Source of the DNA: Pseudarthrobacter phenanthrenivorans
Lineage (GTDB): Bacteria > Actinomycetota > Actinomycetes > Actinomycetales > Micrococcaceae
Reading direction: 5' to 3'
Assembly (NCBI RefSeq): GCF_000813845.1
Contig: NZ_JWTB01000025.1
Span: forward strand, 1 to 64,000
DNA length: 64,000 nt
The notes below the pieces were generated by a model. It was not told the DNA's origin and did not search any database. It worked only from the letters and a program-made list of their open reading frames with translations. Each line of letters opens with the position of its first letter. Position 1 is the stretch's first letter. Below, in pieces: positions 1 through 64,000 of the stretch. The position numbers were made by a program, and so were the translations under genes.

Positions 1-1124
1 GTGGCGATGGTGTGCGCGAAGGTCATGCCTGCGGCGGGGGTTCCCTTGAACCCGCCGGTCCCCCAGCCGCAGTTCACGAACATGTTCTCCACCGGTGTCA
101 GGCCCACGATCGGGGACGCGTCCATGGTGGTGTCCACGATGCCGCCCCAGGTCCGGAGCACGTGGGCCCGGGCGAAGATGGGGAAGAGCTCGACGGCGGC
201 CGCCATCTGCTGCTCGATCACGTGGAAGGAGCCGCGCTGGCCGTAGCCGTTGTAGGCGTCGACGCCGGCGCCCATGACAAGCTCGCCCTTGTGCGCCTGC
301 GAGACGTAGACGTGGACGTGGTTGGACATGACCACCGTGGGGTGGACCGGTTCGTGCAGTTCGGACACCAGTGCCTGCAGCGGGTGGGACTGGATGGGCA
401 GCTCGAAGCCTGCCATCCCGGCCAGGACCGAGCTGTGGCCGGCGGCGCACAGGCCCACTTTTTCGGTGTTGATGGTGCCGCGGTTGGTCTTGACGCCCAC
501 CACGCGGTCGCCGTCCTTGAGGAAGCCGGTCACTTCGCAGTTCTGGATGATGTCCACGCCCATCTCGTCGCACTTGCGGGCGAAGGCCCAGGCAACGTGG
601 TCGTGCTTGGCGATGCCTGCGCGCGGCTGGTAGGTGGCGCCCATGACGGGGTAGCGGATGTTGTCGCGGATGTTCAGGATGGGGCAGAGTTCCTTGACCT
701 GCTGCGGGTCCAGCCATTCGGCGTCCACGCCGTTGAGCTTGTTGGCCCCCACGCGGCGGATGCTCTCCCGCACGTCACCGAGGGTGTGGGCCAGGTTCAT
801 CACGCCGCGCTGGCTGAAGAGGAAGTCGTATTCGAGTTCCTCGGGCAGGATCTCCCACAGCTTGAGGGCGTGCTCGTAGATGGCGGCGCTCTCGTCCCAG
901 AGGTAGTTGGAGCGGATGATGGTGGTGTTCCGGGCCATGTTTCCGCCGGCCAGCCAGCCCTTTTCCAGGACGGCGATGTTGGTCATGCCGTGGTTCTTGG
1001 CCAGGAAGTAGGCGGTGGCCAGGCCGTGGCCGCCGCCGCCGACGATGACGGCGTCGTAGGAGGACTTGGGCTCCGGGTTGCGCCAGAGGAAGTCCGGGTG
1101 CTCCGGAAGGTGATGGGTGCTCAC
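1..1124 (-). CDS. soxB: Sarcosine oxidase subunit beta, 3' part outside the window
   Basis: FAD-dependent beta subunit of heterotetrameric sarcosine oxidase, which demethylates sarcosine to glycine and passes the one-carbon unit to tetrahydrofolate. Read on the minus strand from GTG at 1124, it begins [20 protein letters not shown], followed near residues 24-40 by a dinucleotide-binding glycine motif (VIVGGGGHG) and an [21 protein letters not shown] segment characteristic of SoxB. About 374 codons are inside the window; the C-terminus lies beyond the left edge. The start overlaps the glyA stop by 4 nt (GTGA), so the two genes are probably translationally coupled in a glyA-soxBDAG operon. GlyA would use the glycine and methylene-THF produced. 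Confidence 0.93.
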
Positions 1125-2461
1125 TTGGCGGCTCCAATCAGGTCTGCCTCAGCACCGGCCAGGGTGGCGTCGTCGTTGAGGTGCGGGTAGAGGGGGAATT
1201 TTTCGGCCAGGGCCGTCACGCGTTCGCGGAGTTCGACGGCGGTGTCCCCGGGCAGGGTGCCGCTCCCGGCGGAGGCGATCAGCGCCGTGGCGATGATGTC
1301 GGCAACCTCGGTGAATTCGGCGGCGCCGAAGCCGCGGGCGGCGAGGGCGGGGGTGCCGATCCGGAGTCCGGAGGAGACCATCGGCGGGCGGGGATCGAAC
1401 GGGACGGCGTTGCGGTTGACGGTGATGCCGATCTTGTGGAGGGCGTCCTCGCCCTGCTGGCCGTCGAGTTCGGAGTGGCGCAGGTCCACCAGGACCAGGT
1501 GCACGTCGGTGCCGCCGTTGACCACGGAGATGCCGGCGGCTGCAACATCATCCTGCAGCAGGCGTTCGGCCAGCAGCTTGGCGCCCTGCAGCACGCGTTC
1601 CTGGCGTTCCTTGAATTCGGGGGCTGCGGCCAGCTTGAAGGCCACGGCCTTGGCGGCGACCACGTGTTCCAGCGGTCCGCCCTGCTGGCCGGGGAAGACG
1701 GCGCTGTTGATCTTCTTGGCGTACTCTTCCTTGGCCAGGATCACGCCGCCGCGGGGGCCGCCCAGGGTCTTGTGGGTGGTGGTGGTGACCACGTCCGCGT
1801 AGGGGACGGGGTTGGGGTGCAGCCCTGCGGCCACCAGGCCGGCGAAGTGGGCCATGTCCACCATCAGGTAGGCGCCCACGAGGTCCGCGATGCGGCGGAA
1901 TTCCGCGAAGTCCAGCTGCCGGGAGTAGGCGGACCAGCCGGCCACGATCAGCTTGGGCTTGTGCTCGAGGGCCAGGGCCTCCACCTCTGCCATATCGATG
2001 CGGAGGTCTTCTTCGCGGACGTGGTAGGGCACCACGTTGTACAGCTTGCCGGAGAAGTTGATCTTCATGCCGTGGGTGAGGTGTCCGCCGTGGGCCAGGG
2101 ACAGGCCGAGGATGGTGTCGCCCGGGTTCAGCAGGGCGAACATGGCGGCGGCGTTGGCCTGCGCGCCTGAGTGCGGCTGGACGTTGGCAAATTCGGCGCC
2201 AAAGAGGGCCTTCACGCGGTCGATGGCCAGCTGCTCGATAACGTCCACGTGTTCGCAGCCACCGTAGTAGCGCTTGCCCGGGTAGCCCTCGGCGTACTTG
2301 TTGGTGAGGACCGATCCCTGGGCCTCCATCACTGCGGACGGAGCGAAGTTCTCCGAGGCAATCATTTCCAGCGTGGACTGCTGGCGGTGCAGTTCCTGTG
2401 CAACGGCGGCGGCGACGTCGGCGTCCACCGTGGCGAGCGAGGCGTTCAGTACGTCCTGCAT
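1121..2461 (-). CDS. glyA: Serine hydroxymethyltransferase
   Basis: PLP enzyme interconverting serine plus THF with glycine plus 5,10-methylene-THF in the cytosol. The 446-residue product has the family hallmarks: [15 protein letters not shown] near residue 36, the HSGAQAN segment near 97, and the PLP lysine K231 in [14 protein letters not shown]. An AGAAGGAG ribosome site precedes the ATG. It is the first gene of the sarcosine oxidase operon, so this copy is probably a catabolic SHMT for sarcosine/glycine-betaine-derived glycine rather than the only housekeeping GlyA. That last point is inference; a second copy elsewhere cannot be seen from here. Confidence 0.96.
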
Positions 2462-2489
2462 GGTTCTCCTTCTAGGCCCTTTCGGAGTT

Positions 2490-2531
2490 ACTGATCCATA
2501 ACTGATCTGTAACTGATATATTAGAACTGAC
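2490..2531. promoter_or_regulatory. Three 11-nt-phased ACTGAT repeats between glyA and gntR
   Basis: ACTGAT occurs at 2490, 2501 and 2512, exactly 11 nt apart, and ACTGAC follows at 2526. The block lies in the divergent glyA/gntR intergenic region beside an AT-rich TATATT. Spacing of one helical turn suggests a multi-copy operator for the adjacent GntR regulator, or a same-face activator array. The function is inferred. Confidence 0.55.
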
Positions 2532-2587
2532 GTAATAGTATGTTGCAGATCACTAAGCAGTCAATAGCTACCTCGGGAAGGCTCGAA

Positions 2588-3256
2588 ATGAGCGTCACAC
2601 TGGAGAACCACCTCGCCGGGGACGGGGACCTCTCGCTCGCCGAGCAGGCCTACCGGCACCTTCGGGACCGCCTCATCATGCTGGACATCCGGCCGGGCGA
2701 GGCCATCAATGACGGCAAGCTCGCCGCCGAACTGGGCATCGGCCGCACGCCGGTCCGGGAGGCCCTCAAGCGCCTGGAAAGCGACCACCTGGTGGTGTCC
2801 TACCCGCGCCGCGGGACGTTCGCCACCGTCGTCGACATCACCGAGCTTGCTGATGTCTCCGAACTCCGCGAATCGCTGGAACCCCTGGCCGCCCGCCGCG
2901 CCGCGAAGCTGGCCACCCCGGCGATCCGGGCGGAGATCCGGGAAACCGCCAAGGCGATCGCCGCAATGGACCCGGACGGCGACCCCTACGACCTCATGCG
3001 CTATGACATCAATGTGCACCGGCTGATCTACAAGGCGGCGGCCAACACGCACCTCGAAGACGTGCTGATCCGCTATGACAACCTGGCCACCCGCATCTGG
3101 TGCATGGTGCTTGAAAAGGTGCCCTCCGTCGCGGAGCATATCTCCGAGCACGTGGAGCTGCTGGAGGCAGTGGCCGACGGCGATTCCGAACGGGCAGGCA
3201 AGCTCGCCCTGGAGCACGTGACCAGTTTCGAGCAGGCCATCCGAAGCGTCCTGTAG
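2588..3256 (+). CDS. GntR-family (FadR/FCD type) regulator, probably of the sox operon
   Basis: A 222-residue DNA-binding repressor. The winged helix-turn-helix lies at about residues 18-80 (LAAELGIGRTPVREALKRLE, then a wing YPRRGTFA), followed by an alpha-helical FCD ligand domain at about 90-215. I chose ATG 2588 because GGAAGG lies at the right distance upstream; an in-frame ATG at 2540 has no ribosome site. It is divergent from glyA-soxB and shares an intergenic region containing three phased ACTGAT repeats. Control of sarcosine or glycine-betaine catabolism is inferred from position; the ligand is unknown. Confidence 0.85.
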   Translation: MSVTLENHLAGDGDLSLAEQAYRHLRDRLIMLDIRPGEAINDGKLAAELGIGRTPVREALKRLESDHLVVSYPRRGTFATVVDITELADVSELRESLEPLAARRAAKLATPAIRAEIRETAKAIAAMDPDGDPYDLMRYDINVHRLIYKAAANTHLEDVLIRYDNLATRIWCMVLEKVPSVAEHISEHVELLEAVADGDSERAGKLALEHVTSFEQAIRSVL

Positions 3257-3292
3257 GCCGCAGCCCCGTCACGATACCCCCAGGGCGCCCCG

Positions 3293-4498
3293 TCAGGAGC
3301 GCGCAGCCCTGGGATGGAAGGACGTTGGTTCCTGCCTGATCCGCGCCAGGGCGGACTCCACAGCACCCCGGACCACAGCTTCTGCCCCGAGGCGGCTCGC
3401 CACGAGGGCCGGAACCGGAAGGCCGGAGTCCGTGGGCAGCAGGCTGCGCGCGTGTTCCAGGACCGGCTCGATGGCACGTGCTATTCCGCCTGCTATGACG
3501 ACGCGCTCGATGTCGAGAAGACTGGAAAGCACCACCGCGATCCGTGCGAGCCGTTCACCCAGCCTGGCGATGATATCCATGGCAAACGGGTCTCCCCTGC
3601 GGGCCGCGTCGAAGACGTCCTCCGCCTTGATGCCAGCTTCCGGCACCTGCCGCAAAACGGTGGGTCCGTCGTAGGCATGGATCCGGGCACGCGCCCATTT
3701 CCGCGCAAGGGCCCCCAACCCGTCCGAGCCCCCCTCATCGGGTACGAGCTTGTTATCCACGGCACCCAGGAACCGCATCTCACCGGCGCCACCCCGGCTT
3801 CCCCGCATCAGTCGACCATCCACGATCAGGCCGGCACCAAACCGCTCCCCGGACAGCAAGGTGGCCACGTTGGCCGACGGCTCCTGCGCCTGCTCGGCAA
3901 TTGCGGCGAGGTTCGCGTCATTTTCGACAACAACCCTGCCGGGAAGGAGCGGGGCGAACCCGGAGTTCATCAAAGTCCAGAATTCCCCTCCGCCAGGGGA
4001 CATCCCATCCACATCCACCGGCGCGGGAACGCCAACCACCGTGACCAGGACGTCGCCGGCGTCGCAGCCGGCATCCTCGAGTGCCCGGCTGACCAGCTCC
4101 TGCGCGCGCACCCCGCGGCCGGCCCTGCCCAGCACGTGCGAGTCAATGCCGAGACGCCGCTTGCCAAGCTCACGGCCGCGAAGGTCGGCCACCATGGCGG
4201 TGAGGTGGCTTTCGCCGGCGTCCAGCCCGACCACCACACCCGCTTCCTCACGCAGCTGGTAGCGGCGGGCCGGGCGCCCCTTGTTCGTCCGTGCGGCATT
4301 GTCTCCGTCGGTCACTTCCTCCAGCCAGCCCGCGTCGACCAGGCCGTCGCAGACGCCGAGCACGGTGGCGCGGGTCAGCCCGGTTGCGTCCATGGCCGAC
4401 CCTGCGGTGAAGATTTCCTCCTGGAGGGCGTAACGCAACAGTGCATCTGAGTTTATTTGCCGCAGCAGCTGGGTCGAACTTGCGGTGGCTTCCTTCAT
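3293..4498 (-). CDS. ROK-family transcriptional repressor
   Basis: A 401-residue NagC/XylR-type regulator. The N-terminal 70 residues form a winged helix-turn-helix (LLRYALQEEIFTAGSAMDATGLTRATV). The rest is the ROK fold: a phosphate-1-like VVGLDAGESHLTAMVADLRG near residue 88, a VVENDANLAAIAE segment and a C-terminal VVIAGGIA segment. The metal-binding CxCGxxGC motif of classical ROK proteins is not visible. It is divergent from the sugar ABC operon, with a perfect 15-nt inverted repeat between them, so it very likely represses uptake of the cognate sugar. The sugar is unknown. Confidence 0.87.
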   Translation of the reverse strand: MKEATASSTQLLRQINSDALLRYALQEEIFTAGSAMDATGLTRATVLGVCDGLVDAGWLEEVTDGDNAARTNKGRPARRYQLREEAGVVVGLDAGESHLTAMVADLRGRELGKRRLGIDSHVLGRAGRGVRAQELVSRALEDAGCDAGDVLVTVVGVPAPVDVDGMSPGGGEFWTLMNSGFAPLLPGRVVVENDANLAAIAEQAQEPSANVATLLSGERFGAGLIVDGRLMRGSRGGAGEMRFLGAVDNKLVPDEGGSDGLGALARKWARARIHAYDGPTVLRQVPEAGIKAEDVFDAARRGDPFAMDIIARLGERLARIAVVLSSLLDIERVVIAGGIARAIEPVLEHARSLLPTDSGLPVPALVASRLGAEAVVRGAVESALARIRQEPTSFHPRAARS

Positions 4499-4531
4499 CT
4501 CTTGACGATATCCCCATCCTCGGGCATCCTC

Positions 4532-4546
4532 ATTTAGGTCCTAAAT
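4532..4546. promoter_or_regulatory. ATTTAGG-T-CCTAAAT operator, probably for the ROK repressor
   Basis: A perfect 7-1-7 inverted repeat midway between the divergent ROK repressor and the sugar-binding protein gene, surrounded by AT-rich DNA unlike the rest of the region. ROK/NagC repressors bind AT-rich palindromes of this kind, so it is probably the shared operator. Binding is inferred. Confidence 0.65.
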
Positions 4547-4587
4547 ATAAGATCCAAATAAATCTAGTTCGAGAGCTTCAGGAGCCG

Positions 4588-5865
4588 ATGTTGCCACCTT
4601 TGCCGTCCGTCGGGACGCCACTCTCCCGACGTACTTTCCTTGCCGCGGCCGGAGGTGCGCTTACGGCTTTAGGCTTGGCCGGATGCGCCACGGCTGAATC
4701 CAGGCCAACCATTACGTTCCACCAGTCGAAACCGGAAGCAGTCCCGTACTTCCGCGACCTGGCAGCGAAGTTCACGGCATCGCAGGACCGGTTCCGCGTC
4801 CTGCACGATATGGCAACGAACCTTTCCGCCAGTTTCGTCCGCAGCAGTCCCCCGGACCTGGGCTGCCTCAACTACAACCTGGAGATGGCCCGGTTCATGG
4901 AGCGCGGCGCCCTTTCGGACCTTTCCGATCTCCCCGAAGCGGATTCCATCCGGGACGACGTACTCGACCTCACCAATTGGTATCCCACCTACGCAGGCCG
5001 GACCAGCGTCATCCCCTACTCGGTCATGGCCGCGTCCGTGATCTACAACCGCCGCATTTTCGAAGAGCACGGCCTGGCCGTCCCAACCACGTGGAACGAA
5101 CTGATCGAGGTGTGTGAACGGCTCAAGGCGGCTGGCATAACCCCCATCTACGGCACATTCCGGGACCCTTGGACCGTGGCGCAGGGCATGTTCGACTACA
5201 CGGTCGGCGGCATGGTGGACGTCCGGGCCTTTTATCAGAAGATGCACGGAACCGGCGAAAACGTCGGCCCGGGTTCCGAGGTGTCTTTCCAGAAGACGCT
5301 GCTGGAACCGGTGCGGCGCATGGTCCAGCTGACCGGCTACGTCAATCCCGATGCGTCCAGCCGCGGCTACGGGGATGGAAACACCGCCATGGCACAGGGC
5401 CAGGCCGCAATGTATTTCCAGGGGCCATGGGCCTTCGGGGAAATCGAAAAGGCCGGCACGGACGTAGACCTCGGCACGTTCCCGCTGCCCATGACCGATG
5501 ACCCCGCCGACCTCAAGGTGCGCGTGAACATCGACCTCTCGCTCTGGGTTCCGGAAGCCGCGAACGGACAGGAGGGCGCACGTGCCTTCCTTCAATACCT
5601 TCTGCAGCCGGAAATCCAGGACCCGTACAACGCCAAATTCCTGGGGTTTGGCACGGCCAAGGACGCGCCGCCGGTCGCGGACCCCCGGATTGTCGAGATG
5701 CAGAAGTACTACGACGAGGGCCGGTTCTACATGGGCGCCTCACAGTTCATCCCGAACACCATTCCCGCCGCCAACTACATCCAATCGATCATCGGTGGCG
5801 CCGATCCCGAGAGCACCCTGCGTCGGATGGACGCTGACTGGGCCAGCCTGGCGTTCCGGGCGTAA
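4588..5865 (+). CDS. Sugar ABC transporter substrate-binding lipoprotein, Tat type
   Basis: Extracellular solute-binding protein, family 1 (MalE/UgpB-like), 425 residues. The start at ATG 4588 follows AGGAG. The N-terminus has a twin-arginine motif (SRRTFLAAAGG, residues 13-23) directly before a lipobox LAGC with Cys33, so it is probably exported folded and anchored outside the membrane. The mature part has the family pattern (TWNELIEVCERLKAAGITPIY, AMYFQGPWAFGEIE). It is the first gene of an operon with two permeases, a ROK kinase and an amylosucrase-like enzyme; a glucoside or oligosaccharide is the likely ligand. No ATPase gene is nearby. Confidence 0.88.
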   Translation: MLPPLPSVGTPLSRRTFLAAAGGALTALGLAGCATAESRPTITFHQSKPEAVPYFRDLAAKFTASQDRFRVLHDMATNLSASFVRSSPPDLGCLNYNLEMARFMERGALSDLSDLPEADSIRDDVLDLTNWYPTYAGRTSVIPYSVMAASVIYNRRIFEEHGLAVPTTWNELIEVCERLKAAGITPIYGTFRDPWTVAQGMFDYTVGGMVDVRAFYQKMHGTGENVGPGSEVSFQKTLLEPVRRMVQLTGYVNPDASSRGYGDGNTAMAQGQAAMYFQGPWAFGEIEKAGTDVDLGTFPLPMTDDPADLKVRVNIDLSLWVPEAANGQEGARAFLQYLLQPEIQDPYNAKFLGFGTAKDAPPVADPRIVEMQKYYDEGRFYMGASQFIPNTIPAANYIQSIIGGADPESTLRRMDADWASLAFRA

Positions 5866-5905
5866 TCACAATTCCCTATCCGATGCACGAAACGAGGATT
5901 CACCC

Positions 5906-6844
5906 ATGTCATCAATGACGAAACCCGCCACCCGGGCGGTGGTGACGGACCCGGCAGGGATGAAGGCGGCCAGCATGCGCAAGAGCCGGGTCGACCCGCT
6001 CTACTACTTGTTCCTCTTCCCTTCCCTGCTGATCTTCACCCTCGCCGTCACGCTCCCCGCTGTGCTCGGATTCATCTACAGCTTCACGAACTCCGTTGGC
6101 TTCGGTGACTTCGGTTTCATCGGCGTCCGGAACTTCATCGCAGTCTTCCGCGACGAAGGAATCCTCGGTGCCTACGGATTCACGCTCGCCTTTTCGCTGG
6201 TGACAGTCATCGTCGTGAATGTCCTGGCCTTCCTCCTGGCCCTGGGACTGACGGCACGTGTCCGCTTCCGCACCGCCCTCCGCACGGTGTTCGTGATCCC
6301 GATGGTGATCTCCGGCATCGTCATCGCCTTCGTCTTCCAGTACCTTTTCTCGAATTCGCTGCCCCTGCTGGGCAAGGGCCTGGGGATCGAACCCCTTGCT
6401 TCGAGCATCCTCGCCAACCCGGACCTGGCCTGGCTGGGCATCGTGTTCGTCACCGCGTGGCAGTCCGTCCCGAGCGCCATGCTGATCTACATCGCCGGGC
6501 TCCTGACGGTCCCGCCGGAGGTCTATGAGGCGAGCTCCATCGACGGCGCATCCCCCTGGCACAACCTGCGCCACATCACCCTGCCGCTCGTTGCCGGGTA
6601 CGCCGTGATCAATACGGTGCTCGGCTTCAAGAACTACCTCAACGCCTATGACATCATCGTCGGCCTGACGGACGGCGGCCCCGGGGTGGCGACCCGCAGC
6701 GTCGCGATGGCGATCTTCCGTGGCTTCGAAGGCGGCGATTACGCCTACCAGATGGCCAATGCCGTGATCTTCTTCCTCATCAGCGTGGCCATCGCGCTCA
6801 TCCAACTCCGCTTCACCCGTGGCAAAGGAGGGATCGCAGCATGA
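5906..6844 (+). CDS. Sugar ABC transporter permease, MalF/UgpA type
   Basis: Inner-membrane subunit of a CUT1 importer, 312 residues with about six transmembrane helices. The cytoplasmic EAA coupling loop is clear (EASSIDGASPWHNLRHITLP). ATG 5906 follows CGAGG at a suitable distance. It lies 40 nt after the binding-protein gene, and its stop overlaps the next permease start (ATGA). The partner ATPase is absent from the locus; actinobacterial CUT1 systems commonly share an MsiK-like ATPase encoded elsewhere, which is the likely explanation here. Confidence 0.9.
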   Translation: MSSMTKPATRAVVTDPAGMKAASMRKSRVDPLYYLFLFPSLLIFTLAVTLPAVLGFIYSFTNSVGFGDFGFIGVRNFIAVFRDEGILGAYGFTLAFSLVTVIVVNVLAFLLALGLTARVRFRTALRTVFVIPMVISGIVIAFVFQYLFSNSLPLLGKGLGIEPLASSILANPDLAWLGIVFVTAWQSVPSAMLIYIAGLLTVPPEVYEASSIDGASPWHNLRHITLPLVAGYAVINTVLGFKNYLNAYDIIVGLTDGGPGVATRSVAMAIFRGFEGGDYAYQMANAVIFFLISVAIALIQLRFTRGKGGIAA

Positions 6845-7743
6845 GCACGGCGACCCGCACCGTCCCCGCAGAACCAGTGACCCCAGGATCAACCACCTCA
6901 GGCCAGCGCCGGCCCCGTACCGGCCGGGAGCGCACCAATTGGCCCGCCACCGTCATCCTCATCGTCTGCACCCTTGCGGTGCTGGTTCCCCTGTACGTCA
7001 CCATCAGCATGGCGTTCAAGACCACCGGCCAGGCTGTGGACGGCAATGCCTTTTCGCTGCCCGGTCCACTGACCCTCGACAGTTTCGCCCAGGCCTGGAC
7101 GCTCACGAACTTTCCCCGCGGGTTCGCGATCTCGGTGTTTGTGTCCGTGACCGCAGTCATCGGCGAGATCGTCGTTTCGGCGCTGGCGGCCTACGCAATC
7201 GTCCGCAACTGGGACCGGCGCCTCTTCCGCTGGTCCTTTTTCTACCTGCTCGCGGCCATGTTCATTCCGTTCCCCGTGGTGGCGCTGCCGCAGATCCAAC
7301 TCACCGGCCTCGTCGGACTGGACAATCCCCTCGGCGTCGCAATCCTGCACATCGTCTTTGCCCTGGCGTTCAACACGATGCTCTTCACCGCTTTCCTGCG
7401 CTCGATCCCGCTGGAGTTGGAGGAAAGCATGCGGATGGACGGGGCCGGCACCTGGCAGGTGTTCTGGCGGCTCATCTTCCCCCTGCTCGGACCCATGAGC
7501 GCCACCGTGGGCATTTTCGCCTTCATCGGATCCTGGAACGACTTCATGATGCCGTCACTGATCATTTCCGATCCTGAACTCCAGACCATTCCCGTGCTGC
7601 AGAAGATCTTCCAGACGCAGTTCAGCAACAGCTACAACGTGGCTTTCGCCTCCTACCTGATGGCCATGGCACCGGCGATCATTGTCTACCTGTTGACCCA
7701 ACGCTGGGTCATGTCCGGCCTCACCCAGGGCGCAGTCAAGTGA
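6841..7743 (+). CDS. Sugar ABC transporter permease, MalG/UgpE type
   Basis: Second membrane subunit of the CUT1 importer, 300 residues with about six hydrophobic helices after a proline/threonine-rich cytoplasmic N-terminus of some 30 residues. The EAA loop reads EESMRMDGAGTWQVFWRLIF, and the C-terminus has the family ending QRWVMSGLTQGAVK. The ATG overlaps the preceding stop by 4 nt, and the stop overlaps a GTG that opens the ROK kinase reading frame, so the operon is tightly coupled. Confidence 0.9.
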   Translation: MSTATRTVPAEPVTPGSTTSGQRRPRTGRERTNWPATVILIVCTLAVLVPLYVTISMAFKTTGQAVDGNAFSLPGPLTLDSFAQAWTLTNFPRGFAISVFVSVTAVIGEIVVSALAAYAIVRNWDRRLFRWSFFYLLAAMFIPFPVVALPQIQLTGLVGLDNPLGVAILHIVFALAFNTMLFTAFLRSIPLELEESMRMDGAGTWQVFWRLIFPLLGPMSATVGIFAFIGSWNDFMMPSLIISDPELQTIPVLQKIFQTQFSNSYNVAFASYLMAMAPAIIVYLLTQRWVMSGLTQGAVK

Positions 7744-8671
7744 CCCAGCCACGTGGACAGGCAGTCATGGAACTGGGCGTCCCGTCCCCCGCGGCCGTCG
7801 TCGACGCTCCGGGTGGCCCGGATGTCCTGATCGGAATCGACGTCGGCGGAACGTGGATCAAAGGGGCCGCCATCGACCTGGGCGATGGCAGGCCTGCCGG
7901 TGGGGTCCGGCGCCTCCCGACGCCACCGGCAGGGTTGATGATGTTGCGGAAACGCTGGAGCATCTCATCCGCGAACTCGAGGGCGACAGCCCGGAGCAGC
8001 GCGGCCGCGCTGTCGGCGTCGCCGTTCCCTCGATAATCCAGCGGGGAGTGGCCCGGTCCGCGGCGAACATGGACGGCGGCTGGATCGGGTTGGATGTCCA
8101 GTCTCATCTGCAGTCCCGGCTCGGCAGGCCCGTTTGCCTGGTGAACGACGCCGACGCAGCCGGCATCGCAGAAGCCCGGTATGGCGCGGGCAGAGGTAAG
8201 CACGGCGTCGTCCTGGTCCTGACCCTGGGGACGGGTATCGGATCGGCGCTCATCGTTGACGGCAGGCTGGTGCCCAACATCGAGTTGGGCCACTTGGAGA
8301 TCGAGGGCCGCAAGGCGGAGTCCGGGACATCGGCCGTGGCCCGCGAAACTGAAGGCCTCAGCTGGCAGGCGTATGCCGGCAGGCTGCAACGGTACCTGGC
8401 CCATGTGGAGTTTCTCTTCTCGCCCGATCTGATCATCATCGGCGGCGGAATTTCAGCGTGCAGCGACGAGTACCTCCCGCGCCTTGCACTGCGGACCCCG
8501 ATCATTCCTGCACGCCTGGAGAACGCTGCAGGCGCCGTAGGCGCCGCCCTGCACGCCGGCGGTATGATCACGGCCGCAGGCAGCGAAAGTGACGTGGAAT
8601 ACTTCGGTACAGATACCGCAGGATGCGCCCGCGGTGGGCGGAAGGGGCTGTTGCATGCAGGGAACGGTTAA
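7740..8671 (+). pseudogene. ROK glucokinase (polyphosphate-glucokinase-like) split by a frameshift
   Basis: Two overlapping frames encode one ROK kinase. The first frame (GTG 7740 or ATG 7767) gives VLIGIDVGGTWIKGAAIDLG and then loses homology after RRLPTP near 7920. The frame one base behind resumes with DATGRVDDVAETLEHLIREL and continues through NDADAAGIAEARYG, LTLGTGIGSALIVDG, ELGHLEIEG and LIIIGGGISA. The NxELGHLEI pattern and missing zinc motif match actinobacterial polyphosphate/ATP glucokinases. A one-base deletion near 7913-7925 would explain it: a true pseudogene, a polymorphism or a sequencing error. No classical slippery heptamer is obvious. The tail overlaps the next gene by 17 nt and looks longer than usual. 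Confidence 0.8.
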
Positions 8672-10568
8672 CGAAGACGAAGAGGCGCGCCGGCATGTGC
8701 TGTCCGCTGTAGTACGGGAACGCGAACTCGGCCTGCGTCCGGACGCGGACTTTGACCGGCGCCTCGAAGAGCACTTCCCCACCCTCCGCAGCCTGTTCCA
8801 CTCCCTGTACGGCGCACGCCGGGACTGGCTGGACCAGCTCTCCGCCCTGGTGGTCCAGAGCGCACGGTCCTGGCAGGAGCGCCCCCAGGATTTGAAGGCC
8901 CTCGACGCGGAACGGGAAGGTAACCCTGACTGGTTCCAGTCCAACCGCATGCTCGGCGGCGTCTGCTATGTGGACCGCTATGCCGAGAGCCTGGAGGGGG
9001 TGCGGGCCCGCATTCCCTATTTCAAGGAGCTGGGCCTGACCTACCTGCACCTCATGCCCCTGTTTTTGGCGCCCGAGCCCCACTCGGACGGCGGTTACGC
9101 GGTCTCCAGCTACCGCCAGGTCAACCCGAAACTGGGCTCCATGGAGCAACTGCGCAGCCTCGCCGCCGAACTGAAGGCCAACGGGATCAGCCTGGTGGTG
9201 GACTTCATCTTCAACCACACCTCCGATGAACACGAGTGGGCCCGCAAGGCGGCAGCCGGAGACCCGGAGTACAGCGACTACTACTGGATCTTCCCGGACC
9301 GCACCATGCCCGACGCGTTCGAGGCCAACGTGCGCGAGATCTTCCCCGAGAACCATTCCGGGTCCTTCATCCAGATGGAGGACGGCCGGTGGGTCTGGGC
9401 TACGTTCCACACCTACCAGTGGGACCTGAACTACTCCAACCCGGACGTGTTCCGGGCCATGGCAGGAGAAATGCTGTTCCTGGCCAACCAGGGCGTGGAC
9501 ATCCTCCGCATGGATGCCGTGGCCTTCATCTGGAAGCAGCTGGGCACCCCCTGCGAGAACCTGCCCCAGGCGCACACCCTGCTGCGGGCCTTCAACGCCG
9601 TGTGCCGGCTGGCAGCGCCGTCGCTGCTGTTCAAGTCCGAGGCCATCGTGCACCCGGACGAGGTGGCGCTCTACATCGACCCCAAGGAGTGCCAGCTTTC
9701 CTACAACCCGCTGCAGATGGCACTCATCTGGGAGTCCCTGGCCACCCGGGACACTTCGCTCCTGGCCCAGGCACTGGAACGGCGGCACAACATCCCGGAC
9801 GGTACCGCCTGGGTGAACTACGTCCGCAGCCACGACGACATCGGCTGGACCTTCGCGGACGAGGACGCGGCGGAGCTGGGCATCAACGGCTTCGACCACC
9901 GACGCTTCCTGAACTCCTTCTACGTCAACCGGTTCCCCGGCAGCTTTGCGCGCGGCGTCCCCTTCCAGGACAACCCAAAGACCGGGGACTGCCGGATTTC
10001 CGGCACGACGGCGTCCCTGTGCGGCATGGAGGTCAACCCGGCCGAGGCGGTGGAACGGATCCTCCTGGCCCACTCGGTGCCGTTCAGCACCGGCGGCATC
10101 CCGCTGCTGTACCTGGGCGACGAGGTGGGGCAGGTTAACGACTACGGGTACGCCTCCGAGCCGGGCCATGAAGAGGACAGCCGCTGGGTGCACCGCCCCC
10201 ACTTCCCCGCTGACCAGTACGCCCGGCGGGAAGACCCTTCCACGCCCGGGGGCGCTGTCTACGCAGGACTGAAGCGGATGATCGAGGTCCGCAGCGGCAC
10301 CCCCGAACTGGCAGGCACCACGCTGGTCGATTTCGCCACCCACAACCGGTCGGTGCTCGCGTACCAGCGGCCGGGCGAGGTGGAGGGCGGCAGCACCATC
10401 CTGGCGCTGGCGAACTTTAGCGACTCCGCCCAGGCCCTGCCGGCGGAAACCTTCGGCGGTTTCGCTCCTGCCGCCGTCGACCTTCTCTCCGAGGCAACCC
10501 TGACGCTGGACGACGGCGTGACGCTCCTCCCCCGGCAATACCTCTGGCTGCGCGTCACTCCGCGGTAA
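8655..10568 (+). CDS. Amylosucrase-like GH13 enzyme
   Basis: Glycoside hydrolase family 13, subfamily 4 type, 637 residues. It probably converts sucrose to an alpha-1,4-glucan plus fructose. The (beta/alpha)8 core begins near residue 95. The catalytic triad is visible: D287 in DILRMDA, E329 in FKSEAIV and D394 in RSHDDIGW, within one residue of the positions I recall for Neisseria amylosucrase (286/328/393). An N-terminal helical region (1-90) and C-terminal beta domain are present. ATG 8655 follows GGAAGGGG. Sucrose hydrolase is an alternative activity. Linkage to a sugar importer and a glucokinase suggests it processes imported sucrose or related sugars. Confidence 0.85.
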   Translation: MQGTVNEDEEARRHVLSAVVRERELGLRPDADFDRRLEEHFPTLRSLFHSLYGARRDWLDQLSALVVQSARSWQERPQDLKALDAEREGNPDWFQSNRMLGGVCYVDRYAESLEGVRARIPYFKELGLTYLHLMPLFLAPEPHSDGGYAVSSYRQVNPKLGSMEQLRSLAAELKANGISLVVDFIFNHTSDEHEWARKAAAGDPEYSDYYWIFPDRTMPDAFEANVREIFPENHSGSFIQMEDGRWVWATFHTYQWDLNYSNPDVFRAMAGEMLFLANQGVDILRMDAVAFIWKQLGTPCENLPQAHTLLRAFNAVCRLAAPSLLFKSEAIVHPDEVALYIDPKECQLSYNPLQMALIWESLATRDTSLLAQALERRHNIPDGTAWVNYVRSHDDIGWTFADEDAAELGINGFDHRRFLNSFYVNRFPGSFARGVPFQDNPKTGDCRISGTTASLCGMEVNPAEAVERILLAHSVPFSTGGIPLLYLGDEVGQVNDYGYASEPGHEEDSRWVHRPHFPADQYARREDPSTPGGAVYAGLKRMIEVRSGTPELAGTTLVDFATHNRSVLAYQRPGEVEGGSTILALANFSDSAQALPAETFGGFAPAAVDLLSEATLTLDDGVTLLPRQYLWLRVTPR

Positions 10569-10619
10569 TCGGGAGCCGGCGATTGGGACCTGGCACCGGG
10601 GCGTGAAACCATACGGATC

Positions 10620-11474
10620 ATGGCCTCCAAGATTGCGTACCAGGGTGAGCCCGGCGCCAACTCCAATATCGCGTGTCAGCAGATGTTCCCGGACATGGAA
10701 AGTGTGCCGTGCGCCAGCTTCGAGGACGCCTTTGAGCTGGTGACCACCGGCGAGGCGGACCTGGCCATGATCCCCATCGAGAACTCCATCGCGGGCCGGG
10801 TCGCGGACATCCACATCCTGCTGCCGCAGTCCAACCTGCAGATCGTGGGCGAGTACTTCCTGCCCATCCATTTCGACCTGCTGGGTATCCCGGGCAGCAC
10901 CATCGAAGGCGCCACCGAGGTGCACAGCCACATCCACGCACTGGGCCAGTGCCGGAAGCTGATCCGCGAGCACGGCCTCAAGCCCGTCATCGCCGGCGAC
11001 ACCGCAGGGTCCGCCCGCGAGGTGGCCGAGTGGAACAATCCCCGCAAGCTTTCCCTCGCTCCCCCGCTGGCCGCGCAGATCTACGGTTTGGACGTGCTGG
11101 CCTCGCGCGTGGAGGACGATCCCTCCAACACCACCCGCTTTGTGGTCCTGGCCCGGGAAACGGCACTGCCGGCCCGGGATGAACTTCCCGGACCGGCAGT
11201 CACCAGCTTCGTGTTCCGCGTCCGCAACGTGCCCTCCGCCCTGTACAAGGCACTGGGCGGCTTCGCCACCAACGGCGTGAACATGACCCGCCTGGAGAGC
11301 TACATGGTGGGCAATGAGTTCGCCGCCACCATGTTCATGGCCGACGTTGAAGGCCACCCCGGGGACCTGCCGCTGAAACTGGCCCTCGAGGAACTGGACT
11401 TCTTCACCACCGAGGTGCGGATCCTTGGCGTGTATCCGGCGGCCGACTACCGGGCGGCGGCTGCCACGGCCTGA
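10620..11474 (+). CDS. pheA: Prephenate dehydratase
   Basis: Monofunctional PheA, 284 residues, converting prephenate to phenylpyruvate in phenylalanine synthesis. The catalytic domain (1-180) shows IAYQGEPGANSNIA, MIPIENSIAGRV and the TRF motif in DPSNTTRFVVL. A C-terminal ACT domain (about 195-275), with GVNMTRLESYMVG, would bind phenylalanine for feedback inhibition. No good ribosome site is visible before ATG 10620. The 3' end overlaps the convergent monooxygenase gene by 28 nt, so there is no space for a separate terminator. Confidence 0.95.
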   Translation: MASKIAYQGEPGANSNIACQQMFPDMESVPCASFEDAFELVTTGEADLAMIPIENSIAGRVADIHILLPQSNLQIVGEYFLPIHFDLLGIPGSTIEGATEVHSHIHALGQCRKLIREHGLKPVIAGDTAGSAREVAEWNNPRKLSLAPPLAAQIYGLDVLASRVEDDPSNTTRFVVLARETALPARDELPGPAVTSFVFRVRNVPSALYKALGGFATNGVNMTRLESYMVGNEFAATMFMADVEGHPGDLPLKLALEELDFFTTEVRILGVYPAADYRAAAATA

Positions 11475-13369
11475 CGCGGCTTGGCCGGCGTGGCCTGCAG
11501 TACCGGTGCAAAGAACGCGCCGAGTTCCGCGGTTGCCGTCAGCGGCAGGACGTTGGCAACGTACTGGTCCGGGCGGACCACCACCACCACACCGTTGCGG
11601 TCCAGTCCGCGCAGGTCGAAGATGTCCGCCGTGGGATCCGTGGCGTAGACCTTTTCGTAGTCGGTCAGCTTGAACGGGCCCACCAGCGGTTTGAAGACGG
11701 CCGGCACCGAGCTGATATCGACGGCGGTGTGCGGCTGCTGGTAAATGACCTTCAGGTCGAACCACGCGTCCGGGTCGGCGCCGGCAGGGGTGGCGGCCAG
11801 CGGAGACTCGGGCGAATTGGCAAACCACTCGGCGAGCATGTCCGTGGCGGAGCCTGTGCCGGGCAGGGCGGAATCGGCGAACACGTAGATCCGCCAGCGC
11901 CCGTCAGCGGTGGCGTGGTGGCCAAGATGGATCGGGTTGGTATCGCCCACGCGGACCACGGGCGCCGATTTGAAGCGCTTCCCCACCGGGAAGCCGGTGG
12001 CCAGGTCCTGGTGGTCCGCCGGACCAACGATCAGGGAGGGCGTGTACTGGGTCATGAAGCCGGCAGGGAATTCCGCGGTCTGCACGTAGAAGTCCTCGAG
12101 GTCGGACGGGTGCTCGAACTCCTCTGGCTTCTTGGCCATCATGGTGGACCATTCCTTGTCGAAGTCGATCAGGTTCTTGGCCACCACCTGGCGTTCCTCG
12201 GAGTAGGTGGTCAGCAGGCTTTCCGGGCTGCGGCCCTCGAGGACGTGGCCCAGCTTCCAGGCGATGTTGAAGCCGTCCTGCATGGAGACGTTCATGCCCT
12301 GGCCGGCCTTGGCGCTGTGGGTGTGGCAGGCGTCGCCGGTGATGAACACCCGGGGAGTCCGGGTGCCGCGCTCCTCCGGCAGGACGTCGTCGAACCTGTC
12401 CGTGAGGCGGTGGCCCACCTCGTACACGCTGTGCCAGGCGATGTTCCGGACGTCCAGGGTGTAGGGGTGGAGGATCGCGTTGGCCTTGGCGATGATCTCC
12501 TCGATGCTGGTATTGCGCACCGAGTGCTGGCTGGCGGGATCGACCTCGCCCAGGTCCACGTACATGCGGAAAAGGTGGCCGCCTTCGCGCGGGATGAGCA
12601 GGATGCTGCCCTCGGCGCCCTGGATGGCGCACTTGGTCCGGATGTCCGGGAAGTCCGTGACCGCCAGCGCGTCCATGACGCCCCAGGCGTGGTTGGCCTG
12701 GTCGCCCGCCAGCGTGCAGCCGATGGCCTGGCGCACCTTACTGCGGGCGCCGTCGGCACCCACCACGTACTTGGCGCGGACGGTGCGCTCCTGGCCCTCG
12801 CTGGGTCCGGCCGTGTGGCGGAGCGTCACGGTGACCGGGTAGTCGCCCTCCCGGGCAACGGTCAGACCCTGGAATTCGTAGCCGTAATCGGGCTTGAGGC
12901 GGGTGGGCGAATTTGCGGCGAACTCAGCGAAGTAGTCCAGCACGCGGGCCTGGTTCACGATGAGGTGCGGGAATTCACTGATCCCCATCTCGTCATCTAC
13001 CGCGCGGGCAGTCCGGATGATGTTGGCGTGGTTGGCAGGGTCCGGCTTCCAGAAGGCCATTTCGGTGATCCGGTAGGCCTCGGCGATGATGCGCTCGGCG
13101 AAACCGAAGGCCTGGAAGGTCTCCACGCTGCGCGCCTGGATGCCGTCGGCCTGCCCGATGGCGAGCCGGCCGGGGCGGCGTTCGATGATCCGGGTGGTGA
13201 TGTTGGGGAACATGGAGAGCTGCGCGGCGGCAAGCATTCCGGCGGGGCCGGTGCCGACGATGAGCACGTCCACTTCCTCCGGAAGCTCTTCGGGGCGGTC
13301 AAGGCCAACGCCTGCCGCGGGCTGGACACGGGGGTCGCCGGATACGTATCCGTGGTGGTGGAACTGCAC
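11447..13369 (-). CDS. FAD-dependent aromatic monooxygenase, MobA/phenol hydroxylase type
   Basis: A 640-residue class A flavoprotein hydroxylase. The FAD-binding motif is at residues 36-46 (IVGTGPAGMLA), the DG motif at 206-207 (VGADGARSKVR) and the GD motif at 345-346 (ITGDACHTHSAKAGQGMN). A C-terminal thioredoxin-like domain follows, as in phenol 2-monooxygenase and 3-hydroxybenzoate 4-monooxygenase, which it matches in length. It is divergent from the homoprotocatechuate cluster, so it may make or feed a catechol such as 3,4-dihydroxyphenylacetate from a hydroxyphenylacetate. The sequence alone does not fix the substrate; 3-hydroxybenzoate is an alternative. Confidence 0.85.
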   Translation of the reverse strand: MQFHHHGYVSGDPRVQPAAGVGLDRPEELPEEVDVLIVGTGPAGMLAAAQLSMFPNITTRIIERRPGRLAIGQADGIQARSVETFQAFGFAERIIAEAYRITEMAFWKPDPANHANIIRTARAVDDEMGISEFPHLIVNQARVLDYFAEFAANSPTRLKPDYGYEFQGLTVAREGDYPVTVTLRHTAGPSEGQERTVRAKYVVGADGARSKVRQAIGCTLAGDQANHAWGVMDALAVTDFPDIRTKCAIQGAEGSILLIPREGGHLFRMYVDLGEVDPASQHSVRNTSIEEIIAKANAILHPYTLDVRNIAWHSVYEVGHRLTDRFDDVLPEERGTRTPRVFITGDACHTHSAKAGQGMNVSMQDGFNIAWKLGHVLEGRSPESLLTTYSEERQVVAKNLIDFDKEWSTMMAKKPEEFEHPSDLEDFYVQTAEFPAGFMTQYTPSLIVGPADHQDLATGFPVGKRFKSAPVVRVGDTNPIHLGHHATADGRWRIYVFADSALPGTGSATDMLAEWFANSPESPLAATPAGADPDAWFDLKVIYQQPHTAVDISSVPAVFKPLVGPFKLTDYEKVYATDPTADIFDLRGLDRNGVVVVVRPDQYVANVLPLTATAELGAFFAPVLQATPAKPRQAVAAAAR

Positions 13370-13411
13370 GGGATGTCCTCACTTCGTCGTGGCTGGAACT
13401 CGATCACTAGT

Positions 13412-13446
13412 TGTTCTATATCAGAACATCCGATTCGATAATCGAA
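13412..13446. promoter_or_regulatory. Two inverted repeats upstream of the monooxygenase gene
   Basis: TGTTCT-N5-AGAACA lies at 13412-13428 and TTCGAT-A-ATCGAA at 13434-13446, just upstream of the monooxygenase start on the minus strand. The second resembles sites reported for IclR-type protocatechuate regulators (GTTCGATAATCG core). No IclR gene is present nearby; the only regulator in the cluster is the GntR at 15059. Operator function is inferred. Confidence 0.5.
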
Positions 13447-13566
13447 ACATAGGTCTTGGCATCCACTGTACGCCTCCTGTGATCCAGGCGACAAGTACTC
13501 CGGGCGGGTGGCCGGGGAGAGGCGGAAATCCAAGGGTTGACGGACGTCGATGGATGGGTAATAGTG

Positions 13567-13578
13567 ATCGTATACGAT
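13567..13578. promoter_or_regulatory. ATCGTATACGAT palindrome upstream of the hpa operon
   Basis: A perfect 12-nt palindrome ends 24 nt before the chosen start of the FAH/RraA fusion gene. The GTATAC core with flanking TC/GA resembles operators of FadR-subfamily GntR regulators. The GntR gene at 15059 in the same operon is the obvious candidate, giving autoregulation of the pathway. Confidence 0.6.
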
Positions 13579-13602
13579 TTCGTACCTGATGAGGAGAAGG
13601 CT

Positions 13603-15066
13603 TTGGAGCAGGTCAACGGCGACACCCTGGCAGCAGCACGCAAGGTGATCGCGGTGCACATCAACTACCCCAGCCGGGCTGCCCAGCGCGGCCGTACCCC
13701 GGCGCAGCCGTCCTACTTCCTCAAGCCTTCCAGCTCGCTGGCACTGACGGGAAGCCCAGTTGAGCGCCCGGCCGGCTGTGAACTGCTCGGCTACGAGGGC
13801 GAGATCGCCCTGGTGATCGGCAAGGCCGCCCGCCGCGTTTCGATTGAGGACGCCTGGAGCCACGTCGCCGCCGTCACCGCCAGCAACGACCTTGGCGTCT
13901 ATGACCTGCGCTGGGCGGACAAGGGCTCCAACCTCAGGTCCAAGGGCGGGGACGGGTTCACGCCGGTGGGCCCGGCACTTCTTCCGGCAGACGCCGTCGA
14001 CCCTTCCCGGCTGCGGATCCGCACCTGGCACAACGGTGACCTGGTGCAGGACGACACCACCGCGGACCTGCTCTTCCCGTTCGCCCGCCTGGTGGCGGAC
14101 CTGTCCCAGCTGCTCACCCTCGAAGAAGGGGACATCATCCTCACCGGCACGCCCGCCGGGGCATCCGTAGCAAAGCCGGGCGACGTGCTGGAAGTCGAGG
14201 TCGGTACCGTTGACGGCACCCTCACCACGGGCCGGCTGGTCACCACCGTTGAGGAAGGCACGACGGCGTTCGCGGACTTTGGTGCCCAGCCCAAGGTTGA
14301 CGACCTGCAGCGGGAGGAAGCGTACGGGTCCCGGGAAGCTGCCGGCCTGGCGGCCCCTGCGGGTGTTCTGTCCCCGGAGTTGAAGGCCAAGCTTGAGTCC
14401 GTGGCCACCGCCACCCTGTCTTCCCAGATGCGCAAGCGCGGCCTTAACAACGTCAGCATTGACGGGCTGCAGGCCACCCGCCCGGACCGGCGCGTGGTGG
14501 GCGTGGCCCGCACCCTGCGGTATGTCCCCAACCGGGAAGACCTCTTTAAGACCCACGGCGGCGGCTTCAACGCCCAGAAGCGCGCCATCGACTCCGTCAA
14601 CGAAGGTGAAATCCTGGTCATGGAGGCCCGCGGCGAGAAGGGCACCGGCACCGTGGGCGACATCCTGGCCCTCCGCGCCCAGGTCCGCGGCGCCGCCGCC
14701 ATCATCACCGACGGCGGGGTCCGCGACTACTCCGCCGTGGCAGACCTTGAGATGCCCACCTACTTCGCCAACCCGCACCCCGCGGTGCTGGGCCGCCGCC
14801 ACATCCCGTGGGACACCGACATCACCATCGCCTGCGGTGGTGCCACGGTACAGCCCGGCGACATCATCGTGGCCGATTCGGACGGCATCCTGGTCATCCC
14901 GCCGGCCATCGCCGAAGAGCTGGTGGAGGACTGCATCCAGCAGGAAAAGGAGGAGGCGTTCATCTTCGAGATGGTCAAGCAGGGCAACAGCGTGGACGGC
15001 CTCTACCCGATGAACACCGAGTGGCAGGAACGCTACAAGGACTGGGCAGGAAAAAACGATGACTGA
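13603..15066 (+). CDS. Fusion of HpaG-like FAH hydrolase and RraA-like aldolase/decarboxylase
   Basis: A 487-residue two-domain protein. Residues 1-225 are a fumarylacetoacetate-hydrolase fold like HpaG halves; likely metal ligands are E65 and E67 in GYEGEIALVIG and D96 in SNDLG. Residues 255-480 are RraA/HMG-aldolase-like, with the D-x20-R-D motif (D353, R374-D375 in DGGVRD). In the HPC pathway this position needs OPET decarboxylase and HHDD isomerase. E. coli HpaG uses two FAH halves; here the second is replaced by an RraA-like domain, a family that includes oxaloacetate decarboxylases. TTG 13603 was chosen because GAGGAG lies 6 nt upstream; further in-frame starts exist at 13537 and 13564. 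Confidence 0.82.
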   Translation: MEQVNGDTLAAARKVIAVHINYPSRAAQRGRTPAQPSYFLKPSSSLALTGSPVERPAGCELLGYEGEIALVIGKAARRVSIEDAWSHVAAVTASNDLGVYDLRWADKGSNLRSKGGDGFTPVGPALLPADAVDPSRLRIRTWHNGDLVQDDTTADLLFPFARLVADLSQLLTLEEGDIILTGTPAGASVAKPGDVLEVEVGTVDGTLTTGRLVTTVEEGTTAFADFGAQPKVDDLQREEAYGSREAAGLAAPAGVLSPELKAKLESVATATLSSQMRKRGLNNVSIDGLQATRPDRRVVGVARTLRYVPNREDLFKTHGGGFNAQKRAIDSVNEGEILVMEARGEKGTGTVGDILALRAQVRGAAAIITDGGVRDYSAVADLEMPTYFANPHPAVLGRRHIPWDTDITIACGGATVQPGDIIVADSDGILVIPPAIAEELVEDCIQQEKEEAFIFEMVKQGNSVDGLYPMNTEWQERYKDWAGKNDD

Positions 15067-15736
15067 GACAGCCCTTACCGAGGCGGCCGCCACCCCCGGC
15101 AGCAAGTCGGAACAGGCGTACCAGGCCGTCAAGGGCCGGATCGTGGAGGGCACCTACACTCCCGGCTACCGGCTGGTGCTGGGTTCCATCGCCAAGGACC
15201 TGGGCTTCAGCGTGGTACCGGTCCGGGAAGCCATCCGCCGGCTCGAAGCCGAGGGCCTGGTGACGTTCGAACGCAACGTCGGCGCCACCGTCGCCGGGAT
15301 CGACCCCACCGAATACCTCTACACCATGCAGACCCTGAGCATCGTGGAAGGCGCCGCCACCGCCCTGTCCGCGCCGCTGATCGACGCCGCCGCCATCGCC
15401 CGGGCCCGCGCCGTGAACCAGGAGATGCGTGACTGCCTGGACCACTTCGATCCGGTCCGGTTCACCCAGCTCAACCAGGACTTCCACTCCGTCCTGTTCG
15501 AACACTGCCCCAACCCGCACATCCTGGACCTGGTGCACCGCGGCTGGAACCGGCTCGCTTCGCTCCGGTCCTCCACCTTCCGCTTCGTCCCCGGCCGTGC
15601 CCGTGACTCCGTGGAGGAACACGAAAACCTGCTGAAGCTCATCGAAACCGGAGCCGACGCAGAACAGATCGAAAAAGCCGCCAGGCTCCACCGTTCCGCC
15701 ACCCTGGACGCGTACCTGGCCCAAACCAACCACTGA
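15059..15736 (+). CDS. GntR-family (FCD) regulator of the homoprotocatechuate cluster
   Basis: A 225-residue regulator. The winged helix-turn-helix is at about residues 18-78 (LGSIAKDLGFSVVPVREAIRRLEAEGLV), followed by an all-helical FCD effector domain with conserved histidines (NQDFHSVLFEHCPN and EEHENLL). The ATG overlaps the preceding stop by 8 nt, so it is co-transcribed with the catabolic genes it probably controls. The ATCGTATACGAT palindrome upstream of the operon is a good candidate site. The inducer, perhaps a pathway intermediate, is unknown. Confidence 0.85.
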   Translation: MTETALTEAAATPGSKSEQAYQAVKGRIVEGTYTPGYRLVLGSIAKDLGFSVVPVREAIRRLEAEGLVTFERNVGATVAGIDPTEYLYTMQTLSIVEGAATALSAPLIDAAAIARARAVNQEMRDCLDHFDPVRFTQLNQDFHSVLFEHCPNPHILDLVHRGWNRLASLRSSTFRFVPGRARDSVEEHENLLKLIETGADAEQIEKAARLHRSATLDAYLAQTNH

Positions 15737-15769
15737 CCCACTGACATCCACCCAGTTAGGACTTCAACG

Positions 15770-17281
15770 ATGACGACCTCGGTAGAAACCAGCAAGCACT
15801 ACATTCCCGAAGACCTGCCCACCCACATCCAGCACTACATCAACGGCCAGTTCGTCGACTCCGTGGGCGGCAAGACCTTCGATGTCCTGGACCCGGTCTC
15901 CAACCGGAACTACGCCACCGCCGCGGCCGGCCAGAAAGAGGACATCGACCTCGCCGTCGCCGCCGCCCGCGACGCCTTCACCAACGGTCCGTGGCCGAAG
16001 ATGAAGCCCCGCGAGCGCGCCCGCGTCCTGAACCGGATCGCCGACGCCGTCGAAGCCCAGGAAGCACGGCTGGCCGAACTGGAGACCTTCGACACCGGCC
16101 TGCCCATCACCCAGGCCAAGGGCCAGGCCCTGCGCGCCGCCGAGAACTTCCGTTTCTTCGCGGACCTGATCGTGGCCCAGTTCGATGACGCCATGAAGGT
16201 CCCCGGCTCGCAGATCAACTACGTCAACCGCAAGCCGATCGGCGTGGCAGGCCTGATCACGCCGTGGAACACGCCGTTCATGCTGGAGTCCTGGAAGCTC
16301 GCCCCGGCGCTGGCCACCGGCAACACCGTGGTCCTCAAGCCCGCCGAGTTCACCCCGCTGTCCGCCTCGCTGTGGGCCACCATCTTCAAGGACGCGGGCC
16401 TGCCCGACGGCGTCTTCAACCTGGTCAACGGCCTGGGTGAGGAAGCCGGCGACGCGCTGGTCAAGCACCCGGACGTTCCGCTGATCTCCTTCACCGGCGA
16501 GACCACCACCGGCCAGACGATCTTCCGCAACGCAGCCGCCAACCTCAAGGGCCTGTCCATGGAACTCGGCGGCAAGTCCCCGTGCGTGGTGTTCGCCGAC
16601 GCGGACCTGGACGCCGCGATCGACTCCGCCCTGTTCGGCGTCTTCTCCCTCAACGGCGAACGCTGCACCGCCGGCTCCCGCATCCTGGTGGAGCGCGCCA
16701 TCTACGACGAATTCTGCGAAAAGTACGCCGCCCGGGCAAAGAACATCGTGGTGGGCGATCCCCACGACCCCAAGACCCAGGTGGGCGCCCTGGTCCACCC
16801 GGAACACTACGAAAAGGTGGCCTCCTACGTGGAAATCGGCAAGTCCGAAGGCCGGCTGCTGGCCGGCGGCGGCCGCCCCGGCCATCTGCCCGAAGGCAAC
16901 TACATCGCACCCACGGTGTTCGCCGACGTCGCCCCCGACGCCCGGATCTTCCAGGAGGAGATCTTCGGACCCGTCGTGGCCATCACCCCGTTCGAGAACG
17001 ACGACGAGGCCCTCGCCCTGGCCAACAACACCAAGTACGGCCTGGCCGCCTACATCTGGACCCAGAACCTGACCCGCGCCCACAACTTCTCGCAGAACGT
17101 CGAGGCCGGCATGGTGTGGCTGAACAGCCACAACGTCCGCGACCTGCGCACCCCGTTCGGCGGCGTCAAGGCTTCCGGCCTGGGCCACGAGGGCGGCTAC
17201 CGCTCCATCGACTTCTACACCGACCAGCAGGCCGTGCACATCACCCTCGGTACCGTCCACACCCCCAAATTCGGCGCCTAA
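15770..17281 (+). CDS. hpaE: 5-carboxymethyl-2-hydroxymuconate semialdehyde dehydrogenase
   Basis: NAD-dependent aldehyde dehydrogenase, 503 residues, oxidising the ring-cleavage semialdehyde to 5-carboxymethyl-2-hydroxymuconate. The catalytic residues are visible: Asn167 in TPWNTPF, Glu265 in SMELGGKSP and nucleophile Cys299 in NGERCTAGSR. The C-terminal part, with GMVWLNSHNVRDLRTPFGGVKASG, resembles HpaE/HpcC. It follows the GntR gene by 33 nt and precedes the dioxygenase gene, the order expected for this pathway. The specific name rests on context plus family resemblance; other ALDH substrates are possible in principle. Confidence 0.9.
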   Translation: MTTSVETSKHYIPEDLPTHIQHYINGQFVDSVGGKTFDVLDPVSNRNYATAAAGQKEDIDLAVAAARDAFTNGPWPKMKPRERARVLNRIADAVEAQEARLAELETFDTGLPITQAKGQALRAAENFRFFADLIVAQFDDAMKVPGSQINYVNRKPIGVAGLITPWNTPFMLESWKLAPALATGNTVVLKPAEFTPLSASLWATIFKDAGLPDGVFNLVNGLGEEAGDALVKHPDVPLISFTGETTTGQTIFRNAAANLKGLSMELGGKSPCVVFADADLDAAIDSALFGVFSLNGERCTAGSRILVERAIYDEFCEKYAARAKNIVVGDPHDPKTQVGALVHPEHYEKVASYVEIGKSEGRLLAGGGRPGHLPEGNYIAPTVFADVAPDARIFQEEIFGPVVAITPFENDDEALALANNTKYGLAAYIWTQNLTRAHNFSQNVEAGMVWLNSHNVRDLRTPFGGVKASGLGHEGGYRSIDFYTDQQAVHITLGTVHTPKFGA

Positions 17282-17335
17282 GCCAGCCGGCCGCCGTCGT
17301 ACCTTCCAAGCCCCTTTCAAAGAAGAGAGACTCCA

Positions 17336-18421
17336 ATGACCAACTTCGTCCCCACCCCCACCGTCCCGGCACCGGACATCGTCCGCTGCGCCTACATGGA
17401 AATCGTGGTCACCGACCTCGCCAAATCCCGTGAGTTCTACGTGGACGTCCTGGGACTGCACGTCACCGAGGAAGACGACAACGCGATCTACCTGCGCTCC
17501 CTGGAGGAGTTCATCCACCACAACCTCGTGCTCCGCAAGGGCCCGGTGGCCGCCGTCGCCGCTTTCGCCTACCGGGTCAAGTCCCCCGCGGAGGTTGACG
17601 CCGCCGAGGCCTACTACCGCGAGCTCGGCTGCCGGGTGGAGCGCCGCAAGGAAGGCTTCACCAAGGGCATCGGCGACTCCGTCCGCGTGGAGGACCCGCT
17701 GGGCTTCCCCTACGAGTTCTTCTACGACGTGGAGCACGTGGAGCGCCTCACCCAGCGCTACGACCTCTACTCCGCCGGCGAACTGGTCCGCCTGGACCAC
17801 TTCAACCAGGTCACCCCGGACGTCCCGCGCGGCCGCAAGTACCTTGAGGACCTGGGCTTCCGCGTCTCCGAGGACATCAAGGATGCCGACGGCGTCACGT
17901 ACGCCGCCTGGATGCACCGCAAGCAGACCGTGCACGACACCGCCCTGACCGGCGGCAACGGCCCGCGCATGCACCACGTCGCGTTCGCCACGCACGAGAA
18001 GCACAACATCATCCAGATCTGCGACAAGATGGGCGCCCTGCGCATCAGCGACCGGATCGAACGCGGCCCCGGCCGGCACGGCGTGTCCAACGCCTTCTAC
18101 CTCTACATCCTGGACCCGGACGGCCACCGCATCGAGATCTACACCCAGGACTACTACACCGGCGACCCCGACAACCCCACCATCACCTGGGACGTCCACG
18201 ACAACCAGCGCCGCGACTGGTGGGGCAACCCGGTGGTCCCGTCCTGGTACACCGAGGCCTCCCTGGTCCTGGACCTGGACGGCAACCCGCAGCCCGTGAT
18301 CGAGCGCGAGGAAAAGTCCGAAATGGCCGTCACGGTGGGCGCCGACGGCTTCTCCTACACCCGGAAGGACGGCGCGCCGGAAGGCGACCGGACGGGATTC
18401 AAGCTGGGAGTGCAGGTCTAA
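17336..18421 (+). CDS. hpaD: 3,4-dihydroxyphenylacetate 2,3-dioxygenase (homoprotocatechuate extradiol dioxygenase)
   Basis: Type I extradiol dioxygenase, 361 residues, opening homoprotocatechuate to 5-carboxymethyl-2-hydroxymuconate semialdehyde. Two glyoxalase-fold domains are present (about 15-140 and 150-275). The metal triad falls at His155 (RLDHFNQV), His214 (RMHHVAF) and Glu267 (HRIEIYTQ), and the acid/base residues His200 and Tyr257 are present. This matches the numbering I recall for the Brevibacterium Fe and Arthrobacter Mn (MndD) enzymes. Those two have nearly identical active sites, so whether this one uses Fe or Mn cannot be read from sequence. An AGAAGAGAG ribosome site precedes ATG 17336. 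Confidence 0.96.
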   Translation: MTNFVPTPTVPAPDIVRCAYMEIVVTDLAKSREFYVDVLGLHVTEEDDNAIYLRSLEEFIHHNLVLRKGPVAAVAAFAYRVKSPAEVDAAEAYYRELGCRVERRKEGFTKGIGDSVRVEDPLGFPYEFFYDVEHVERLTQRYDLYSAGELVRLDHFNQVTPDVPRGRKYLEDLGFRVSEDIKDADGVTYAAWMHRKQTVHDTALTGGNGPRMHHVAFATHEKHNIIQICDKMGALRISDRIERGPGRHGVSNAFYLYILDPDGHRIEIYTQDYYTGDPDNPTITWDVHDNQRRDWWGNPVVPSWYTEASLVLDLDGNPQPVIEREEKSEMAVTVGADGFSYTRKDGAPEGDRTGFKLGVQV

Positions 18422-18424
18422 CAA

Positions 18425-19210
18425 ATGCTGGAGCCAACGACGATTGAGGCCATCGCGGACGAGCTGGTGGAAGCCGGCCGCACCCGCACCCCTGTCCCCC
18501 GCCTGACCGCCCGCTATCCGGACATGACCGTGGAGGACTCCTACGCCGTCCAGCAGTTGTGGCGCCGCCGCAACGAGGAGGCCGGCCGGACCCTGGTGGG
18601 GCGCAAGATCGGCCTCACGTCCAAGGCCATGCAGGCCGCCACGGGCATCACCGAACCGGACTACGGCGCCATCTTCGATGACATGGTCCTGGACACCGGC
18701 TGCTCGGTGGAATGGGAAGAGTACACCCACCCCCGGGTGGAGGTGGAGCTCGCGTTTGTGCTCAAGGATGGGCTCAAGGGCCCGGGCGTGACCATCTTCG
18801 ATGTCCTGAAGGCCACCGACTACGTGGTTCCGGCCCTCGAGATCCTTGATTCCAGGATTGAGATGGAGGGCCGGACCATCGTGGACACCATCTCGGACAA
18901 CGCCGCGATGGGTGCCATGGTGATCGGCGGCAACCCGGTCAAGCCGGACGCCGTGGACCTGCGCTGGGTCTCCGCCATCCTTTACAAGAACCAGACCGTG
19001 GAGGAGACCGGCGTGGCCGCCGGCGTCCTGGACCACCCGGCCAACGGCGTCCACTGGCTGGCCAACAAGATCGCGGCCCACGGCGATTCGCTCAAGGCCG
19101 GGGACATCATCCTGGCCGGCTCGTTCACCCGCCCCATGTGGGTGTACAAGGGCGACACCGTCCACGCCGACTACGGACCCCTGGGGAGTGTCACGTGCCG
19201 CTTCGAATAG
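18425..19210 (+). CDS. hpaH: 2-oxo-hept-4-ene-1,7-dioate hydratase
   Basis: A 261-residue member of the MhpD/HpaH hydratase family (FAH-like fold). It adds water to 2-oxohept-4-ene-1,7-dioate to form 4-hydroxy-2-oxoheptanedioate. Recognisable segments are GRKIGLTSKAMQAATGI, HPRVEVELAFVL with the acidic metal ligands, and the C-terminal LKAGDIILAGSFTRPMWV. The start lies 3 nt after the hpaD stop, with a purine-rich ribosome site inside the hpaD end. Its own 3' end overlaps hpaI by 16 nt. Confidence 0.93.
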   Translation: MLEPTTIEAIADELVEAGRTRTPVPRLTARYPDMTVEDSYAVQQLWRRRNEEAGRTLVGRKIGLTSKAMQAATGITEPDYGAIFDDMVLDTGCSVEWEEYTHPRVEVELAFVLKDGLKGPGVTIFDVLKATDYVVPALEILDSRIEMEGRTIVDTISDNAAMGAMVIGGNPVKPDAVDLRWVSAILYKNQTVEETGVAAGVLDHPANGVHWLANKIAAHGDSLKAGDIILAGSFTRPMWVYKGDTVHADYGPLGSVTCRFE

Positions 19211-19998
19211 AGGACACCTTCCGGTCCGCGCTGGCTGAGGCGGACCGGCCGCTGGCGGGCATGTGGGTCTGTTCCGGCAGCCCGCTGATCGCAGAACTGT
19301 GCGCGGGGGCGGGGCTGGACTGGCTGCTGGTGGACGCCGAACACAGCCCCAACGGGCTCGAATCCATCCTCGCCCAGCTCCAGGCCATCCATGGCTACCC
19401 GGTCCACGCCATGGTCCGGCCGCCGGTTAATGACACTGTGGTGATCAAGCAGTACCTGGATCTTGGCGTGCAGAACCTGCTGATCCCCATGGTCAACTCC
19501 GTAGCCGAGGCGGAAGCCGCGGTGGCAGCCACTTGCTACCCGCCTGAAGGCGTGCGGGGCGTCGGTTCGGCGCTGGCCCGGGCTGCCCGCTGGAACCGGG
19601 TCCCTGACTACCTGGCCCGCGCCAACGACACCATCAGCGTCACCGTCCAGATCGAATCCACCGCCGCGGTGGATGCGGTGGAGGACATCCTTGCGGTGGA
19701 GGGCGTGGACGCCGTCTTCATGGGCCCCTCCGACCTCGCCGCCTCCATGGGCCTGCTGGGACAGCAGGAACACCCCGAGGTGCGTGCCGCGGTCAAACAC
19801 TGCCTGTCCGCCGCCAAAGCGGCCGGCAAGCCCGCCGGCGTCAACGCCTTCAACCCCGACACAGCCCAGCACTACCTCGCCAACGGCGCCGCGTTCATCC
19901 TGGTGGGCGCCGACGTCGCCCTCCTCGCACGCGGCTCAGAAGCCCTCGCCGCGACATACATTCCCCAGGCCGGCAGCGACAGCCGCGCCAGCTACTGA
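19195..19998 (+). CDS. hpaI: 4-hydroxy-2-oxoheptanedioate aldolase
   Basis: Class II pyruvate aldolase of the HpcH/HpaI family, 267 residues, cleaving the hydrated intermediate to pyruvate and succinic semialdehyde. Active-site residues are visible: His50 in WLLVDAEHSPN, Arg75 in VRPPVND, Glu154 in VQIEST and Asp180 in MGPSDLAASMG. GTG 19195 was chosen because GGGGAG lies 6 nt upstream; an in-frame ATG at 19138 would add residues with no family match. It overlaps hpaH and is followed by the dehydrogenase that removes its semialdehyde product. Confidence 0.94.
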   Translation: MPLRIEDTFRSALAEADRPLAGMWVCSGSPLIAELCAGAGLDWLLVDAEHSPNGLESILAQLQAIHGYPVHAMVRPPVNDTVVIKQYLDLGVQNLLIPMVNSVAEAEAAVAATCYPPEGVRGVGSALARAARWNRVPDYLARANDTISVTVQIESTAAVDAVEDILAVEGVDAVFMGPSDLAASMGLLGQQEHPEVRAAVKHCLSAAKAAGKPAGVNAFNPDTAQHYLANGAAFILVGADVALLARGSEALAATYIPQAGSDSRASY

Positions 19999-20018
19999 CC
20001 ACTTTAAGGACATCTTCG

Positions 20019-21539
20019 ATGACAGTTACTACTGCGCTGCCCACCGCCCTTTCACCCGCGGCCGTTTCACCGGAGCGTGAGGCCGCGCTCCTCGCATCCG
20101 TGCCCACCGGCCTGCTGGTCAACGGGCAGTGGGTGGACGCGTCCGACGGCGGCACGTTTGATGTGCACGATCCCGCCACCGGGGAAGTGCTCGCCACCCT
20201 CGCCTCCGCCACCAGCCAGGATGCGATTGCCGCGCTGGACGCGGCCGACGCCGCCCAGGCCTCCTGGGCACGCACCGCACCCCGGACCCGCGCAGAGATC
20301 CTGCGCCGGGCCTTCGAGCTGGTCACCGAACGCGCCGAGGACTTCGCCCTGCTCATGACTTTGGAGATGGGCAAACCCCTGGCTGAAGCCCGCGGCGAAG
20401 TCACCTACGGCGCCGAGTTCCTGCGCTGGTTCGCCGAGGAAACCGTCCGGGACTACGGCCGCTACCTCACCACCCCCGAAGGCAAAAACAGGATCCTCGT
20501 CCAGCACAAACCCGTCGGCCCCTGCCTGCTGATCACCCCGTGGAACTTCCCGCTGGCCATGGCCACCCGTAAGGTGGCCCCCGCCGTCGCGGCCGGCTGC
20601 ACCATGGTCCTCAAGCCCGCCAAGCTCACACCGCTCACGGCACAGTACTTCGCCCAGACCATGCTCGACGCCGGCCTCCCGGCCGGGGTCCTGAACGTCG
20701 TCGCCTCCTCCTCCGCGTCCGGGATCTCCGGGCCGCTGCTCAAGGACTCCCGGCTGCGGAAAGTCTCCTTCACCGGCTCCACCCCGGTCGGGAAACGACT
20801 GATGGCCAACGCCGCGCAGAACGTCCTGCGGACCTCGATGGAGCTCGGCGGGAACGCCCCGTTTATCGTGTTCGAGGACGCCGACCTGGACGCCGCCGTC
20901 GAAGGGGCCATGGCGGCGAAGATGCGGAACATGGGCGAAGCCTGCACCGCCGCCAACCGGTTCCTCGTCCACGAAACCGTCGCCCAGGAATTCACCCAGA
21001 AGTTCGCCAAAGCGATGGGCGCCCTCACCACTGGCCGGGGCACCGAACCGGACACCAAGGTGGGCCCGCTAATTGACGGCGGCGCCCGCGACGACGTCCA
21101 CGCCCTGGTATCAGCGGCTGTTGACGCCGGAGCCGTCGCCGTCACCGGCGGCGCCCCGGTGGACGGGCCCGGCTACTTCTACCAGCCCACCGTCCTGGCC
21201 AACGTCCCCAACGACGCGGCGATCCTGGGCCAGGAAATCTTCGGCCCCGTTGCCCCCGTCACCACCTTCAGCACCGAAGAAGACGCCATCAAACTCGCCA
21301 ACGCCTCCGAGTACGGGCTCGCCTCCTACCTCTACAGCCGCGACTTCAACCGCCTCCTGCGCGTGGCGGAACAGATCGAGTTCGGCATGGTCGGGTTCAA
21401 CGCCGGCGTCATCTCCAACGCAGCAGCACCCTTCGGCGGCGTCAAACAATCAGGCCTCGGCCGCGAAGGCGGCTCCGAAGGCATCGCCGAATACACCACC
21501 ACCCAGTACATCGGCATCGCCGACCCCTACGCCGGCTGA
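20019..21539 (+). CDS. gabD: Succinate-semialdehyde dehydrogenase, NAD(P)-dependent
   Basis: Aldehyde dehydrogenase of 506 residues, close to GabD in pattern (LITPWNFPLAMATRKVAPAVAAGCT, Glu275 in SMELGGNAP, nucleophile Cys309 in MGEACTAANRF, and GFNAGVISNAAAPFGG near the end). It oxidises succinic semialdehyde released by HpaI to succinate, completing entry into the TCA cycle. It lies 20 nt after hpaI with an AAGGA-type ribosome site and is the last gene of the operon; a strong hairpin follows the stop. Confidence 0.93.
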   Translation: MTVTTALPTALSPAAVSPEREAALLASVPTGLLVNGQWVDASDGGTFDVHDPATGEVLATLASATSQDAIAALDAADAAQASWARTAPRTRAEILRRAFELVTERAEDFALLMTLEMGKPLAEARGEVTYGAEFLRWFAEETVRDYGRYLTTPEGKNRILVQHKPVGPCLLITPWNFPLAMATRKVAPAVAAGCTMVLKPAKLTPLTAQYFAQTMLDAGLPAGVLNVVASSSASGISGPLLKDSRLRKVSFTGSTPVGKRLMANAAQNVLRTSMELGGNAPFIVFEDADLDAAVEGAMAAKMRNMGEACTAANRFLVHETVAQEFTQKFAKAMGALTTGRGTEPDTKVGPLIDGGARDDVHALVSAAVDAGAVAVTGGAPVDGPGYFYQPTVLANVPNDAAILGQEIFGPVAPVTTFSTEEDAIKLANASEYGLASYLYSRDFNRLLRVAEQIEFGMVGFNAGVISNAAAPFGGVKQSGLGREGGSEGIAEYTTTQYIGIADPYAG

Positions 21540-21571
21540 CGGGTTCGCCGAACTGGCCCAGTTTCGAGCAG

Positions 21572-21598
21572 CGGGACCCGGGAAACACCCGGGTCCCG
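21572..21598 (+). terminator. Hairpin after the hpa operon
   Basis: CGGGACCCGGG and CCCGGGTCCCG form a perfect 11-bp stem around an AAACA loop, 33 nt after the gabD stop. There is no T-tract, as is common for actinobacterial terminators. Confidence 0.75.
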
Positions 21599-21661
21599 TG
21601 GTACATAATCCCCAAAACCGGGCCAATACGGCACTGCGCCAATTACGCGCGCAGTCAGCAG

Positions 21662-21702
21662 AAGCACCTGCCGCCCCTGGTAAAACGGGGAGGCAGGTGC
21701 TT
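21662..21702. terminator. Hairpin after the repeat-protein gene
   Basis: AAGCACCTGCC (21662-21672) pairs with GGCAGGTGCTT (21692-21702), with an inner CCCC/GGGG extension. It lies 12 nt past the stop of the minus-strand repeat-protein gene. With the preceding hairpin it separates two convergent transcripts and may act in both directions. Confidence 0.7.
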
Positions 21703-21713
21703 TCTAGTGCTGC

Positions 21714-22001
21714 TCAGGCGGCAGGGCGCGGCTGGTCCCGGTCGCCCCCGCCGCCGGCGGCGGGAAGAGTCACGTAGGTGCCCTGCGGCCTGATGCCATG
21801 TCCGGAAACGGCTCCGGGCAGTGAGACATAGCTTCCCTTCGGCTGCGGCGGCACCTCCGGGCCGGCCGGCAGCGTGACGTAACTGCCCTCCGGCTGCGGC
21901 GGCACTTCCGAACCGGGAGGCAGGGTGACGTAGGTGCCCCCTCGGGAGTGGTGGGTGGCGGCTGTTGCGGGCGCTTCGGTGAGCTCGAACTCCAAGGTCA
22001 T
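21714..22001 (-). CDS. Small protein with four GxYVxLP repeats, function unknown
   Basis: A 95-residue protein starting at ATG 22001, seven bases after AGGAG. After an 18-residue acidic leader (MTLEFELTEAPATAATHH) it has four tandem units of about 17-20 residues, each with the core G-[ST]-YV-[ST]-LP and mostly joined by a proline-rich EVPPQP linker: GTYVTLP, GSYVTLP, GSYVSLP, GTYVTLP. The tail is glycine/proline-rich. There are no cysteines, signal peptide or membrane segment. A leader plus repeated identical cores resembles multi-core precursors of modified peptides, but no modifying enzyme, protease or exporter lies nearby. A low-complexity structural protein is equally possible. I do not recognise the family. 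Confidence 0.7.
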   Translation of the reverse strand: MTLEFELTEAPATAATHHSRGGTYVTLPPGSEVPPQPEGSYVTLPAGPEVPPQPKGSYVSLPGAVSGHGIRPQGTYVTLPAAGGGGDRDQPRPAA

Positions 22002-22346
22002 GATGTCTCCTGCTGGTCGGGGGCATCGACGGCGCACAAGACCCAGCACCTGTGCACCGTGGCGCAACAGGAGCGGTGCTGTCCGCTGCTGGGGTTTGGC
22101 GGGGTCGTATGCCTGGTTCCGGGGAGGAGTTACCCGGCGGTTCTCGAGGGCTTCGCCGGCCTGAACCGATTCTAGGGCTTATTCTGACCAGTTCACAATA
22201 AGGGGCCGAAATTTTTACGCCGTTCCCTCAACGTCAACGGTCCTGCACCCAAAGACAAGAGTGGGGACCGCGCTCCCGCCCAGACTGGGAAGTAACCCGC
22301 TACGCCGACCGGCTGGCGTCCTTGCCTACTCGAAGTGGAGTACCCC
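22002..22346. other. 345-nt divergent intergenic region
   Basis: I see no gene here. It must hold the promoters of the repeat protein (minus) and the aldehyde dehydrogenase (plus). A CTTATT-N13-AATAAG inverted repeat lies at 22178-22202 in a locally AT-rich stretch, a possible operator. No riboswitch-like conserved sequence was recognised. Confidence 0.5.
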
Positions 22347-23756
22347 TTGGAAACCTACGATGCGCTCCTCGCGTCCATTGCCCCCGCCCCCGGCACCGGA
22401 CGGACCATCTTTGACCCGGCCACCGGCGGGGCCGTGGGCGAGGCCCCGGTCCACGATCTCGATTACCTGGAACGAGCCGTAGCGGCGGCCGTTGCCGCGC
22501 AGCCGGCCTGGGCTGCCCTGGGCCACGACGCCCGTTCCGCCGCGCTCCTGAAGGCAGCCGACGCCGTCGAACGCTCCGCCGAGGAACTCGCTCAGCTGCT
22601 CTCCCGCGAGCAGGGCAAACCCCTCAACGGCCCCAACGCCCGGTTTGAGGTGGGCGCCTGCGTGGCATGGCTGCGTGCCACGGCCGGCCTGCCGCTGGAG
22701 CCGGAAACCATCGTGGACGACGGCGAGACCCGCGCCGAACTGCACTACCGGCCCATCGGCGTGGTCGGCGCCATCGGTCCGTGGAACTGGCCCATGATGA
22801 TCGCCGTCTGGCAGTTGGCCCCCGCGCTGCGCATGGGCAACGCCGTGGTGGTCAAGCCCTCCGGCAACACCCCGCTGTCCGTCCTGGCCCTGGTCAAGGT
22901 CCTCAACGAGGAACTTCCGGAGGGCATCCTGTCAGTGGTGTCCTGCGGCCGCGAGGTCGGCGCCCGCCTCACCGACCACCCGGCGATCGGCAAGATCATG
23001 TTCACCGGCTCCACCGCCGGCGGCCGCGCGATCATCAAGTCCTCCGCGGACACCGTCAAGCGGCTCACCCTGGAACTGGGCGGCAACGACGCCGGCATCG
23101 TCCTGCCGGATGCCGACCCCAAGGCCATCGCCCAGGACGTTTTCTGGGGTGCGTTCCTCAACACCGGCCAGACCTGCGCCGCCCTCAAGCGCCTCTACGT
23201 CCACGACAGCATCTACGACGCCGTCTGCGGGGAACTCACCGCTGTCGCCAAGGCCATGCCGATGGGCAACGGCCTGGATGAAAACAACGTCCTGGGCCCG
23301 CTGCAGAACAAGGCACAGTACGACGTCGTGGCGAACCTCGTGGAGGCAGCGAAGGCTTCCGGAGCACGCGTCCTGCTGGGCGGGAACCCGGACGCCAGCC
23401 AGCCCGGCTTCTTCTACCCCACCACCCTGGTGGCGGACATCGACAACGACAACCCGCTGGTCGCGGAGGAACAGTTCGGTCCGGCCCTGCCCATCATCCG
23501 CTACAGCACCATCGATGAAGCGGTGGAAAAGGCCAACGGCCTTGACGTCGGCCTGGGCGCCTCCGTCTGGTCGGCGGACCTGAAGGCTGCCCGTGAGGTC
23601 GCTGCCCGCATCCAGGCCGGCACGGTGTGGATCAACCGGCACGGCGCCGTCGACCCGCGCATCCCCTTCGGCGGGGCCAAGCAGTCCGGCTACGGCGTGG
23701 AGTTCGGCGTCGAAGGACTTAAGGCCCTCGGCGTACCGCAGGTCATCAACGGCTGA
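22347..23756 (+). CDS. NAD(P)-dependent aldehyde dehydrogenase, coniferyl/benzaldehyde-type
   Basis: Aldehyde dehydrogenase superfamily, 469 residues. Cofactor and catalytic landmarks are present: IGPWNWPM, VVVKPSGNTPLS, Glu243 in TLELGGNDAG and Cys277 in NTGQTCAALKR. The pattern is closest to aldehyde dehydrogenases often annotated for aromatic or betaine-type aldehydes; the substrate is not determinable here. TTG 22347 was chosen because GTGGAG lies 6 nt upstream; an in-frame GTG at 22335 has no ribosome site. It is a single-gene unit with its own terminator, separate from the hpa operon. Confidence 0.85.
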   Translation: METYDALLASIAPAPGTGRTIFDPATGGAVGEAPVHDLDYLERAVAAAVAAQPAWAALGHDARSAALLKAADAVERSAEELAQLLSREQGKPLNGPNARFEVGACVAWLRATAGLPLEPETIVDDGETRAELHYRPIGVVGAIGPWNWPMMIAVWQLAPALRMGNAVVVKPSGNTPLSVLALVKVLNEELPEGILSVVSCGREVGARLTDHPAIGKIMFTGSTAGGRAIIKSSADTVKRLTLELGGNDAGIVLPDADPKAIAQDVFWGAFLNTGQTCAALKRLYVHDSIYDAVCGELTAVAKAMPMGNGLDENNVLGPLQNKAQYDVVANLVEAAKASGARVLLGGNPDASQPGFFYPTTLVADIDNDNPLVAEEQFGPALPIIRYSTIDEAVEKANGLDVGLGASVWSADLKAAREVAARIQAGTVWINRHGAVDPRIPFGGAKQSGYGVEFGVEGLKALGVPQVING

Positions 23757-23764
23757 ACTTGATG

Positions 23765-23803
23765 CGGGAGCCCGGCGCGCAGGTCCCCAGCGCCGGGCTC
23801 CCG
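23765..23803 (+). terminator. Strong hairpin after the aldehyde dehydrogenase gene
   Basis: CGGGAGCCCGGCGC pairs perfectly with GCGCCGGGCTCCCG (14 bp) around an 11-nt loop, starting 8 nt after the stop. It probably also serves the convergent membrane-protein gene. Confidence 0.8.
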
Positions 23804-23816
23804 GGGCTTTGCAGGG

Positions 23817-24215
23817 CTACCCCAGGGCCGGGACGGTGGACGTCCGGCCGGAGAACTGCCGGCGGGCCCAGCGCGCGAGCTTCTTGCCTTTGCCCTTCCA
23901 CCAGTTGTCCTCGTCCTGGTTGTGGTGGAAGCGGAAGACGATGGCAACGAGCACGAACATGCCCATCACCACGTCCACCCAGGACGACACCACCAGGGCG
24001 ATGAAGACCGTCATCGCGTTGGCCATGATGGACGGGATGGCGAGGGTCCGGAAGACGGTGCTCGCCACGTACCGGCGGTGCGACCTGGGCACGGACAGTT
24101 CCCGCACCATGTCGAAACACACGCACACCACCACGATGGTCTGCCCGATGGCCAGCAGGACCTGGCCGGGCAGGGAGCTGCTGAAGGCAGCCACGGACTC
24201 CATTCCCGGGCTCAT
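23817..24215 (-). CDS. Small membrane protein, function unknown
   Basis: A 132-residue protein with a hydrophobic stretch near residues 18-35 (LLAIGQTIVVVCVCF) and a long double hydrophobic region near 58-92, so probably three membrane helices. The C-terminal 40 residues are basic and tryptophan-rich (HNQDEDNWWKGKGKKLARWARR) and likely cytoplasmic. No known domain is recognised. It lies downstream of the dnaK operon on the same strand but is separated by about 190 nt containing hairpins, so it is probably independent. Confidence 0.65.
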   Translation of the reverse strand: MSPGMESVAAFSSSLPGQVLLAIGQTIVVVCVCFDMVRELSVPRSHRRYVASTVFRTLAIPSIMANAMTVFIALVVSSWVDVVMGMFVLVAIVFRFHHNQDEDNWWKGKGKKLARWARRQFSGRTSTVPALG

Positions 24216-24252
24216 GACCGGGCCTTGCTGCTGAGAACCTTAAACACGGAAA

Positions 24253-24316
24253 ACCCCCAGAACTTGTGGAACCACCGCCGCTGATCCGGCGATGGCTCCA
24301 TTCAAGTTCCAGGGGC
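24253..24316. terminator. Long imperfect hairpin flanked by T-runs on both strands
   Basis: CCCCCAGAACTTG on the left pairs, with one small mismatch, with CAAGTTCCAGGGG on the right; TGGA/TCCA and CGCCG/CGGCG pairs lie inside. TTTTT follows on the plus strand and TTTT on the minus strand. It lies between hspR and the membrane-protein gene and probably ends the chaperone transcript. Confidence 0.65.
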
Positions 24317-24360
24317 TTTTTCGGTCACGAGTAGCGGGTACTCATATTTGCCCGGGGGCG

Positions 24361-24383
24361 CCGGCAGCACTACCTGCTGCCGG
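24361..24383 (-). terminator. Hairpin downstream of hspR
   Basis: CCGGCAGCA and TGCTGCCGG form a 9-bp stem with a CTACC loop, 22 nt beyond the hspR stop on the minus strand. It is a likely first terminator of the dnaK operon, backed up by the larger hairpin at 24253. Confidence 0.6.
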
Positions 24384-24405
24384 GTCCCATTACTCCCTCA
24401 TGGCG

Positions 24406-24831
24406 CTACTTCCCAATGGCGCGGGGCCGCCACAGCATGACAGCCTGGGACCGTGGCCGGGGCCGCTGTCCTCGGGCCAGGCTCACCACGTCGCCTGCCG
24501 TGCCGGCGGCGAAGATCCGTGAATCCACGGCCCTCGGCCTTCGCCCGAGTTCCTCGGTCAACTCTGCAATCCGGCTTTGCAGGGCAGCCACCTGGTTTTC
24601 GAGTTCCAGGATCCGCTTGATGCCCTCCAGCGAGACCCCTTCCTGCGACAGCCGCTGCACCTCGCGCAGCATGTTGACGTCGCGCTGGGAGTACCGCCGG
24701 GATTTCCCCGGGGCACGGCTGGGCTTGACGATGCCCAGCCGGTCGTACTGCCGCAGGGTCTGCGGGTGCATGTCCGCGAGTTCGGCCGCCACGGAGATCA
24801 CGAAGATCGGCTGGTCGGCGTTGATGTCCAC
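24406..24831 (-). CDS. hspR: Heat-shock repressor HspR (MerR family)
   Basis: A 141-residue MerR-type repressor of the dnaK operon that in actinobacteria uses DnaK as co-repressor. The N-terminal helix-turn-helix is clear (VISVAAELADMHPQTLRQYDRLGIVKPSR, in part residues 11-40), followed by RRYSQRDVNMLREVQRLSQEGVSLEGI and a coiled-coil dimerisation helix (LELENQVAALQSRIAELTEEL). The C-terminal 40 residues are basic and probably disordered. GTG 24831 follows a strong GGAGGTGA site. It is the last gene of dnaK-grpE-dnaJ-hspR; HAIR-like sites lie upstream of dnaK. Confidence 0.94.
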   Translation of the reverse strand: MDINADQPIFVISVAAELADMHPQTLRQYDRLGIVKPSRAPGKSRRYSQRDVNMLREVQRLSQEGVSLEGIKRILELENQVAALQSRIAELTEELGRRPRAVDSRIFAAGTAGDVVSLARGQRPRPRSQAVMLWRPRAIGK

Positions 24832-24845
24832 GGCTCACCTCCGCC

Positions 24846-25817
24846 CTAGAGCCGGGCCTTGGCTGCCAGGCCCTCGCGGACGTCCGCCGACGACGTTGCC
24901 TCGGCGAACGCCTTGACCGCAGCTTCGGCGTCCTTGTTGAGATTCTTGGGAACTGCGACGTCGATGGTCACCAGCAGGTCGCCGGCGCCTTTGGACGTCT
25001 TCACGCCCTTGCCCTTGACCCGCAGGGTACGGCCGGACGGCGTGCCCGCCGGAACCCGGACCTTGACCCTGTCGCCGTCGATGGTGGGCACTTCGATGTC
25101 CGCTCCCAGGGCGGCCTCGGGGAAGGTGACCGGGACGTGGATGCGCAGGTTGTCGCCGTCGCGCGTGTAGAAGGCATGGGGCTGCACCGAGACGGACACC
25201 ACCAGGTCGCCGTTGCCCGCGGCACCCGGCTGGCCCTTGCCGCGCACCCGGACCTTTTGGCCGTCCTTGATGCCGGCCGGAACCCGGACGTCGATCACTT
25301 CACCGCTGGGCTCGCGCAGGCCGATGGTGGTGCCGCGGATGGACCCGGCAAACGAAATGCTGGTGGACGCGGTACGGTCGGCCCCCTTTTGCGGCGTGCG
25401 CTGGAACCCGGGCGCCCCGCCGAAGCCGCCGAACAGATCCGCGAATTCGGGCGGAATACCGCCGGAGGACGGGTTGAAGCCGCCGGCGTGGCGTCCCGTG
25501 TTTCCGGTGAACAGGCCGCCGAACATGTCCTCGAACCCGCCGTTGCCGCCGGCGGCGCCGCCGGGGGCAAAACGCGCCCCGCTGCCCATGGCCCGGATGG
25601 CGTCATACTGCTGGCGCTCCTCCGGATCCGAGAGCACCGAATAGGCCTCCGAGATGTCCTTGAACTTCTTCTCGGAAGCAGTGTTACCGGCGTTAGTGTC
25701 AGGGTGGTGCTGCCGCGCAAGCTTCCGGTAGGCCTTCTTGATGTCGGCGTCGGAAGCGTCCTTGGCAACACCAAGGATCTTGTAAAAGTCCTTGTCCACC
25801 CAATCCTGGCTAGCCAA
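24846..25817 (-). CDS. dnaJ: DnaJ-family co-chaperone without zinc finger
   Basis: A 323-residue Hsp40. The J domain (residues 8-75) has the HPD tripeptide in [13 protein letters not shown], which stimulates DnaK ATPase. A Gly/Phe-rich region follows (80-140), then two C-terminal substrate-binding beta domains. The four CxxCxGxG zinc motifs are absent, so it is class II (CbpA/DnaJ1-like). The start is TTG 25817, seven nt after AAGGA; no better in-frame ATG exists. A 314-nt gap separates it from grpE, and hspR begins 14 nt after its stop. Confidence 0.92.
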
Positions 25818-25868
25818 TGGCGTTTCCTTTCTTGTTCAAACCTTCGTGCCCCGGCTGGGCAACGCTCC

Positions 25869-25928
25869 GCTGGATAGGGGGCCGTGCCCGCTCCGCGGTG
25901 CCCGCCACGCCGCGGCCCCCTATCCAGC
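25869..25928. repeat. Palindromic element 1 between grpE and dnaJ
   Basis: GCTGGATAGGGGGCCG (25869-25884) and CGGCCCCCTATCCAGC (25913-25928) form a perfect 16-bp stem around a 28-nt GC-rich loop. The stem core GGATAGGGGGCC is nearly identical to that of element 2 downstream, suggesting one repeat family. Confidence 0.8.
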
Positions 25929-25973
25929 TGCGCTTCGCTTGCTCCCACCTTAGGCGAGACGAGCGCTGAGCGA

Positions 25974-26083
25974 CGGACGGATAAGGGGGCCCGGGAGTGG
26001 CATCGGGCCTGCCGGAGCTGGGTGGCTGACGATCGCAGATCGTTAGCCACCCAGCGTAGGGGCGGGGCCCCCTTATCCGTTCG
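25974..26083. repeat. Palindromic element 2, a nested double hairpin between grpE and dnaJ
   Basis: The outer arms 25974-25992 and 26065-26083 pair over 19 positions (core CGGATAAGGGGGCCC/GGGCCCCCTTATCCG) with one G-U. Inside, 26017-26034 and 26038-26055 pair over 18 positions with one G-U and a 3-nt loop. It lies within the untranslated part of a polycistronic chaperone mRNA, so it could be an mRNA processing/stability structure or an inserted palindromic repeat. Confidence 0.8.
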
Positions 26084-26131
26084 GCGCGACTTGAGCACCG
26101 CCCCATATCCGGCGTAGCGCCTGGTGACCGA

Positions 26132-26827
26132 CTAGGCCGGGACGGCCACGATGACCTGGGCGGCGCGGAGCACGCGGTCTCCTGATTTGTAGCCGGAGCG
26201 TAGGACCTGGCTGACGGTGTCAACCTCGATGTCCTCGCCGGGCTGCTGGATCAGGGCCTCGTGGATCGTGGGATCGAACTCCACGCCGATCTCGTCGATG
26301 CGGACCAGGCCGTAGGTCTTCAGTGCGTTCTCCAGCTTGGTGGCGATCGCTGCGAAGGGGCCGTCGGCCAGGTCACCGTGCTGCCGGGCGGCGTCGACGT
26401 CGTCCAGCACCGGAAGCAGGGAGTTCAGGACGCCGATGACGGCCATCTCCCCTGCCACGGCGCGGTCGCGTTCAACGCGCTTGCGGTAGTTGACGTACTC
26501 GGCCTGCAGGCGGAGCAGGTCGTCGCGCAGCTCGGCGGCCTCGGCGTTGCCGGAACCGGCCTTGACGCCCTGGGCCACGGATTCCTCGGCCGGCACGTCC
26601 ACGCCGTTGAGAATCTCCTCGGCCTGGGCCAGCGCGTCGCCGTCGGAATCCGCTGCTCCGGCCTGGGAGCCGGCCCCCGAGGGCTGGCCGCCCTCGGGGT
26701 GCCGGGCCTGCCCGGTCACCGGGTCAACCTTGCGGTTGTCCCGGATGACCGGCTCCTGGCCGTTGCCCTGCGTGTTCTGCTGGCCCGCGGATGTGTTGTG
26801 CTCTTCCTCGTTACCGTGGTGCGGCAT
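26132..26827 (-). CDS. grpE: Nucleotide exchange factor GrpE
   Basis: A 231-residue exchange factor that releases ADP from DnaK. The first 90 residues are acidic, Gln/Gly-rich and likely disordered. A long coiled-coil helix follows (LRDDLLRLQAEYVNYRKRVERD near residue 100). The C-terminal beta domain has the family signature (GVEFDPTIHEALIQQPGED, then YKSGDRVLRAAQVIVA). It starts 3 nt after the dnaK stop in the same operon. Confidence 0.96.
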   Translation of the reverse strand: MPHHGNEEEHNTSAGQQNTQGNGQEPVIRDNRKVDPVTGQARHPEGGQPSGAGSQAGAADSDGDALAQAEEILNGVDVPAEESVAQGVKAGSGNAEAAELRDDLLRLQAEYVNYRKRVERDRAVAGEMAVIGVLNSLLPVLDDVDAARQHGDLADGPFAAIATKLENALKTYGLVRIDEIGVEFDPTIHEALIQQPGEDIEVDTVSQVLRSGYKSGDRVLRAAQVIVAVPA

Positions 26828-26830
26828 GGG

Positions 26831-28763
<1,933 letters not shown>

Positions 28764-28793
28764 CTTTACTCAGCCGCCAAAGGATGTCAACAC

Positions 28794-28818
28794 AAGTTGA
28801 GTGAACTACGCTCAACTT
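28794..28818. promoter_or_regulatory. HAIR-like operator, dnaK-distal
   Basis: AAGTTGAGT-N7-GCTCAACTT is a near-perfect inverted repeat with the HAIR core TTGAG-N9-CTCAA. Its centre is 52 nt from the first site, about five helical turns, fitting cooperative HspR binding. Confidence 0.8.
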
Positions 28819-28873
28819 TGCTCAGGGCGTACAGCAGCGCACGACGGCGGCACGCGCCGGCGGGGAGGAGGCG

Positions 28874-29197
28874 TCAGTCCGCGCCGGGCGCGTCCAGGAC
28901 CGCGGCGAGCAATCCGGGGAACCGGGCATCAAGGTCCTCGGCGCGCAGGGTCAGCCTGCGGCCGCGCCCGTTGGCCTCGTTCCGGATGATGCCTGCCTCG
29001 CGGAGCACCTTCATCAGGTGGGACTTGGTGGACTTGGGCATCTCCGGATTGCCGAGGGTGCATTCGGCCATATCGAGGGGGCCGGCACGGAGCTGGCGTG
29101 CGATTTCCAGCCGGTCGGGATCGCTCAGGGCGAAGAGCACACTGGGCAAGTGGAGGTCCGCGCGTTCGGGATGGGTGAGGTTCGCCGGTGTAGCCAC
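28874..29197 (-). CDS. ArsR-family transcriptional regulator
   Basis: A 107-residue winged-helix repressor with the ArsR pattern (LFALSDPDRLEIARQLRAGPLDMAE, then a recognition helix near MPKSTKSHLMKVLREAGII and a basic wing RNEANGRGRRLTLR). No metal-binding cysteine box is visible; the single Cys is in MAECTLG. The GTG start at 29197 has no ribosome site but has TAAAGT six nt upstream, so it is probably translated from a leaderless mRNA. It is divergent from an MFS transporter it may control. Confidence 0.85.
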   Translation of the reverse strand: MATPANLTHPERADLHLPSVLFALSDPDRLEIARQLRAGPLDMAECTLGNPEMPKSTKSHLMKVLREAGIIRNEANGRGRRLTLRAEDLDARFPGLLAAVLDAPGAD

Positions 29198-29198
29198 G

Positions 29199-29217
29199 GT
29201 TCGACTTTAGTTGAACC
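29199..29217. promoter_or_regulatory. GGTTC-N9-GAACC operator over the arsR promoter
   Basis: An inverted repeat spans the TAAAGT -10 element (29204-29209) of the arsR-family gene, a position suited to autorepression. A related GGTTCGA-like repeat lies at 29242-29262. Confidence 0.6.
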
Positions 29218-29241
29218 ATCGCGGATATGCCAGTAGTCTGA

Positions 29242-29262
29242 GGTTTCGATTATTTTCGAACC
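29242..29262. promoter_or_regulatory. Second GGTTtCGA/TTCGAACC inverted repeat before the MFS gene
   Basis: It shares the half-site GGTT(T)CGA with the arsR-proximal repeat and lies 33 nt before the MFS start codon, so one regulator could control both divergent genes. Confidence 0.55.
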
Positions 29263-29294
29263 AACCACACCCCCAATGCAGAAGGCGGCATGTT

Positions 29295-30542
29295 GTGACA
29301 CACCCACCCGCAGTCCGGCCCGGAGAGTCGCACCGGCGGCTGGGTTTCGTCCTCATTGCCGCCGCCACGGCAGCCATGATGGCCGGAGCCAGCGCGCCGT
29401 CCCCGTTCTACCCCACCCTGCAGGAGCAGCTGCACCTGCTGCCGGTAGCCACCACCGGGATCTTCGCTGTCTACGCCGTGGCCCTCCTGGCGGCCCTGCT
29501 GGTCTTCGGCTCCATCTCCGACCACCTCGGCCGCCGGCCGGTCATCAGCGCGGCATTCCTCCTGCTGGCCGGCAGCGTCGTGACCTTCCTGGCAGCCGAT
29601 TCGCTGGCGATGCTGCTGGCGGCCCGCGTCCTCCAGGGGGTGGCCAGCGGCATCCTCCTCACCACGCTCTCCGCGGCCATCGCCGATCTGGAACCGGAGG
29701 ATGACCCGGGCTCCAGCGCCGCCTGGAACACGGTGGCACCCCTGGGCGGCCTGGCCCTGGGCGCGCTGGCATCGGGCCTGCTGCTGGACCTCCTTGCGGA
29801 GCCCCGCGTGCTGGTGTTCGTCTCGCTCTCGGTCCTGTACGTGGCGTTCGCCGCACTGGTGTGGGCCTGCCCGGAAACCTCACCCCGCACGGCCGGGGCG
29901 GCTGCTTCACTCAAGCCGCACCTGACCCTGCCGCCGGCCGCACGCCGCGCATTCCTCACCGGCGCCCCGGCCGTTTTTGCCGGCTGGGCCACGGGCGGGC
30001 TGTACCTCTCCCTTGGCGCCGCGATCGTGCACACCACTTTCGGCGTCCGGGAGCATCTGTGGCAGGGCATGGTGATCACCATCCTGGCCGGGACAGGAGC
30101 CGCGTCGGCGGCCTGCCTGCACCGCTTTGGAGCCCGCACCATCACCATTTTCGGCACCACGGCGCTGGCCGTGGGGACCGCACTGTCGCTGCTGGCCCTC
30201 GGCCTGGATTCGTTTGGCCTGTTCCTGGCCGCTGTGGTGGTGGCAGGCGCCGGTTTCGGCACTGCCTTCATGGGCGTCATCCGGTCCATCAGCCCCCTGG
30301 TGGAGGATGATGAACGCGCCGGGACTTTTGCTTCGCTCTTCGTCGTGGCCTACACGGCCTTCGGCGTTCCGGCGGTACTGGCAGGCCTGCTGGCCCCCAT
30401 CCTGTCCCTCCCGGTCACCACCTACGCCTATGGCGGCCTGGTGACGGTTCTGGCTGCGGTGGCAGCCATCAGCCGCGCCCGCAGCAAGGACGCCCAACCC
30501 GCCAAGGAGGACAGCCTGGTGGCGGCGGACGCCGCCGGGTAA
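29295..30542 (+). CDS. MFS transporter
   Basis: Major facilitator superfamily permease of 415 residues with about 12 hydrophobic helices. The loop 2-3 signature is present (GSISDHLGRRPVISAAFLLL), and a motif-C-like stretch follows (PLGGLALGALASG). GTG 29295 is preceded by AGAAGGCGG; the cytoplasmic N-terminus is short. Divergence from an ArsR-type regulator with shared operators suggests inducible drug or metabolite efflux. The substrate cannot be inferred. Confidence 0.85.
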   Translation: MTHPPAVRPGESHRRLGFVLIAAATAAMMAGASAPSPFYPTLQEQLHLLPVATTGIFAVYAVALLAALLVFGSISDHLGRRPVISAAFLLLAGSVVTFLAADSLAMLLAARVLQGVASGILLTTLSAAIADLEPEDDPGSSAAWNTVAPLGGLALGALASGLLLDLLAEPRVLVFVSLSVLYVAFAALVWACPETSPRTAGAAASLKPHLTLPPAARRAFLTGAPAVFAGWATGGLYLSLGAAIVHTTFGVREHLWQGMVITILAGTGAASAACLHRFGARTITIFGTTALAVGTALSLLALGLDSFGLFLAAVVVAGAGFGTAFMGVIRSISPLVEDDERAGTFASLFVVAYTAFGVPAVLAGLLAPILSLPVTTYAYGGLVTVLAAVAAISRARSKDAQPAKEDSLVAADAAG

Positions 30543-30560
30543 GGGGACCCCCGCGGGTGC

Positions 30561-30857
30561 CTACCGGCCGGAGTCGGGGCGCCCATGGAGCGGTCCGCGC
30601 TCCTCATCGGTCGCCTGGACCTGGCCGTCGGTGAGGCCCTCGCGGACGGCACGCTCCGTCCGGGCGCCTCCGGAAGTGCCGGCGTCGCCGTAGTCGCCTT
30701 CCTCGTATTCGCCGTCCGCGGCATCCCGGTCGGGTTCGTTGATGGTGCCGGCGTCCCCGTAGTCGCCGTCCACGTACTGCCCGCCTTCCCCTTCCAGTCC
30801 GGGGGCGCTGCTGCCCTTGCGGGGCTCCTCGGCTGCAACTTCAGGGTTTTCAGTCAT
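30561..30857 (-). CDS. Small acidic protein with YGDAGT repeats, function unknown
   Basis: A 98-residue, very acidic, glycine-rich protein, probably intrinsically disordered. Two copies of the motif GDYGDAGT occur near residues 31 and 54, in the contexts YVDGDYGDAGTINEP and YEEGDYGDAGTSGG. ATG 30857 lies 8 nt after AAGGAG. No transmembrane segment, cysteine or known domain is present. It converges on the MFS gene with an 18-nt gap. A stress-related hydrophilic protein is possible but unsupported. Confidence 0.65.
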   Translation of the reverse strand: MTENPEVAAEEPRKGSSAPGLEGEGGQYVDGDYGDAGTINEPDRDAADGEYEEGDYGDAGTSGGARTERAVREGLTDGQVQATDEERGPLHGRPDSGR

Positions 30858-30950
30858 GGTGCATCTCTCCTTTGAGGCTCCGCGTCCGTCCGGGCGCACT
30901 GGCAGTCTATCGACGGGGCGGGCGCACCAACAGGCCTCAAACCCGCCCCG

Positions 30951-31697
30951 TCAGGAGGGCTGCACCGGCAGGCCCGCGGTCCCCGCCAGGACGGCGAGGT
31001 GATGGTCGAAGAGTTCATGCGGCGCCCGGAAGGTGTCCGGCCCGTACTGGCTGAACACTTCGAAGCTGACGGCACCGAAAAGGGAGCTCCACACCAAAAC
31101 GCCCCGCGCCACCAGCTCGTCCGGGATGGCCAGCCCGAATTCCCGGCGGATGGCCTCCAAGTCGGCGGCCAGCGTGGGCGGAAGCTGCGGGGATGGTCCC
31201 ACAACCGCCAATTGCCCCGCCCGGGAGGCGGCGTCCAGGATGCCGATGAGGCTGACGATGACGCGCGTGCCGGGACCCGTGGTGCGTTCGGCCGGGGCGT
31301 TGTAGCCGGGAACCGGGCTGCCGAAAAGGAGCGCATAGCTGGCAGGCTCGCGCAGGGCCCAGGTTCGGACTGCCCGGCCCAGCGCCATGAACCGGCCAAG
31401 ATGGTCACCCTCCGGGGCCGCCGCAACGGCCGCGTCCACCTCGTCCCCCAGTTCACCGAAGGCATCGATCAGCAAGAGGGTGAGCAGCTCGTCCCGGCTC
31501 TCCACATAGCGGTAGACGGCGGAGGACACCACTCCCAGATCCCTTGCCACGGCCCTCAGGGAGAGGGCGGCCGCACCGTCGGTGGCCAGATGGTGCCGGC
31601 CCAGCCGGACAATGTCCGCCACCGTCTGCGACCTGGCCCGTTGCCGGGGCGTCAGGGGCCGGGGCTGGTCAGCGGTTGATCCGCGGGCATCATCCAT
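30951..31697 (-). CDS. TetR-family transcriptional regulator
   Basis: A 248-residue repressor. The N-terminal helix-turn-helix is clear (ALSLRAVARDLGVVSSAVYRYVESRDELL, in part residues 45-75), followed by a C-terminal ligand domain of the WHG/TetR_C type. ATG 31697 was chosen; upstream in-frame codons reach 31802 but would run through the operators. It is divergent from an NAD-dependent epimerase gene, and two GAGAGC-N3-GCTCTC operators lie between them. Confidence 0.87.
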   Translation of the reverse strand: MDDARGSTADQPRPLTPRQRARSQTVADIVRLGRHHLATDGAAALSLRAVARDLGVVSSAVYRYVESRDELLTLLLIDAFGELGDEVDAAVAAAPEGDHLGRFMALGRAVRTWALREPASYALLFGSPVPGYNAPAERTTGPGTRVIVSLIGILDAASRAGQLAVVGPSPQLPPTLAADLEAIRREFGLAIPDELVARGVLVWSSLFGAVSFEVFSQYGPDTFRAPHELFDHHLAVLAGTAGLPVQPS

Positions 31698-31736
31698 GAC
31701 CCCAGCATGCCATAAACGAGAGCGCGGGCAGCTAAA

Positions 31737-31800
31737 GAGAGCGCTGCTCTTGACTCTGCCCCCCTGTACGCGCATCCTTGTTTTCGAGAGCACTGCTCTC
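31737..31800. promoter_or_regulatory. Tandem TetR operators, GAGAGC-N3-GCTCT(C/T)
   Basis: GAGAGC-GCT-GCTCTT lies at 31737-31751 and the perfect GAGAGC-ACT-GCTCTC at 31786-31800. Their centres are 49 nt apart in the divergent tetR/epimerase intergenic region. These are almost certainly the repressor's sites, one near each promoter. Confidence 0.75.
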
Positions 31801-31821
31801 AATTACTGAAAGGGAGACAAA

Positions 31822-32751
31822 GTGCCTGACATATATGTGGTGACCGGAGCAGGCCCCGTGGGGTGGACGGTAGCGGAACAATTGGCAGACCGGGGACGGC
31901 AGGTGCGCATCCTGACCCGGTCGGGCAACGGCCCGGAGCACGCCCTGATCGAGCGCATCAAGGGCGACGCCAAGGATCCGGCAGTTCTGCGCACTGCCTT
32001 TGCCGACGCCAAAGCCGTCTTCCACTGCATCCACGGCTCGGCATACACCGCGGCCGCGTGGCGGGCAGAGCTTCCTGCCGCCGAGCAGGCAGTCCTCAGC
32101 GCCGCGCAGGAGGTGGGCGCCGTCGTCGTCTTCCCTGAAAGCCTCTATTCCTACAGCGAGCCGGACCGCCTGATCACGGAGGCCGGCCCGCGCCGGGCCA
32201 CCGGGGGCAAGCGCGGTGTGCGGACGGACCTGCTGCAGGCGCGCGAGGCCTCGGCCACGCCCACAGTAAGCGTGGTGGCCGCCGACTTCTTTGGGCCGCG
32301 CGTCCGGATGGCGCACGCCGGAGAGCGGATGGTGGGCCCCATCCTCGCGGGCAGGAACGTCAGCGTGTTGGGAAGCGCCCGCCAGCCGCACTCCTTCACC
32401 TACGTACCTGACTTGGCCGGCGCCATGATCGCGGCCGCGGACCAACCGTCCGCCTGGAATGCCGTGTGGCATGCCCCGACGGGGCCGGCGCGCACGCAGA
32501 AGGAACTTGTAGCGGCCTTCGCTGCGGCGGCGGGACGGCCCACCCCGAAGGTGCGCGTCCTTCCCGGCTGGGTACTCCGGGCGGCGGCGGCATTCTCCCG
32601 TGATGCCAGGGAGCTGGCGGAGATGCTGTACCAGTTCGAGCGGCCGTTCGTCATGGATTCCGCAGCATCCGAAGCCGCCCTAGGGGTCACGCACACTCCC
32701 CTGGAAGCGGCTGTTGCCGCCACCGTGGACTGGTGGCGGCAACAGGGTTAG
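31822..32751 (+). CDS. NAD(P)-dependent epimerase/dehydratase-family protein
   Basis: A 309-residue atypical short-chain dehydrogenase with an N-terminal Rossmann motif GAGPVGWTVAEQLADRG (residues 9-25) and an acidic/basic cofactor region LTRSGNG. The usual YxxxK catalytic pair is not evident around SLYSYSEP, so the protein may be a reductase/isomerase of the NmrA-like group or a non-catalytic sensor. GTG 31822 follows AAAGGGAG. Divergence from a TetR regulator with twin operators suggests expression is induced by the TetR ligand. Confidence 0.78.
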   Translation: MPDIYVVTGAGPVGWTVAEQLADRGRQVRILTRSGNGPEHALIERIKGDAKDPAVLRTAFADAKAVFHCIHGSAYTAAAWRAELPAAEQAVLSAAQEVGAVVVFPESLYSYSEPDRLITEAGPRRATGGKRGVRTDLLQAREASATPTVSVVAADFFGPRVRMAHAGERMVGPILAGRNVSVLGSARQPHSFTYVPDLAGAMIAAADQPSAWNAVWHAPTGPARTQKELVAAFAAAAGRPTPKVRVLPGWVLRAAAAFSRDARELAEMLYQFERPFVMDSAASEAALGVTHTPLEAAVAATVDWWRQQG

Positions 32752-32764
32752 GGCCTGAACAGGC

Positions 32765-34966
32765 TCAGCGGCTGGGAACCTCTTCCAGGGGTTCGACGCC
32801 GGGCTCCCGCGGCTGCACCGCATTCCCGCTGTCCGTGCGGCCCAGTTTGCTGGGCCACCAGATCTTCGGCCCGATGTCGTAGGCCAGTGCCGGCACCAGC
32901 AGCGAGCGCACCAGCACGGTATCGAGCAGGACGCCGAAGGCCACGATGAAGGCCAGCTGCACCAGGAACATGATGGGGATGACCCCGAGTGCGGCAAAGG
33001 TGGCGGCAAGGACCACACCGGCGGAGGTGATCACGCCGCCGGTGACCACCAGGCCCCGCAGGATGCCGGCCCTGGTGCCGTGCTTGAGCGATTCCTCGCG
33101 GACCCGGCTCATCAGGAAGATGTTGTAGTCCACGCCCAGGGCCACCAGGAAGACGAAGCCGAACAGCGGAACGGTTGCGTCGGCTCCCGGGAACCCGAAG
33201 AGGTTGTTGAACACGAAAGCCGAGACGCCCAGAGCGGCCGCGTAGGACAGCACCACCGAGAGCACCAGCAGGACCGGGGCCACGATGGAGCGCAGCAGCA
33301 GCATCAGGATGAAGAGGATGACCACCAGGACCACAGGGATGATGACCAGCAGGTCGCGCTGGGCGGTGGTGTTGGTGTCCAGTGCCGTGGCCGTCACGCC
33401 GCCCACCAGGGCGCTGGAATCAACGGCCTTCACCTCGGTGCGCAGGGCCTTAATGGTCTCCTCCGCTTCAAGCGAGTCGGCGGCATTCTTCAACGTGGCA
33501 TTGATGAGGACCTTCCCGTCCCGGACGTCGGGTGCGGTGGGGGCGCCCGGGGCTCCGGTGACCGGCACGCTGCCGCGGCCCAGCAGGTAAGCCTCGCCCA
33601 CGCCGTCGTCCGCTTTCACCTTGTCCAGCACTTCCGCCGCCTTGGCCTGGTCGGCGACCACGACGGCGGGGCTGCCGCTGCCGGCGTCGAAGTGGCGGGC
33701 CAGCGCGTCCTGCCCGTCCACTGCGTTCGAGGCGGTAAGGATGACATCCGTCTGGGGTACGCCGTTGGCCTTGAGCTGGAAGAGACCGCCCGCGGCGACG
33801 AGCAGCAGGAGGACCGACGCCACCCACACGGTCCTGGGCCGCCGGGAGACCAGTGAGCCGGTGGCACGCCACAGGCCCTTCTGGCCTTCGAGGCCGGTGA
33901 CCAGCTCCGGTTCGCGCTCATCCGCGGGCAGGAGCTTGGGCCGGAAGGGCCAGAAGGCGGCCCGGCCCAGCAGCGCCATCAGGGCGGGCAGCAGGGTGAG
34001 CGCTGCGAACAGGGCGCACAGGATGCCTGCCGCAGCAACGGGCCCCAGGGCCTTGTTGGAGTTGAGGTCGGAGAAGAGCAGGCACAGCAGCGCGATGATC
34101 ACGGTGGCACCCGAGGCAAGGATGGGTTCGAAGGATGCCTTCCACGCGGTCAGGACGGCCGCCGTCCGGTTGGTGGTGTGCGTGAGCGCTTCGCGGAACC
34201 GTGCCACGAAGAGGAGGGCGTAGTCCGTGGCTGCGCCGATCACCAGGATGGAGAGGATGCCCTGGCTCTGGCCGTTGAGCTGGATCCAGCCCGCCTTGGC
34301 CATGCCGAACACCAGCAGGATGGCCGCACAGAGGGCAAACACCGAGGTCAGAAGCACCATGATGGGCAGCAGCAGGGAACGGTAGACCACCAGGAGAATC
34401 ACGAACACGGCGGACAGGGCCACCAGCAGGAGGATCCCGTCAATGCCACCGAAGGCGGAGGTGAGGTCGGCCGCAAGTCCGGCGGGGCCGGTAACGAAGG
34501 TCTGCGTGCCCTCCGGGGCCGCCTCCTTGACCGTGTCCCGCAGTTCCTTGACGGCGTCCTTGACTTCAGCCGAGGAGCCGATGGGGACCACGAACTGGAC
34601 GGCTTTCGCATCTTTGGACGGGATCGGGCCAATGACGGTGCTGCCGAGCTTGAGGTCTTCGAGGCTGGCCTTCAGCGATGCCAGCCCGCCCAGCTGCTGG
34701 GGCGTGAATGCCTCGCTCTTCTCGATGACGATGATGCCCGGCACCTCGTCCGAGTCGCGGAACTTGGCCTGCCAGTCCTGGGCCTCGGTGGCCTCTGCGC
34801 TGGCGGGCAGGAAGGACGCCTGGTCGTTGGACGAGACCTCCTCCAGGCGGCCAAACGTGGGCCCGCCCACGCCGGCGAGCGCCAGCCAGGTCAGCACCAG
34901 GACCACAGGGACCAGCCAGCGAAGCCAGAACGGGACGCGTTCCCTGGCAACTTTTGTGCGATTCAT
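32765..34966 (-). CDS. MmpL/RND-family transporter
   Basis: A 733-residue membrane protein with the duplicated MmpL layout: one helix, an extracellular domain (about 40-180), five or more helices including ILSILVIGAATDYALLFVARFREAL, then a second such half with VFLVALGVDYNIFLMSRVREE. The GxxxDY motifs (GAATDY, GVDYN) match the MMPL proton-relay region. ATG 34966 was chosen because GGAAGG precedes it; MEGI four codons upstream is an alternative. It is divergent from a MarR regulator with a perfect operator between them, suggesting regulated export of a lipid or drug. Confidence 0.9.
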   Translation of the reverse strand: MNRTKVARERVPFWLRWLVPVVLVLTWLALAGVGGPTFGRLEEVSSNDQASFLPASAEATEAQDWQAKFRDSDEVPGIIVIEKSEAFTPQQLGGLASLKASLEDLKLGSTVIGPIPSKDAKAVQFVVPIGSSAEVKDAVKELRDTVKEAAPEGTQTFVTGPAGLAADLTSAFGGIDGILLLVALSAVFVILLVVYRSLLLPIMVLLTSVFALCAAILLVFGMAKAGWIQLNGQSQGILSILVIGAATDYALLFVARFREALTHTTNRTAAVLTAWKASFEPILASGATVIIALLCLLFSDLNSNKALGPVAAAGILCALFAALTLLPALMALLGRAAFWPFRPKLLPADEREPELVTGLEGQKGLWRATGSLVSRRPRTVWVASVLLLLVAAGGLFQLKANGVPQTDVILTASNAVDGQDALARHFDAGSGSPAVVVADQAKAAEVLDKVKADDGVGEAYLLGRGSVPVTGAPGAPTAPDVRDGKVLINATLKNAADSLEAEETIKALRTEVKAVDSSALVGGVTATALDTNTTAQRDLLVIIPVVLVVILFILMLLLRSIVAPVLLVLSVVLSYAAALGVSAFVFNNLFGFPGADATVPLFGFVFLVALGVDYNIFLMSRVREESLKHGTRAGILRGLVVTGGVITSAGVVLAATFAALGVIPIMFLVQLAFIVAFGVLLDTVLVRSLLVPALAYDIGPKIWWPSKLGRTDSGNAVQPREPGVEPLEEVPSR

Positions 34967-35015
34967 GATGCCTTCCATCGGTGAGCAGGTGGAGTAGTAT
35001 TTGTTCCAGCATAGA

Positions 35016-35036
35016 TTATCTCCATGACAGAGATAA
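35016..35036. promoter_or_regulatory. TTATCTC-N7-GAGATAA operator
   Basis: A perfect 7-7-7 inverted repeat in the mmpL/marR divergent intergenic region. MarR-family regulators bind AT-rich palindromes of this length, so the adjacent MarR is the likely ligand-responsive binder. Confidence 0.75.
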
Positions 35037-35168
35037 GTGCCAGTCAAGCTTTTTTGGCCGAAGTCTCCGGTTGCCTGCCGCGGAGCCCGGGAGGCGCGGA
35101 CCCTGGAGTAATATCCGTCAGGACGCCGGAGCAGAAAACGAGCGGAAACCAACGACAGGGAGGTGGAA

Positions 35169-35669
35169 ATGGCAGGCACGGAGCCTCCCCAGCCATCCCC
35201 CGTCGGGCAGGCGGGGCCGGAGTTTGGCCATCCGCTGCTCAGGATCCTGCAGGAGTTCACCATTGAGGCGAACCGGTATGTGGATGCTGCCGGGGACCGC
35301 AAGGACATGCACCGTACGGATATGAATGCGCTGGCAGTGATCATGCGGCATACGGCCCGGGGCAATGTGGTGACGCCTGGACTGCTGCGGAAGGAGCTGA
35401 ACCTGAGCTCGCCGGCCACTACAGCCCTGATTGACAGGCTGGACAGCTCAGGCCACGTGGTCCGGGAGCGGCACAGCACGGACCGGCGCCAGGTCCAGTT
35501 GAAGATGACGCCCAAGGCCTTCCGGGAAGGCGGGGCCATCTTCGCCCCCCTCGCCCAGCACATGGGCAGCGCCATGGCCGGCTTCTCCGAGGAAGAGCTG
35601 GACACCGTCACCCGTTTCATGACGGCGATGATCGAAGCCACCGTGGCGGCAAGGACGGAATCCGCATAG
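35169..35669 (+). CDS. MarR-family transcriptional regulator
   Basis: A 166-residue winged-helix regulator. The recognition region reads VTPGLLRKELNLSSPATTALIDRLDSSGHV, followed by the MarR wing (RERHSTDRRQVQLKMTP) and C-terminal dimerisation helices. ATG 35169 has GGGAGG five nt upstream; an in-frame GTG at 35163 overlaps that ribosome site. It is divergent from the MmpL transporter, which it probably represses through the repeat at 35016. Confidence 0.88.
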   Translation: MAGTEPPQPSPVGQAGPEFGHPLLRILQEFTIEANRYVDAAGDRKDMHRTDMNALAVIMRHTARGNVVTPGLLRKELNLSSPATTALIDRLDSSGHVVRERHSTDRRQVQLKMTPKAFREGGAIFAPLAQHMGSAMAGFSEEELDTVTRFMTAMIEATVAARTESA

Positions 35670-35698
35670 CCTCCCCCGGACAGGGGTAGCGTTTGGTT

Positions 35699-36517
35699 AT
35701 GAGTGCGCAGCAGCCTGAAGAAGACGTCTACACGCACGGCCACCATGAATCGGTGGTCCGCGCCCATGCCGCCAGGACCGCCGAGAACTCGGCGGCGTTC
35801 GTCCTCCCCTACCTCACGCCCGGGGCCTCGCTGCTCGACGTCGGCTGCGGGCCCGGCACCATCACCTGCGACTTCGCCGCCCTGGTCAGCCCGGGAACGG
35901 TCACCGGCCTGGACCGCTCACCGGACATCATCGCCCAGGCCAAGGCCCTGGCTGTCGAGCGCGAAGTGCCGAACGTGGAATTCGTCGCGGGCAACATCTA
36001 CGACCTCGACTTTGCGGACGGAACGTTCGACGTCGTCCACGCCCATCAGGTGCTTCAACACCTGACCGACCCCGTGGAGGCCCTCCGCGAAATGCGCCGC
36101 GTCGCTAAGCCTGGCGGCATCGTCGCGGTGCGCGACGCCGACTTCCACGGTATGAGCTGGTACCCCGCCATCCCGGAACTGGACGAGTGGATGGAGCTGT
36201 ACCAGCGGATCGCCCGCCGCAACGGGGCAGAGCCCGACGCCGGGCGGCGGCTGGTCAGCTGGGCGCAGTCCGCCGGTTTCACCGACGTGGCACCCTCCAG
36301 CAGCAACTGGCTGTACGCCACGGCGCAGCAGCGCCGGTGGCAGGCGCGCGTTTGGGGTGAGCGGGTGCTGCACTCGGCCTTCGCTGAACAGGCCCTGGAA
36401 TACGGGTTCGCCGACGCCGCTGACCTGGCCCGGATCTCGGCCGGCTGGCACCGCTGGGGCTCCACGGACGACGGCTGGTTCCTGATTCCCAACGGCGAAG
36501 TGATCGCCAGGGCGTAG
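35699..36517 (+). CDS. SAM-dependent class I methyltransferase
   Basis: A 272-residue Rossmann-fold methyltransferase of the UbiE/COQ5-like group. Motif I is SLLDVGCGPGTITCDFA (near residue 44), motif II AGNIYDLDFADGTFDVVHAHQVLQH, and a post-motif VAKPGGIVAVRD. The substrate is unknown. ATG 35699 lacks a ribosome site but has TAGCGT six nt upstream, the pattern of a leaderless actinobacterial transcript. It stands alone, 29 nt after marR. Confidence 0.85.
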   Translation: MSAQQPEEDVYTHGHHESVVRAHAARTAENSAAFVLPYLTPGASLLDVGCGPGTITCDFAALVSPGTVTGLDRSPDIIAQAKALAVEREVPNVEFVAGNIYDLDFADGTFDVVHAHQVLQHLTDPVEALREMRRVAKPGGIVAVRDADFHGMSWYPAIPELDEWMELYQRIARRNGAEPDAGRRLVSWAQSAGFTDVAPSSSNWLYATAQQRRWQARVWGERVLHSAFAEQALEYGFADAADLARISAGWHRWGSTDDGWFLIPNGEVIARA

Positions 36518-36634
36518 GACCGCCACCGCCCGCTTCTGCCGCGTGCCTGGACCACTGGGCATTCGCCGCTGGGCACTCGAAGCATCGGTGATGCGGTTGG
36601 CGGGGGTCCCTTCATGCCCCCGTACGATTGATGA

Positions 36635-37258
36635 GTGCAATTTTCCCTGTGGCTGGCCCTTGCGGGTGCCGGCGCCCTCATCAGCTTCACCCCCGGCGCC
36701 GGGGCCATCAACACCATGAGCAACTCCCTGAACGCCGGGTTCCGGCGCTCCATCTGGGGGATCCTTGGCCAGCAGGCAGCCCTTATTGTCCACGTCCTGA
36801 TCGTGGCCCTGGGCGTCGGCGTACTCGTGGCCAGCTCGCCCGTCGCCTTCAACGTGATCCGCTACGCCGGAGCGGCCTACCTGGTCTACCTGGGCATCCG
36901 CCAGTTCCTCAGCAAGCCCGCCGCCGCACAGGAGCAGGCCGCCGCGCTCAGCAACGAGCCTGCATGGTCCATCTTCCGCCGTGGCTTCTGGGTGAACCTG
37001 CTCAACCCCAAGGCGATCGTATTCTTCCTTGCCTTCACGCCCCAGTTCATCCGCCCCGACCAGCCACTGGTCACGCAGTATGCCGTGCTGACGGCGACGA
37101 TCGTGGCCATCGACATCCTGGTGATGTGGTTCTTCTTTGCTGCCGCGGCGAAGTCTTTCCAGCGCTTCACCACCACGGACCGGGGGCAACTGGTCCTCAG
37201 CCGGGTGTTCGGCGTCCTGTTCGTGGCGGTCGGCATCCTGCTGGCCCTGATCCATTGA
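36635..37258 (+). CDS. LysE-family amino-acid exporter
   Basis: A 207-residue membrane protein with about six helices and the LysE/RhtB signature near the N-terminus (FTPGAGAINTMSNSLNAGFRRSIWGILGQQ) plus FWVNLLNPKAIVFFLAFTPQFI in the middle. It exports amino acids or related metabolites; specificity is unknown. The start is GTG 36635, with TACGAT exactly six nt upstream and no ribosome site, so a leaderless mRNA is likely. Confidence 0.88.
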   Translation: MQFSLWLALAGAGALISFTPGAGAINTMSNSLNAGFRRSIWGILGQQAALIVHVLIVALGVGVLVASSPVAFNVIRYAGAAYLVYLGIRQFLSKPAAAQEQAAALSNEPAWSIFRRGFWVNLLNPKAIVFFLAFTPQFIRPDQPLVTQYAVLTATIVAIDILVMWFFFAAAAKSFQRFTTTDRGQLVLSRVFGVLFVAVGILLALIH

Positions 37259-37363
37259 GCGGCACCAACGTGGGACGTACCCATATCAGGCGCAGTCATG
37301 CATCTTTACAAGGCTGTAAAACAATGTGAACCCACGGCTAGCCAAGAGTGATCGGATGCGCGC

Positions 37364-37909
37364 ATGCTTGGAGGCATGGACTCAACGTCGAGCGCATACC
37401 GCGTCATCACCGTCTGCACGGGCAACATCTGCCGGTCCCCCATGGCCGAACTCATGCTCAAGGCGGCGCTTGAACGCGAGGGCCTCGACGGGCTGGTGGA
37501 AGTGGACTCCGCCGGCACCACGGGCTACGAGGCCGGCCGCCCGATTGATCCACGCGCCGCCCGCCGGCTCGCCGCCACCCAACTGCCGTCCGACCACCAC
37601 GTGGCCCGCGAATGGGAGGATGGCTGGTTCCGCGAGCGCGATCTGATCCTGGCTTTGGACATCGACCATTACGCCTGGCTCAGCGAAGCGGCACCGGACC
37701 AGGAGTCCCTGGACAAGATCCGGATGCTGCGCAGTTTTGATCCCGCCATGGCAGGCAGGGACCGGCTGGACCAAGGCATCGAGGACCCCTGGTACGGCGG
37801 CCACGCCGACTTCGACGCCGTCTGGCACCAGATCCACTCCGCCCTTCCCGGCTTGGTGGAACACATCCGGACGGCAGTCCGGCAGAACACGCAGCTCCAG
37901 CCGCATTAG
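37364..37909 (+). CDS. Low-molecular-weight protein-tyrosine phosphatase
   Basis: A 181-residue LMW phosphatase with the P-loop VCTGNICRSPMAEL (nucleophile Cys18, Arg24 by this start) and a C-terminal acid loop DIEDPWYGG-like segment (GIEDPWYGGHADF), which supplies the general-acid aspartate. It would dephosphorylate tyrosine on proteins or act as an arsenate-reductase-type enzyme; the DPW loop favours the phosphatase. ATG 37364 and ATG 37376 are both possible; neither has an ideally spaced ribosome site. Confidence 0.9.
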   Translation: MLGGMDSTSSAYRVITVCTGNICRSPMAELMLKAALEREGLDGLVEVDSAGTTGYEAGRPIDPRAARRLAATQLPSDHHVAREWEDGWFRERDLILALDIDHYAWLSEAAPDQESLDKIRMLRSFDPAMAGRDRLDQGIEDPWYGGHADFDAVWHQIHSALPGLVEHIRTAVRQNTQLQPH

Positions 37910-37925
37910 GGGGCCGGCCGACCGG

Positions 37926-37940
37926 AATTGCAGTGCAATT
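37926..37940. promoter_or_regulatory. AATTGCA-G-TGCAATT inverted repeat upstream of the DUF2231 gene
   Basis: A perfect 7-1-7 palindrome 29 nt before the proposed start, with TTGCAT repeats following it. A possible operator; no regulator gene is adjacent. Confidence 0.45.
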
Positions 37941-37968
37941 GCCCGGCAGCAGGAGTATTTTGCATTGC

Positions 37969-38520
37969 ATGCACGCCGCATCCCGCCCCGGCAGGTACAC
38001 CCGGTTCCTTGCGAAGCTCGAGGAAGCACACCCTTTGGACGCTGCCGTCACGGCGGCCGAGCCGCTGGCGTCTCGGCTGATGCCGGGACGCAGAATCCCG
38101 TCCATCATCCGCGGCGACACCACGGGCATCCCGCTGCACGTCATCCTCACCGATGCACCTTTCGGCGCCTGGTGGTCTGCGGTGTTCCTGGATCTTTTTG
38201 AGGACGAGGGTTCCCGGCGTGCGGCCCGGCGGCTGGTGGGCCTCGGCGTGCTGGCTGCGGTGCCCACGGCCCTGTCCGGATGGGCCACCTGGTCCGGCAA
38301 GGACCGTGCCATTAAGCGCGTAGGCATCGTGCATGCTGCCGCCAACGCCGCGGCAACCATTGTCTACGGTGCCTCTTGGGCGGCCCGGACACGCGGGCGG
38401 CATCGGCTGGGCGTACGGCTGTCGCGGGCGGGAGCGGTGCTGCTGCTGGTGAGCGGGTTCCTGGGCGGGCACCTGAGCAGCGGACGTCACGCATCCGGGC
38501 AGGGCGTACCCCGTGGGTGA
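37969..38520 (+). CDS. DUF2231-type membrane protein
   Basis: A 183-residue protein whose pattern fits DUF2231: GIPLHVILTDAPFGAWWSAVFLDL, then RRLVGLGVLAAVPTALSGWATW, an HAAANAAATIVYG helix and a C-terminal GGHLS. Four hydrophobic segments are expected, and conserved histidines in the membrane hint at haem or metal binding. The function is unknown. ATG 37969 is 13 nt from an AGGAG; TTG 37960, 4 nt after it, is an alternative start. Confidence 0.75.
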   Translation: MHAASRPGRYTRFLAKLEEAHPLDAAVTAAEPLASRLMPGRRIPSIIRGDTTGIPLHVILTDAPFGAWWSAVFLDLFEDEGSRRAARRLVGLGVLAAVPTALSGWATWSGKDRAIKRVGIVHAAANAAATIVYGASWAARTRGRHRLGVRLSRAGAVLLLVSGFLGGHLSSGRHASGQGVPRG

Positions 38521-38553
38521 AAGCGTATGGAGGAAAACGGTACGCTCTAGTCC

Positions 38554-40641
38554 ATGAGTCCAGCCCCCGTCATCATCGCCGTCGACGGGCGCTCCGGCGC
38601 AGGGAAGACCACCCTCGCCGTCGAGCTTGCGGCCGCGCTGCGCGCCCACCACAAGGTCTCCCTGTTCCACCTCGAGGACATCTACCCCGGCTGGGACGGC
38701 CTCACGGCGGGCATCGAGCGCTACGTTTCCACCGTCCTGGCGCCCCTGGGCCGCGGCGAGGCAGCCACCTGGACCAGCTGGGACTGGGACAACCACTACG
38801 ACGGCGACACCCGGGTAACGCTGCCCGCCGAGATCGTCATCGTGGAGGGCGTGGGGGCTGCTGCGGAAGCGGCACGTCCCCTGCTGAACGCGGTGATCTG
38901 GGCGGAATCCCCGGATGATGTCCGGCGGACCCGCGCCCTGGACCGGGACGGCGCCACCTATGAGCCCTACTGGGACCAATGGGCCGCCCAGGAGGAAGAG
39001 TGGCTGGGCCGCGATGACGTGCCCGGCCATGCGGACCTGCGCGTGCAGAACCTGGCCGACGGCTCGGCCCCGGCGGACATCCTGCGGCTCCTCCCCTTCC
39101 TGCCCGCCCTGGCCCCGGTACTCGCCCCGGAATCATCGGCGCGCCAGGCACTCCGCCTCCGTGCCGAACGCCTCACGGCCGTACCGGATGCGCCCGGACT
39201 GTTCCACCAGCTGTACGGACACTCGGCCAACGCCGTCTGGCTGGACTCCTCCAATGCGGGCAGCGCAAAAGACGGTACAGACCCGGCCGCACGGACGGCC
39301 GCGGAACGCAGCCGGTTCAGCATCATGGCGGACGACGGCGGCACGTTCGGGCAGTTCGTCGCGCACCGCGGCGGCGTCAGCCGGATCAGCGCAGGCTCAT
39401 CGACGGCCAAGGTCGCGGGCCCCTTCTTCCGCTGGCTGGACACTGTCTGGGGCCGGCCGGCCGTCCGCACCCCGGACGGCTATCCCGGCGGGTTCACCTT
39501 GGGCTGGCTGGGTTTCCTGGGCTACGAATTGAAACGCGAAACCGGCGGCAGCGACCTGGCCGCACCCACCCCCGATGCCGCGTTGATCTTCGCCGGAAGG
39601 GCCGTGGTCCTGGACCACGCCGACGGCACCGCCTGGCTCCTGGCGCTGGAGGCACCTGACGCGGATGATTGGCTGGCTGAGGCGCGGGCAGCGGTCCACG
39701 CCGCGGCGGACGCCGCCGCCCCTAAGCCGGAGCCGGCAGCGGAAGCCGGCGGCAGCACCGGCGTCGTACTTCCCGCAGCACCCGCCTTCCGCAGCAGGGA
39801 TTCGGGCGCCCAGTACCGGGAAAAGATCACCGCCGCCCAGTACGAGATCACCCAGGGCAACAGCTACGAGGTCTGCCTGACCACCACCCTTGAAGCCCGG
39901 CTCGGGGCAGGTTCGCTGGATCCCTGGACCACCTACCTGGCGCTGCGCCGCAGGAACCCGGCCCCGTTCGCCAGCTACCTGCGGCTGGGCAGCCTGGCCG
40001 TGGCCAGCACGTCACCGGAGCGGTTCCTCAGGATCGCGTCCGACGGCGGCATGCGCGCCGAGCCGATCAAGGGCACCAGGCGCCGGGCTGCTGATCCGGC
40101 GGAGGACCACCGGCTGCGCACGGACCTGGCCACGTCGCTGAAGGACAGGGCCGAGAACATCATGATCGTGGACCTGCTGCGCAACGACCTCAGCCATTTT
40201 GCCGAACCCGGTTCGGTCACGGTCAGCCGGCTCTGCGCCATCGAAAGCTACGCCACGGTCCACCAGATGGTCAGCACCATCGACGCCCGCCTGGCCCCCG
40301 GGGCGCCGCGGGCCGAGGCCGTGGCGGCCTGCTTCCCCGCCGGATCCATGACCGGGGCCCCCAAGATCAGCACCATGGCCATCCTTGACCGGTTGGAGGC
40401 CGGACCCCGCGGGCCCTACTCGGGTGCCATCGGCTACTTTTCGCTGAACGCTGCGGCTGATCTTGCCGTCGCCATCCGGACCCTGGTGATCGACACGGCA
40501 GGCGACGGAACGGCGGAAGTGTCGCTCGGCGTCGGCGGTGCCATCACATCCGACTCCGATCCGGACGATGAATACGAGGAAATCCGGACCAAGGCATACG
40601 GTGTGCTCTCCACCCTGGGCGCCGCGTTCCCGGAAGACTGA
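38554..40641 (+). CDS. pabB: Aminodeoxychorismate synthase component I with N-terminal P-loop kinase-like domain
   Basis: A 695-residue fusion. Residues 1-190 look like a uridine-kinase-type P-loop NTPase: Walker A GRSGAGKTT at 12-20, a LEDIYPGW acceptor loop, VIVEGVGA as Walker B-like strand and RRTRALDRDG as lid. Residues 200-695 are a PabB/TrpE chorismate-binding domain with GNSYEVCLTT, EPIKGTRRR, ENIMIVDLLRNDLSHFAEPGSV, HQMVSTI and PAGSMTGAPKI. The IKGT lysine favours PabB over anthranilate synthase. Usually PabB is linked to the PabA amidotransferase; here the partner domain is a kinase-like one. ATG 38554 has TACGCT seven nt upstream, suggesting a leaderless mRNA. Confidence 0.9.
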   Translation: MSPAPVIIAVDGRSGAGKTTLAVELAAALRAHHKVSLFHLEDIYPGWDGLTAGIERYVSTVLAPLGRGEAATWTSWDWDNHYDGDTRVTLPAEIVIVEGVGAAAEAARPLLNAVIWAESPDDVRRTRALDRDGATYEPYWDQWAAQEEEWLGRDDVPGHADLRVQNLADGSAPADILRLLPFLPALAPVLAPESSARQALRLRAERLTAVPDAPGLFHQLYGHSANAVWLDSSNAGSAKDGTDPAARTAAERSRFSIMADDGGTFGQFVAHRGGVSRISAGSSTAKVAGPFFRWLDTVWGRPAVRTPDGYPGGFTLGWLGFLGYELKRETGGSDLAAPTPDAALIFAGRAVVLDHADGTAWLLALEAPDADDWLAEARAAVHAAADAAAPKPEPAAEAGGSTGVVLPAAPAFRSRDSGAQYREKITAAQYEITQGNSYEVCLTTTLEARLGAGSLDPWTTYLALRRRNPAPFASYLRLGSLAVASTSPERFLRIASDGGMRAEPIKGTRRRAADPAEDHRLRTDLATSLKDRAENIMIVDLLRNDLSHFAEPGSVTVSRLCAIESYATVHQMVSTIDARLAPGAPRAEAVAACFPAGSMTGAPKISTMAILDRLEAGPRGPYSGAIGYFSLNAAADLAVAIRTLVIDTAGDGTAEVSLGVGGAITSDSDPDDEYEEIRTKAYGVLSTLGAAFPED

Positions 40642-40743
40642 CGCCGTTTAGGCGCACGGCCCCGGGGGTAGGCTCCAGAGCGTCAGCTGAACCGCTCAAG
40701 CCACGCGGCGGGAATCCCCAGCGCCACGAGTGAGGTTTGCCGC

Positions 40744-42018
40744 GTGACGGATCCTTCCCATTCCCACAAGCCCGGCAATAAGGCACCGCGCAGCATCAAG
40801 TACGTCCTGATGCTCGGCGCCCTGGCCGCGCTTCCTGCCCTCACCACGGACATGTACCTGCCGTCGCTGCCCGCGGTGGAGGCCGACCTCAACACCACCC
40901 AGACCGCCGCCCAGCTGACGTTGTCCGGAACCCTCGTCGGCGCCGGGGTGGGCCAATTGGTCGTTGGCCCGTTCTCGGACCGGTTCGGACGGCGCCTTCC
41001 GCTGGTCATCGGCATCTCGCTGCACGTGGCCATCTCCCTGCTCTGCTCCATGACGCCGAACATCGAAACGCTCACGGGCCTGCGCGTGCTGCAGGGCTTC
41101 TTCAACGCATCCGCGGCAGTGGTGGCACTCGCCGTGATCCGCGACCGCTTCGTCGGGTCCGCCGCGGCTCAGCTGCTGTCCCGGCTGATGCTGGTGATCG
41201 GTGTGGCACCCCTCCTGGCTCCCACCGTGGGCCAGGCCATCGCGGGCGCCTGGAACTGGCGCGCCGTCTTCTACGCCCTGGCGCTCATCGGGGTGGTCCT
41301 GGTGGCCATCGTCCTGCGGTTCATGCCCGAGACCCTGCCGGAGGACAGGCGCAGCCCGGGCCACCCCAGGCATGTGGCCGGGGCCTACTGGTCCCTGCTC
41401 AGGGACCGGCATTTCATGGCGCTGGCCGTCATCCCTGGACTGGGGCTGGCGCTGATCATGAGCTACGTGGTGGGCTCGCCCTTCGTCTTCCAGAACGAAT
41501 ACGGCCTCACCGCCCAGCAGTTCGCCCTCGTTTTCGCCCTCAACGGCGCCGCGCTGGTCCTCTCGGCCCAGCTCAATGCCGCCCTGGTCAGGAAATTCCC
41601 GCCGGTCCGCCTCCTGCGCACCGCCCTCCTGGTCCAGCTGGGCCTTGCCCTGCTGCTGCTCGCGGTGGTGGCCACGGGCGCCGGCGGCGCATTCGGCCTG
41701 GTGGCCGCCCTGTGGCTGGTCCTGTCGGCCCAGGGCATGATCCCGGCCAACGCCTCCGTGCTGGCCCTGCACAACTACGGCCATATGGCGGGGACGGCGG
41801 CGGCGGTCATTGGCGCCCTGCAGTCCGGCGTCGCGGGACTGGTAAGCCCCCTGGTGGGAATCCTGGGCGGCAACTCACTGTCCATGGCCAGCGTCATGAT
41901 CGGCAGCTGCGCCCTGGCGGTGACGGTGCTCGCGCTGGGGACGCCTGCCTACCGGAACGGCGGCTGGCCCGAGCATGCAGGGCACGACGGCGGCCAGCGG
42001 GTGGGCGCCGAAGAGTAG
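40744..42018 (+). CDS. Bcr/CflA-type multidrug MFS transporter
   Basis: A 424-residue drug:H+ antiporter with about 12 helices. It shows the Bcr/CflA pattern ALPALTTDMYLPSLPAVEADLNTT near the first helix, motif A as VGPFSDRFGRRLPLVIG, and RVLQGFFNASAAVVALAVIRD. GTG 40744 follows GAGTGAGG. It lies between pabB and pabC on the same strand but has its own start region. Sulfonamide or bicyclomycin-like export is the family activity, not demonstrated here. Confidence 0.88.
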   Translation: MTDPSHSHKPGNKAPRSIKYVLMLGALAALPALTTDMYLPSLPAVEADLNTTQTAAQLTLSGTLVGAGVGQLVVGPFSDRFGRRLPLVIGISLHVAISLLCSMTPNIETLTGLRVLQGFFNASAAVVALAVIRDRFVGSAAAQLLSRLMLVIGVAPLLAPTVGQAIAGAWNWRAVFYALALIGVVLVAIVLRFMPETLPEDRRSPGHPRHVAGAYWSLLRDRHFMALAVIPGLGLALIMSYVVGSPFVFQNEYGLTAQQFALVFALNGAALVLSAQLNAALVRKFPPVRLLRTALLVQLGLALLLLAVVATGAGGAFGLVAALWLVLSAQGMIPANASVLALHNYGHMAGTAAAVIGALQSGVAGLVSPLVGILGGNSLSMASVMIGSCALAVTVLALGTPAYRNGGWPEHAGHDGGQRVGAEE

Positions 42019-42058
42019 CCGGCGCGGGCGTTGGGTTCCGGCTGTTGGGCGGGCTGTC

Positions 42059-42112
42059 GCAAGCGCTTGCCGCGCTGGTTATTGGACAGCTACTGGACGG
42101 CTATTGGACGGT
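42059..42112. repeat. GCAAGCGCTTGC palindrome and three tandem 11-bp repeats
   Basis: A perfect 12-nt palindrome at 42059-42070 is followed by TATTGGACAGC, TACTGGACGGC and TATTGGACGGT (42080-42112). The last two run into the 3' end of the convergent cls gene. The palindrome looks like a LacI-family operator, but its position between convergent 3' ends is not that of a promoter. Confidence 0.6.
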
Positions 42113-43576
42113 GGCCGTCAGCCGGGCCACGTTATCCACGTACCGGGCGGCGAGCGGCCGGTTGAGCCAGTCCGCGAGCTTGAGCTCATGGGAGATGTCC
42201 CGGTAGGTGTCCTCCACCGCCCGCATCTTGTTGACGATGTCCTCGCCCAGGAGCATCACGGAGACCTCCAGGTTCAGGGAAAACGAGCGCATGTCCATGT
42301 TGCTGGACCCCAGGACGGCCACCTCGTCGTCGATGGTGAAGTGCTTGGCGTGCAGGACGAACGGGGCCTTGTAGAGGTAGATCCGCACGCCGGCTTCCAG
42401 GAGTGCCTCGTAATAGGACCGCTGGGCATGGTGCACCAGGAACTGGTCACCCTTTTCGGAGACGAACAGCTCCACGTCCACGCCCCGCTGGGCGGCGGTG
42501 GTGATGGCGTAGAGCAGGGAGTCATCCGGAACGAAGTAGGGGCTGCAGATGGAGATCCGGTGCTGCGCGGAGTAGATCAGCGTATTGAAGAGACGCAGGT
42601 TGTTCTCCGTGATGAACCCGGGACCGCTGGGCACCACCTGGGCGGTGACGTCGCCCGGTTCCGGGTTCGCCGGCAGCTGCAGCTGGTGTTCCAGGGACTC
42701 ATCGGTTTCGCTGAGCCAGTCGGTGGCGAAGACGACGTTCAGGGTGGTCACGATGGGACCGCGCAGGCATGCCATCAGCTCCACCCATTCGCGGCCCGCC
42801 TTCCGGTGCCGGGGGTTGTTGTAGGAGGGCTCGATCAGGTTCTGCGAGCCCGTGAAGGCGATTTCGCCGTCGACCACCATGATCTTGCGGTGGTTGCGCA
42901 GGTCCGGCCGGCGCCACTGGCCGTGGATGGGCAGCAGGGGCAGCATCCGCTTCCACTGGATCTTGCCCGCCCGGAGCCGCCGGAGCAGCTTCCGGTAGCC
43001 CTTGATGCGCAGCGTGCCGATGTGGTCGAACAGCAGGCGCACGTCCACGCCGCGTTCCGCGGCTTCCTCCATGGCCGTGAGCAGGTCATTCGTGACATGG
43101 TCCGAGCTCATGATGTAGAACTCGGCGTTGACGAATTTCTTCGCTTTCCGGACCGCGTTGGTCATGGCCAGGATGGAGTCCGGGTATCCGGGAATGAGGT
43201 CCACGGAGTTGCCGTCCACCATGGGCAGCGAGCCCAGCGTGCGGTTGAGCTCGGCGGCGGACTTCACCCATTCGGGGCCCGGGTAGTCGCTTTCGGCTTC
43301 GGAGAGGGCGCTGATTCCCGACCGCACCCGGTCGTTGACCTGCTCCTGCTGCGCCCGCCGCCGGCTCGAAAGCTGGAAGTTGCCGAACAGCAGGAACAGG
43401 ACGATGCCCACGAACGGGATGAAGAAGATGCCGAGCAGCCAGGCCATGGCAGTGGTGGGACGCCGGTTGCCGGGGATGATTCCGAGCGCCAGGACCCTGA
43501 TGACAAGGTCGGCGAAACCCAGGAGCACCACAACCCACGTCGGCGCGGTGCCGGCAAGCGAAAAAGGCCACAACAC
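42101..43576 (-). CDS. cls: Cardiolipin synthase (phospholipase D family)
   Basis: A 491-residue membrane enzyme condensing two phosphatidylglycerols (or PG plus CDP-diacylglycerol) to cardiolipin. Two N-terminal helices are followed by two HKD motifs: NHRKIMVVDGEIAFTGSQN and HAKHFTIDDEVAVLGSSN. GTG 43576 was chosen because GGGAG lies 8 nt upstream; an in-frame GTG at 43630 would add 18 residues with no family match. The gene converges on the MFS gene and is divergent from pabC. Confidence 0.92.
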   Translation of the reverse strand: MLWPFSLAGTAPTWVVVLLGFADLVIRVLALGIIPGNRRPTTAMAWLLGIFFIPFVGIVLFLLFGNFQLSSRRRAQQEQVNDRVRSGISALSEAESDYPGPEWVKSAAELNRTLGSLPMVDGNSVDLIPGYPDSILAMTNAVRKAKKFVNAEFYIMSSDHVTNDLLTAMEEAAERGVDVRLLFDHIGTLRIKGYRKLLRRLRAGKIQWKRMLPLLPIHGQWRRPDLRNHRKIMVVDGEIAFTGSQNLIEPSYNNPRHRKAGREWVELMACLRGPIVTTLNVVFATDWLSETDESLEHQLQLPANPEPGDVTAQVVPSGPGFITENNLRLFNTLIYSAQHRISICSPYFVPDDSLLYAITTAAQRGVDVELFVSEKGDQFLVHHAQRSYYEALLEAGVRIYLYKAPFVLHAKHFTIDDEVAVLGSSNMDMRSFSLNLEVSVMLLGEDIVNKMRAVEDTYRDISHELKLADWLNRPLAARYVDNVARLTATVQ

Positions 43577-43670
43577 GTCAATAACTCCCGGGGAGGTTTG
43601 GCTCCGGAGGACGGTTTCCGGCCGGGGCACTCCGCCCAGCTTATCCGCGGTGCCGCACTAAGCTGGTGCC

Positions 43671-44600
43671 ATGACCTCTCCAGCCCCCGTGGTTCTCGTT
43701 TTCCTCGACCCTGCTTTCCCTGACGGCCGCGTGGAGGATGCCGCCAAGCCCCAGCTGCTGGTCACGGACCTGGGGGTCACCCGGGGCGACGGCGTCTTCG
43801 AAACCATGCTGGCCGTGGGTGGCGAGGTCCGGAAGATGCAGGCCCACCTGGACCGGCTCGGAGCCTCCGCCGAAGCCCTTGACCTGGACATCCCGGGCCA
43901 GGACGCCTGGCGGCGGGCCATAGCTGCCGCTGTTGTCCGGCACCGCTCGGAGAACCCGCCGGCGGACCCGGCCACGGACGAGCTAGTGGTGAAGCTGGTG
44001 GTGACCCGCGGCGCCGAGGGCGCTCCAGCCCCCACCGCGTGGGTCCAGGCTTCTCCGGCGGGTGCGGCCGGCCGGCGGCAGCGGGAGACGGGCATCGACG
44101 TGATCTTCCTGGACCGCGGCTATGACAGCGACGTTGCCGAGCGGGCGCCCTGGCTGCTCCTGGGTGCCAAGACCCTGTCCTACGCCGTGAACATGGCAGC
44201 CCTCCGCTACGCGCACAAGCAAGGTGCAGACGACGTGATCTTCCTGTCCTCGGATGGCCGGGTCCTGGAAGGCCCCACGTCCACCGTGCTGCTGGCCCAC
44301 GTGGAAGAGTCCGACGGCGGCCCGCGGGTCAAGCGCCTGATCACGCCGCAGCTGGACAGCGGCATCCTTCCGGGGACGTCCCAGGGAGCGCTCTTCACCG
44401 CAGCGAAGGCAGCGGGCTGGGAACTGGGCTACGGCCCCCTGGAGCCGCAGGACCTCCTGGACGCCGACGCCGTCTGGCTGATCTCCAGCGTCCGCCTGCT
44501 GGCGCCCGTCAACACGATCGACGGCAAGCAGATCGGCACGCCGTCGCTGCAGAAGGAACTCACAGCCGAGTTGGGTGCACTTTTCGCCGGTATCCGTTAG
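43671..44600 (+). CDS. pabC: Aminodeoxychorismate lyase
   Basis: PLP enzyme of aminotransferase class IV, 309 residues, releasing pyruvate from 4-amino-4-deoxychorismate to give p-aminobenzoate for folate. Family residues are visible: the PLP lysine in LLGAKTLSYAVNMAA and the cofactor-side glutamate in SDGRVLEGPTSTVLL. It belongs functionally with pabB three genes upstream. A branched-chain aminotransferase role is less likely in this context. ATG 43671 has TAAGCT six nt upstream and no ribosome site, so the mRNA is probably leaderless. Confidence 0.87.
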   Translation: MTSPAPVVLVFLDPAFPDGRVEDAAKPQLLVTDLGVTRGDGVFETMLAVGGEVRKMQAHLDRLGASAEALDLDIPGQDAWRRAIAAAVVRHRSENPPADPATDELVVKLVVTRGAEGAPAPTAWVQASPAGAAGRRQRETGIDVIFLDRGYDSDVAERAPWLLLGAKTLSYAVNMAALRYAHKQGADDVIFLSSDGRVLEGPTSTVLLAHVEESDGGPRVKRLITPQLDSGILPGTSQGALFTAAKAAGWELGYGPLEPQDLLDADAVWLISSVRLLAPVNTIDGKQIGTPSLQKELTAELGALFAGIR

Positions 44601-44660
44601 GCGCGCGACAGGGTACGCCGTCCCTTTTCCCGCTGGGGCATCACCCGTAAGGTGTGGACC

Positions 44661-45125
44661 ATGGACTCGCAAAACGTGCCGATCGAAAAACTGTCCTTTG
44701 ACGACTGCTGGGAACTCCTCGCCGACGATATCGTGGGCAGGCTCGCCATCGTCGTGGACGGCCATCCCGAGATCTTCCCCGTCAACTACGTGGTCCATCG
44801 GCGCAGCATCGCATTCCGAACGGCGCCGGGATCCAAGCTTTGGGGAGCCGCAATGGAACGGGCCGCGGCACTGGAGATCGACGGGTACGATCCCGCCACC
44901 GAAGTGGCGTGGAGCGTGGTGGCACGGGGCGACACGGAGATCATCGAGGACCAGGCGGAAAAGGACGCGGTGGACAACCTTGGACTGGAGCCCTGGCAGC
45001 CCGGCGAAAAGGCCCATTACGTGCGGCTCAACGCCAAGGCGCTGACCGGCCGCCGGTTCAAGGTCAACCGGCCGGACGTCTGGAACACCCGGGCCCAGGA
45101 CCGGCGGCGGGCGACGTTCGAGTAG
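44661..45125 (+). CDS. Pyridoxamine 5'-phosphate oxidase-like FMN/F420 split-barrel protein
   Basis: A 154-residue split-barrel protein with the pattern CWELLADDIVGRLAIVVDGHPEIFPVNYVV, then IAFRTAPGSKLWGAAM, typical of the small PNPOx-like family that binds FMN or F420. Its substrate is unknown. ATG 44661 has TAAGGT seven nt upstream and no ribosome site, again suggesting a leaderless transcript. Confidence 0.82.
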   Translation: MDSQNVPIEKLSFDDCWELLADDIVGRLAIVVDGHPEIFPVNYVVHRRSIAFRTAPGSKLWGAAMERAAALEIDGYDPATEVAWSVVARGDTEIIEDQAEKDAVDNLGLEPWQPGEKAHYVRLNAKALTGRRFKVNRPDVWNTRAQDRRRATFE

Positions 45126-45163
45126 ATCGTGGCGCCGGCCCGGACATGGACCGTCCGCTGCCG

Positions 45164-45871
45164 TCAGGCGCGGGAGGCCTGCCGGGTCAGCTGTGCTTCC
45201 AGGCCGGACAGCAGGATGGTCAGGCCCTGGTCGAGCTCCAGGGCGCCGTCGTACTCCGCGAGCGCCGGTGCCAGCGTGCGGAGCCTGGGGAACTCCTTGG
45301 CCGGCAGGCGGTGCAGCCCCAGGCGCAGCAGCACCTCGTTCTCCTCCGGGTCCACCACGTACTCCTGGAGTTCGTTCAGGATGTGCCCGTACAGGAAGCC
45401 GTAATACGCCCGGTACACGTGAAGCGCATCTGACGGTTCGAATCCCGCCGCCGCGAGCAGGGTCAGAATCTGCTCCAGGGGCCGCAGCGTGCCCAGCGGG
45501 CGCAAACCCAAGGGCGTGGAAAGCGGACGGGTGACCAGCAGCGGCACCACATTGGGGTGCTTCAGCGCCAGCTGGCGGAGGTTGTGGGCGATGTTCCGCA
45601 GCTGCGCCTTCCAGTCCGGATCCTCCGGGTGGATGGTGAGCTGGTTCAGCACCAGCTCGGACACGCCGTCCAGCAGGGCAGCGCGGTTTTCGGCGTAGCG
45701 GTAGAGGCTCATGGGATCCCGGCCGAGTTCCGTGCCCAGGCGGCGCATGGTCAGCGCATCCAGTCCTTCGGCGTCCACGATTTCCAGGGCTTTTGCCAGC
45801 ACCACGTCCCGGCTCAGCCTCGCCTTGCCGCTGACTGGTGTGTCGGTTTTTGGGGAAGCCATGGTGTCCAT
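45164..45871 (-). CDS. TetR-family regulator with TetR-class C-terminal domain
   Basis: A 235-residue repressor. The helix-turn-helix is LTMRRLGTELGRDPMSLYRYAENRAALL near residues 40-68, and the C-terminal half fits the TetR_C class of tetracycline-type repressors. ATG 45871 was chosen; ATG 45862 is also possible. Immediately upstream are two adjoining palindromes with GTCTAC/GTAGAC half-sites, the expected operator type, so it is likely autoregulated. No obvious efflux pump is adjacent; the neighbour on the other side encodes an 84-residue unknown protein. Confidence 0.87.
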   Translation of the reverse strand: MDTMASPKTDTPVSGKARLSRDVVLAKALEIVDAEGLDALTMRRLGTELGRDPMSLYRYAENRAALLDGVSELVLNQLTIHPEDPDWKAQLRNIAHNLRQLALKHPNVVPLLVTRPLSTPLGLRPLGTLRPLEQILTLLAAAGFEPSDALHVYRAYYGFLYGHILNELQEYVVDPEENEVLLRLGLHRLPAKEFPRLRTLAPALAEYDGALELDQGLTILLSGLEAQLTRQASRA

Positions 45872-45921
45872 CCTGAATGCCGGCGGGTCACGCAACCAGT
45901 TACTCCAGTCGCTTGCCGTAT

Positions 45922-45954
45922 CTGTAGTCTACAGGTAAAGTCTACAGCGTAGAC
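45922..45954. promoter_or_regulatory. Adjoining TetR operators, CTGTAG-T-CTACAG and GTCTAC-AGC-GTAGAC
   Basis: The first palindrome is at 45922-45934 and the second at 45940-45954, both perfect and sharing the CTACAG/GTCTAC half-site. They lie 51 nt upstream of the TetR gene and probably cover its promoter. Confidence 0.75.
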
Positions 45955-46088
45955 ACGCGGTGAGAGCGTCCCTGTTCCGTCCATGTGGACGGCAGGGTGT
46001 TTATGAACCGCCGTCCGCGTGCAGGACGGCGGGATTACGCTGCTGTAGCCGAACGGTGGCACCGAGCACTGAGCGAAGGGAAGCCGCA

Positions 46089-46343
46089 ATGGCACATTCG
46101 CAGTTCGACATCTTCCTGCAGGAAGCCACCCACTTTGACCAGGTCTCGGGCTCCAGCCTGGACCGCGACCGCCTCTACGGGCTCTACACCAGCTGGTGCT
46201 TTATCAACCAGCAGGCACCCGGCACGGAATCGAGTTTCTGGGCAGCCATGAAGCACAAGGTTTCACCGCGCCGCAACGGTCTCCGGATGAAGGGTCCCGC
46301 GGCGGCCGACTACATCCTGAGCAGCTACCCGCGGCTGGCCTGA
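46089..46343 (+). CDS. Small conserved-looking protein, function unknown
   Basis: An 84-residue protein starting at ATG 46089, five nt after AGGGAAG. The sequence is well structured rather than low-complexity, with aromatic residues and a single Cys (FDIFLQEATHFDQVSG, RLYGLYTSWCFINQQ, SSFWAAMKHKVSPRRNGLRM). The layout resembles a small winged-helix fold such as those at primase C-termini, but this is only an impression. It is followed by a textbook terminator, so it is a real transcription unit. Confidence 0.72.
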   Translation: MAHSQFDIFLQEATHFDQVSGSSLDRDRLYGLYTSWCFINQQAPGTESSFWAAMKHKVSPRRNGLRMKGPAAADYILSSYPRLA

Positions 46344-46390
46344 TACTCCGGCCAAATCCGTAGGGACTCCGGCGGAGCCGGACCACGATT

Positions 46391-46425
46391 AAATGCTGTG
46401 GCACGGGCGTGCCACAGCATTTTTT
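46391..46425 (+). terminator. Rho-independent terminator after the 84-residue gene
   Basis: AAATGCTGTGGCAC and GTGCCACAGCATTT form a perfect 14-bp stem with a GGGC loop, running into a T-tract. It is the cleanest intrinsic terminator in the window; it may also serve the convergent opgC-like gene. Confidence 0.92.
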
Positions 46426-46464
46426 GTGCCCTGACGGCGGGGACCCACGTCCTGCAGACCGGCC

Positions 46465-48960
46465 TCAGGTGGGGATGATGCGGAAGAGGAACCTGGTGCG
46501 CACCATCACCCAGAGCAGCCCCAGGACCACGGCATAGGCAGCCGTGTTCAGGGCGATGCTTTGCTGCTGCAGGGCCGGAATATTGGCCACGACGGCGATG
46601 AGCACCACGTGCATGATGAACACGTAGAGCGTGGCCCGGCCCAGCGGGATCAGGAACCAGCCCAGGGCCCGCTGCACCGGCTTCCAGTAGGCGCTGAGGA
46701 AGGCATAGGCGGCCACCACCAGGACCAGGACGTTGAGCAGGCGGCCCGGGGCCAGGTAGGTCCGGCCGAAGAGTGCGTCATACATGGCCCGGTACGCGGC
46801 ATCCGGGATCAGCGCCAGGCGAACGTCGTAGTTGTTGGAGAGGTACGGGTTGCCCCAGGACAGGAAGGCCAGCGCGAAGGCTGCCACGGTGCAGGCAACC
46901 ACCACCCAGATGTGCCTGGTCAGCCAGGCCACGATGCTGCGCCGGTGGTATCCGGCCACCATCCCGACAACGAACAGCACCTGCCACACCAGCAACGGGA
47001 AGGAGTCCTCGAACTGCGAGGGCAGGATCCTGAACCTGGTCACGTTGCCCACGGCGTACACGGCAAGGGTCACCAGAAGCACCCAGGCGGCTTTGCCGCG
47101 GTTCAAGGCGGCAAGGATCAGCGGACTGACAAGCAGCAGGACCACGTAAAGGCCCATGACGTTGAACTGCCAGGGCCCGAACTGCAGCAGCACGATGGCC
47201 GGCAGCACCTGCGGGGGCACGGGGAACTGGAACAGCGAGGACATGCCGGCATACAGGTCGTACGTGCGCCCCGCCCCTGTGTGCCCGGCGCCCCCGGTTC
47301 CCTGGTCCACGAAGGTGGTCAGGGCTTCGGTGTTGAAGAACGGAAGCAGGGACAGCAGGAAGACGCCGACCAGGACGGCCAGTGCCGTGACGTAGAGCTT
47401 TCCGGCGCGGCGCGAGGTGAGGTCCACCACCTGGCCGAAGTCCTCCTTGGCTTTGGGCCCGTACACCATGCCCACCACCAGTCCGGAGAACAGGACAAAA
47501 AGCTCAGCGCCGGAGACGAAACCCACGGCCTCCTGCGTAAGCAGCTGGAACAGCGAGGCCATGCCAAGGTGGTTGACCACCACGAAGACGATGGCCATGC
47601 CGCGCAGCAGGTCAACCCTCGAGTCCCTGCTGGAGGGGTCCTGGTAGCTCCAGGCAGTCGCCGCGCTGATCCGTCGCGGTATCTGCCATAGAGCCACCAG
47701 GAGGATGGCCATGGCGGCAGCAACACTCCAGGCCGCCGCGCCGGACAGGGTGCTGGCACGGACGTAGGTGCTTCCGGACGCCACATCGGTGACCGGGCCG
47801 GTGACGATGGGGGAAGACTTCAGCCTGTCCAGTGCTGCTTTGGCGATCTCCGGGCTCCCCGTGAGCAGCCAGCTGATGCTTGCCACCCCCGTATCCCTGG
47901 TGCTGGTCCGTTCGTCCCATACGACGGCCGCCGTCGTGGCGAAGTCAGGGGAGGTGGCAGTCCCCACCACCTGGTCCCACCAGCCGGCCTTGATGTCGGA
48001 CTCTGCCGCGCCGCCGGCTGCAGGGCTGTAAAAGGCGGATGTCTGGAGGAGGAAGGGCTTGCCGTGCCGCTGTGAGTAGGTGCCGTAGAAGTTCTCGCCG
48101 CCGGACGCGGTGAGCATGTCCTTCAGTTCATCGGTTCGGGGAGCCGTGTTGACGGCCGTCCCGCCGGCGGTGTCGTCGTGGTAGGCGGCCAGGCCCACCC
48201 AGTCCACGGCGTCATCCCCGGGATAGTAGGGGGCGTAGGCGCTGTCGCGCCCATCCCAGGTTCCATCACCGTTGGTGTCCAGGAGCGAAAACCCTTCACT
48301 TCCCGGCTGCGGGGCACTCCGGTTCCTGTCAAAGGGGTAGTCCTTGCCCAGGTAAGGGGCCCACACCATGGTGGCCCGGCCGCCGTCGTACTTCCTGAAA
48401 GCTGCCGTTACGGCCTGGAAGGCCTTGCGGTAGGTGGCTGGCTGCTGCCCCCAGGCCACCCAGCTTGCGTTCATGTCGGGGGCAAAGCGGATCATCAGCT
48501 GCCCCTTGAAGCCGGAGGCCAGGTCGCGTACCTGCTGCGCGAAGGCCTCGGCCTCCTGGGCACCGAGCTGGTCCAGCGGCACCGACGGCCTCACGGTGAG
48601 CAGCGCATGGGCGCCCCTGCCCGCCGCCTGCTGCAGGAATCCGTCGAGATCGTTCCGTTCCGCCTCGCGGTACGGCATGGTGATGTCGTGGCCGAAAACC
48701 GCGGGGTCGGCGCCCAGCCGGTCACTGAAACCGGCAGCGGTGTCCTCGCCCCATTCGAGCACCACGCCCAGCCAAGGTTTTCCCGGGTCCGGGGCGGCTG
48801 CTGCGGACTGGGCGGCACCTGCTTGGGCTGCACTGGCCTGGGCGGCACTGGCCGGGCCGACCAGGGCCAGCAGGCTGATCAGGAGCCCGGCCACCACGGC
48901 GGCGACGGAACGTGGACGGCTGCGGCGGACCGCTTGGTGGTGCGACGTGTTTCCCCGCAT
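46465..48960 (-). CDS. OpgC-like membrane acyltransferase fused to a secreted GH26-like domain
   Basis: An 831-residue protein. Residues 1-40 are a signal peptide ending in ASAA. Residues 60-385 resemble a GH26 (mannanase-type) barrel (LMIRFAPDMNASWVAWGQ, DDAVDWVGLAAY). The GH26 catalytic glutamates appear replaced: D162 stands in the HEMN-like position, and Q306-T307 in GKPFLLQTSAF where KPxxxxE is expected. An EF-hand-like loop lies at 228-239 (DTNGDGTWDGRD). After a helix at about 408-430, residues 445-825 form an OpgC domain (RVDLLRGMAIVFVVVNHLG, about ten helices), a family that acylates periplasmic glucans. A cell-surface glycan acyltransferase guided by a glycan-binding domain is the likely role. 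Confidence 0.8.
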   Translation of the reverse strand: MRGNTSHHQAVRRSRPRSVAAVVAGLLISLLALVGPASAAQASAAQAGAAQSAAAAPDPGKPWLGVVLEWGEDTAAGFSDRLGADPAVFGHDITMPYREAERNDLDGFLQQAAGRGAHALLTVRPSVPLDQLGAQEAEAFAQQVRDLASGFKGQLMIRFAPDMNASWVAWGQQPATYRKAFQAVTAAFRKYDGGRATMVWAPYLGKDYPFDRNRSAPQPGSEGFSLLDTNGDGTWDGRDSAYAPYYPGDDAVDWVGLAAYHDDTAGGTAVNTAPRTDELKDMLTASGGENFYGTYSQRHGKPFLLQTSAFYSPAAGGAAESDIKAGWWDQVVGTATSPDFATTAAVVWDERTSTRDTGVASISWLLTGSPEIAKAALDRLKSSPIVTGPVTDVASGSTYVRASTLSGAAAWSVAAAMAILLVALWQIPRRISAATAWSYQDPSSRDSRVDLLRGMAIVFVVVNHLGMASLFQLLTQEAVGFVSGAELFVLFSGLVVGMVYGPKAKEDFGQVVDLTSRRAGKLYVTALAVLVGVFLLSLLPFFNTEALTTFVDQGTGGAGHTGAGRTYDLYAGMSSLFQFPVPPQVLPAIVLLQFGPWQFNVMGLYVVLLLVSPLILAALNRGKAAWVLLVTLAVYAVGNVTRFRILPSQFEDSFPLLVWQVLFVVGMVAGYHRRSIVAWLTRHIWVVVACTVAAFALAFLSWGNPYLSNNYDVRLALIPDAAYRAMYDALFGRTYLAPGRLLNVLVLVVAAYAFLSAYWKPVQRALGWFLIPLGRATLYVFIMHVVLIAVVANIPALQQQSIALNTAAYAVVLGLLWVMVRTRFLFRIIPT

Positions 48961-49103
48961 GCTGACAAGACCCCCCCGGCACTCATTGCTCTGACGTCGG
49001 GGCGGCGCCCCACGGTAAGAACCCTATCGCCTCGGGTGGCTGCTGAATTACGGAACATGACGACGGCGGCGATGCGCGTTTTCGCGGCAGGTGTTACGTT
49101 TTT

Positions 49104-49200
49104 GGGGAGTAATGAGTACCGGTGTGAAGCCCTGACTGGCCGGTCGGCAACCCTCCCTTTCGCGGCGGGGTGCCTCAGGTGAATACTCGGCATATCGACC
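49104..49200 (+). ncRNA. SAM-IV-like riboswitch
   Basis: The region has the conserved SAM-IV pattern: ATGAGTACC after the closing stem, GTGAAGCCC, GGTCGGCAACCCTCC, then GCGGCGGGGTGCC and CAGGTGAA. The P1 stem pairs GAGTA (49107-49111) with TACTC (49184-49188). It lies 36 nt before a DUF1737-rhodanese-metZ operon, the expected class of target. It probably shuts off methionine synthesis when S-adenosylmethionine is abundant. A pseudoknot partner may extend the element a few bases further. Confidence 0.85.
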
Positions 49201-49236
49201 GACTCGAGCTGCAAGCGTGAAAGAAGGAGATCCGTC

Positions 49237-49512
49237 ATGTCTGACGCACCTGCCCCCGACGAGAGACTGTCCTACCGCCTCATCAGCGGCCCGGACAACC
49301 GTGAATTCTGTGAGCGGATCTCCAACGCCCTGGCCGAAGGCTACGTGCTGCACGGCAGCCCGGCGGCAACCTTCAACGGCACCAGCGTGATCGTGGCGCA
49401 GGCGATCGTCCTTCCGGCAGCCATCGCTTCCGCGGACGCCGCCGTGGCTACCGCCGTGGACCAGCTCGACGCCGGCGGGGACCTCGAATTCGACGGCGAG
49501 GGCCACGCATGA
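49237..49512 (+). CDS. DUF1737 domain protein
   Basis: A 91-residue protein whose core (YRLISGPDNREFCERISNAL, then EGYVLHGSPAATFNG and VIVAQAI) is a DUF1737 domain. The fold is small and its function unknown. ATG 49237 follows AAGGAG. It is the first gene after the SAM riboswitch, and its stop overlaps the rhodanese start (ATGA), so it is under SAM control and coupled to sulfur metabolism. The C-terminal 30 residues are Ala/Asp-rich. Confidence 0.85.
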   Translation: MSDAPAPDERLSYRLISGPDNREFCERISNALAEGYVLHGSPAATFNGTSVIVAQAIVLPAAIASADAAVATAVDQLDAGGDLEFDGEGHA

Positions 49513-49919
49513 GCTACGCAGGAGACCTGACCCCCGAGGAAGCCTGGGCCAAGCTGGAGCAGGGCGCCATCCTGGTGGACGTGCGCACGGAGGGCGAATG
49601 GGCCCACATCGGCATCCCGGACACCAAGGCCACGGACAACGATCCCCTGTTCATCCCGTGGACCTTCCCCGGCGGCATTCCCAACCCGCGCTTCGTCCAG
49701 GACCTCAAGGAACAGGCGCCGGAAGACCCGGCCGCGGAGCTGGTATTCCTGTGCCGCTCCGGCCAGCGCTCCATTGCCGCCGCCACCGCCGCCACCCAGG
49801 CCGGCTTCACGTCCTACAACGTGCTGGAAGGCTTCGAAGGCGAACCGGACCGTTACGGCGAACGCACCGTCAATGGCTGGAAGAACCGCGGCCTGCCCAC
49901 CAACCTCGGAAAGAACTAA
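49509..49919 (+). CDS. Rhodanese-like sulfurtransferase
   Basis: A 136-residue single-domain rhodanese with the active-site loop LCRSGQRSIAAA (Cys82) and the N-terminal signature ILVDVRTEGEWAHIGIP. It carries persulfide sulfur. In an operon with MetZ and behind a SAM riboswitch, it may deliver or scavenge sulfide for direct sulfhydrylation of O-succinylhomoserine. That link is inference from context; the fold and catalytic Cys are seen directly. Confidence 0.93.
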   Translation: MSYAGDLTPEEAWAKLEQGAILVDVRTEGEWAHIGIPDTKATDNDPLFIPWTFPGGIPNPRFVQDLKEQAPEDPAAELVFLCRSGQRSIAAATAATQAGFTSYNVLEGFEGEPDRYGERTVNGWKNRGLPTNLGKN

Positions 49920-51128
49920 GTGAGCTTCAACCAAGACGCCCCCGGCTGGAACCCCGACACGCAGGCCGTCCGCGGCGGCCTTGACCGCACAAACTTCCAG
50001 GAAACGTCCGAGGCCATCTTCCTGAATTCAGGCTTCGTCTACGAGTCCGCCGCTGCAGCCGAACGCGCCTTCACCGGCGAGGACGAGCGCTTTGTCTACT
50101 CGCGCTACGGCAACCCGTCGGTGGCCACGTTCCAGGAGCGGCTCAGGCTGCTGGAAGGCACCGAAGCATGCTTCGCGACGGCGTCGGGCATGTCCGCGGT
50201 GTTCACCGCCCTGGGTGCCCTGCTGGCTGCCGGCGACCGCGTGGTGGCCGCCCGCTCACTGTTCGGCTCCTGCTTCGTGATCCTGAACGAGATCCTGCCG
50301 CGGTGGGGCGTGGAGACCGTCTTCGTGGACGGACCCGACCTGGACCAGTGGCGGGAGGCGCTCTCCACGCCCACCACCGCCGTCTTCTTCGAATCCCCGT
50401 CCAACCCCATGCAGGAGATCGTGGACATCGCCGCCGTCAGCGAACTGGCGCACGCGGCCGGTGCAACGGTGGTGGCGGACAACGTCTTTGCCACTCCCCT
50501 GCTCCAGCGCTGCGGCGACCTCGGTGCCGACGTCATCGTCTACTCCGGCACCAAGCACATCGACGGGCAGGGCAGGGTGATGGGCGGCGCCATCCTGGGC
50601 ACCAAGGAGTTCATCGACGGCCCCGTGAAGCAGCTGATGCGCCACACCGGCCCCGCACTTTCGGCGTTCAACGCCTGGGTCCTGACCAAGGGCCTGGAAA
50701 CCATGGGCCTGCGGGTCAACCACTCCTCGGCCACTGCCCTGCGGCTGGCGGAGTGGCTGGAGGAACAGCCCGCCGTGAGCTGGGTGAAGTACCCGCTGCT
50801 GAGGTCGCACCCGCAGTATGCCCTGGCGGCGAAGCAGATGAGCGCCGGCGGCACGGTGCTCACGCTGGAGCTGGCTCCTTCCGCGGGGCGCTCGGCGAAG
50901 GAAGCGGCGTTCGCGCTCCTGGACGGGCTGCGCATCATCGACATCTCCAACAACCTGGGCGACGCCAAGTCACTGATCACCCACCCCGCCACCACGACGC
51001 ACCGCGCCATGGGGCCTGAAGGGCGGGCGGCCATCGGGCTTAGTGACGGCGTGGTCAGGCTGTCCGTGGGGCTGGAGGATCCGGAAGACCTTATCCGCGA
51101 CCTGGAACAGGCACTGAAGCAGATCTAG
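49920..51128 (+). CDS. metZ: O-succinylhomoserine sulfhydrylase
   Basis: PLP enzyme of the Cys/Met metabolism family, 402 residues, making homocysteine directly from O-succinyl- (or O-acetyl-) homoserine and sulfide. The PLP lysine is in VIVYSGTKHIDGQGR, with upstream YSRYGNPSVATFQERL and SNPMQEIVDIAAV. The N-terminus (NPDTQAVRGGLDRTNFQETSEAIFL, in part) is typical of MetZ rather than MetB. GTG 49920 begins immediately after the rhodanese stop. A SAM-IV-like riboswitch precedes the operon. Acyl-donor specificity cannot be decided here. Confidence 0.92.
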   Translation: MSFNQDAPGWNPDTQAVRGGLDRTNFQETSEAIFLNSGFVYESAAAAERAFTGEDERFVYSRYGNPSVATFQERLRLLEGTEACFATASGMSAVFTALGALLAAGDRVVAARSLFGSCFVILNEILPRWGVETVFVDGPDLDQWREALSTPTTAVFFESPSNPMQEIVDIAAVSELAHAAGATVVADNVFATPLLQRCGDLGADVIVYSGTKHIDGQGRVMGGAILGTKEFIDGPVKQLMRHTGPALSAFNAWVLTKGLETMGLRVNHSSATALRLAEWLEEQPAVSWVKYPLLRSHPQYALAAKQMSAGGTVLTLELAPSAGRSAKEAAFALLDGLRIIDISNNLGDAKSLITHPATTTHRAMGPEGRAAIGLSDGVVRLSVGLEDPEDLIRDLEQALKQI

Positions 51129-51159
51129 CCGCGCGGTCCGCGGTCTCATGGCCCGGCGT

Positions 51160-51246
51160 TCCCCGACGCGCAGCCTTCTATCCGACGCGGGAATTCCTCT
51201 TCGCTGCCCGGATAGGGGCCGCGGAGAGGAATTGGCGCGTCGGGGA
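51160..51246. repeat. Palindromic element 3 between metZ and the YbdK-type gene
   Basis: TCCCCGACGCGC (51160-51171) pairs with GCGCGTCGGGGA (51235-51246), and AATTCCTCT (51192-51200) with AGAGGAATT (51225-51233). A competing pair, CTATCCG (51178) and CGGATAG (51209), carries the same GGATA-GGGG-CC core as elements 1 and 2 near dnaJ, so all three may be related. It could also act as a terminator for the two convergent genes. Confidence 0.7.
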
Positions 51247-51284
51247 TGAATCTGCGCAGCGGGAAACGCAGTTGCGCGGCCGTC

Positions 51285-52511
51285 TCAGGCCTGGCGCACC
51301 CTCAACAGCTCGGGTGTTGTCTCCACCTCTGACAGGTCCAGCGAACCGCGCATGGTCACGTGGACGGCCTGGCGGACCACGGCGCCGAACCCCATGTCCT
51401 CCGGCGGCGGCCCGGCGATGGCCTTGTCGCGTGCACGCCGCTGTTCAGCTGCCCCTGTCCCGCGGGCGATGATGTCCTCCACACCCTGCCGGGCCAGGGC
51501 CAGCTCGCCTTGTTCCTCCAGCACCGGCGCCAGGTAATCCACCAGCGACCGGACCACGTCCGCAGCGGGCGTGGGCCGGAAGTTTCCGAAGTCCAGCAGC
51601 TCGCCGCTGAGCCCTTCGCTGCTGGCCTGCCAGGACGCCATCCGCAGCAGGACCGTGGGCACGGGTGCCGGATCAACGTCCTCGCGCCACTCCCGGCTGG
51701 CGGATTCCACCAGCGCCCGGACCAGCACCGCAATCAGGGCTGCGTCCTCGGCCCGAAGGCAGACGTCCGCCACCCGCACCTCAACCGTGGGGTGGTTGCG
51801 GGACAGCCGGGCGTCGAAGTACAGCATGCCTTCATCGAGCATCACGCCGGTGTCCAGCAGCCGGGTCACCACCCGCCGATAGGCAGGATAGGTTCCGTAG
51901 ATGCCCGCCGGTCCGGCCGTCGGCCAGCGGTTCCAGGCCTGGGTGCGGTAGCTTTCGAATCCGGTGGGCACGCCGTTCCAGAACGGCGAATTGGCGCTCA
52001 AGGCCGTCAACACTGCCAGCTTGTCGCGGATCCGGTCCAGGACCGCCACGCCTTCCTCCGGCGACTCGATGTAGGTGTGGACGTGGAACCCGCAGGTCAG
52101 CTGCTCCTGGGCAGTAAGGCCGAAGCGTTCCAGCATCCTGGCGTAGCGCGGGTCCGGAGTGGTGTGGCTCGGTGATGCCACCGGCGAGGTTGCGAGCGCC
52201 GCGACCCGGGCCCCGTGCTTCCTGGCAGCCTGGTCCGCCAGCGCCCGGCCCGCGCGGATCTGTTCCAGCAGGCTGCCGTACTCGCGGCAGGGCCGGGTCT
52301 GGGTCTCGATCTGCTCAAGCTTCAGCTCGGCACTCAGGCCCATCTCGTCGTCGTAATCCGCCTGGTTTCCCGCGTGGTGGACGGTTGAATCCGGGGGGAG
52401 GTCATCCGCCGCCACGTGGTGTCCGGCCAGGAGGGCATCCGCCAGGGCGAGCGGCTCTCCGGACTCCGGATTAACGATCAGCAGCTCTTCCTCTACGCCG
52501 AATGTACGCAT
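51285..52511 (-). CDS. Carboxylate-amine ligase, YbdK/GCS2 family
   Basis: A 408-residue ATP-dependent ligase of the glutamate-cysteine ligase type 2 family. The N-terminus reads [20 protein letters not shown] with the metal-binding acidic cluster, followed by [28 protein letters not shown] (a histidine motif) and [19 protein letters not shown]. YbdK proteins have weak gamma-glutamylcysteine synthetase activity; actinobacteria normally use mycothiol, so the true substrate is uncertain. There is no obvious operon partner. Confidence 0.87.
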
Positions 52512-52579
52512 ACGAACATTCTGCTGCAGCAGCGGGTCATTGGAACTGTGGCCCGCCGTTCATGACGAAGCGTGAATGC

Positions 52580-54103
52580 TCAGCCCTGGAAGTACTCCAC
52601 CTTGGCGCCGATGGTGTTCAGCCGCTCCGCCAGGTCCTCGTAACCGCGCTCGATCACGTAGATGTTGCGCAGTTCGGAAACACCGCGGGCCGCCAGCATG
52701 GCCAGCAGCAGGCACGCGGCAGGCCGGAGTGCCGGCGGGCAGCCCACCTCGGCGGCGCGCCACTTGGTGGGCCCGTTGACGTAGATCCGGTGCGGATCCA
52801 GCAGCTGCACCTGGGCGCCGAGCCGGTTCAGCTCGGTCAGGTAGATCGCCCGGTTCTCGTAGACCCAGTCGTGGATCATGGTCTGGCCGTGGGCGTTGGC
52901 AGCAATGACGGCGAAAAACGGAAGGTTGTCGATGTTCAGCCCGGGGAACGGCATGGGATGGATCTTGTCCTCGGGGGCCCGGAGCTCGGAGGGCTTGGTG
53001 GTGACGTCCACCAAACGGGTGCGGCCGTTGCGGGCCATGTACTCGCCCGAAACCTCGAGCTGCTGCCCCATCTGGCCCAGGGTGGCCAGTTCGATCTCCA
53101 TGAACTCGATGGGCACACGCCGCACCGTGACCTCTGAGTTGGTGACGATGCCCGCCGTGATGAGGCTCATGGCCTCAATGGGGTCCTCGGACGGGAAGTA
53201 CTCGATCTCGGCGTCGATTTCCGGCTTGCCCGTGATTTTCAGGGTGGTGGTGCCCACGCCCTCGATGGTGACGCCGAGCATCTGCAGGTAGAAGCACAGG
53301 TCCTGCACCATGTAGTTGGGGCTGGCGTTGCGGATCACGGTAGTCCCGGCCCGGTGGGCTGCCGCCATGATGGCGTTCTCGGTGACGGTGTCCCCGCGCT
53401 CGGTGAGGACGAACGAGCGGTCCCGGGTGTCGGCCGGCGGTGCCTGCACGGTGTAGAAACCGGCAGTGGCCTCCACCGAAAGGCCGAACTCACGCAGCGC
53501 CTGCATGTGCGGTTCCACGGTGCGGGTGCCAAGGTCGCAGCCGCCGGCGTAGGGCAGCCGGTACTCCCGCGACTCGTCCAGCAGGGGGCCCAGCAGCATG
53601 ATGACGCTGCGGGTGCGCCGTGCAGCGTCCACGTCCATGGCGTCCAGGTCCAGGACCGCGGGGCGGCGGAGGCGCAGGTCGGTGTCGTTGAGCCAGGTGC
53701 ACTCCACGCCGATGCTGGTCAGCACCTCGACGATGCGGTTGACTTCCTCGATCCGGGCCAGCCGGCGGAGCACGGTGGTGCCGCGGTTGATCAGGCTGGC
53801 GCACAGCAGGGCGACGCCGGCGTTTTTGCTGCTGTTGACGTCCACAGCACCGGAAAGGGTGCGTCCGCCCTCCACCCGGAGGTGCGTCATTTGCGGCTTG
53901 CCCACGTTGACGATGCTCCGGTCAAAGATGTTTTCCAGCCGTTGGATCATCTTCAGGCTCAGGTTCTGCTTGCCCTGTTCCATCCGGGCGACGGCTGACT
54001 GGCTGGTGCCGAGCTCGGCGGCCAGCTGGCCCTGGGTCCAGCCCTTTTCGGTCCGGGCGTCCTTCAGCATGGCGGCAACGTGTTCAGCGGTTTCCTGCGT
54101 CAT
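52580..54103 (-). CDS. MurA-like enolpyruvyl transferase with N-terminal XRE DNA-binding domain
   Basis: A 507-residue fusion. Residues 6-62 are a Cro/C1 (XRE) helix-turn-helix (KGWTQGQLAAELGTSQSAVARMEQGK, in part). Residues 73-505 are a MurA/EPSP-type inside-out barrel. The catalytic set of UDP-GlcNAc enolpyruvyl transferase is intact: K93-N94 in SSKNAG, Cys189 and Arg194 in AGGCDLGTRTVEPH, and the C-terminal ERGYEDLAERLNTIGA. It may therefore make enolpyruvyl-UDP-GlcNAc for peptidoglycan and also bind DNA. ATG 54103 has TATATT seven nt upstream, within an inverted repeat, suggesting a leaderless, self-regulated transcript. A regulator derived from an enzyme is an alternative view. Confidence 0.88.
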   Translation of the reverse strand: MTQETAEHVAAMLKDARTEKGWTQGQLAAELGTSQSAVARMEQGKQNLSLKMIQRLENIFDRSIVNVGKPQMTHLRVEGGRTLSGAVDVNSSKNAGVALLCASLINRGTTVLRRLARIEEVNRIVEVLTSIGVECTWLNDTDLRLRRPAVLDLDAMDVDAARRTRSVIMLLGPLLDESREYRLPYAGGCDLGTRTVEPHMQALREFGLSVEATAGFYTVQAPPADTRDRSFVLTERGDTVTENAIMAAAHRAGTTVIRNASPNYMVQDLCFYLQMLGVTIEGVGTTTLKITGKPEIDAEIEYFPSEDPIEAMSLITAGIVTNSEVTVRRVPIEFMEIELATLGQMGQQLEVSGEYMARNGRTRLVDVTTKPSELRAPEDKIHPMPFPGLNIDNLPFFAVIAANAHGQTMIHDWVYENRAIYLTELNRLGAQVQLLDPHRIYVNGPTKWRAAEVGCPPALRPAACLLLAMLAARGVSELRNIYVIERGYEDLAERLNTIGAKVEYFQG

Positions 54104-54111
54104 ACTCCCGA

Positions 54112-54131
54112 ATATATCATAAATGAGTTAT
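54112..54131. promoter_or_regulatory. ATATATCAT-AA-ATGAGTTAT imperfect inverted repeat over the XRE-MurA promoter
   Basis: Seven of nine positions pair. It overlaps the TATATT -10 element (54111-54116, minus strand), which lies 7 nt before the start codon. A site of this size and place suits autoregulation by the gene's own XRE domain. Confidence 0.5.
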
Positions 54132-54212
54132 TTGCCCGGATAGCCGGTCGGGGCGCGCGATCGCGGAAAGGCTTTACCCGCTATGTGCGATACGGCACGT
54201 CGACGTGTCGGA

Positions 54213-55013
54213 TCAGCTGCCCAGCCACACCATGTTCCAGGTCCCTGCCGCAAGCGCCGCTGCCAGGGCAAGCCCGGCCATCAGCACGCCACCCGCCAGC
54301 ACGCCCAGGTCCAGGCCACTGAAGGTGGATTCACGCGCCCAGGTCCTGCTGCCGCCGCCGAATCCGCGCGCTTCCATGGTCACGGCAAGCCGGGACGCGC
54401 GGCGGATCGCCTGCACCAGGAGCCCGAAGCTCTGCCCCAGCGTCGCTTTCACCCGCTGGGGCAGGCTGCCGCGCGAGCCGACGCCGCGTGCCCGCCGGGC
54501 CATCCCGATGGTCTGCCATTCCTCAGCCATGAGCCCCACCAGGCGCATGGCGGCCAGGGTTCCCAGGACGAACCGGTGCGGCAGCCGCGCCTTCTGCGCC
54601 AGCGCATCCGCGAGGTCCGTCGGGTCGGTGCAGCTCATCAGCAGGACCGCCGGCAGTGCAATGGCAAAGCCGCGCAGGAGGAAGCCGATCCCCAGCTGCA
54701 GCGAGCCTTCGCTCATGGTCCAGATGCCGACGTCGAGCAGGATCCTTCCGCTGTCCGGCGCCAGGATGGAGGTGCTCCACCCGCCCACGGCGGCGGCGAG
54801 GATCAGCGGCCACCCGCGCTGCCACAGCAGGGCCAGGGTGAGCCCGGCCAGGGGAAACAGCAGCAGTTCGAAGACCAGGGCCACGGAGGCCGACACCCAG
54901 TCGATGGACAGCGCCAGGACCGCGGTAATGAGCACGACGGCGGCAAATTTGCTCAGGGGGTTGGCGCGGGCCAGGAGGGCGCGGTTGCCGGCCAGGGTGA
55001 GTTCCTGCCTCAT
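54213..55013 (-). CDS. ykoC: ECF transporter T component (EcfT, YkoC type)
   Basis: A 266-residue membrane protein coupling ATPase and substrate subunits. About five hydrophobic helices surround a cytoplasmic coiled region carrying the EcfT motifs: MARRARGVGSRGSLPQR and LAVTMEARGFGGGSRT (the two Ala-Arg-Gly signatures that contact the ATPases). The start overlaps the ykoD stop by 4 nt (ATGA). It is third in a YkoE-YkoD-YkoC order downstream of a TPP riboswitch. Confidence 0.9.
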   Translation of the reverse strand: MRQELTLAGNRALLARANPLSKFAAVVLITAVLALSIDWVSASVALVFELLLFPLAGLTLALLWQRGWPLILAAAVGGWSTSILAPDSGRILLDVGIWTMSEGSLQLGIGFLLRGFAIALPAVLLMSCTDPTDLADALAQKARLPHRFVLGTLAAMRLVGLMAEEWQTIGMARRARGVGSRGSLPQRVKATLGQSFGLLVQAIRRASRLAVTMEARGFGGGSRTWARESTFSGLDLGVLAGGVLMAGLALAAALAAGTWNMVWLGS

Positions 55014-56554
55014 GGCGCCACCGGTTCCGACGCGGCCATCCGAAGCTCTGCCCCGCCCAATGCCGCCGTGAATTCGGCGTCGTGGGTCACGGACACCACG
55101 GCGGTGCCTGCGTCCAGCAGCTCGGAGAGGAACGAGGCCAGCTCCGCCCAGGTGTTGGCATCCTGGCCGAAGGTGGGCTCATCCAGGACCAGCACCTGGG
55201 GGCTGGCGGCGAGGACGGTGGCAACGGAAAGCCGCCGTTTTTCGCCGCCGGAGAGCGTGTAGGGGTTGGCGTCCACCAGCTGGGTAAGACGCAGCCGCTC
55301 CAGCAGTTCGTCAACCCGGTCCTCGCCGTGGCCAAGGTGCCGGGGACCGAACAGCAGCTCATCGAGCACCTTGCCGGTGACGAACTGGTGCTCCGGCTCC
55401 TGGAACACCGTCCCCACGCGCGAAATCAGTTGCTCGGCCTTCCAGGTGTAGGGGTCGATCCCCGCGCCGCGGCTGAGGTCCAGCGTGGCGGAGACCTTCC
55501 CGGAGACGGGTTCCAGCAGCCCGGCAAGGGTCAGCGCGAAGGTCGATTTTCCGGCGCCGTTCGGACCGGTGATGGCAAGGGCCTGGCCTGCACGGACCTG
55601 GGCCGCGAGCCCTTCCTGGACCGGGACGGCCGGAATCCTGCGAAGGCCCTTGCGGCGTGGACGTTCGCGGGAGACAGCAAGCCGTTCGGCGGCCAGCAGG
55701 AGATTCCCGGTTCCGGGGGCGGGAACCCCGGCACGGCCACGGGTGGCCGGCACGTAGCCCGGCACCCACACCCCGGCGGCGGTGAGCATGGCGCGCGCCT
55801 CGCGAAGCACCTGGTCCGGCGGCCCGTCCAGGAGTACGGCCGGATCGGACGCGGAGCCCGGCTGGAGCACCACGATCCGGTCCACCAGGTCCTTCCACAC
55901 GGAAACCCGGTGCTCCACCACCACCAGGGTGGCCCCGGTCTTGTCCAGGCAACGCGCGACGGCGTCCCGGACCTCCAGCACGCCGTCCGGGTCCAGGTTG
56001 GCCGTGGGTTCGTCCAGCAGGATCAGCCCCGGGCGCATCGCCAGGATGCCCGCCAGCGCCAAACGCTGCTTCTGCCCGCCGGACAGCGCCGACGTCGGGT
56101 GGTCCAGCGGGAGGTGGGACAGGCCGACGTCGGCAAGCGCCTCGTGCACGCGCGCCCAAATGGCCTCCCGGGGCACCGCAAGGTTTTCGGCACCGAAGGC
56201 GACGTCGTCGCCCACCCGGGACAGGACCACCTGGGTTTCCGGGTCCTGCTGCATCAGCCCGGCGTGCCCGCGCCGGGCGCGGGGCACGGCGCCGTCAATG
56301 AGCAGCGAACCTGACTCGTCGGCGTCGCCTGCCTCGCCGTCGTCGTTGATGTCGCCCAGCACCCCGGCAAGCGCATGCAGCAGCGTGGACTTCCCGGCCC
56401 CCGAGGGGCCGAGCAGCAGCACCCGCTCGCCGGGGCTGATGTCCAGGTCGAGGGCACGGACGGCAGGCTTGGCCCGTCCGGCATGCCGCCAGCCCCAGCC
56501 GCGGGCGGCCACGGCGGCGGGGCGGACCGTGCCGGCGGCGTCCTGGGGAGCCAT
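55010..56554 (-). CDS. ykoD: ECF transporter duplicated ATPase (YkoD type)
   Basis: A 514-residue protein containing two ABC ATPase domains in one chain. Domain 1 has Walker A GPSGAGKST, signature LSGGQKQRLALAGIL and Walker B LILLDEPTANLD. Domain 2 (from about residue 290) has GPNGAGKST, LSGGEKRRLSVATVL and VLVLDEPTFGQD. Both domains appear catalytically complete. It energises the thiamine-precursor importer with YkoC and YkoE. The start codon overlaps the ykoE stop by one base (TGATG). Confidence 0.94.
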   Translation of the reverse strand: MAPQDAAGTVRPAAVAARGWGWRHAGRAKPAVRALDLDISPGERVLLLGPSGAGKSTLLHALAGVLGDINDDGEAGDADESGSLLIDGAVPRARRGHAGLMQQDPETQVVLSRVGDDVAFGAENLAVPREAIWARVHEALADVGLSHLPLDHPTSALSGGQKQRLALAGILAMRPGLILLDEPTANLDPDGVLEVRDAVARCLDKTGATLVVVEHRVSVWKDLVDRIVVLQPGSASDPAVLLDGPPDQVLREARAMLTAAGVWVPGYVPATRGRAGVPAPGTGNLLLAAERLAVSRERPRRKGLRRIPAVPVQEGLAAQVRAGQALAITGPNGAGKSTFALTLAGLLEPVSGKVSATLDLSRGAGIDPYTWKAEQLISRVGTVFQEPEHQFVTGKVLDELLFGPRHLGHGEDRVDELLERLRLTQLVDANPYTLSGGEKRRLSVATVLAASPQVLVLDEPTFGQDANTWAELASFLSELLDAGTAVVSVTHDAEFTAALGGAELRMAASEPVAP

Positions 56555-57177
56555 CAGGAGAAGACTGGCTCCGTGGCGGCCTTGCGGGACGCGAAGGAGC
56601 TGAGCACGCCGGTGCGCGCCAGGCCGCGGGTGGCGAGCCAGGACAGGGCGCCGGCGATAACTGCGCCTGACAGCATGCAGAACAGGATGTAGGCCAGCTT
56701 GTCACCACCGGAGTAGGCGATGTTCCAGCCCCACGGCGCGAACGAGTCGTTCAAGCCGCAGAACAGGCCCGCGGCCGCACCGGCCAGCAGGGACACCGGC
56801 AGGTTGAACCTGCGGTAAACGAAGATGGCGAAGATGATTTCCGCGCCCAGGCCCTGGACGAAGCCGGAGAACAGGACGGACGCGCCGTACTGGGAACCCA
56901 TGAGGAGTTCGCCCGTGGCGGCCACGGTCTCGCAGAACAGGGCGGCCCCGGGCTTGCGGATGATCAGCATCCCCAGGACGCCGGGGATCATCCAGCCACC
57001 GGCGATCAGGCCGGTCAGGGGCGGGTAGGCGGCGTTCATCGGCACGGAGACCGCGGCCGCAGCCTGGTCCCAGGCCCAGAAAATAACGCCTCCGGCGATG
57101 GCCACCAGCGCGGCCACCACGATGTCCACGACGCGCCAGGACTTGCTGGTGGTCTTCTTGATTGCTGCAGTACTCAT
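56554..57177 (-). CDS. ykoE: ECF transporter substrate-binding S component (YkoE type, thiamine/HMP)
   Basis: A 207-residue membrane protein with about six helices and the YkoE-family pattern (ALVAIAGGVIFWAWDQAAAAV, then PLTGLIAGGWMIPGVLGMLIIRKPG, GELLMGSQYG and FVQGLGAEIIFAIF). YkoE binds thiamine or its hydroxymethylpyrimidine precursor. The TPP riboswitch directly upstream supports that ligand class. ATG 57177 follows AGGAGG. It is the first gene of a three-gene ECF operon. Confidence 0.92.
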   Translation of the reverse strand: MSTAAIKKTTSKSWRVVDIVVAALVAIAGGVIFWAWDQAAAAVSVPMNAAYPPLTGLIAGGWMIPGVLGMLIIRKPGAALFCETVAATGELLMGSQYGASVLFSGFVQGLGAEIIFAIFVYRRFNLPVSLLAGAAAGLFCGLNDSFAPWGWNIAYSGGDKLAYILFCMLSGAVIAGALSWLATRGLARTGVLSSFASRKAATEPVFS

Positions 57178-57257
57178 TGGATCCTCCTGGGAAACAGGAG
57201 GGGAAAGCGTTCCCGGCCGGCGGCCTGTTGCCGTGCAGCCGCGACACTTTGAGAACT

Positions 57258-57377
57258 CGACTCCCTTGCGCCGGTACTAACCGGATCAGGTTCGAGGGTC
57301 TGCGGCGGTCCGCACTCTCAGCGCCCACCTTCAGTTCCCGGCTGGTGCCGAGGGCCGACGGCGGCGCTCCCCTGTCG
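57258..57377 (-). ncRNA. TPP riboswitch (THI element)
   Basis: On the minus strand: GGGGAGC near the 5' end, CTGAGAGTGCGG in the middle, ACCCTCGAACCTGATCCGGT, then TAGTACCGGCGCAAGGGAG. These are the canonical thiamine-pyrophosphate aptamer segments. It lies about 80 nt before ykoE and would turn the importer off when TPP is plentiful. Confidence 0.96.
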
Positions 57378-57531
57378 TTTTTAGTGTTGCGTTAAATGTG
57401 GGTAAGGCTTTTTGCCCTTCCGGACGTGCTCAAGTTTACACCGGAGGGCCCTGCGTGGAGGGCCCCAACGGCCCATCCTGCCGGATGTGACCGGCCCGCC
57501 GGCCTATCGAAGCGATGGCTTTAGCTTTTAT

Positions 57532-57549
57532 TAGTAATCATGCTTACTA
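57532..57549. promoter_or_regulatory. TAGTAA-N6-TTACTA inverted repeat upstream of the iron-enzyme gene
   Basis: A perfect 6-6-6 repeat in an unusually AT-rich stretch between the TPP riboswitch and the haem-oxygenase-like gene, about 85 nt before its start and next to a possible TATATT -10. It is probably an operator. No regulator gene is adjacent. Nothing else was recognised in the intergenic DNA at 57378-57632. Confidence 0.55.
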
Positions 57550-57632
57550 TATTGGTTCCCGGGATGGACGGGGACAGGGCGTGGGAGCTCCGTCCCCGGT
57601 CACGGAAACAGCGCGCCGGAACGAGGAGCATC

Positions 57633-58685
57633 ATGAGAATCCCGGAAACCCGAGGGCCCATCAGCAGCGCCCTTCTCACGGCCTTGGCCAAGGCTCCGGA
57701 TTCCGCTGGCGCGGAACTGGACGGGCTGTACCGGCTGGTGGCGGGGCAATTGGCGGAAACCACCGACATCATTGGCGACGAGGACATCCAGCTGGCCCTT
57801 TTCTGCCTTTACGAGCTGCACTACTCGGGCCTGGACGGCATCTCCGACGCCTGGGAGTGGGAGCCCGGCCTGATCAGGGTGCGGCGGCTGATCGAGGAAC
57901 CGTTTGAGGCCGCCCTCCGCACGGCCGCGCACCAGGCCGCCGGAAGCCTTGAACTTCCCACCGGCACCTTGGGCAGCGACCAGGTGGCCGATGTTCTCTT
58001 CGGCCTTGCGGCCGCTGACACCGGCCCCAGCGTCTCCCGTTTCGTTGCCAGGAAGGCAAGCCTGGACCAGCTCAAGGAGTTCCTGGTCCACAAATCCGTG
58101 TACCAGCTGAAGGAAGCCGATCCCCACACCTGGGCGATTCCCCGCCTCAGCGGACGTCCCAAGGCGGCGCTGGTGGAAATCCAGGCAGACGAATACGGCG
58201 GCGGGCGGCCTGAGCGGATGCACAGCGCGCTGTTCGCCCGGACCATGCGGGGCCTGGGGCTGGACGGCAGCTACGGCGCCTACGTCGATGCCGTTCCCGC
58301 CATTTCCCTGGCCTCGGTGAACCTGATGTCGCTGTGCGGCCTGAATAGACGGCTGCGGGGGGCCATCACCGGCCACCTGGCCATCTACGAAATGACGTCT
58401 TCCCAGCCCAACCGGTTCTACGGCAACGGATTCCGCCGGCACGGTTTCGGCCCGGACATCACCCACTACTTCGACGAGCACGTGGAAGCGGATGCGGTCC
58501 ACGAGCAGATCGCGGGGCGGGACCTGGCCGGCGGCCTGGTGGAAGCAGAGCCGGAGCTCCTCGGCGATGTCCTGTTCGGGGCAACGGCCGTCATGGCCAT
58601 GGACAGCCGCCTGTCGAACCACCTGTTGTCCTCCTGGGAAGCCGGCACATCGTCGCTCCGGACGGCCGTGCCGGCGGCAGCATGA
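57633..58685 (+). CDS. Haem-oxygenase-like iron-containing redox enzyme
   Basis: A 350-residue all-helical protein of the iron-containing redox enzyme family (haem-oxygenase-like diiron fold). Candidate metal ligands are Glu/His in FCLYELHYSG, the acidic EIQADEYGGG segment, and His/Glu/Asp in YFDEHVEADAVHEQ. Family members such as UndA and SznF use O2 for oxidative cleavage or N-oxygenation; the reaction here is unknown. ATG 57633 follows GAGGAG at 6 nt. The next gene, 13 nt on, encodes a CDGSH iron-sulfur protein, a likely electron donor. An in-frame start at 57540 would run through the operator. Confidence 0.85.
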   Translation: MRIPETRGPISSALLTALAKAPDSAGAELDGLYRLVAGQLAETTDIIGDEDIQLALFCLYELHYSGLDGISDAWEWEPGLIRVRRLIEEPFEAALRTAAHQAAGSLELPTGTLGSDQVADVLFGLAAADTGPSVSRFVARKASLDQLKEFLVHKSVYQLKEADPHTWAIPRLSGRPKAALVEIQADEYGGGRPERMHSALFARTMRGLGLDGSYGAYVDAVPAISLASVNLMSLCGLNRRLRGAITGHLAIYEMTSSQPNRFYGNGFRRHGFGPDITHYFDEHVEADAVHEQIAGRDLAGGLVEAEPELLGDVLFGATAVMAMDSRLSNHLLSSWEAGTSSLRTAVPAAA

Positions 58686-58698
58686 CCCCGGGAACAGC

Positions 58699-58944
58699 AT
58701 GACCCAGGAACAAGGAACAGGAGGCAACGTGGACCAGGAATCTGCGGCGGGCTCAATAGTGGTGTGCCCGGACGGACCCTTGATCGTCAGGGGCGGGTTC
58801 GAGATCGTCACCCCTTCCGGGGACGCCGTGCCCCGCGAACGAAAGACCGTGGCGTTGTGCCGGTGCGGGGCCTCGGCGATCAAACCCTACTGCGACGGCA
58901 AGCACAAAATAATCAAATTCCGTACCGAACCACCCACCCCCTAG
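58699..58944 (+). CDS. CDGSH iron-sulfur domain protein
   Basis: An 81-residue protein ending with the 2Fe-2S CDGSH motif CRCGASAIKPYCDGKH (Cys-Cys-Cys-His ligands). The N-terminal beta strands read IVVCPDGPLIVRGGFEIVTP. Two starts are possible: ATG 58699, or GTG 58729 with GGAGG 4 nt upstream (71 residues). The gene is 13 nt from the iron-containing redox enzyme, so the two probably form a functional pair, with this protein supplying or sensing electrons or Fe-S clusters. Confidence 0.85.
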   Translation: MTQEQGTGGNVDQESAAGSIVVCPDGPLIVRGGFEIVTPSGDAVPRERKTVALCRCGASAIKPYCDGKHKIIKFRTEPPTP

Positions 58945-59047
58945 TCCGCCAAGTGCCTGCCGCCCGCCACGTCCTTGCCATGACCGGCACGGCTGTCCGG
59001 CTAGGGTGGAGGCAGTCCGTTTTCCGCCGCCGCAAGGAGTTACAGGA

Positions 59048-59311
59048 ATGAACCTTTTCATCAAGCTGCTCGGGACCGGGGTGAGCCTGGGCGCAGGCCT
59101 GGCCGGCACCAAGCTGGTCAACACCATCTGGGAAAAAACCACCGGCCAGAAGGCACCCACCGGCAAGAACGAGGATGTCCCCACCAGCCTGCGTTCCGCG
59201 CTGACCTTCGCGCTGATCTCTGCCGCGGTCAGTGCCACCATCCAGGTCCTGGCCAACAGGGGCACCCAGCGCGCCATCGCCCGTTTCGCCAAGACCCAGG
59301 ACATCGTCTAA
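59048..59311 (+). CDS. DUF4235 small membrane protein
   Basis: An 87-residue protein with the DUF4235 pattern: a glycine-rich first helix (FIKLLGTGVSLGAGLAGTKLVNTIWEKTTG, in part), a polar linker, then a second helix ALTFALISAAVSATIQVLANRGTQRAI. ATG 59048 is 8 nt after AAGGAG. The function is unknown; such proteins are common in actinobacteria. It converges on the Mrp operon with a 24-nt gap. Confidence 0.82.
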   Translation: MNLFIKLLGTGVSLGAGLAGTKLVNTIWEKTTGQKAPTGKNEDVPTSLRSALTFALISAAVSATIQVLANRGTQRAIARFAKTQDIV

Positions 59312-59335
59312 TCCGGGACACCGTCCAACAGCGCG

Positions 59336-59740
59336 TTACCCGCCGTCGCCGGGGCTGTCCTTAAGGGCAGTCTCGGCGGCGGCTTTTTGCACCACGGCCT
59401 CGAGCTCGTCCGAGGTGAGCAGTTCCCGGTGCAGGTGCTTGGTGCGGTAGCCGGCCCGGCCCACCATGTGCGCGGACACGGGCACCGTGAGCAGCTGGAA
59501 GATCCACGCCACCACCAGGACCGGCCACACCCACCAGGTGCGCATCTGCAGCCCGATGGCGGCCAGCAGCAGGAACAGTCCCAGCACCTGGGGCTTCGTG
59601 GCGGCATGCATCCGGCTCAGCAGGTCCGGGAAGCGCAGCAGGCCAACGGCTGCGCCGAGGGACATGAGTGCCCCGACCACCATGAACACCGCGGAGACGG
59701 CGTCAATCCAGGCATCGGGTCGGGAGAAGTCAGGATTCAT
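59336..59740 (-). CDS. mnhG: Mrp-type Na+/H+ antiporter subunit G
   Basis: A 134-residue three-helix membrane subunit with the MnhG pattern VGALMSLGAAVGLLRFPDLLSRMHAATKPQVLG. The C-terminal 45 residues are hydrophilic and acidic, longer than in many homologues. It is the last gene of the operon; its start overlaps the mnhF stop by 11 nt. Confidence 0.93.
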   Translation of the reverse strand: MNPDFSRPDAWIDAVSAVFMVVGALMSLGAAVGLLRFPDLLSRMHAATKPQVLGLFLLLAAIGLQMRTWWVWPVLVVAWIFQLLTVPVSAHMVGRAGYRTKHLHRELLTSDELEAVVQKAAAETALKDSPGDGG

Positions 59741-60005
59741 CAGGCTTCACCCTCCGGTCGGCCACGAACCTGGCAACCGTCACGGATCCGATGAATCCGA
59801 TGATGGAAATGGCCACCACCAGCATGAGGTTGTGGAGGTGGCGGTTTACGGCCATGTCAATGCACAGTGCCCCCGCGAGGATGGCCAGCAGCACATCCGC
59901 TGCCAGCACCCGGTCGAGCAGCGACGGGCCCCTGGCAATCCTGATGATGGCGCCGGCCGCTGCCAGCGAGAAGATCACGGCTGTAACAGCCAGGACAACC
60001 TGCAT
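59730..60005 (-). CDS. mnhF: Mrp-type Na+/H+ antiporter subunit F
   Basis: A 91-residue membrane subunit with three helices and the MnhF core RIARGPSLLDRVLAADVLLAILAG. ATG 60005 overlaps the mnhE stop by one base; GTG 60008 immediately before it is also possible. It functions only within the hetero-oligomeric Mrp complex. Confidence 0.92.
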   Translation of the reverse strand: MQVVLAVTAVIFSLAAAGAIIRIARGPSLLDRVLAADVLLAILAGALCIDMAVNRHLHNLMLVVAISIIGFIGSVTVARFVADRRVKPDES

Positions 60006-60550
60006 CACGCGGCGGCCTCCAATCGGACGGCTTCAAGTTCTTCCGGCGTTCCCATGATGCGGATCAGGCCCGCCTCGATGGACCGGACCTCGTTCCGCAG
60101 GCCCTCCACATCTTCCTTGGACGTGATGTTGAGCGCGTGCAGGTACAGGGTGGATGTCGAGCGGTCCACCTCCACCACCAGGGAGCCGGGGATAAGCGAG
60201 ATGACATGCCCGGTGGCGGTGACGATCAGGTCCTGGTGGCTGCGCAGCGTGACCGCCACGACGGCGTTGGTCACCTTGGGGCCGCGGACGGTGGCCAGGT
60301 AGAGGACCTGGGCGCTGGCCACCACCACTTTGCCCAGGAAGACCAGGGCAAAGGGCACGGCGTACAGGATGTTGAACCGCCCGCCGAGCTCCACGGGCGG
60401 AAGGTAGAAAAGCCTTGCCACGCCCACCGCCAGGAGGGCTCCAAACAGGAGGTTCCCGGCGCTGAAATCCTGCCAAAGCGCGCCCCAGACGATCACCAGC
60501 CAGACCAGGAGCGGCAGTTCCTGGCGCAGCGAAATGCGTTTCCGGCTCAT
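60005..60550 (-). CDS. mnhE: Mrp-type Na+/H+ antiporter subunit E
   Basis: A 181-residue membrane subunit. Two or three N-terminal helices (LLVWLVIVWGALWQDFSAGNLLFG, in part) precede the conserved cytoplasmic part VTLRSHQDLIVTATGHVISLIPGSLVVEVD. The start overlaps the mnhD stop by 4 nt (ATGA). Confidence 0.93.
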   Translation of the reverse strand: MSRKRISLRQELPLLVWLVIVWGALWQDFSAGNLLFGALLAVGVARLFYLPPVELGGRFNILYAVPFALVFLGKVVVASAQVLYLATVRGPKVTNAVVAVTLRSHQDLIVTATGHVISLIPGSLVVEVDRSTSTLYLHALNITSKEDVEGLRNEVRSIEAGLIRIMGTPEELEAVRLEAAA

Positions 60551-62151
60551 CGCGTGCCTCCCCCGCCGGCAGGCGCCGGAACCTGGACGTCACTGCCCAG
60601 GACCGACTGGATATACGGGGCCCGGTCCAGCATGTCCCGCGCGGCCCGGTCGGAAAGCCCGAACAGCGGCCCGGCGAAGACCGTCAGGGCCACGCCGAGC
60701 ACCACCAGTCCCGCGGTGGAACCCACCATGGTCCGCGGCAGGAGGGTCACCGTGTTGAGCTTGGCCCCGGGCCCGGAAATCCGCGCCGATGCCGGCGCGA
60801 GGAGCACAGGATCGGGGTGCTCGGCGTCGGTGGGCCTGCGCCAGAAGGCGCGGTTCCAGACCCTGGCGACGGCCAGCAGCGTCAGCAGGCTGGTCACCAC
60901 CCCGCCAACCACCAGCGCGTAGGCCAGCGGCGTGCCGAGTTCAATGCCGGCCTGGATCAGCCCCACCTTGCCCAGGAAGCCGGAGAACGGCGGTATGCCG
61001 GCGAGGTTCATCCCGGGGATGAAGAACAGCAGCGCCAGCATGGGCGACAACTTGGCCAGTCCGCCCAGCCGGTCCACAGAGGAGCTGCCGCCGCGGCGTT
61101 CGATAAGGCCGGTGACCAGGAAGAGGCTGGTCTGGATGGTGATGTGGTGGGCCACGTAGAAGACCGCCGCCGCCAGGCCCACCGCGGAGGACATCGCCAG
61201 CCCGAACACCATGTAGCCGATGTGGCTGACCAGGGTAAAGGAGAGGAGCCGCTTGATGTCGCTTTGGGCCAGGGCGCCGAGGATACCCACCACCATCGTC
61301 AGCAGCGCCACCACCATCAGCGGTGTGTTGAGGGTGTCGCCGGGGAACAGGAGCGTCTCGGTCCGGACCATGGCATAGACACCCACCTTCGTCAGCAGGC
61401 CGGCGAACACCGCGGTGACGGGCGCCGGTGCGGTGGGGTACGAGTCCGGCAGCCAGAAGGACAGCGGGAACACGGCGGCCTTGATGCCGAACGCCACCAG
61501 CAGCATCACGTGCAGCAGGGTCCTGGTGCCCTGGTCCAGCCCGCCGAGCTTGATGGCCAGGTCCGCCATGTTGACGGTTCCGGTGGCACCGTAGACCATG
61601 GCGATGGCGATCAGGAACAGGACCGAGGACACCACGGACACCACCACATATGTGACGCCGGCCCGGATGCGGGGACCCGTCCCGCCCAGGGTCATCAGCA
61701 CATAACTTGCGGTGAGCAGGATCTCGAATCCGACGTAGAGGTTGAAGAGGTCCCCGGAAAGGAAGGCGTTGGAAACCCCTGCCACCAGGATCAGGTACGT
61801 GGGGTGGAAGATCGAGACCGGGGCGTCGTGGTCACCGTCTGCCATGCCCTGCCCGGTGGCGTACACCAGCACGGCCAGGCTCACCGCGGAGGACACCACC
61901 AGCATCAGCGAGGAGAACTGGTCCACCACCATGACAATGCCCCACGGCGGGAGCCAGCCGCCGATGGTCACGGCGGCAGTCCCGCTGTTCCACGCCGAGG
62001 CGAGCAAAAGGCATTCGAGCGCCAGGGTCAGCGACAGCAGGGCGATGCTGACGGCGCGCTGGGCCCGGGAGTGCCGGATCAGCAGGAAGGTCAGGGCGGC
62101 ACCCAGGATGGGAAGTACGACGGCGAGCGGGGCCAGGCTGGCGATGTTCAC
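60547..62151 (-). CDS. mnhD: Mrp-type Na+/H+ antiporter subunit D
   Basis: A 534-residue proton-translocating subunit related to complex I NuoL/M/N, with about 14 helices. Family landmarks: LFNLYVGFEILLTASYVLMTLGG (key glutamate in the VGFE helix), HVMLLVAFGIKAAVFPLSFWLPDSYPTAPAP in overlapping segments (key lysine in GIKAA), and QSDIKRLLSFTLVSHIGYM. GTG 62151 follows GGAGG at 6 nt and overlaps the mnhC stop (GTGA). Confidence 0.95.
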   Translation of the reverse strand: MNIASLAPLAVVLPILGAALTFLLIRHSRAQRAVSIALLSLTLALECLLLASAWNSGTAAVTIGGWLPPWGIVMVVDQFSSLMLVVSSAVSLAVLVYATGQGMADGDHDAPVSIFHPTYLILVAGVSNAFLSGDLFNLYVGFEILLTASYVLMTLGGTGPRIRAGVTYVVVSVVSSVLFLIAIAMVYGATGTVNMADLAIKLGGLDQGTRTLLHVMLLVAFGIKAAVFPLSFWLPDSYPTAPAPVTAVFAGLLTKVGVYAMVRTETLLFPGDTLNTPLMVVALLTMVVGILGALAQSDIKRLLSFTLVSHIGYMVFGLAMSSAVGLAAAVFYVAHHITIQTSLFLVTGLIERRGGSSSVDRLGGLAKLSPMLALLFFIPGMNLAGIPPFSGFLGKVGLIQAGIELGTPLAYALVVGGVVTSLLTLLAVARVWNRAFWRRPTDAEHPDPVLLAPASARISGPGAKLNTVTLLPRTMVGSTAGLVVLGVALTVFAGPLFGLSDRAARDMLDRAPYIQSVLGSDVQVPAPAGGGGTR

Positions 62152-62753
62152 TGTCCGCCTCCTTCCGGGTTGGGGTCGACGTTGAGGGAGCCGGGTTGCT
62201 CTTCCGCGGCGGCGTGTTCGGCAGGCATTTCCCGCCCGCCGGCCACCACCGTGGCCACGGGCCGTTCGGTTTCCCGGTCCGCCCCGGTTCCGGAACCTGC
62301 ATGGTTGGAGACGTCCCGGCCATCCGTGCCCAGCATGGTGAGCGGAAATTCGGAGGTTTCCGCGGGCACCTCGGCGTCGTCCTCGGCATCGAAGCTTGGG
62401 GTTGCTGCCACCCTGCGGTCTTCCACGTCGTCCTGGATCTCGTCCTGGCGTGCCAGCACCCAGGTCCGGTAGATGATGCCGAGCATGAACGCCGTGACCG
62501 CGAAGGAGATAACGATCGACGTCAGGATCAGTGCCTGCGGCAGGGGATCGTTGTAGTCCTGCGCGGGCGTGTCCTTGGTGAAGAGCGGGGCGAGGCCTGC
62601 GTAACCGCCCGTGGCCAGGATCAGCAGGTTGGTGGCGTTCGCCAGGAGCATCAGCCCCAGCAGCACCCGGGTGAGGCTGCGTTCCAGGATCAGGTAGATG
62701 CCGCACGCGTACAGGGCGCCCATGACGATCAGCAGGGTCAGGTTCACGCTCAT
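62148..62753 (-). CDS. mnhC: Mrp-type Na+/H+ antiporter subunit C with long acidic tail
   Basis: A 201-residue NuoK-like subunit. Three helices occupy about the first 100 residues (GIYLILERSLTRVLLGLMLL, LILTSIVISFAVTAFMLGII). About 95 further residues form an acidic, proline-rich, probably disordered tail not found in the roughly 113-residue homologues. The start overlaps the stop of the A-B gene by 4 nt (ATGA). Confidence 0.92.
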   Translation of the reverse strand: MSVNLTLLIVMGALYACGIYLILERSLTRVLLGLMLLANATNLLILATGGYAGLAPLFTKDTPAQDYNDPLPQALILTSIVISFAVTAFMLGIIYRTWVLARQDEIQDDVEDRRVAATPSFDAEDDAEVPAETSEFPLTMLGTDGRDVSNHAGSGTGADRETERPVATVVAGGREMPAEHAAAEEQPGSLNVDPNPEGGGQ

Positions 62754-64000
62754 GCGGTGCCCTTCGCGGTGGTTTCGGCGGGGACGTCGTCCGGCTCCAG
62801 CGCCGGTTCCACATCGCGTTCGGCCTCCGGTTCCGGTGGCTGCCGGCGGTCCTCGTCCGGCTCGTCGTGGTGGGCGGAGGCGGACCGTTCCTCCATGTGC
62901 TCGTCGATCTCCGCCCCCAGGCTGCGCAGCACGTCCAGCACCAGGCCCACCACCACGGTGTAGACGCCAATGTCGAAGATGGTGGAGGTGACGAATTTGA
63001 TGTCGCCGAATACCGGCAGCCAGAGCTGGATGATGGCTGACTGGAACACCTGGCCGCCCAGCAGCAGGGGCATCACGCCGGAGGCGGCGGCCAGCGCCAG
63101 GCCCGTGCCCAGCAGTGCGCCGGCACTGAGCGGCGCGGCCTCGCGCAGTTCGAAGCGGCCGCCGGCCAGGTAGCGGATGGTCAGGGCCAGGCCGGCGGTC
63201 AGGCCGCCGGCGAAGCCGCCGCCGGGCAGGTTGTGGCCGGCCAGCAGGAGGTAGAGCGAGAAGATGATCATCGAGTGGAAGATCAGCCGGGTGACCACCT
63301 CGAAAATGATGGAGCGGCGCTCCGGGGCCAGCGTGCGGCCGGCCACGATCCAGGCGTCGCGGGCGGAGGCCGCGAACTTCCGGCTGACGGCCAGCGCCGC
63401 GCCGTCCCGGGATCCGGGATCCACGCCGTGGTGGCGGCCCACGGTGCCCTCGGCCACCGCCGCGGACCGCTGCAGGCGGTCGCCCCGGCCGCGCACGAAA
63501 ATGAGGCTGGCAACACCGGTGGCAGCGAGGGCCAGGACACTGATCTCGCCGAACGTGTCCCAGGCCCGGATGTCCACCAGGGTCACGTTGACCACGTTGA
63601 GCCCGCCGCCCCCTTCGTAGGCGAGCTGGGGAAACTGGAGGGAGACGGGGATGGCGGTGCGGGCGCCCATGGCGAAAATCGCGGCAAACACCATGGTCAC
63701 ACCGAACCCAAGCCCGATGATGACGCGCAGCACCCGGTATCTGCCGCCGGTACGGTCCCGCAGTTCTGGCGGCAGGCTCCGCATGGCCAGCACAAACGCC
63801 ACCAGGATGATGGTCTCCACGAGCATTTGGGTCAGCGCCAGGTCCGGCGCGCCCTGCAGGGCGAAGACCAGCGCGATGCCGTAGCCGGTCACCGACACCA
63901 TGAGCACGGCAAGGAAGCGTTTGTTCGCCCTCACTGCGGCCAGGGCGCCGATCACGATGCCCACCCCTGCCACAAGCTGCAGCGGGGAATTCGGGTCCAC
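62750..64000 (-). CDS. mnhA: Mrp-type Na+/H+ antiporter subunits A-B fusion, 5' part outside the window
   Basis: The last 416 residues of a fused MrpA-MrpB protein. The first 200 visible residues are the C-terminal NuoJ-like part of MrpA (GAPDLALTQMLVETIILVAFVLAM; VRDIRAWDTFGEISVL-like segment VDIRAWDTFGEISVLA). From about residue 230 comes the MrpB domain (RLIFHSMIIFSLYLLLAGHNLPGGGFAGGL). An acidic Glu/Pro-rich tail ends the protein. It is the first visible gene of the operon; its start lies beyond the right edge. Confidence 0.93.
   Translation of the reverse strand: MDPNSPLQLVAGVGIVIGALAAVRANKRFLAVLMVSVTGYGIALVFALQGAPDLALTQMLVETIILVAFVLAMRSLPPELRDRTGGRYRVLRVIIGLGFGVTMVFAAIFAMGARTAIPVSLQFPQLAYEGGGGLNVVNVTLVDIRAWDTFGEISVLALAATGVASLIFVRGRGDRLQRSAAVAEGTVGRHHGVDPGSRDGAALAVSRKFAASARDAWIVAGRTLAPERRSIIFEVVTRLIFHSMIIFSLYLLLAGHNLPGGGFAGGLTAGLALTIRYLAGGRFELREAAPLSAGALLGTGLALAAASGVMPLLLGGQVFQSAIIQLWLPVFGDIKFVTSTIFDIGVYTVVVGLVLDVLRSLGAEIDEHMEERSASAHHDEPDEDRRQPPEPEAERDVEPALEPDDVPAETTAKGTA

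Follow-up and report, generated by a model that had tools for sequence, protein, structure and literature searches.

Component I of aminodeoxychorismate (ADC) synthase, PabB, is usually found by itself or fused with PabA or with PabC. In other bacteria, an amphibolic TrpG/PabA supplies both TrpE and PabB. The 4-amino-4-deoxychorismate synthase of Streptomyces venezuelae is a PabA-PabB fusion with the PabA amidotransferase at the N-terminus. PRK06547 (NF005115) is an actinobacterial P-loop kinase family, the known members of which are standalone and uncharacterised.

In the DNA analysed here (the window, 64,000 nucleotides of Pseudarthrobacter phenanthrenivorans contig NZ_JWTB01000025.1), a kinase of this kind and PabB are encoded by one gene. 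The kinase-PabB combination is a new domain architecture, and the fusion is real, old and conserved. A literature search retrieved no description of the fusion or of PRK06547, which is weak evidence given the limited paper collection. On balance, the product is probably a bifunctional protein, in which an ordinary ADC synthase subunit and an independent small-molecule kinase were joined through operon neighbourhood.

Gene and domain organisation

The fused gene (38554-40641, + strand) is a single uninterrupted open reading frame with an ATG start and encodes 695 amino acids. A Shine-Dalgarno-like GGAGG lies about 15-20 bases 5' of this start. Scans of the surrounding sequence for RNA families and promoters found none. 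The extent of the gene is supported by Pfam, NCBIfam and AlphaFold2, and by its full-length occurrence in congeneric genomes. Residues 1-165 (38554-39048, +) form a PRK06547-like kinase domain with a uridine-cytidine kinase fold, as delimited by NCBIfam, alignment and predicted structure. They are followed by a linker (residues 166-204; 39049-39165, +) with predicted helices at 172-182 and 191-199. The PabB half (residues 205-695; 39166-40638, +) contains Anth_synt_I_N and Chorismate_bind according to Pfam, NCBIfam and a fold search, and residues 205-690 make up a complete PabB. The whole protein was modelled by AlphaFold2 with 25 fused relatives (pLDDT 88.4, pTM 0.89). The pTM of the full chain suggests that the two halves are held in a fixed arrangement and are not beads on a string.

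The aminodeoxychorismate synthase half

The initial annotation had described a complete PabB domain, and this description holds. Pfam places Chorismate_bind at residues 419-680 (2.6e-82) and Anth_synt_I_N at 216-359. The TIGR00553 pabB model scores 337 bits and exceeds its cut-off of 328.4. The predicted fold of residues 198-689 matches the S. venezuelae ADC synthase 8hx8 (Z 48.1, 450 residues, 1.8 A, 44% identity), with PabB of B. subtilis and E. coli as further matches. A PabB-type PIKGT motif is found at residues 504-508 (40063-40077, +), and its lysine, K506, is present in 57/57 fused sequences. The genome's own TrpE reads PIAGS at the same place. The PIKGT motif and the existence of this separate TrpE rule out that the PabB half is a TrpE.

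No glutamine amidotransferase had been noticed nearby, which holds for the TrpG/PabA type: a single TrpG/PabA gene in the genome exceeds the family cut-off, and it lies on another contig (G000:C1:88513-89076), where its neighbours are genes for a PASTA-type Ser/Thr kinase and a sortase-like protein. By analogy with the amphibolic enzymes, this single TrpG/PabA probably serves both TrpE and PabB. Its presence elsewhere in the genome rules out the missing neighbour as a sign of unusual chemistry.

The kinase half

The Walker A motif (P-loop) reported for residues 12-20, GRSGAGKTT, was recovered exactly as G12-R-S-G-A-G-K18-T-T20 (38587-38613, +). Among 56 fused and 20 standalone relatives, it shows no change save a few conservative ones. 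The segment E41-D-I-Y-P-G-W-D-G-L50 (38674-38703, +) is conserved, and its E41 takes the place of the catalytic aspartate in an alignment with the Thermus uridine kinase. Conservation and the predicted structure identify a Walker B-like strand and turn, I94-V-I-V-E98-G-V-G101 (38833-38856, +). The lid, recognised by conservation, comprises R124, R127 and R131-D-G133 together with W140, W143 and Q146-E147 (38923-38994, +), and the lid of the Thermus uridine kinase aligns with R124 and R131-D132. Across the same 56 fused and 20 standalone kinases, D11-G-x-S-G, G17-K18-T19, E/D41, Y44-P-G-W-x-G-L50, W76-D-W78, E98-G-x-G101, R124, R131-D-G133, W140, W143 and Q146-E147 are nearly invariant. H139 and R142, in contrast, are common in the standalone kinases and variable in the fused ones. 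The conservation of the motifs recurs in a second set of 69 sequences. Loss of the Walker residues in close relatives had been named beforehand as counter-evidence; these residues are kept in 57 fused sequences.

The domain-database search that the initial annotation had proposed was run with the N-terminal region. With the first 199 residues as query, Pfam PRK (Phosphoribulokinase/Uridine kinase) scores 24.7 bits against a cut-off of 22 and covers residues 7-33 only. The NCBIfam model PRK06547, named 'hypothetical protein', aligns with residues 6-164 (E 1.4e-45); the score of 155 bits does not reach the model's cut-off of 173. This alignment spans model positions 16-170 of 172 and is thus full-length. 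Most of the standalone homologues tested score 143-168 bits and also fall below the cut-off, with one above it at 188. The fusion kinase is therefore a homologue of the PRK06547 (NF005115) family but not a member by NCBI's rule. A PHROGs search gave only weak P-loop matches.

AlphaFold2 modelling of the kinase domain alone, with 69 relatives, gave a pLDDT of 90.7 and a pTM of 0.87. In a search with the predicted fold of residues 1-184, human UCK2 (1uej) was matched with Z 19.2 over 177 residues at 2.5 A. Thermus uridine kinase, phosphoribulokinase, pantothenate kinase and nicotinamide riboside kinase were also matched. The predicted fold, Walker A, the Walker B-like strand and the lid arginines place the domain in the uridine kinase superfamily (PRK/UCK). 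The uridine-kinase-like N-terminal domain first proposed, with its Walker B-like strand and lid, is hence intact and conserved in fused and standalone relatives alike, and is predicted to adopt the UCK fold.

Median pairwise dN/dS (Nei-Gojobori, with the window's gene as reference and distant pairs partly saturated at synonymous sites) is 0.15 for the kinase half vs 0.235 for the PabB half of the same genes. Purifying selection is stronger on the kinase half than on the PabB half. The conservation of the motifs and these ratios rule out a degenerate, non-catalytic kinase.

The kinase half could simply serve the cell as its uridine/cytidine (nucleoside) kinase, attached to PabB, as its best fold matches are uridine-cytidine kinases. 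Moreover, a PF00485 search of the genome detected no separate uridine kinase: the sole match above the cut-off was a CoaA-like pantothenate kinase (G000:C25:64899-65330, L274), and the fusion's own domain was likewise not among the matches. The uridine kinase models, however, score far under their cut-offs (TIGR00235, 32.3 vs 220.3 bits; NF004018, 38.8 vs 180 bits). Position 81, a histidine in the window's protein and assigned by sequence alignment to the base-reading His/Tyr site of uridine kinase, is likewise variable in fused and standalone proteins. Among the fused proteins (n=57) it is H in 41, N in 6, D in 4, G in 3 and Q in 1, and in the standalone proteins it is mostly G, D or S. Since position 81 is not conserved, uridine is not assured as the substrate of the kinase. 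A nucleoside kinase of this kind is very unlikely.

Distribution of the fusion

How often the fusion occurs had also been put forward for checking. Of 37 genomes of the genus, 35 carry it in one frame over its whole length; the other two (G022 and G030) give split matches, which are probably frame errors. At least 109 of 197 Micrococcaceae genomes, from at least 20 of the 32 genera, carry it as a single match starting at or before residue 6 and ending at or after residue 693. A 21st genus was added from reading its locus. Records from Arthrobacter, Pseudarthrobacter, Paenarthrobacter, Sinomonas, Citricoccus and Specibacter contain the fusion. An assembly or sequencing error that joined two genes had been considered from the beginning. 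The split matches in G022 and G030 would agree with it, but the single frame in the 35 congeneric genomes and in the records of these six genera rules out an artefact and leaves it a negligible chance.

The kinase domain is present in 143 of 198 genomes of the order and in 36 of 396 genomes of the phylum. At the loci read outside the family, it is a separate gene. A plasmid search returned matches to PabB; the kinase was found in four records, none spanning 80% of the fusion. Besides the fusion, three Arthrobacter genomes (G010, G016 and G025) hold a second, distant lone kinase copy with 33-38% identity, and such a copy is also found on the Arthrobacter alpinus plasmid NZ_CP013746.1. Further copies of PabB, or of PabA-PabB, occur elsewhere in some genomes of the family (L174, L175, L176).

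Genomic neighbourhood and separate occurrence of the two halves

In the window, a low-molecular-weight (LMW) phosphotyrosine phosphatase gene (37364-37909, +; Pfam) lies upstream of the fusion; the loci of relatives show that its place ahead of the kinase is conserved in much of the family. A gene for a DUF2231 membrane protein (37933-38520, +; Pfam) is located between the two. Downstream follows a gene for a Bcr/CflA-type MFS exporter (40744-42018, +; TIGR00710, 288 bits, cut-off 201). PabC, the aminodeoxychorismate lyase acting after PabB, is encoded at 43671-44600 (+; NF005886, 290 bits, cut-off 253). In the family, pabC is usually found within a few kb of the kinase, fused or lone.

In nine genera of the family that lack the fusion, a lone kinase gene was found in all 27 genomes tested. 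Most of the loci read are arranged as in the window, with the LMW phosphatase gene, the kinase gene, sometimes an MFS or phospholipase-D-like gene, and pabC. In three genera, the phosphatase gene overlaps the start of the lone kinase by a few bases (L102:5866, L104:6533, L193:4905), which suggests translational coupling.

A PIKGT-type PabB is encoded elsewhere in 14 of 18 lone-kinase genomes tested. In the other four (G063, G068, G098 and G122), PabB was not detected, and the sole PabB/TrpE homologue is of the TrpE type with PIAGS. These genomes, three of which belong to genus g32 (G068, G098 and G122), encode PabC as well as the lone kinase. Such strains either import pABA or make ADC with another enzyme. 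Conversely, the kinase was not found in any of 10 genomes of genus g33, and four g33 PabB proteins cluster with fused PabB in the PabB tree. Basal support is low and long branches are joined in the kinase tree of the family. The lone kinases, some in genomes without detectable PabB, and the g33 PabB without kinase show that each half is kept without the other.

Outside the family, three settings of the lone kinase were read: opposite hisF in head-to-head orientation, flanked by argH and tyrS, or following gatB and dinB. At the loci read, these neighbours share no common pathway and include no folate synthesis genes. They were dropped as a guide to the substrate, as hisF, argH/tyrS and gatB/dinB have no common theme. 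The head-to-head hisF loci (L196, L202, L203, L209, L212-L214, L228) come from genomes of the Intrasporangiaceae type and have a TIGR03085-like gene beyond; the neighbours are named from sequence resemblance.

Function of the fused protein

In the bifunctional protein favoured here, the C-terminal half, by family membership, would act as ADC synthase component I on chorismate and ammonia. The ammonia would be delivered in trans by the single, unlinked TrpG/PabA-type amidotransferase, and ADC would be the substrate of PabC, whose gene lies 3 kb downstream. The N-terminal half, judging from motifs and fold, would transfer a phosphoryl group from ATP to a small molecule in a putative substrate site lined by tryptophans. 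The two reactions would be independent. The kinase most likely has a job of its own because relatives hold the kinase without PabB and vice versa. The fusion would have arisen within the Micrococcaceae, where the kinase gene sits between the LMW phosphatase gene and pabC, probably from adjacent genes of one operon in the family ancestor; the genera with a lone kinase may have split it later or never had it. The location of pabC in the conserved neighbourhood of the kinase in most family members weighs against independence and leaves room for a link to pABA or folate. The fixed arrangement suggested by the pTM, and the variability of H139 and R142 in the fused kinases, also count against this reading.

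The initial annotation had suggested that p-aminobenzoate synthesis is under nucleotide-dependent control. In that case, the kinase domain would be a regulatory nucleotide sensor of PabB, and the binding of ATP or another nucleotide would tune ADC synthesis. The retention of the fusion in 20-21 of the 32 family genera and the defined predicted arrangement of the halves are compatible with such a role, and kinase-fold domains on unrelated enzymes are known from Tad2 (7eey) and TTM1 (7z67). Nevertheless, catalytic residues are nearly invariant besides the nucleotide-binding ones. The domain is also conserved as a lone protein in the nine genera, including the four genomes without detectable PabB, and in other orders, and g33 has PabB without the kinase. 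Regulation of this kind is thus distinctly unlikely. The separate kinase that had been offered as the other possibility fits better.

Alternatively, the kinase may belong to the metabolism of pABA, chorismate or folate, where a pterin or a chorismate-derived or folate-related compound could be its substrate, and the fusion would channel or couple two steps. The usual location of the kinase, fused or lone, a few kb from pabC in the family points in this direction. The fusion itself hints at a functional linkage, and the conserved Trp-rich site would suit an aromatic substrate. Outside the family, however, hisF, argH/tyrS or gatB/dinB lie beside the kinase instead of folate genes, and the kinase is retained in the four genomes without detectable PabB. 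The closeness of pabC in sister genera may, furthermore, come from a common ancestral locus. Such a pathway role is unlikely. It is likewise rather unlikely that the domain is an active kinase of new specificity in chorismate/pABA/folate metabolism, with the fusion as a two-step or self-regulating pABA-supply module and with the same activity in standalone PRK06547 proteins.

The fusion gives a genetic handle on a family of orphan kinases that persists across the actinobacteria, as PabB activity is readily selected and assayed. The kinase half could be disabled by changing one residue. If the kinase acts in pABA/folate supply, an unrecognised step or control point would be added to the pathway. 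If it acts outside this supply, the question of its substrate extends to many actinobacteria.

Comparison with known systems

The fusion kinase has the alignment over the whole domain (residues 6-164) and the motifs in common with PRK06547 (NF005115). In contrast to the known, standalone members of this family, it is joined to PabB. Like most standalone relatives tested, it scores below the cut-off of 173. With UCK2, Thermus Udk and the phosphoribulokinase/pantothenate kinase superfamily, it shares the predicted fold, Walker A, the catalytic Asp/Glu and the lid arginines. Identity to uridine-cytidine kinases is, however, 18-24%, and the base-reading residue is not kept. Unlike these kinases, it has its own signatures, Y-P-G-W-x-G-L and W-x-x-W-x-x-Q-E.

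Compared by fold, the N-terminal domain of S. pombe Tad2 (7eey, Z 17.7) and the kinase-TTM module of Arabidopsis TTM1 (7z67) are uridine-kinase-like domains joined to unrelated enzymes. Both are eukaryotic, and their partner enzymes are other than PabB. The PabB half most resembles the S. venezuelae ADC synthase (8hx6-8hx9) in its full fold, in the PIKGT lysine and in sequence (44% identity over 450 residues). PabA-PabB fusions such as this one begin with a glutamine amidotransferase, whereas the N-terminal 165 residues of the window's protein are a P-loop kinase and its amidotransferase is separate and unlinked.
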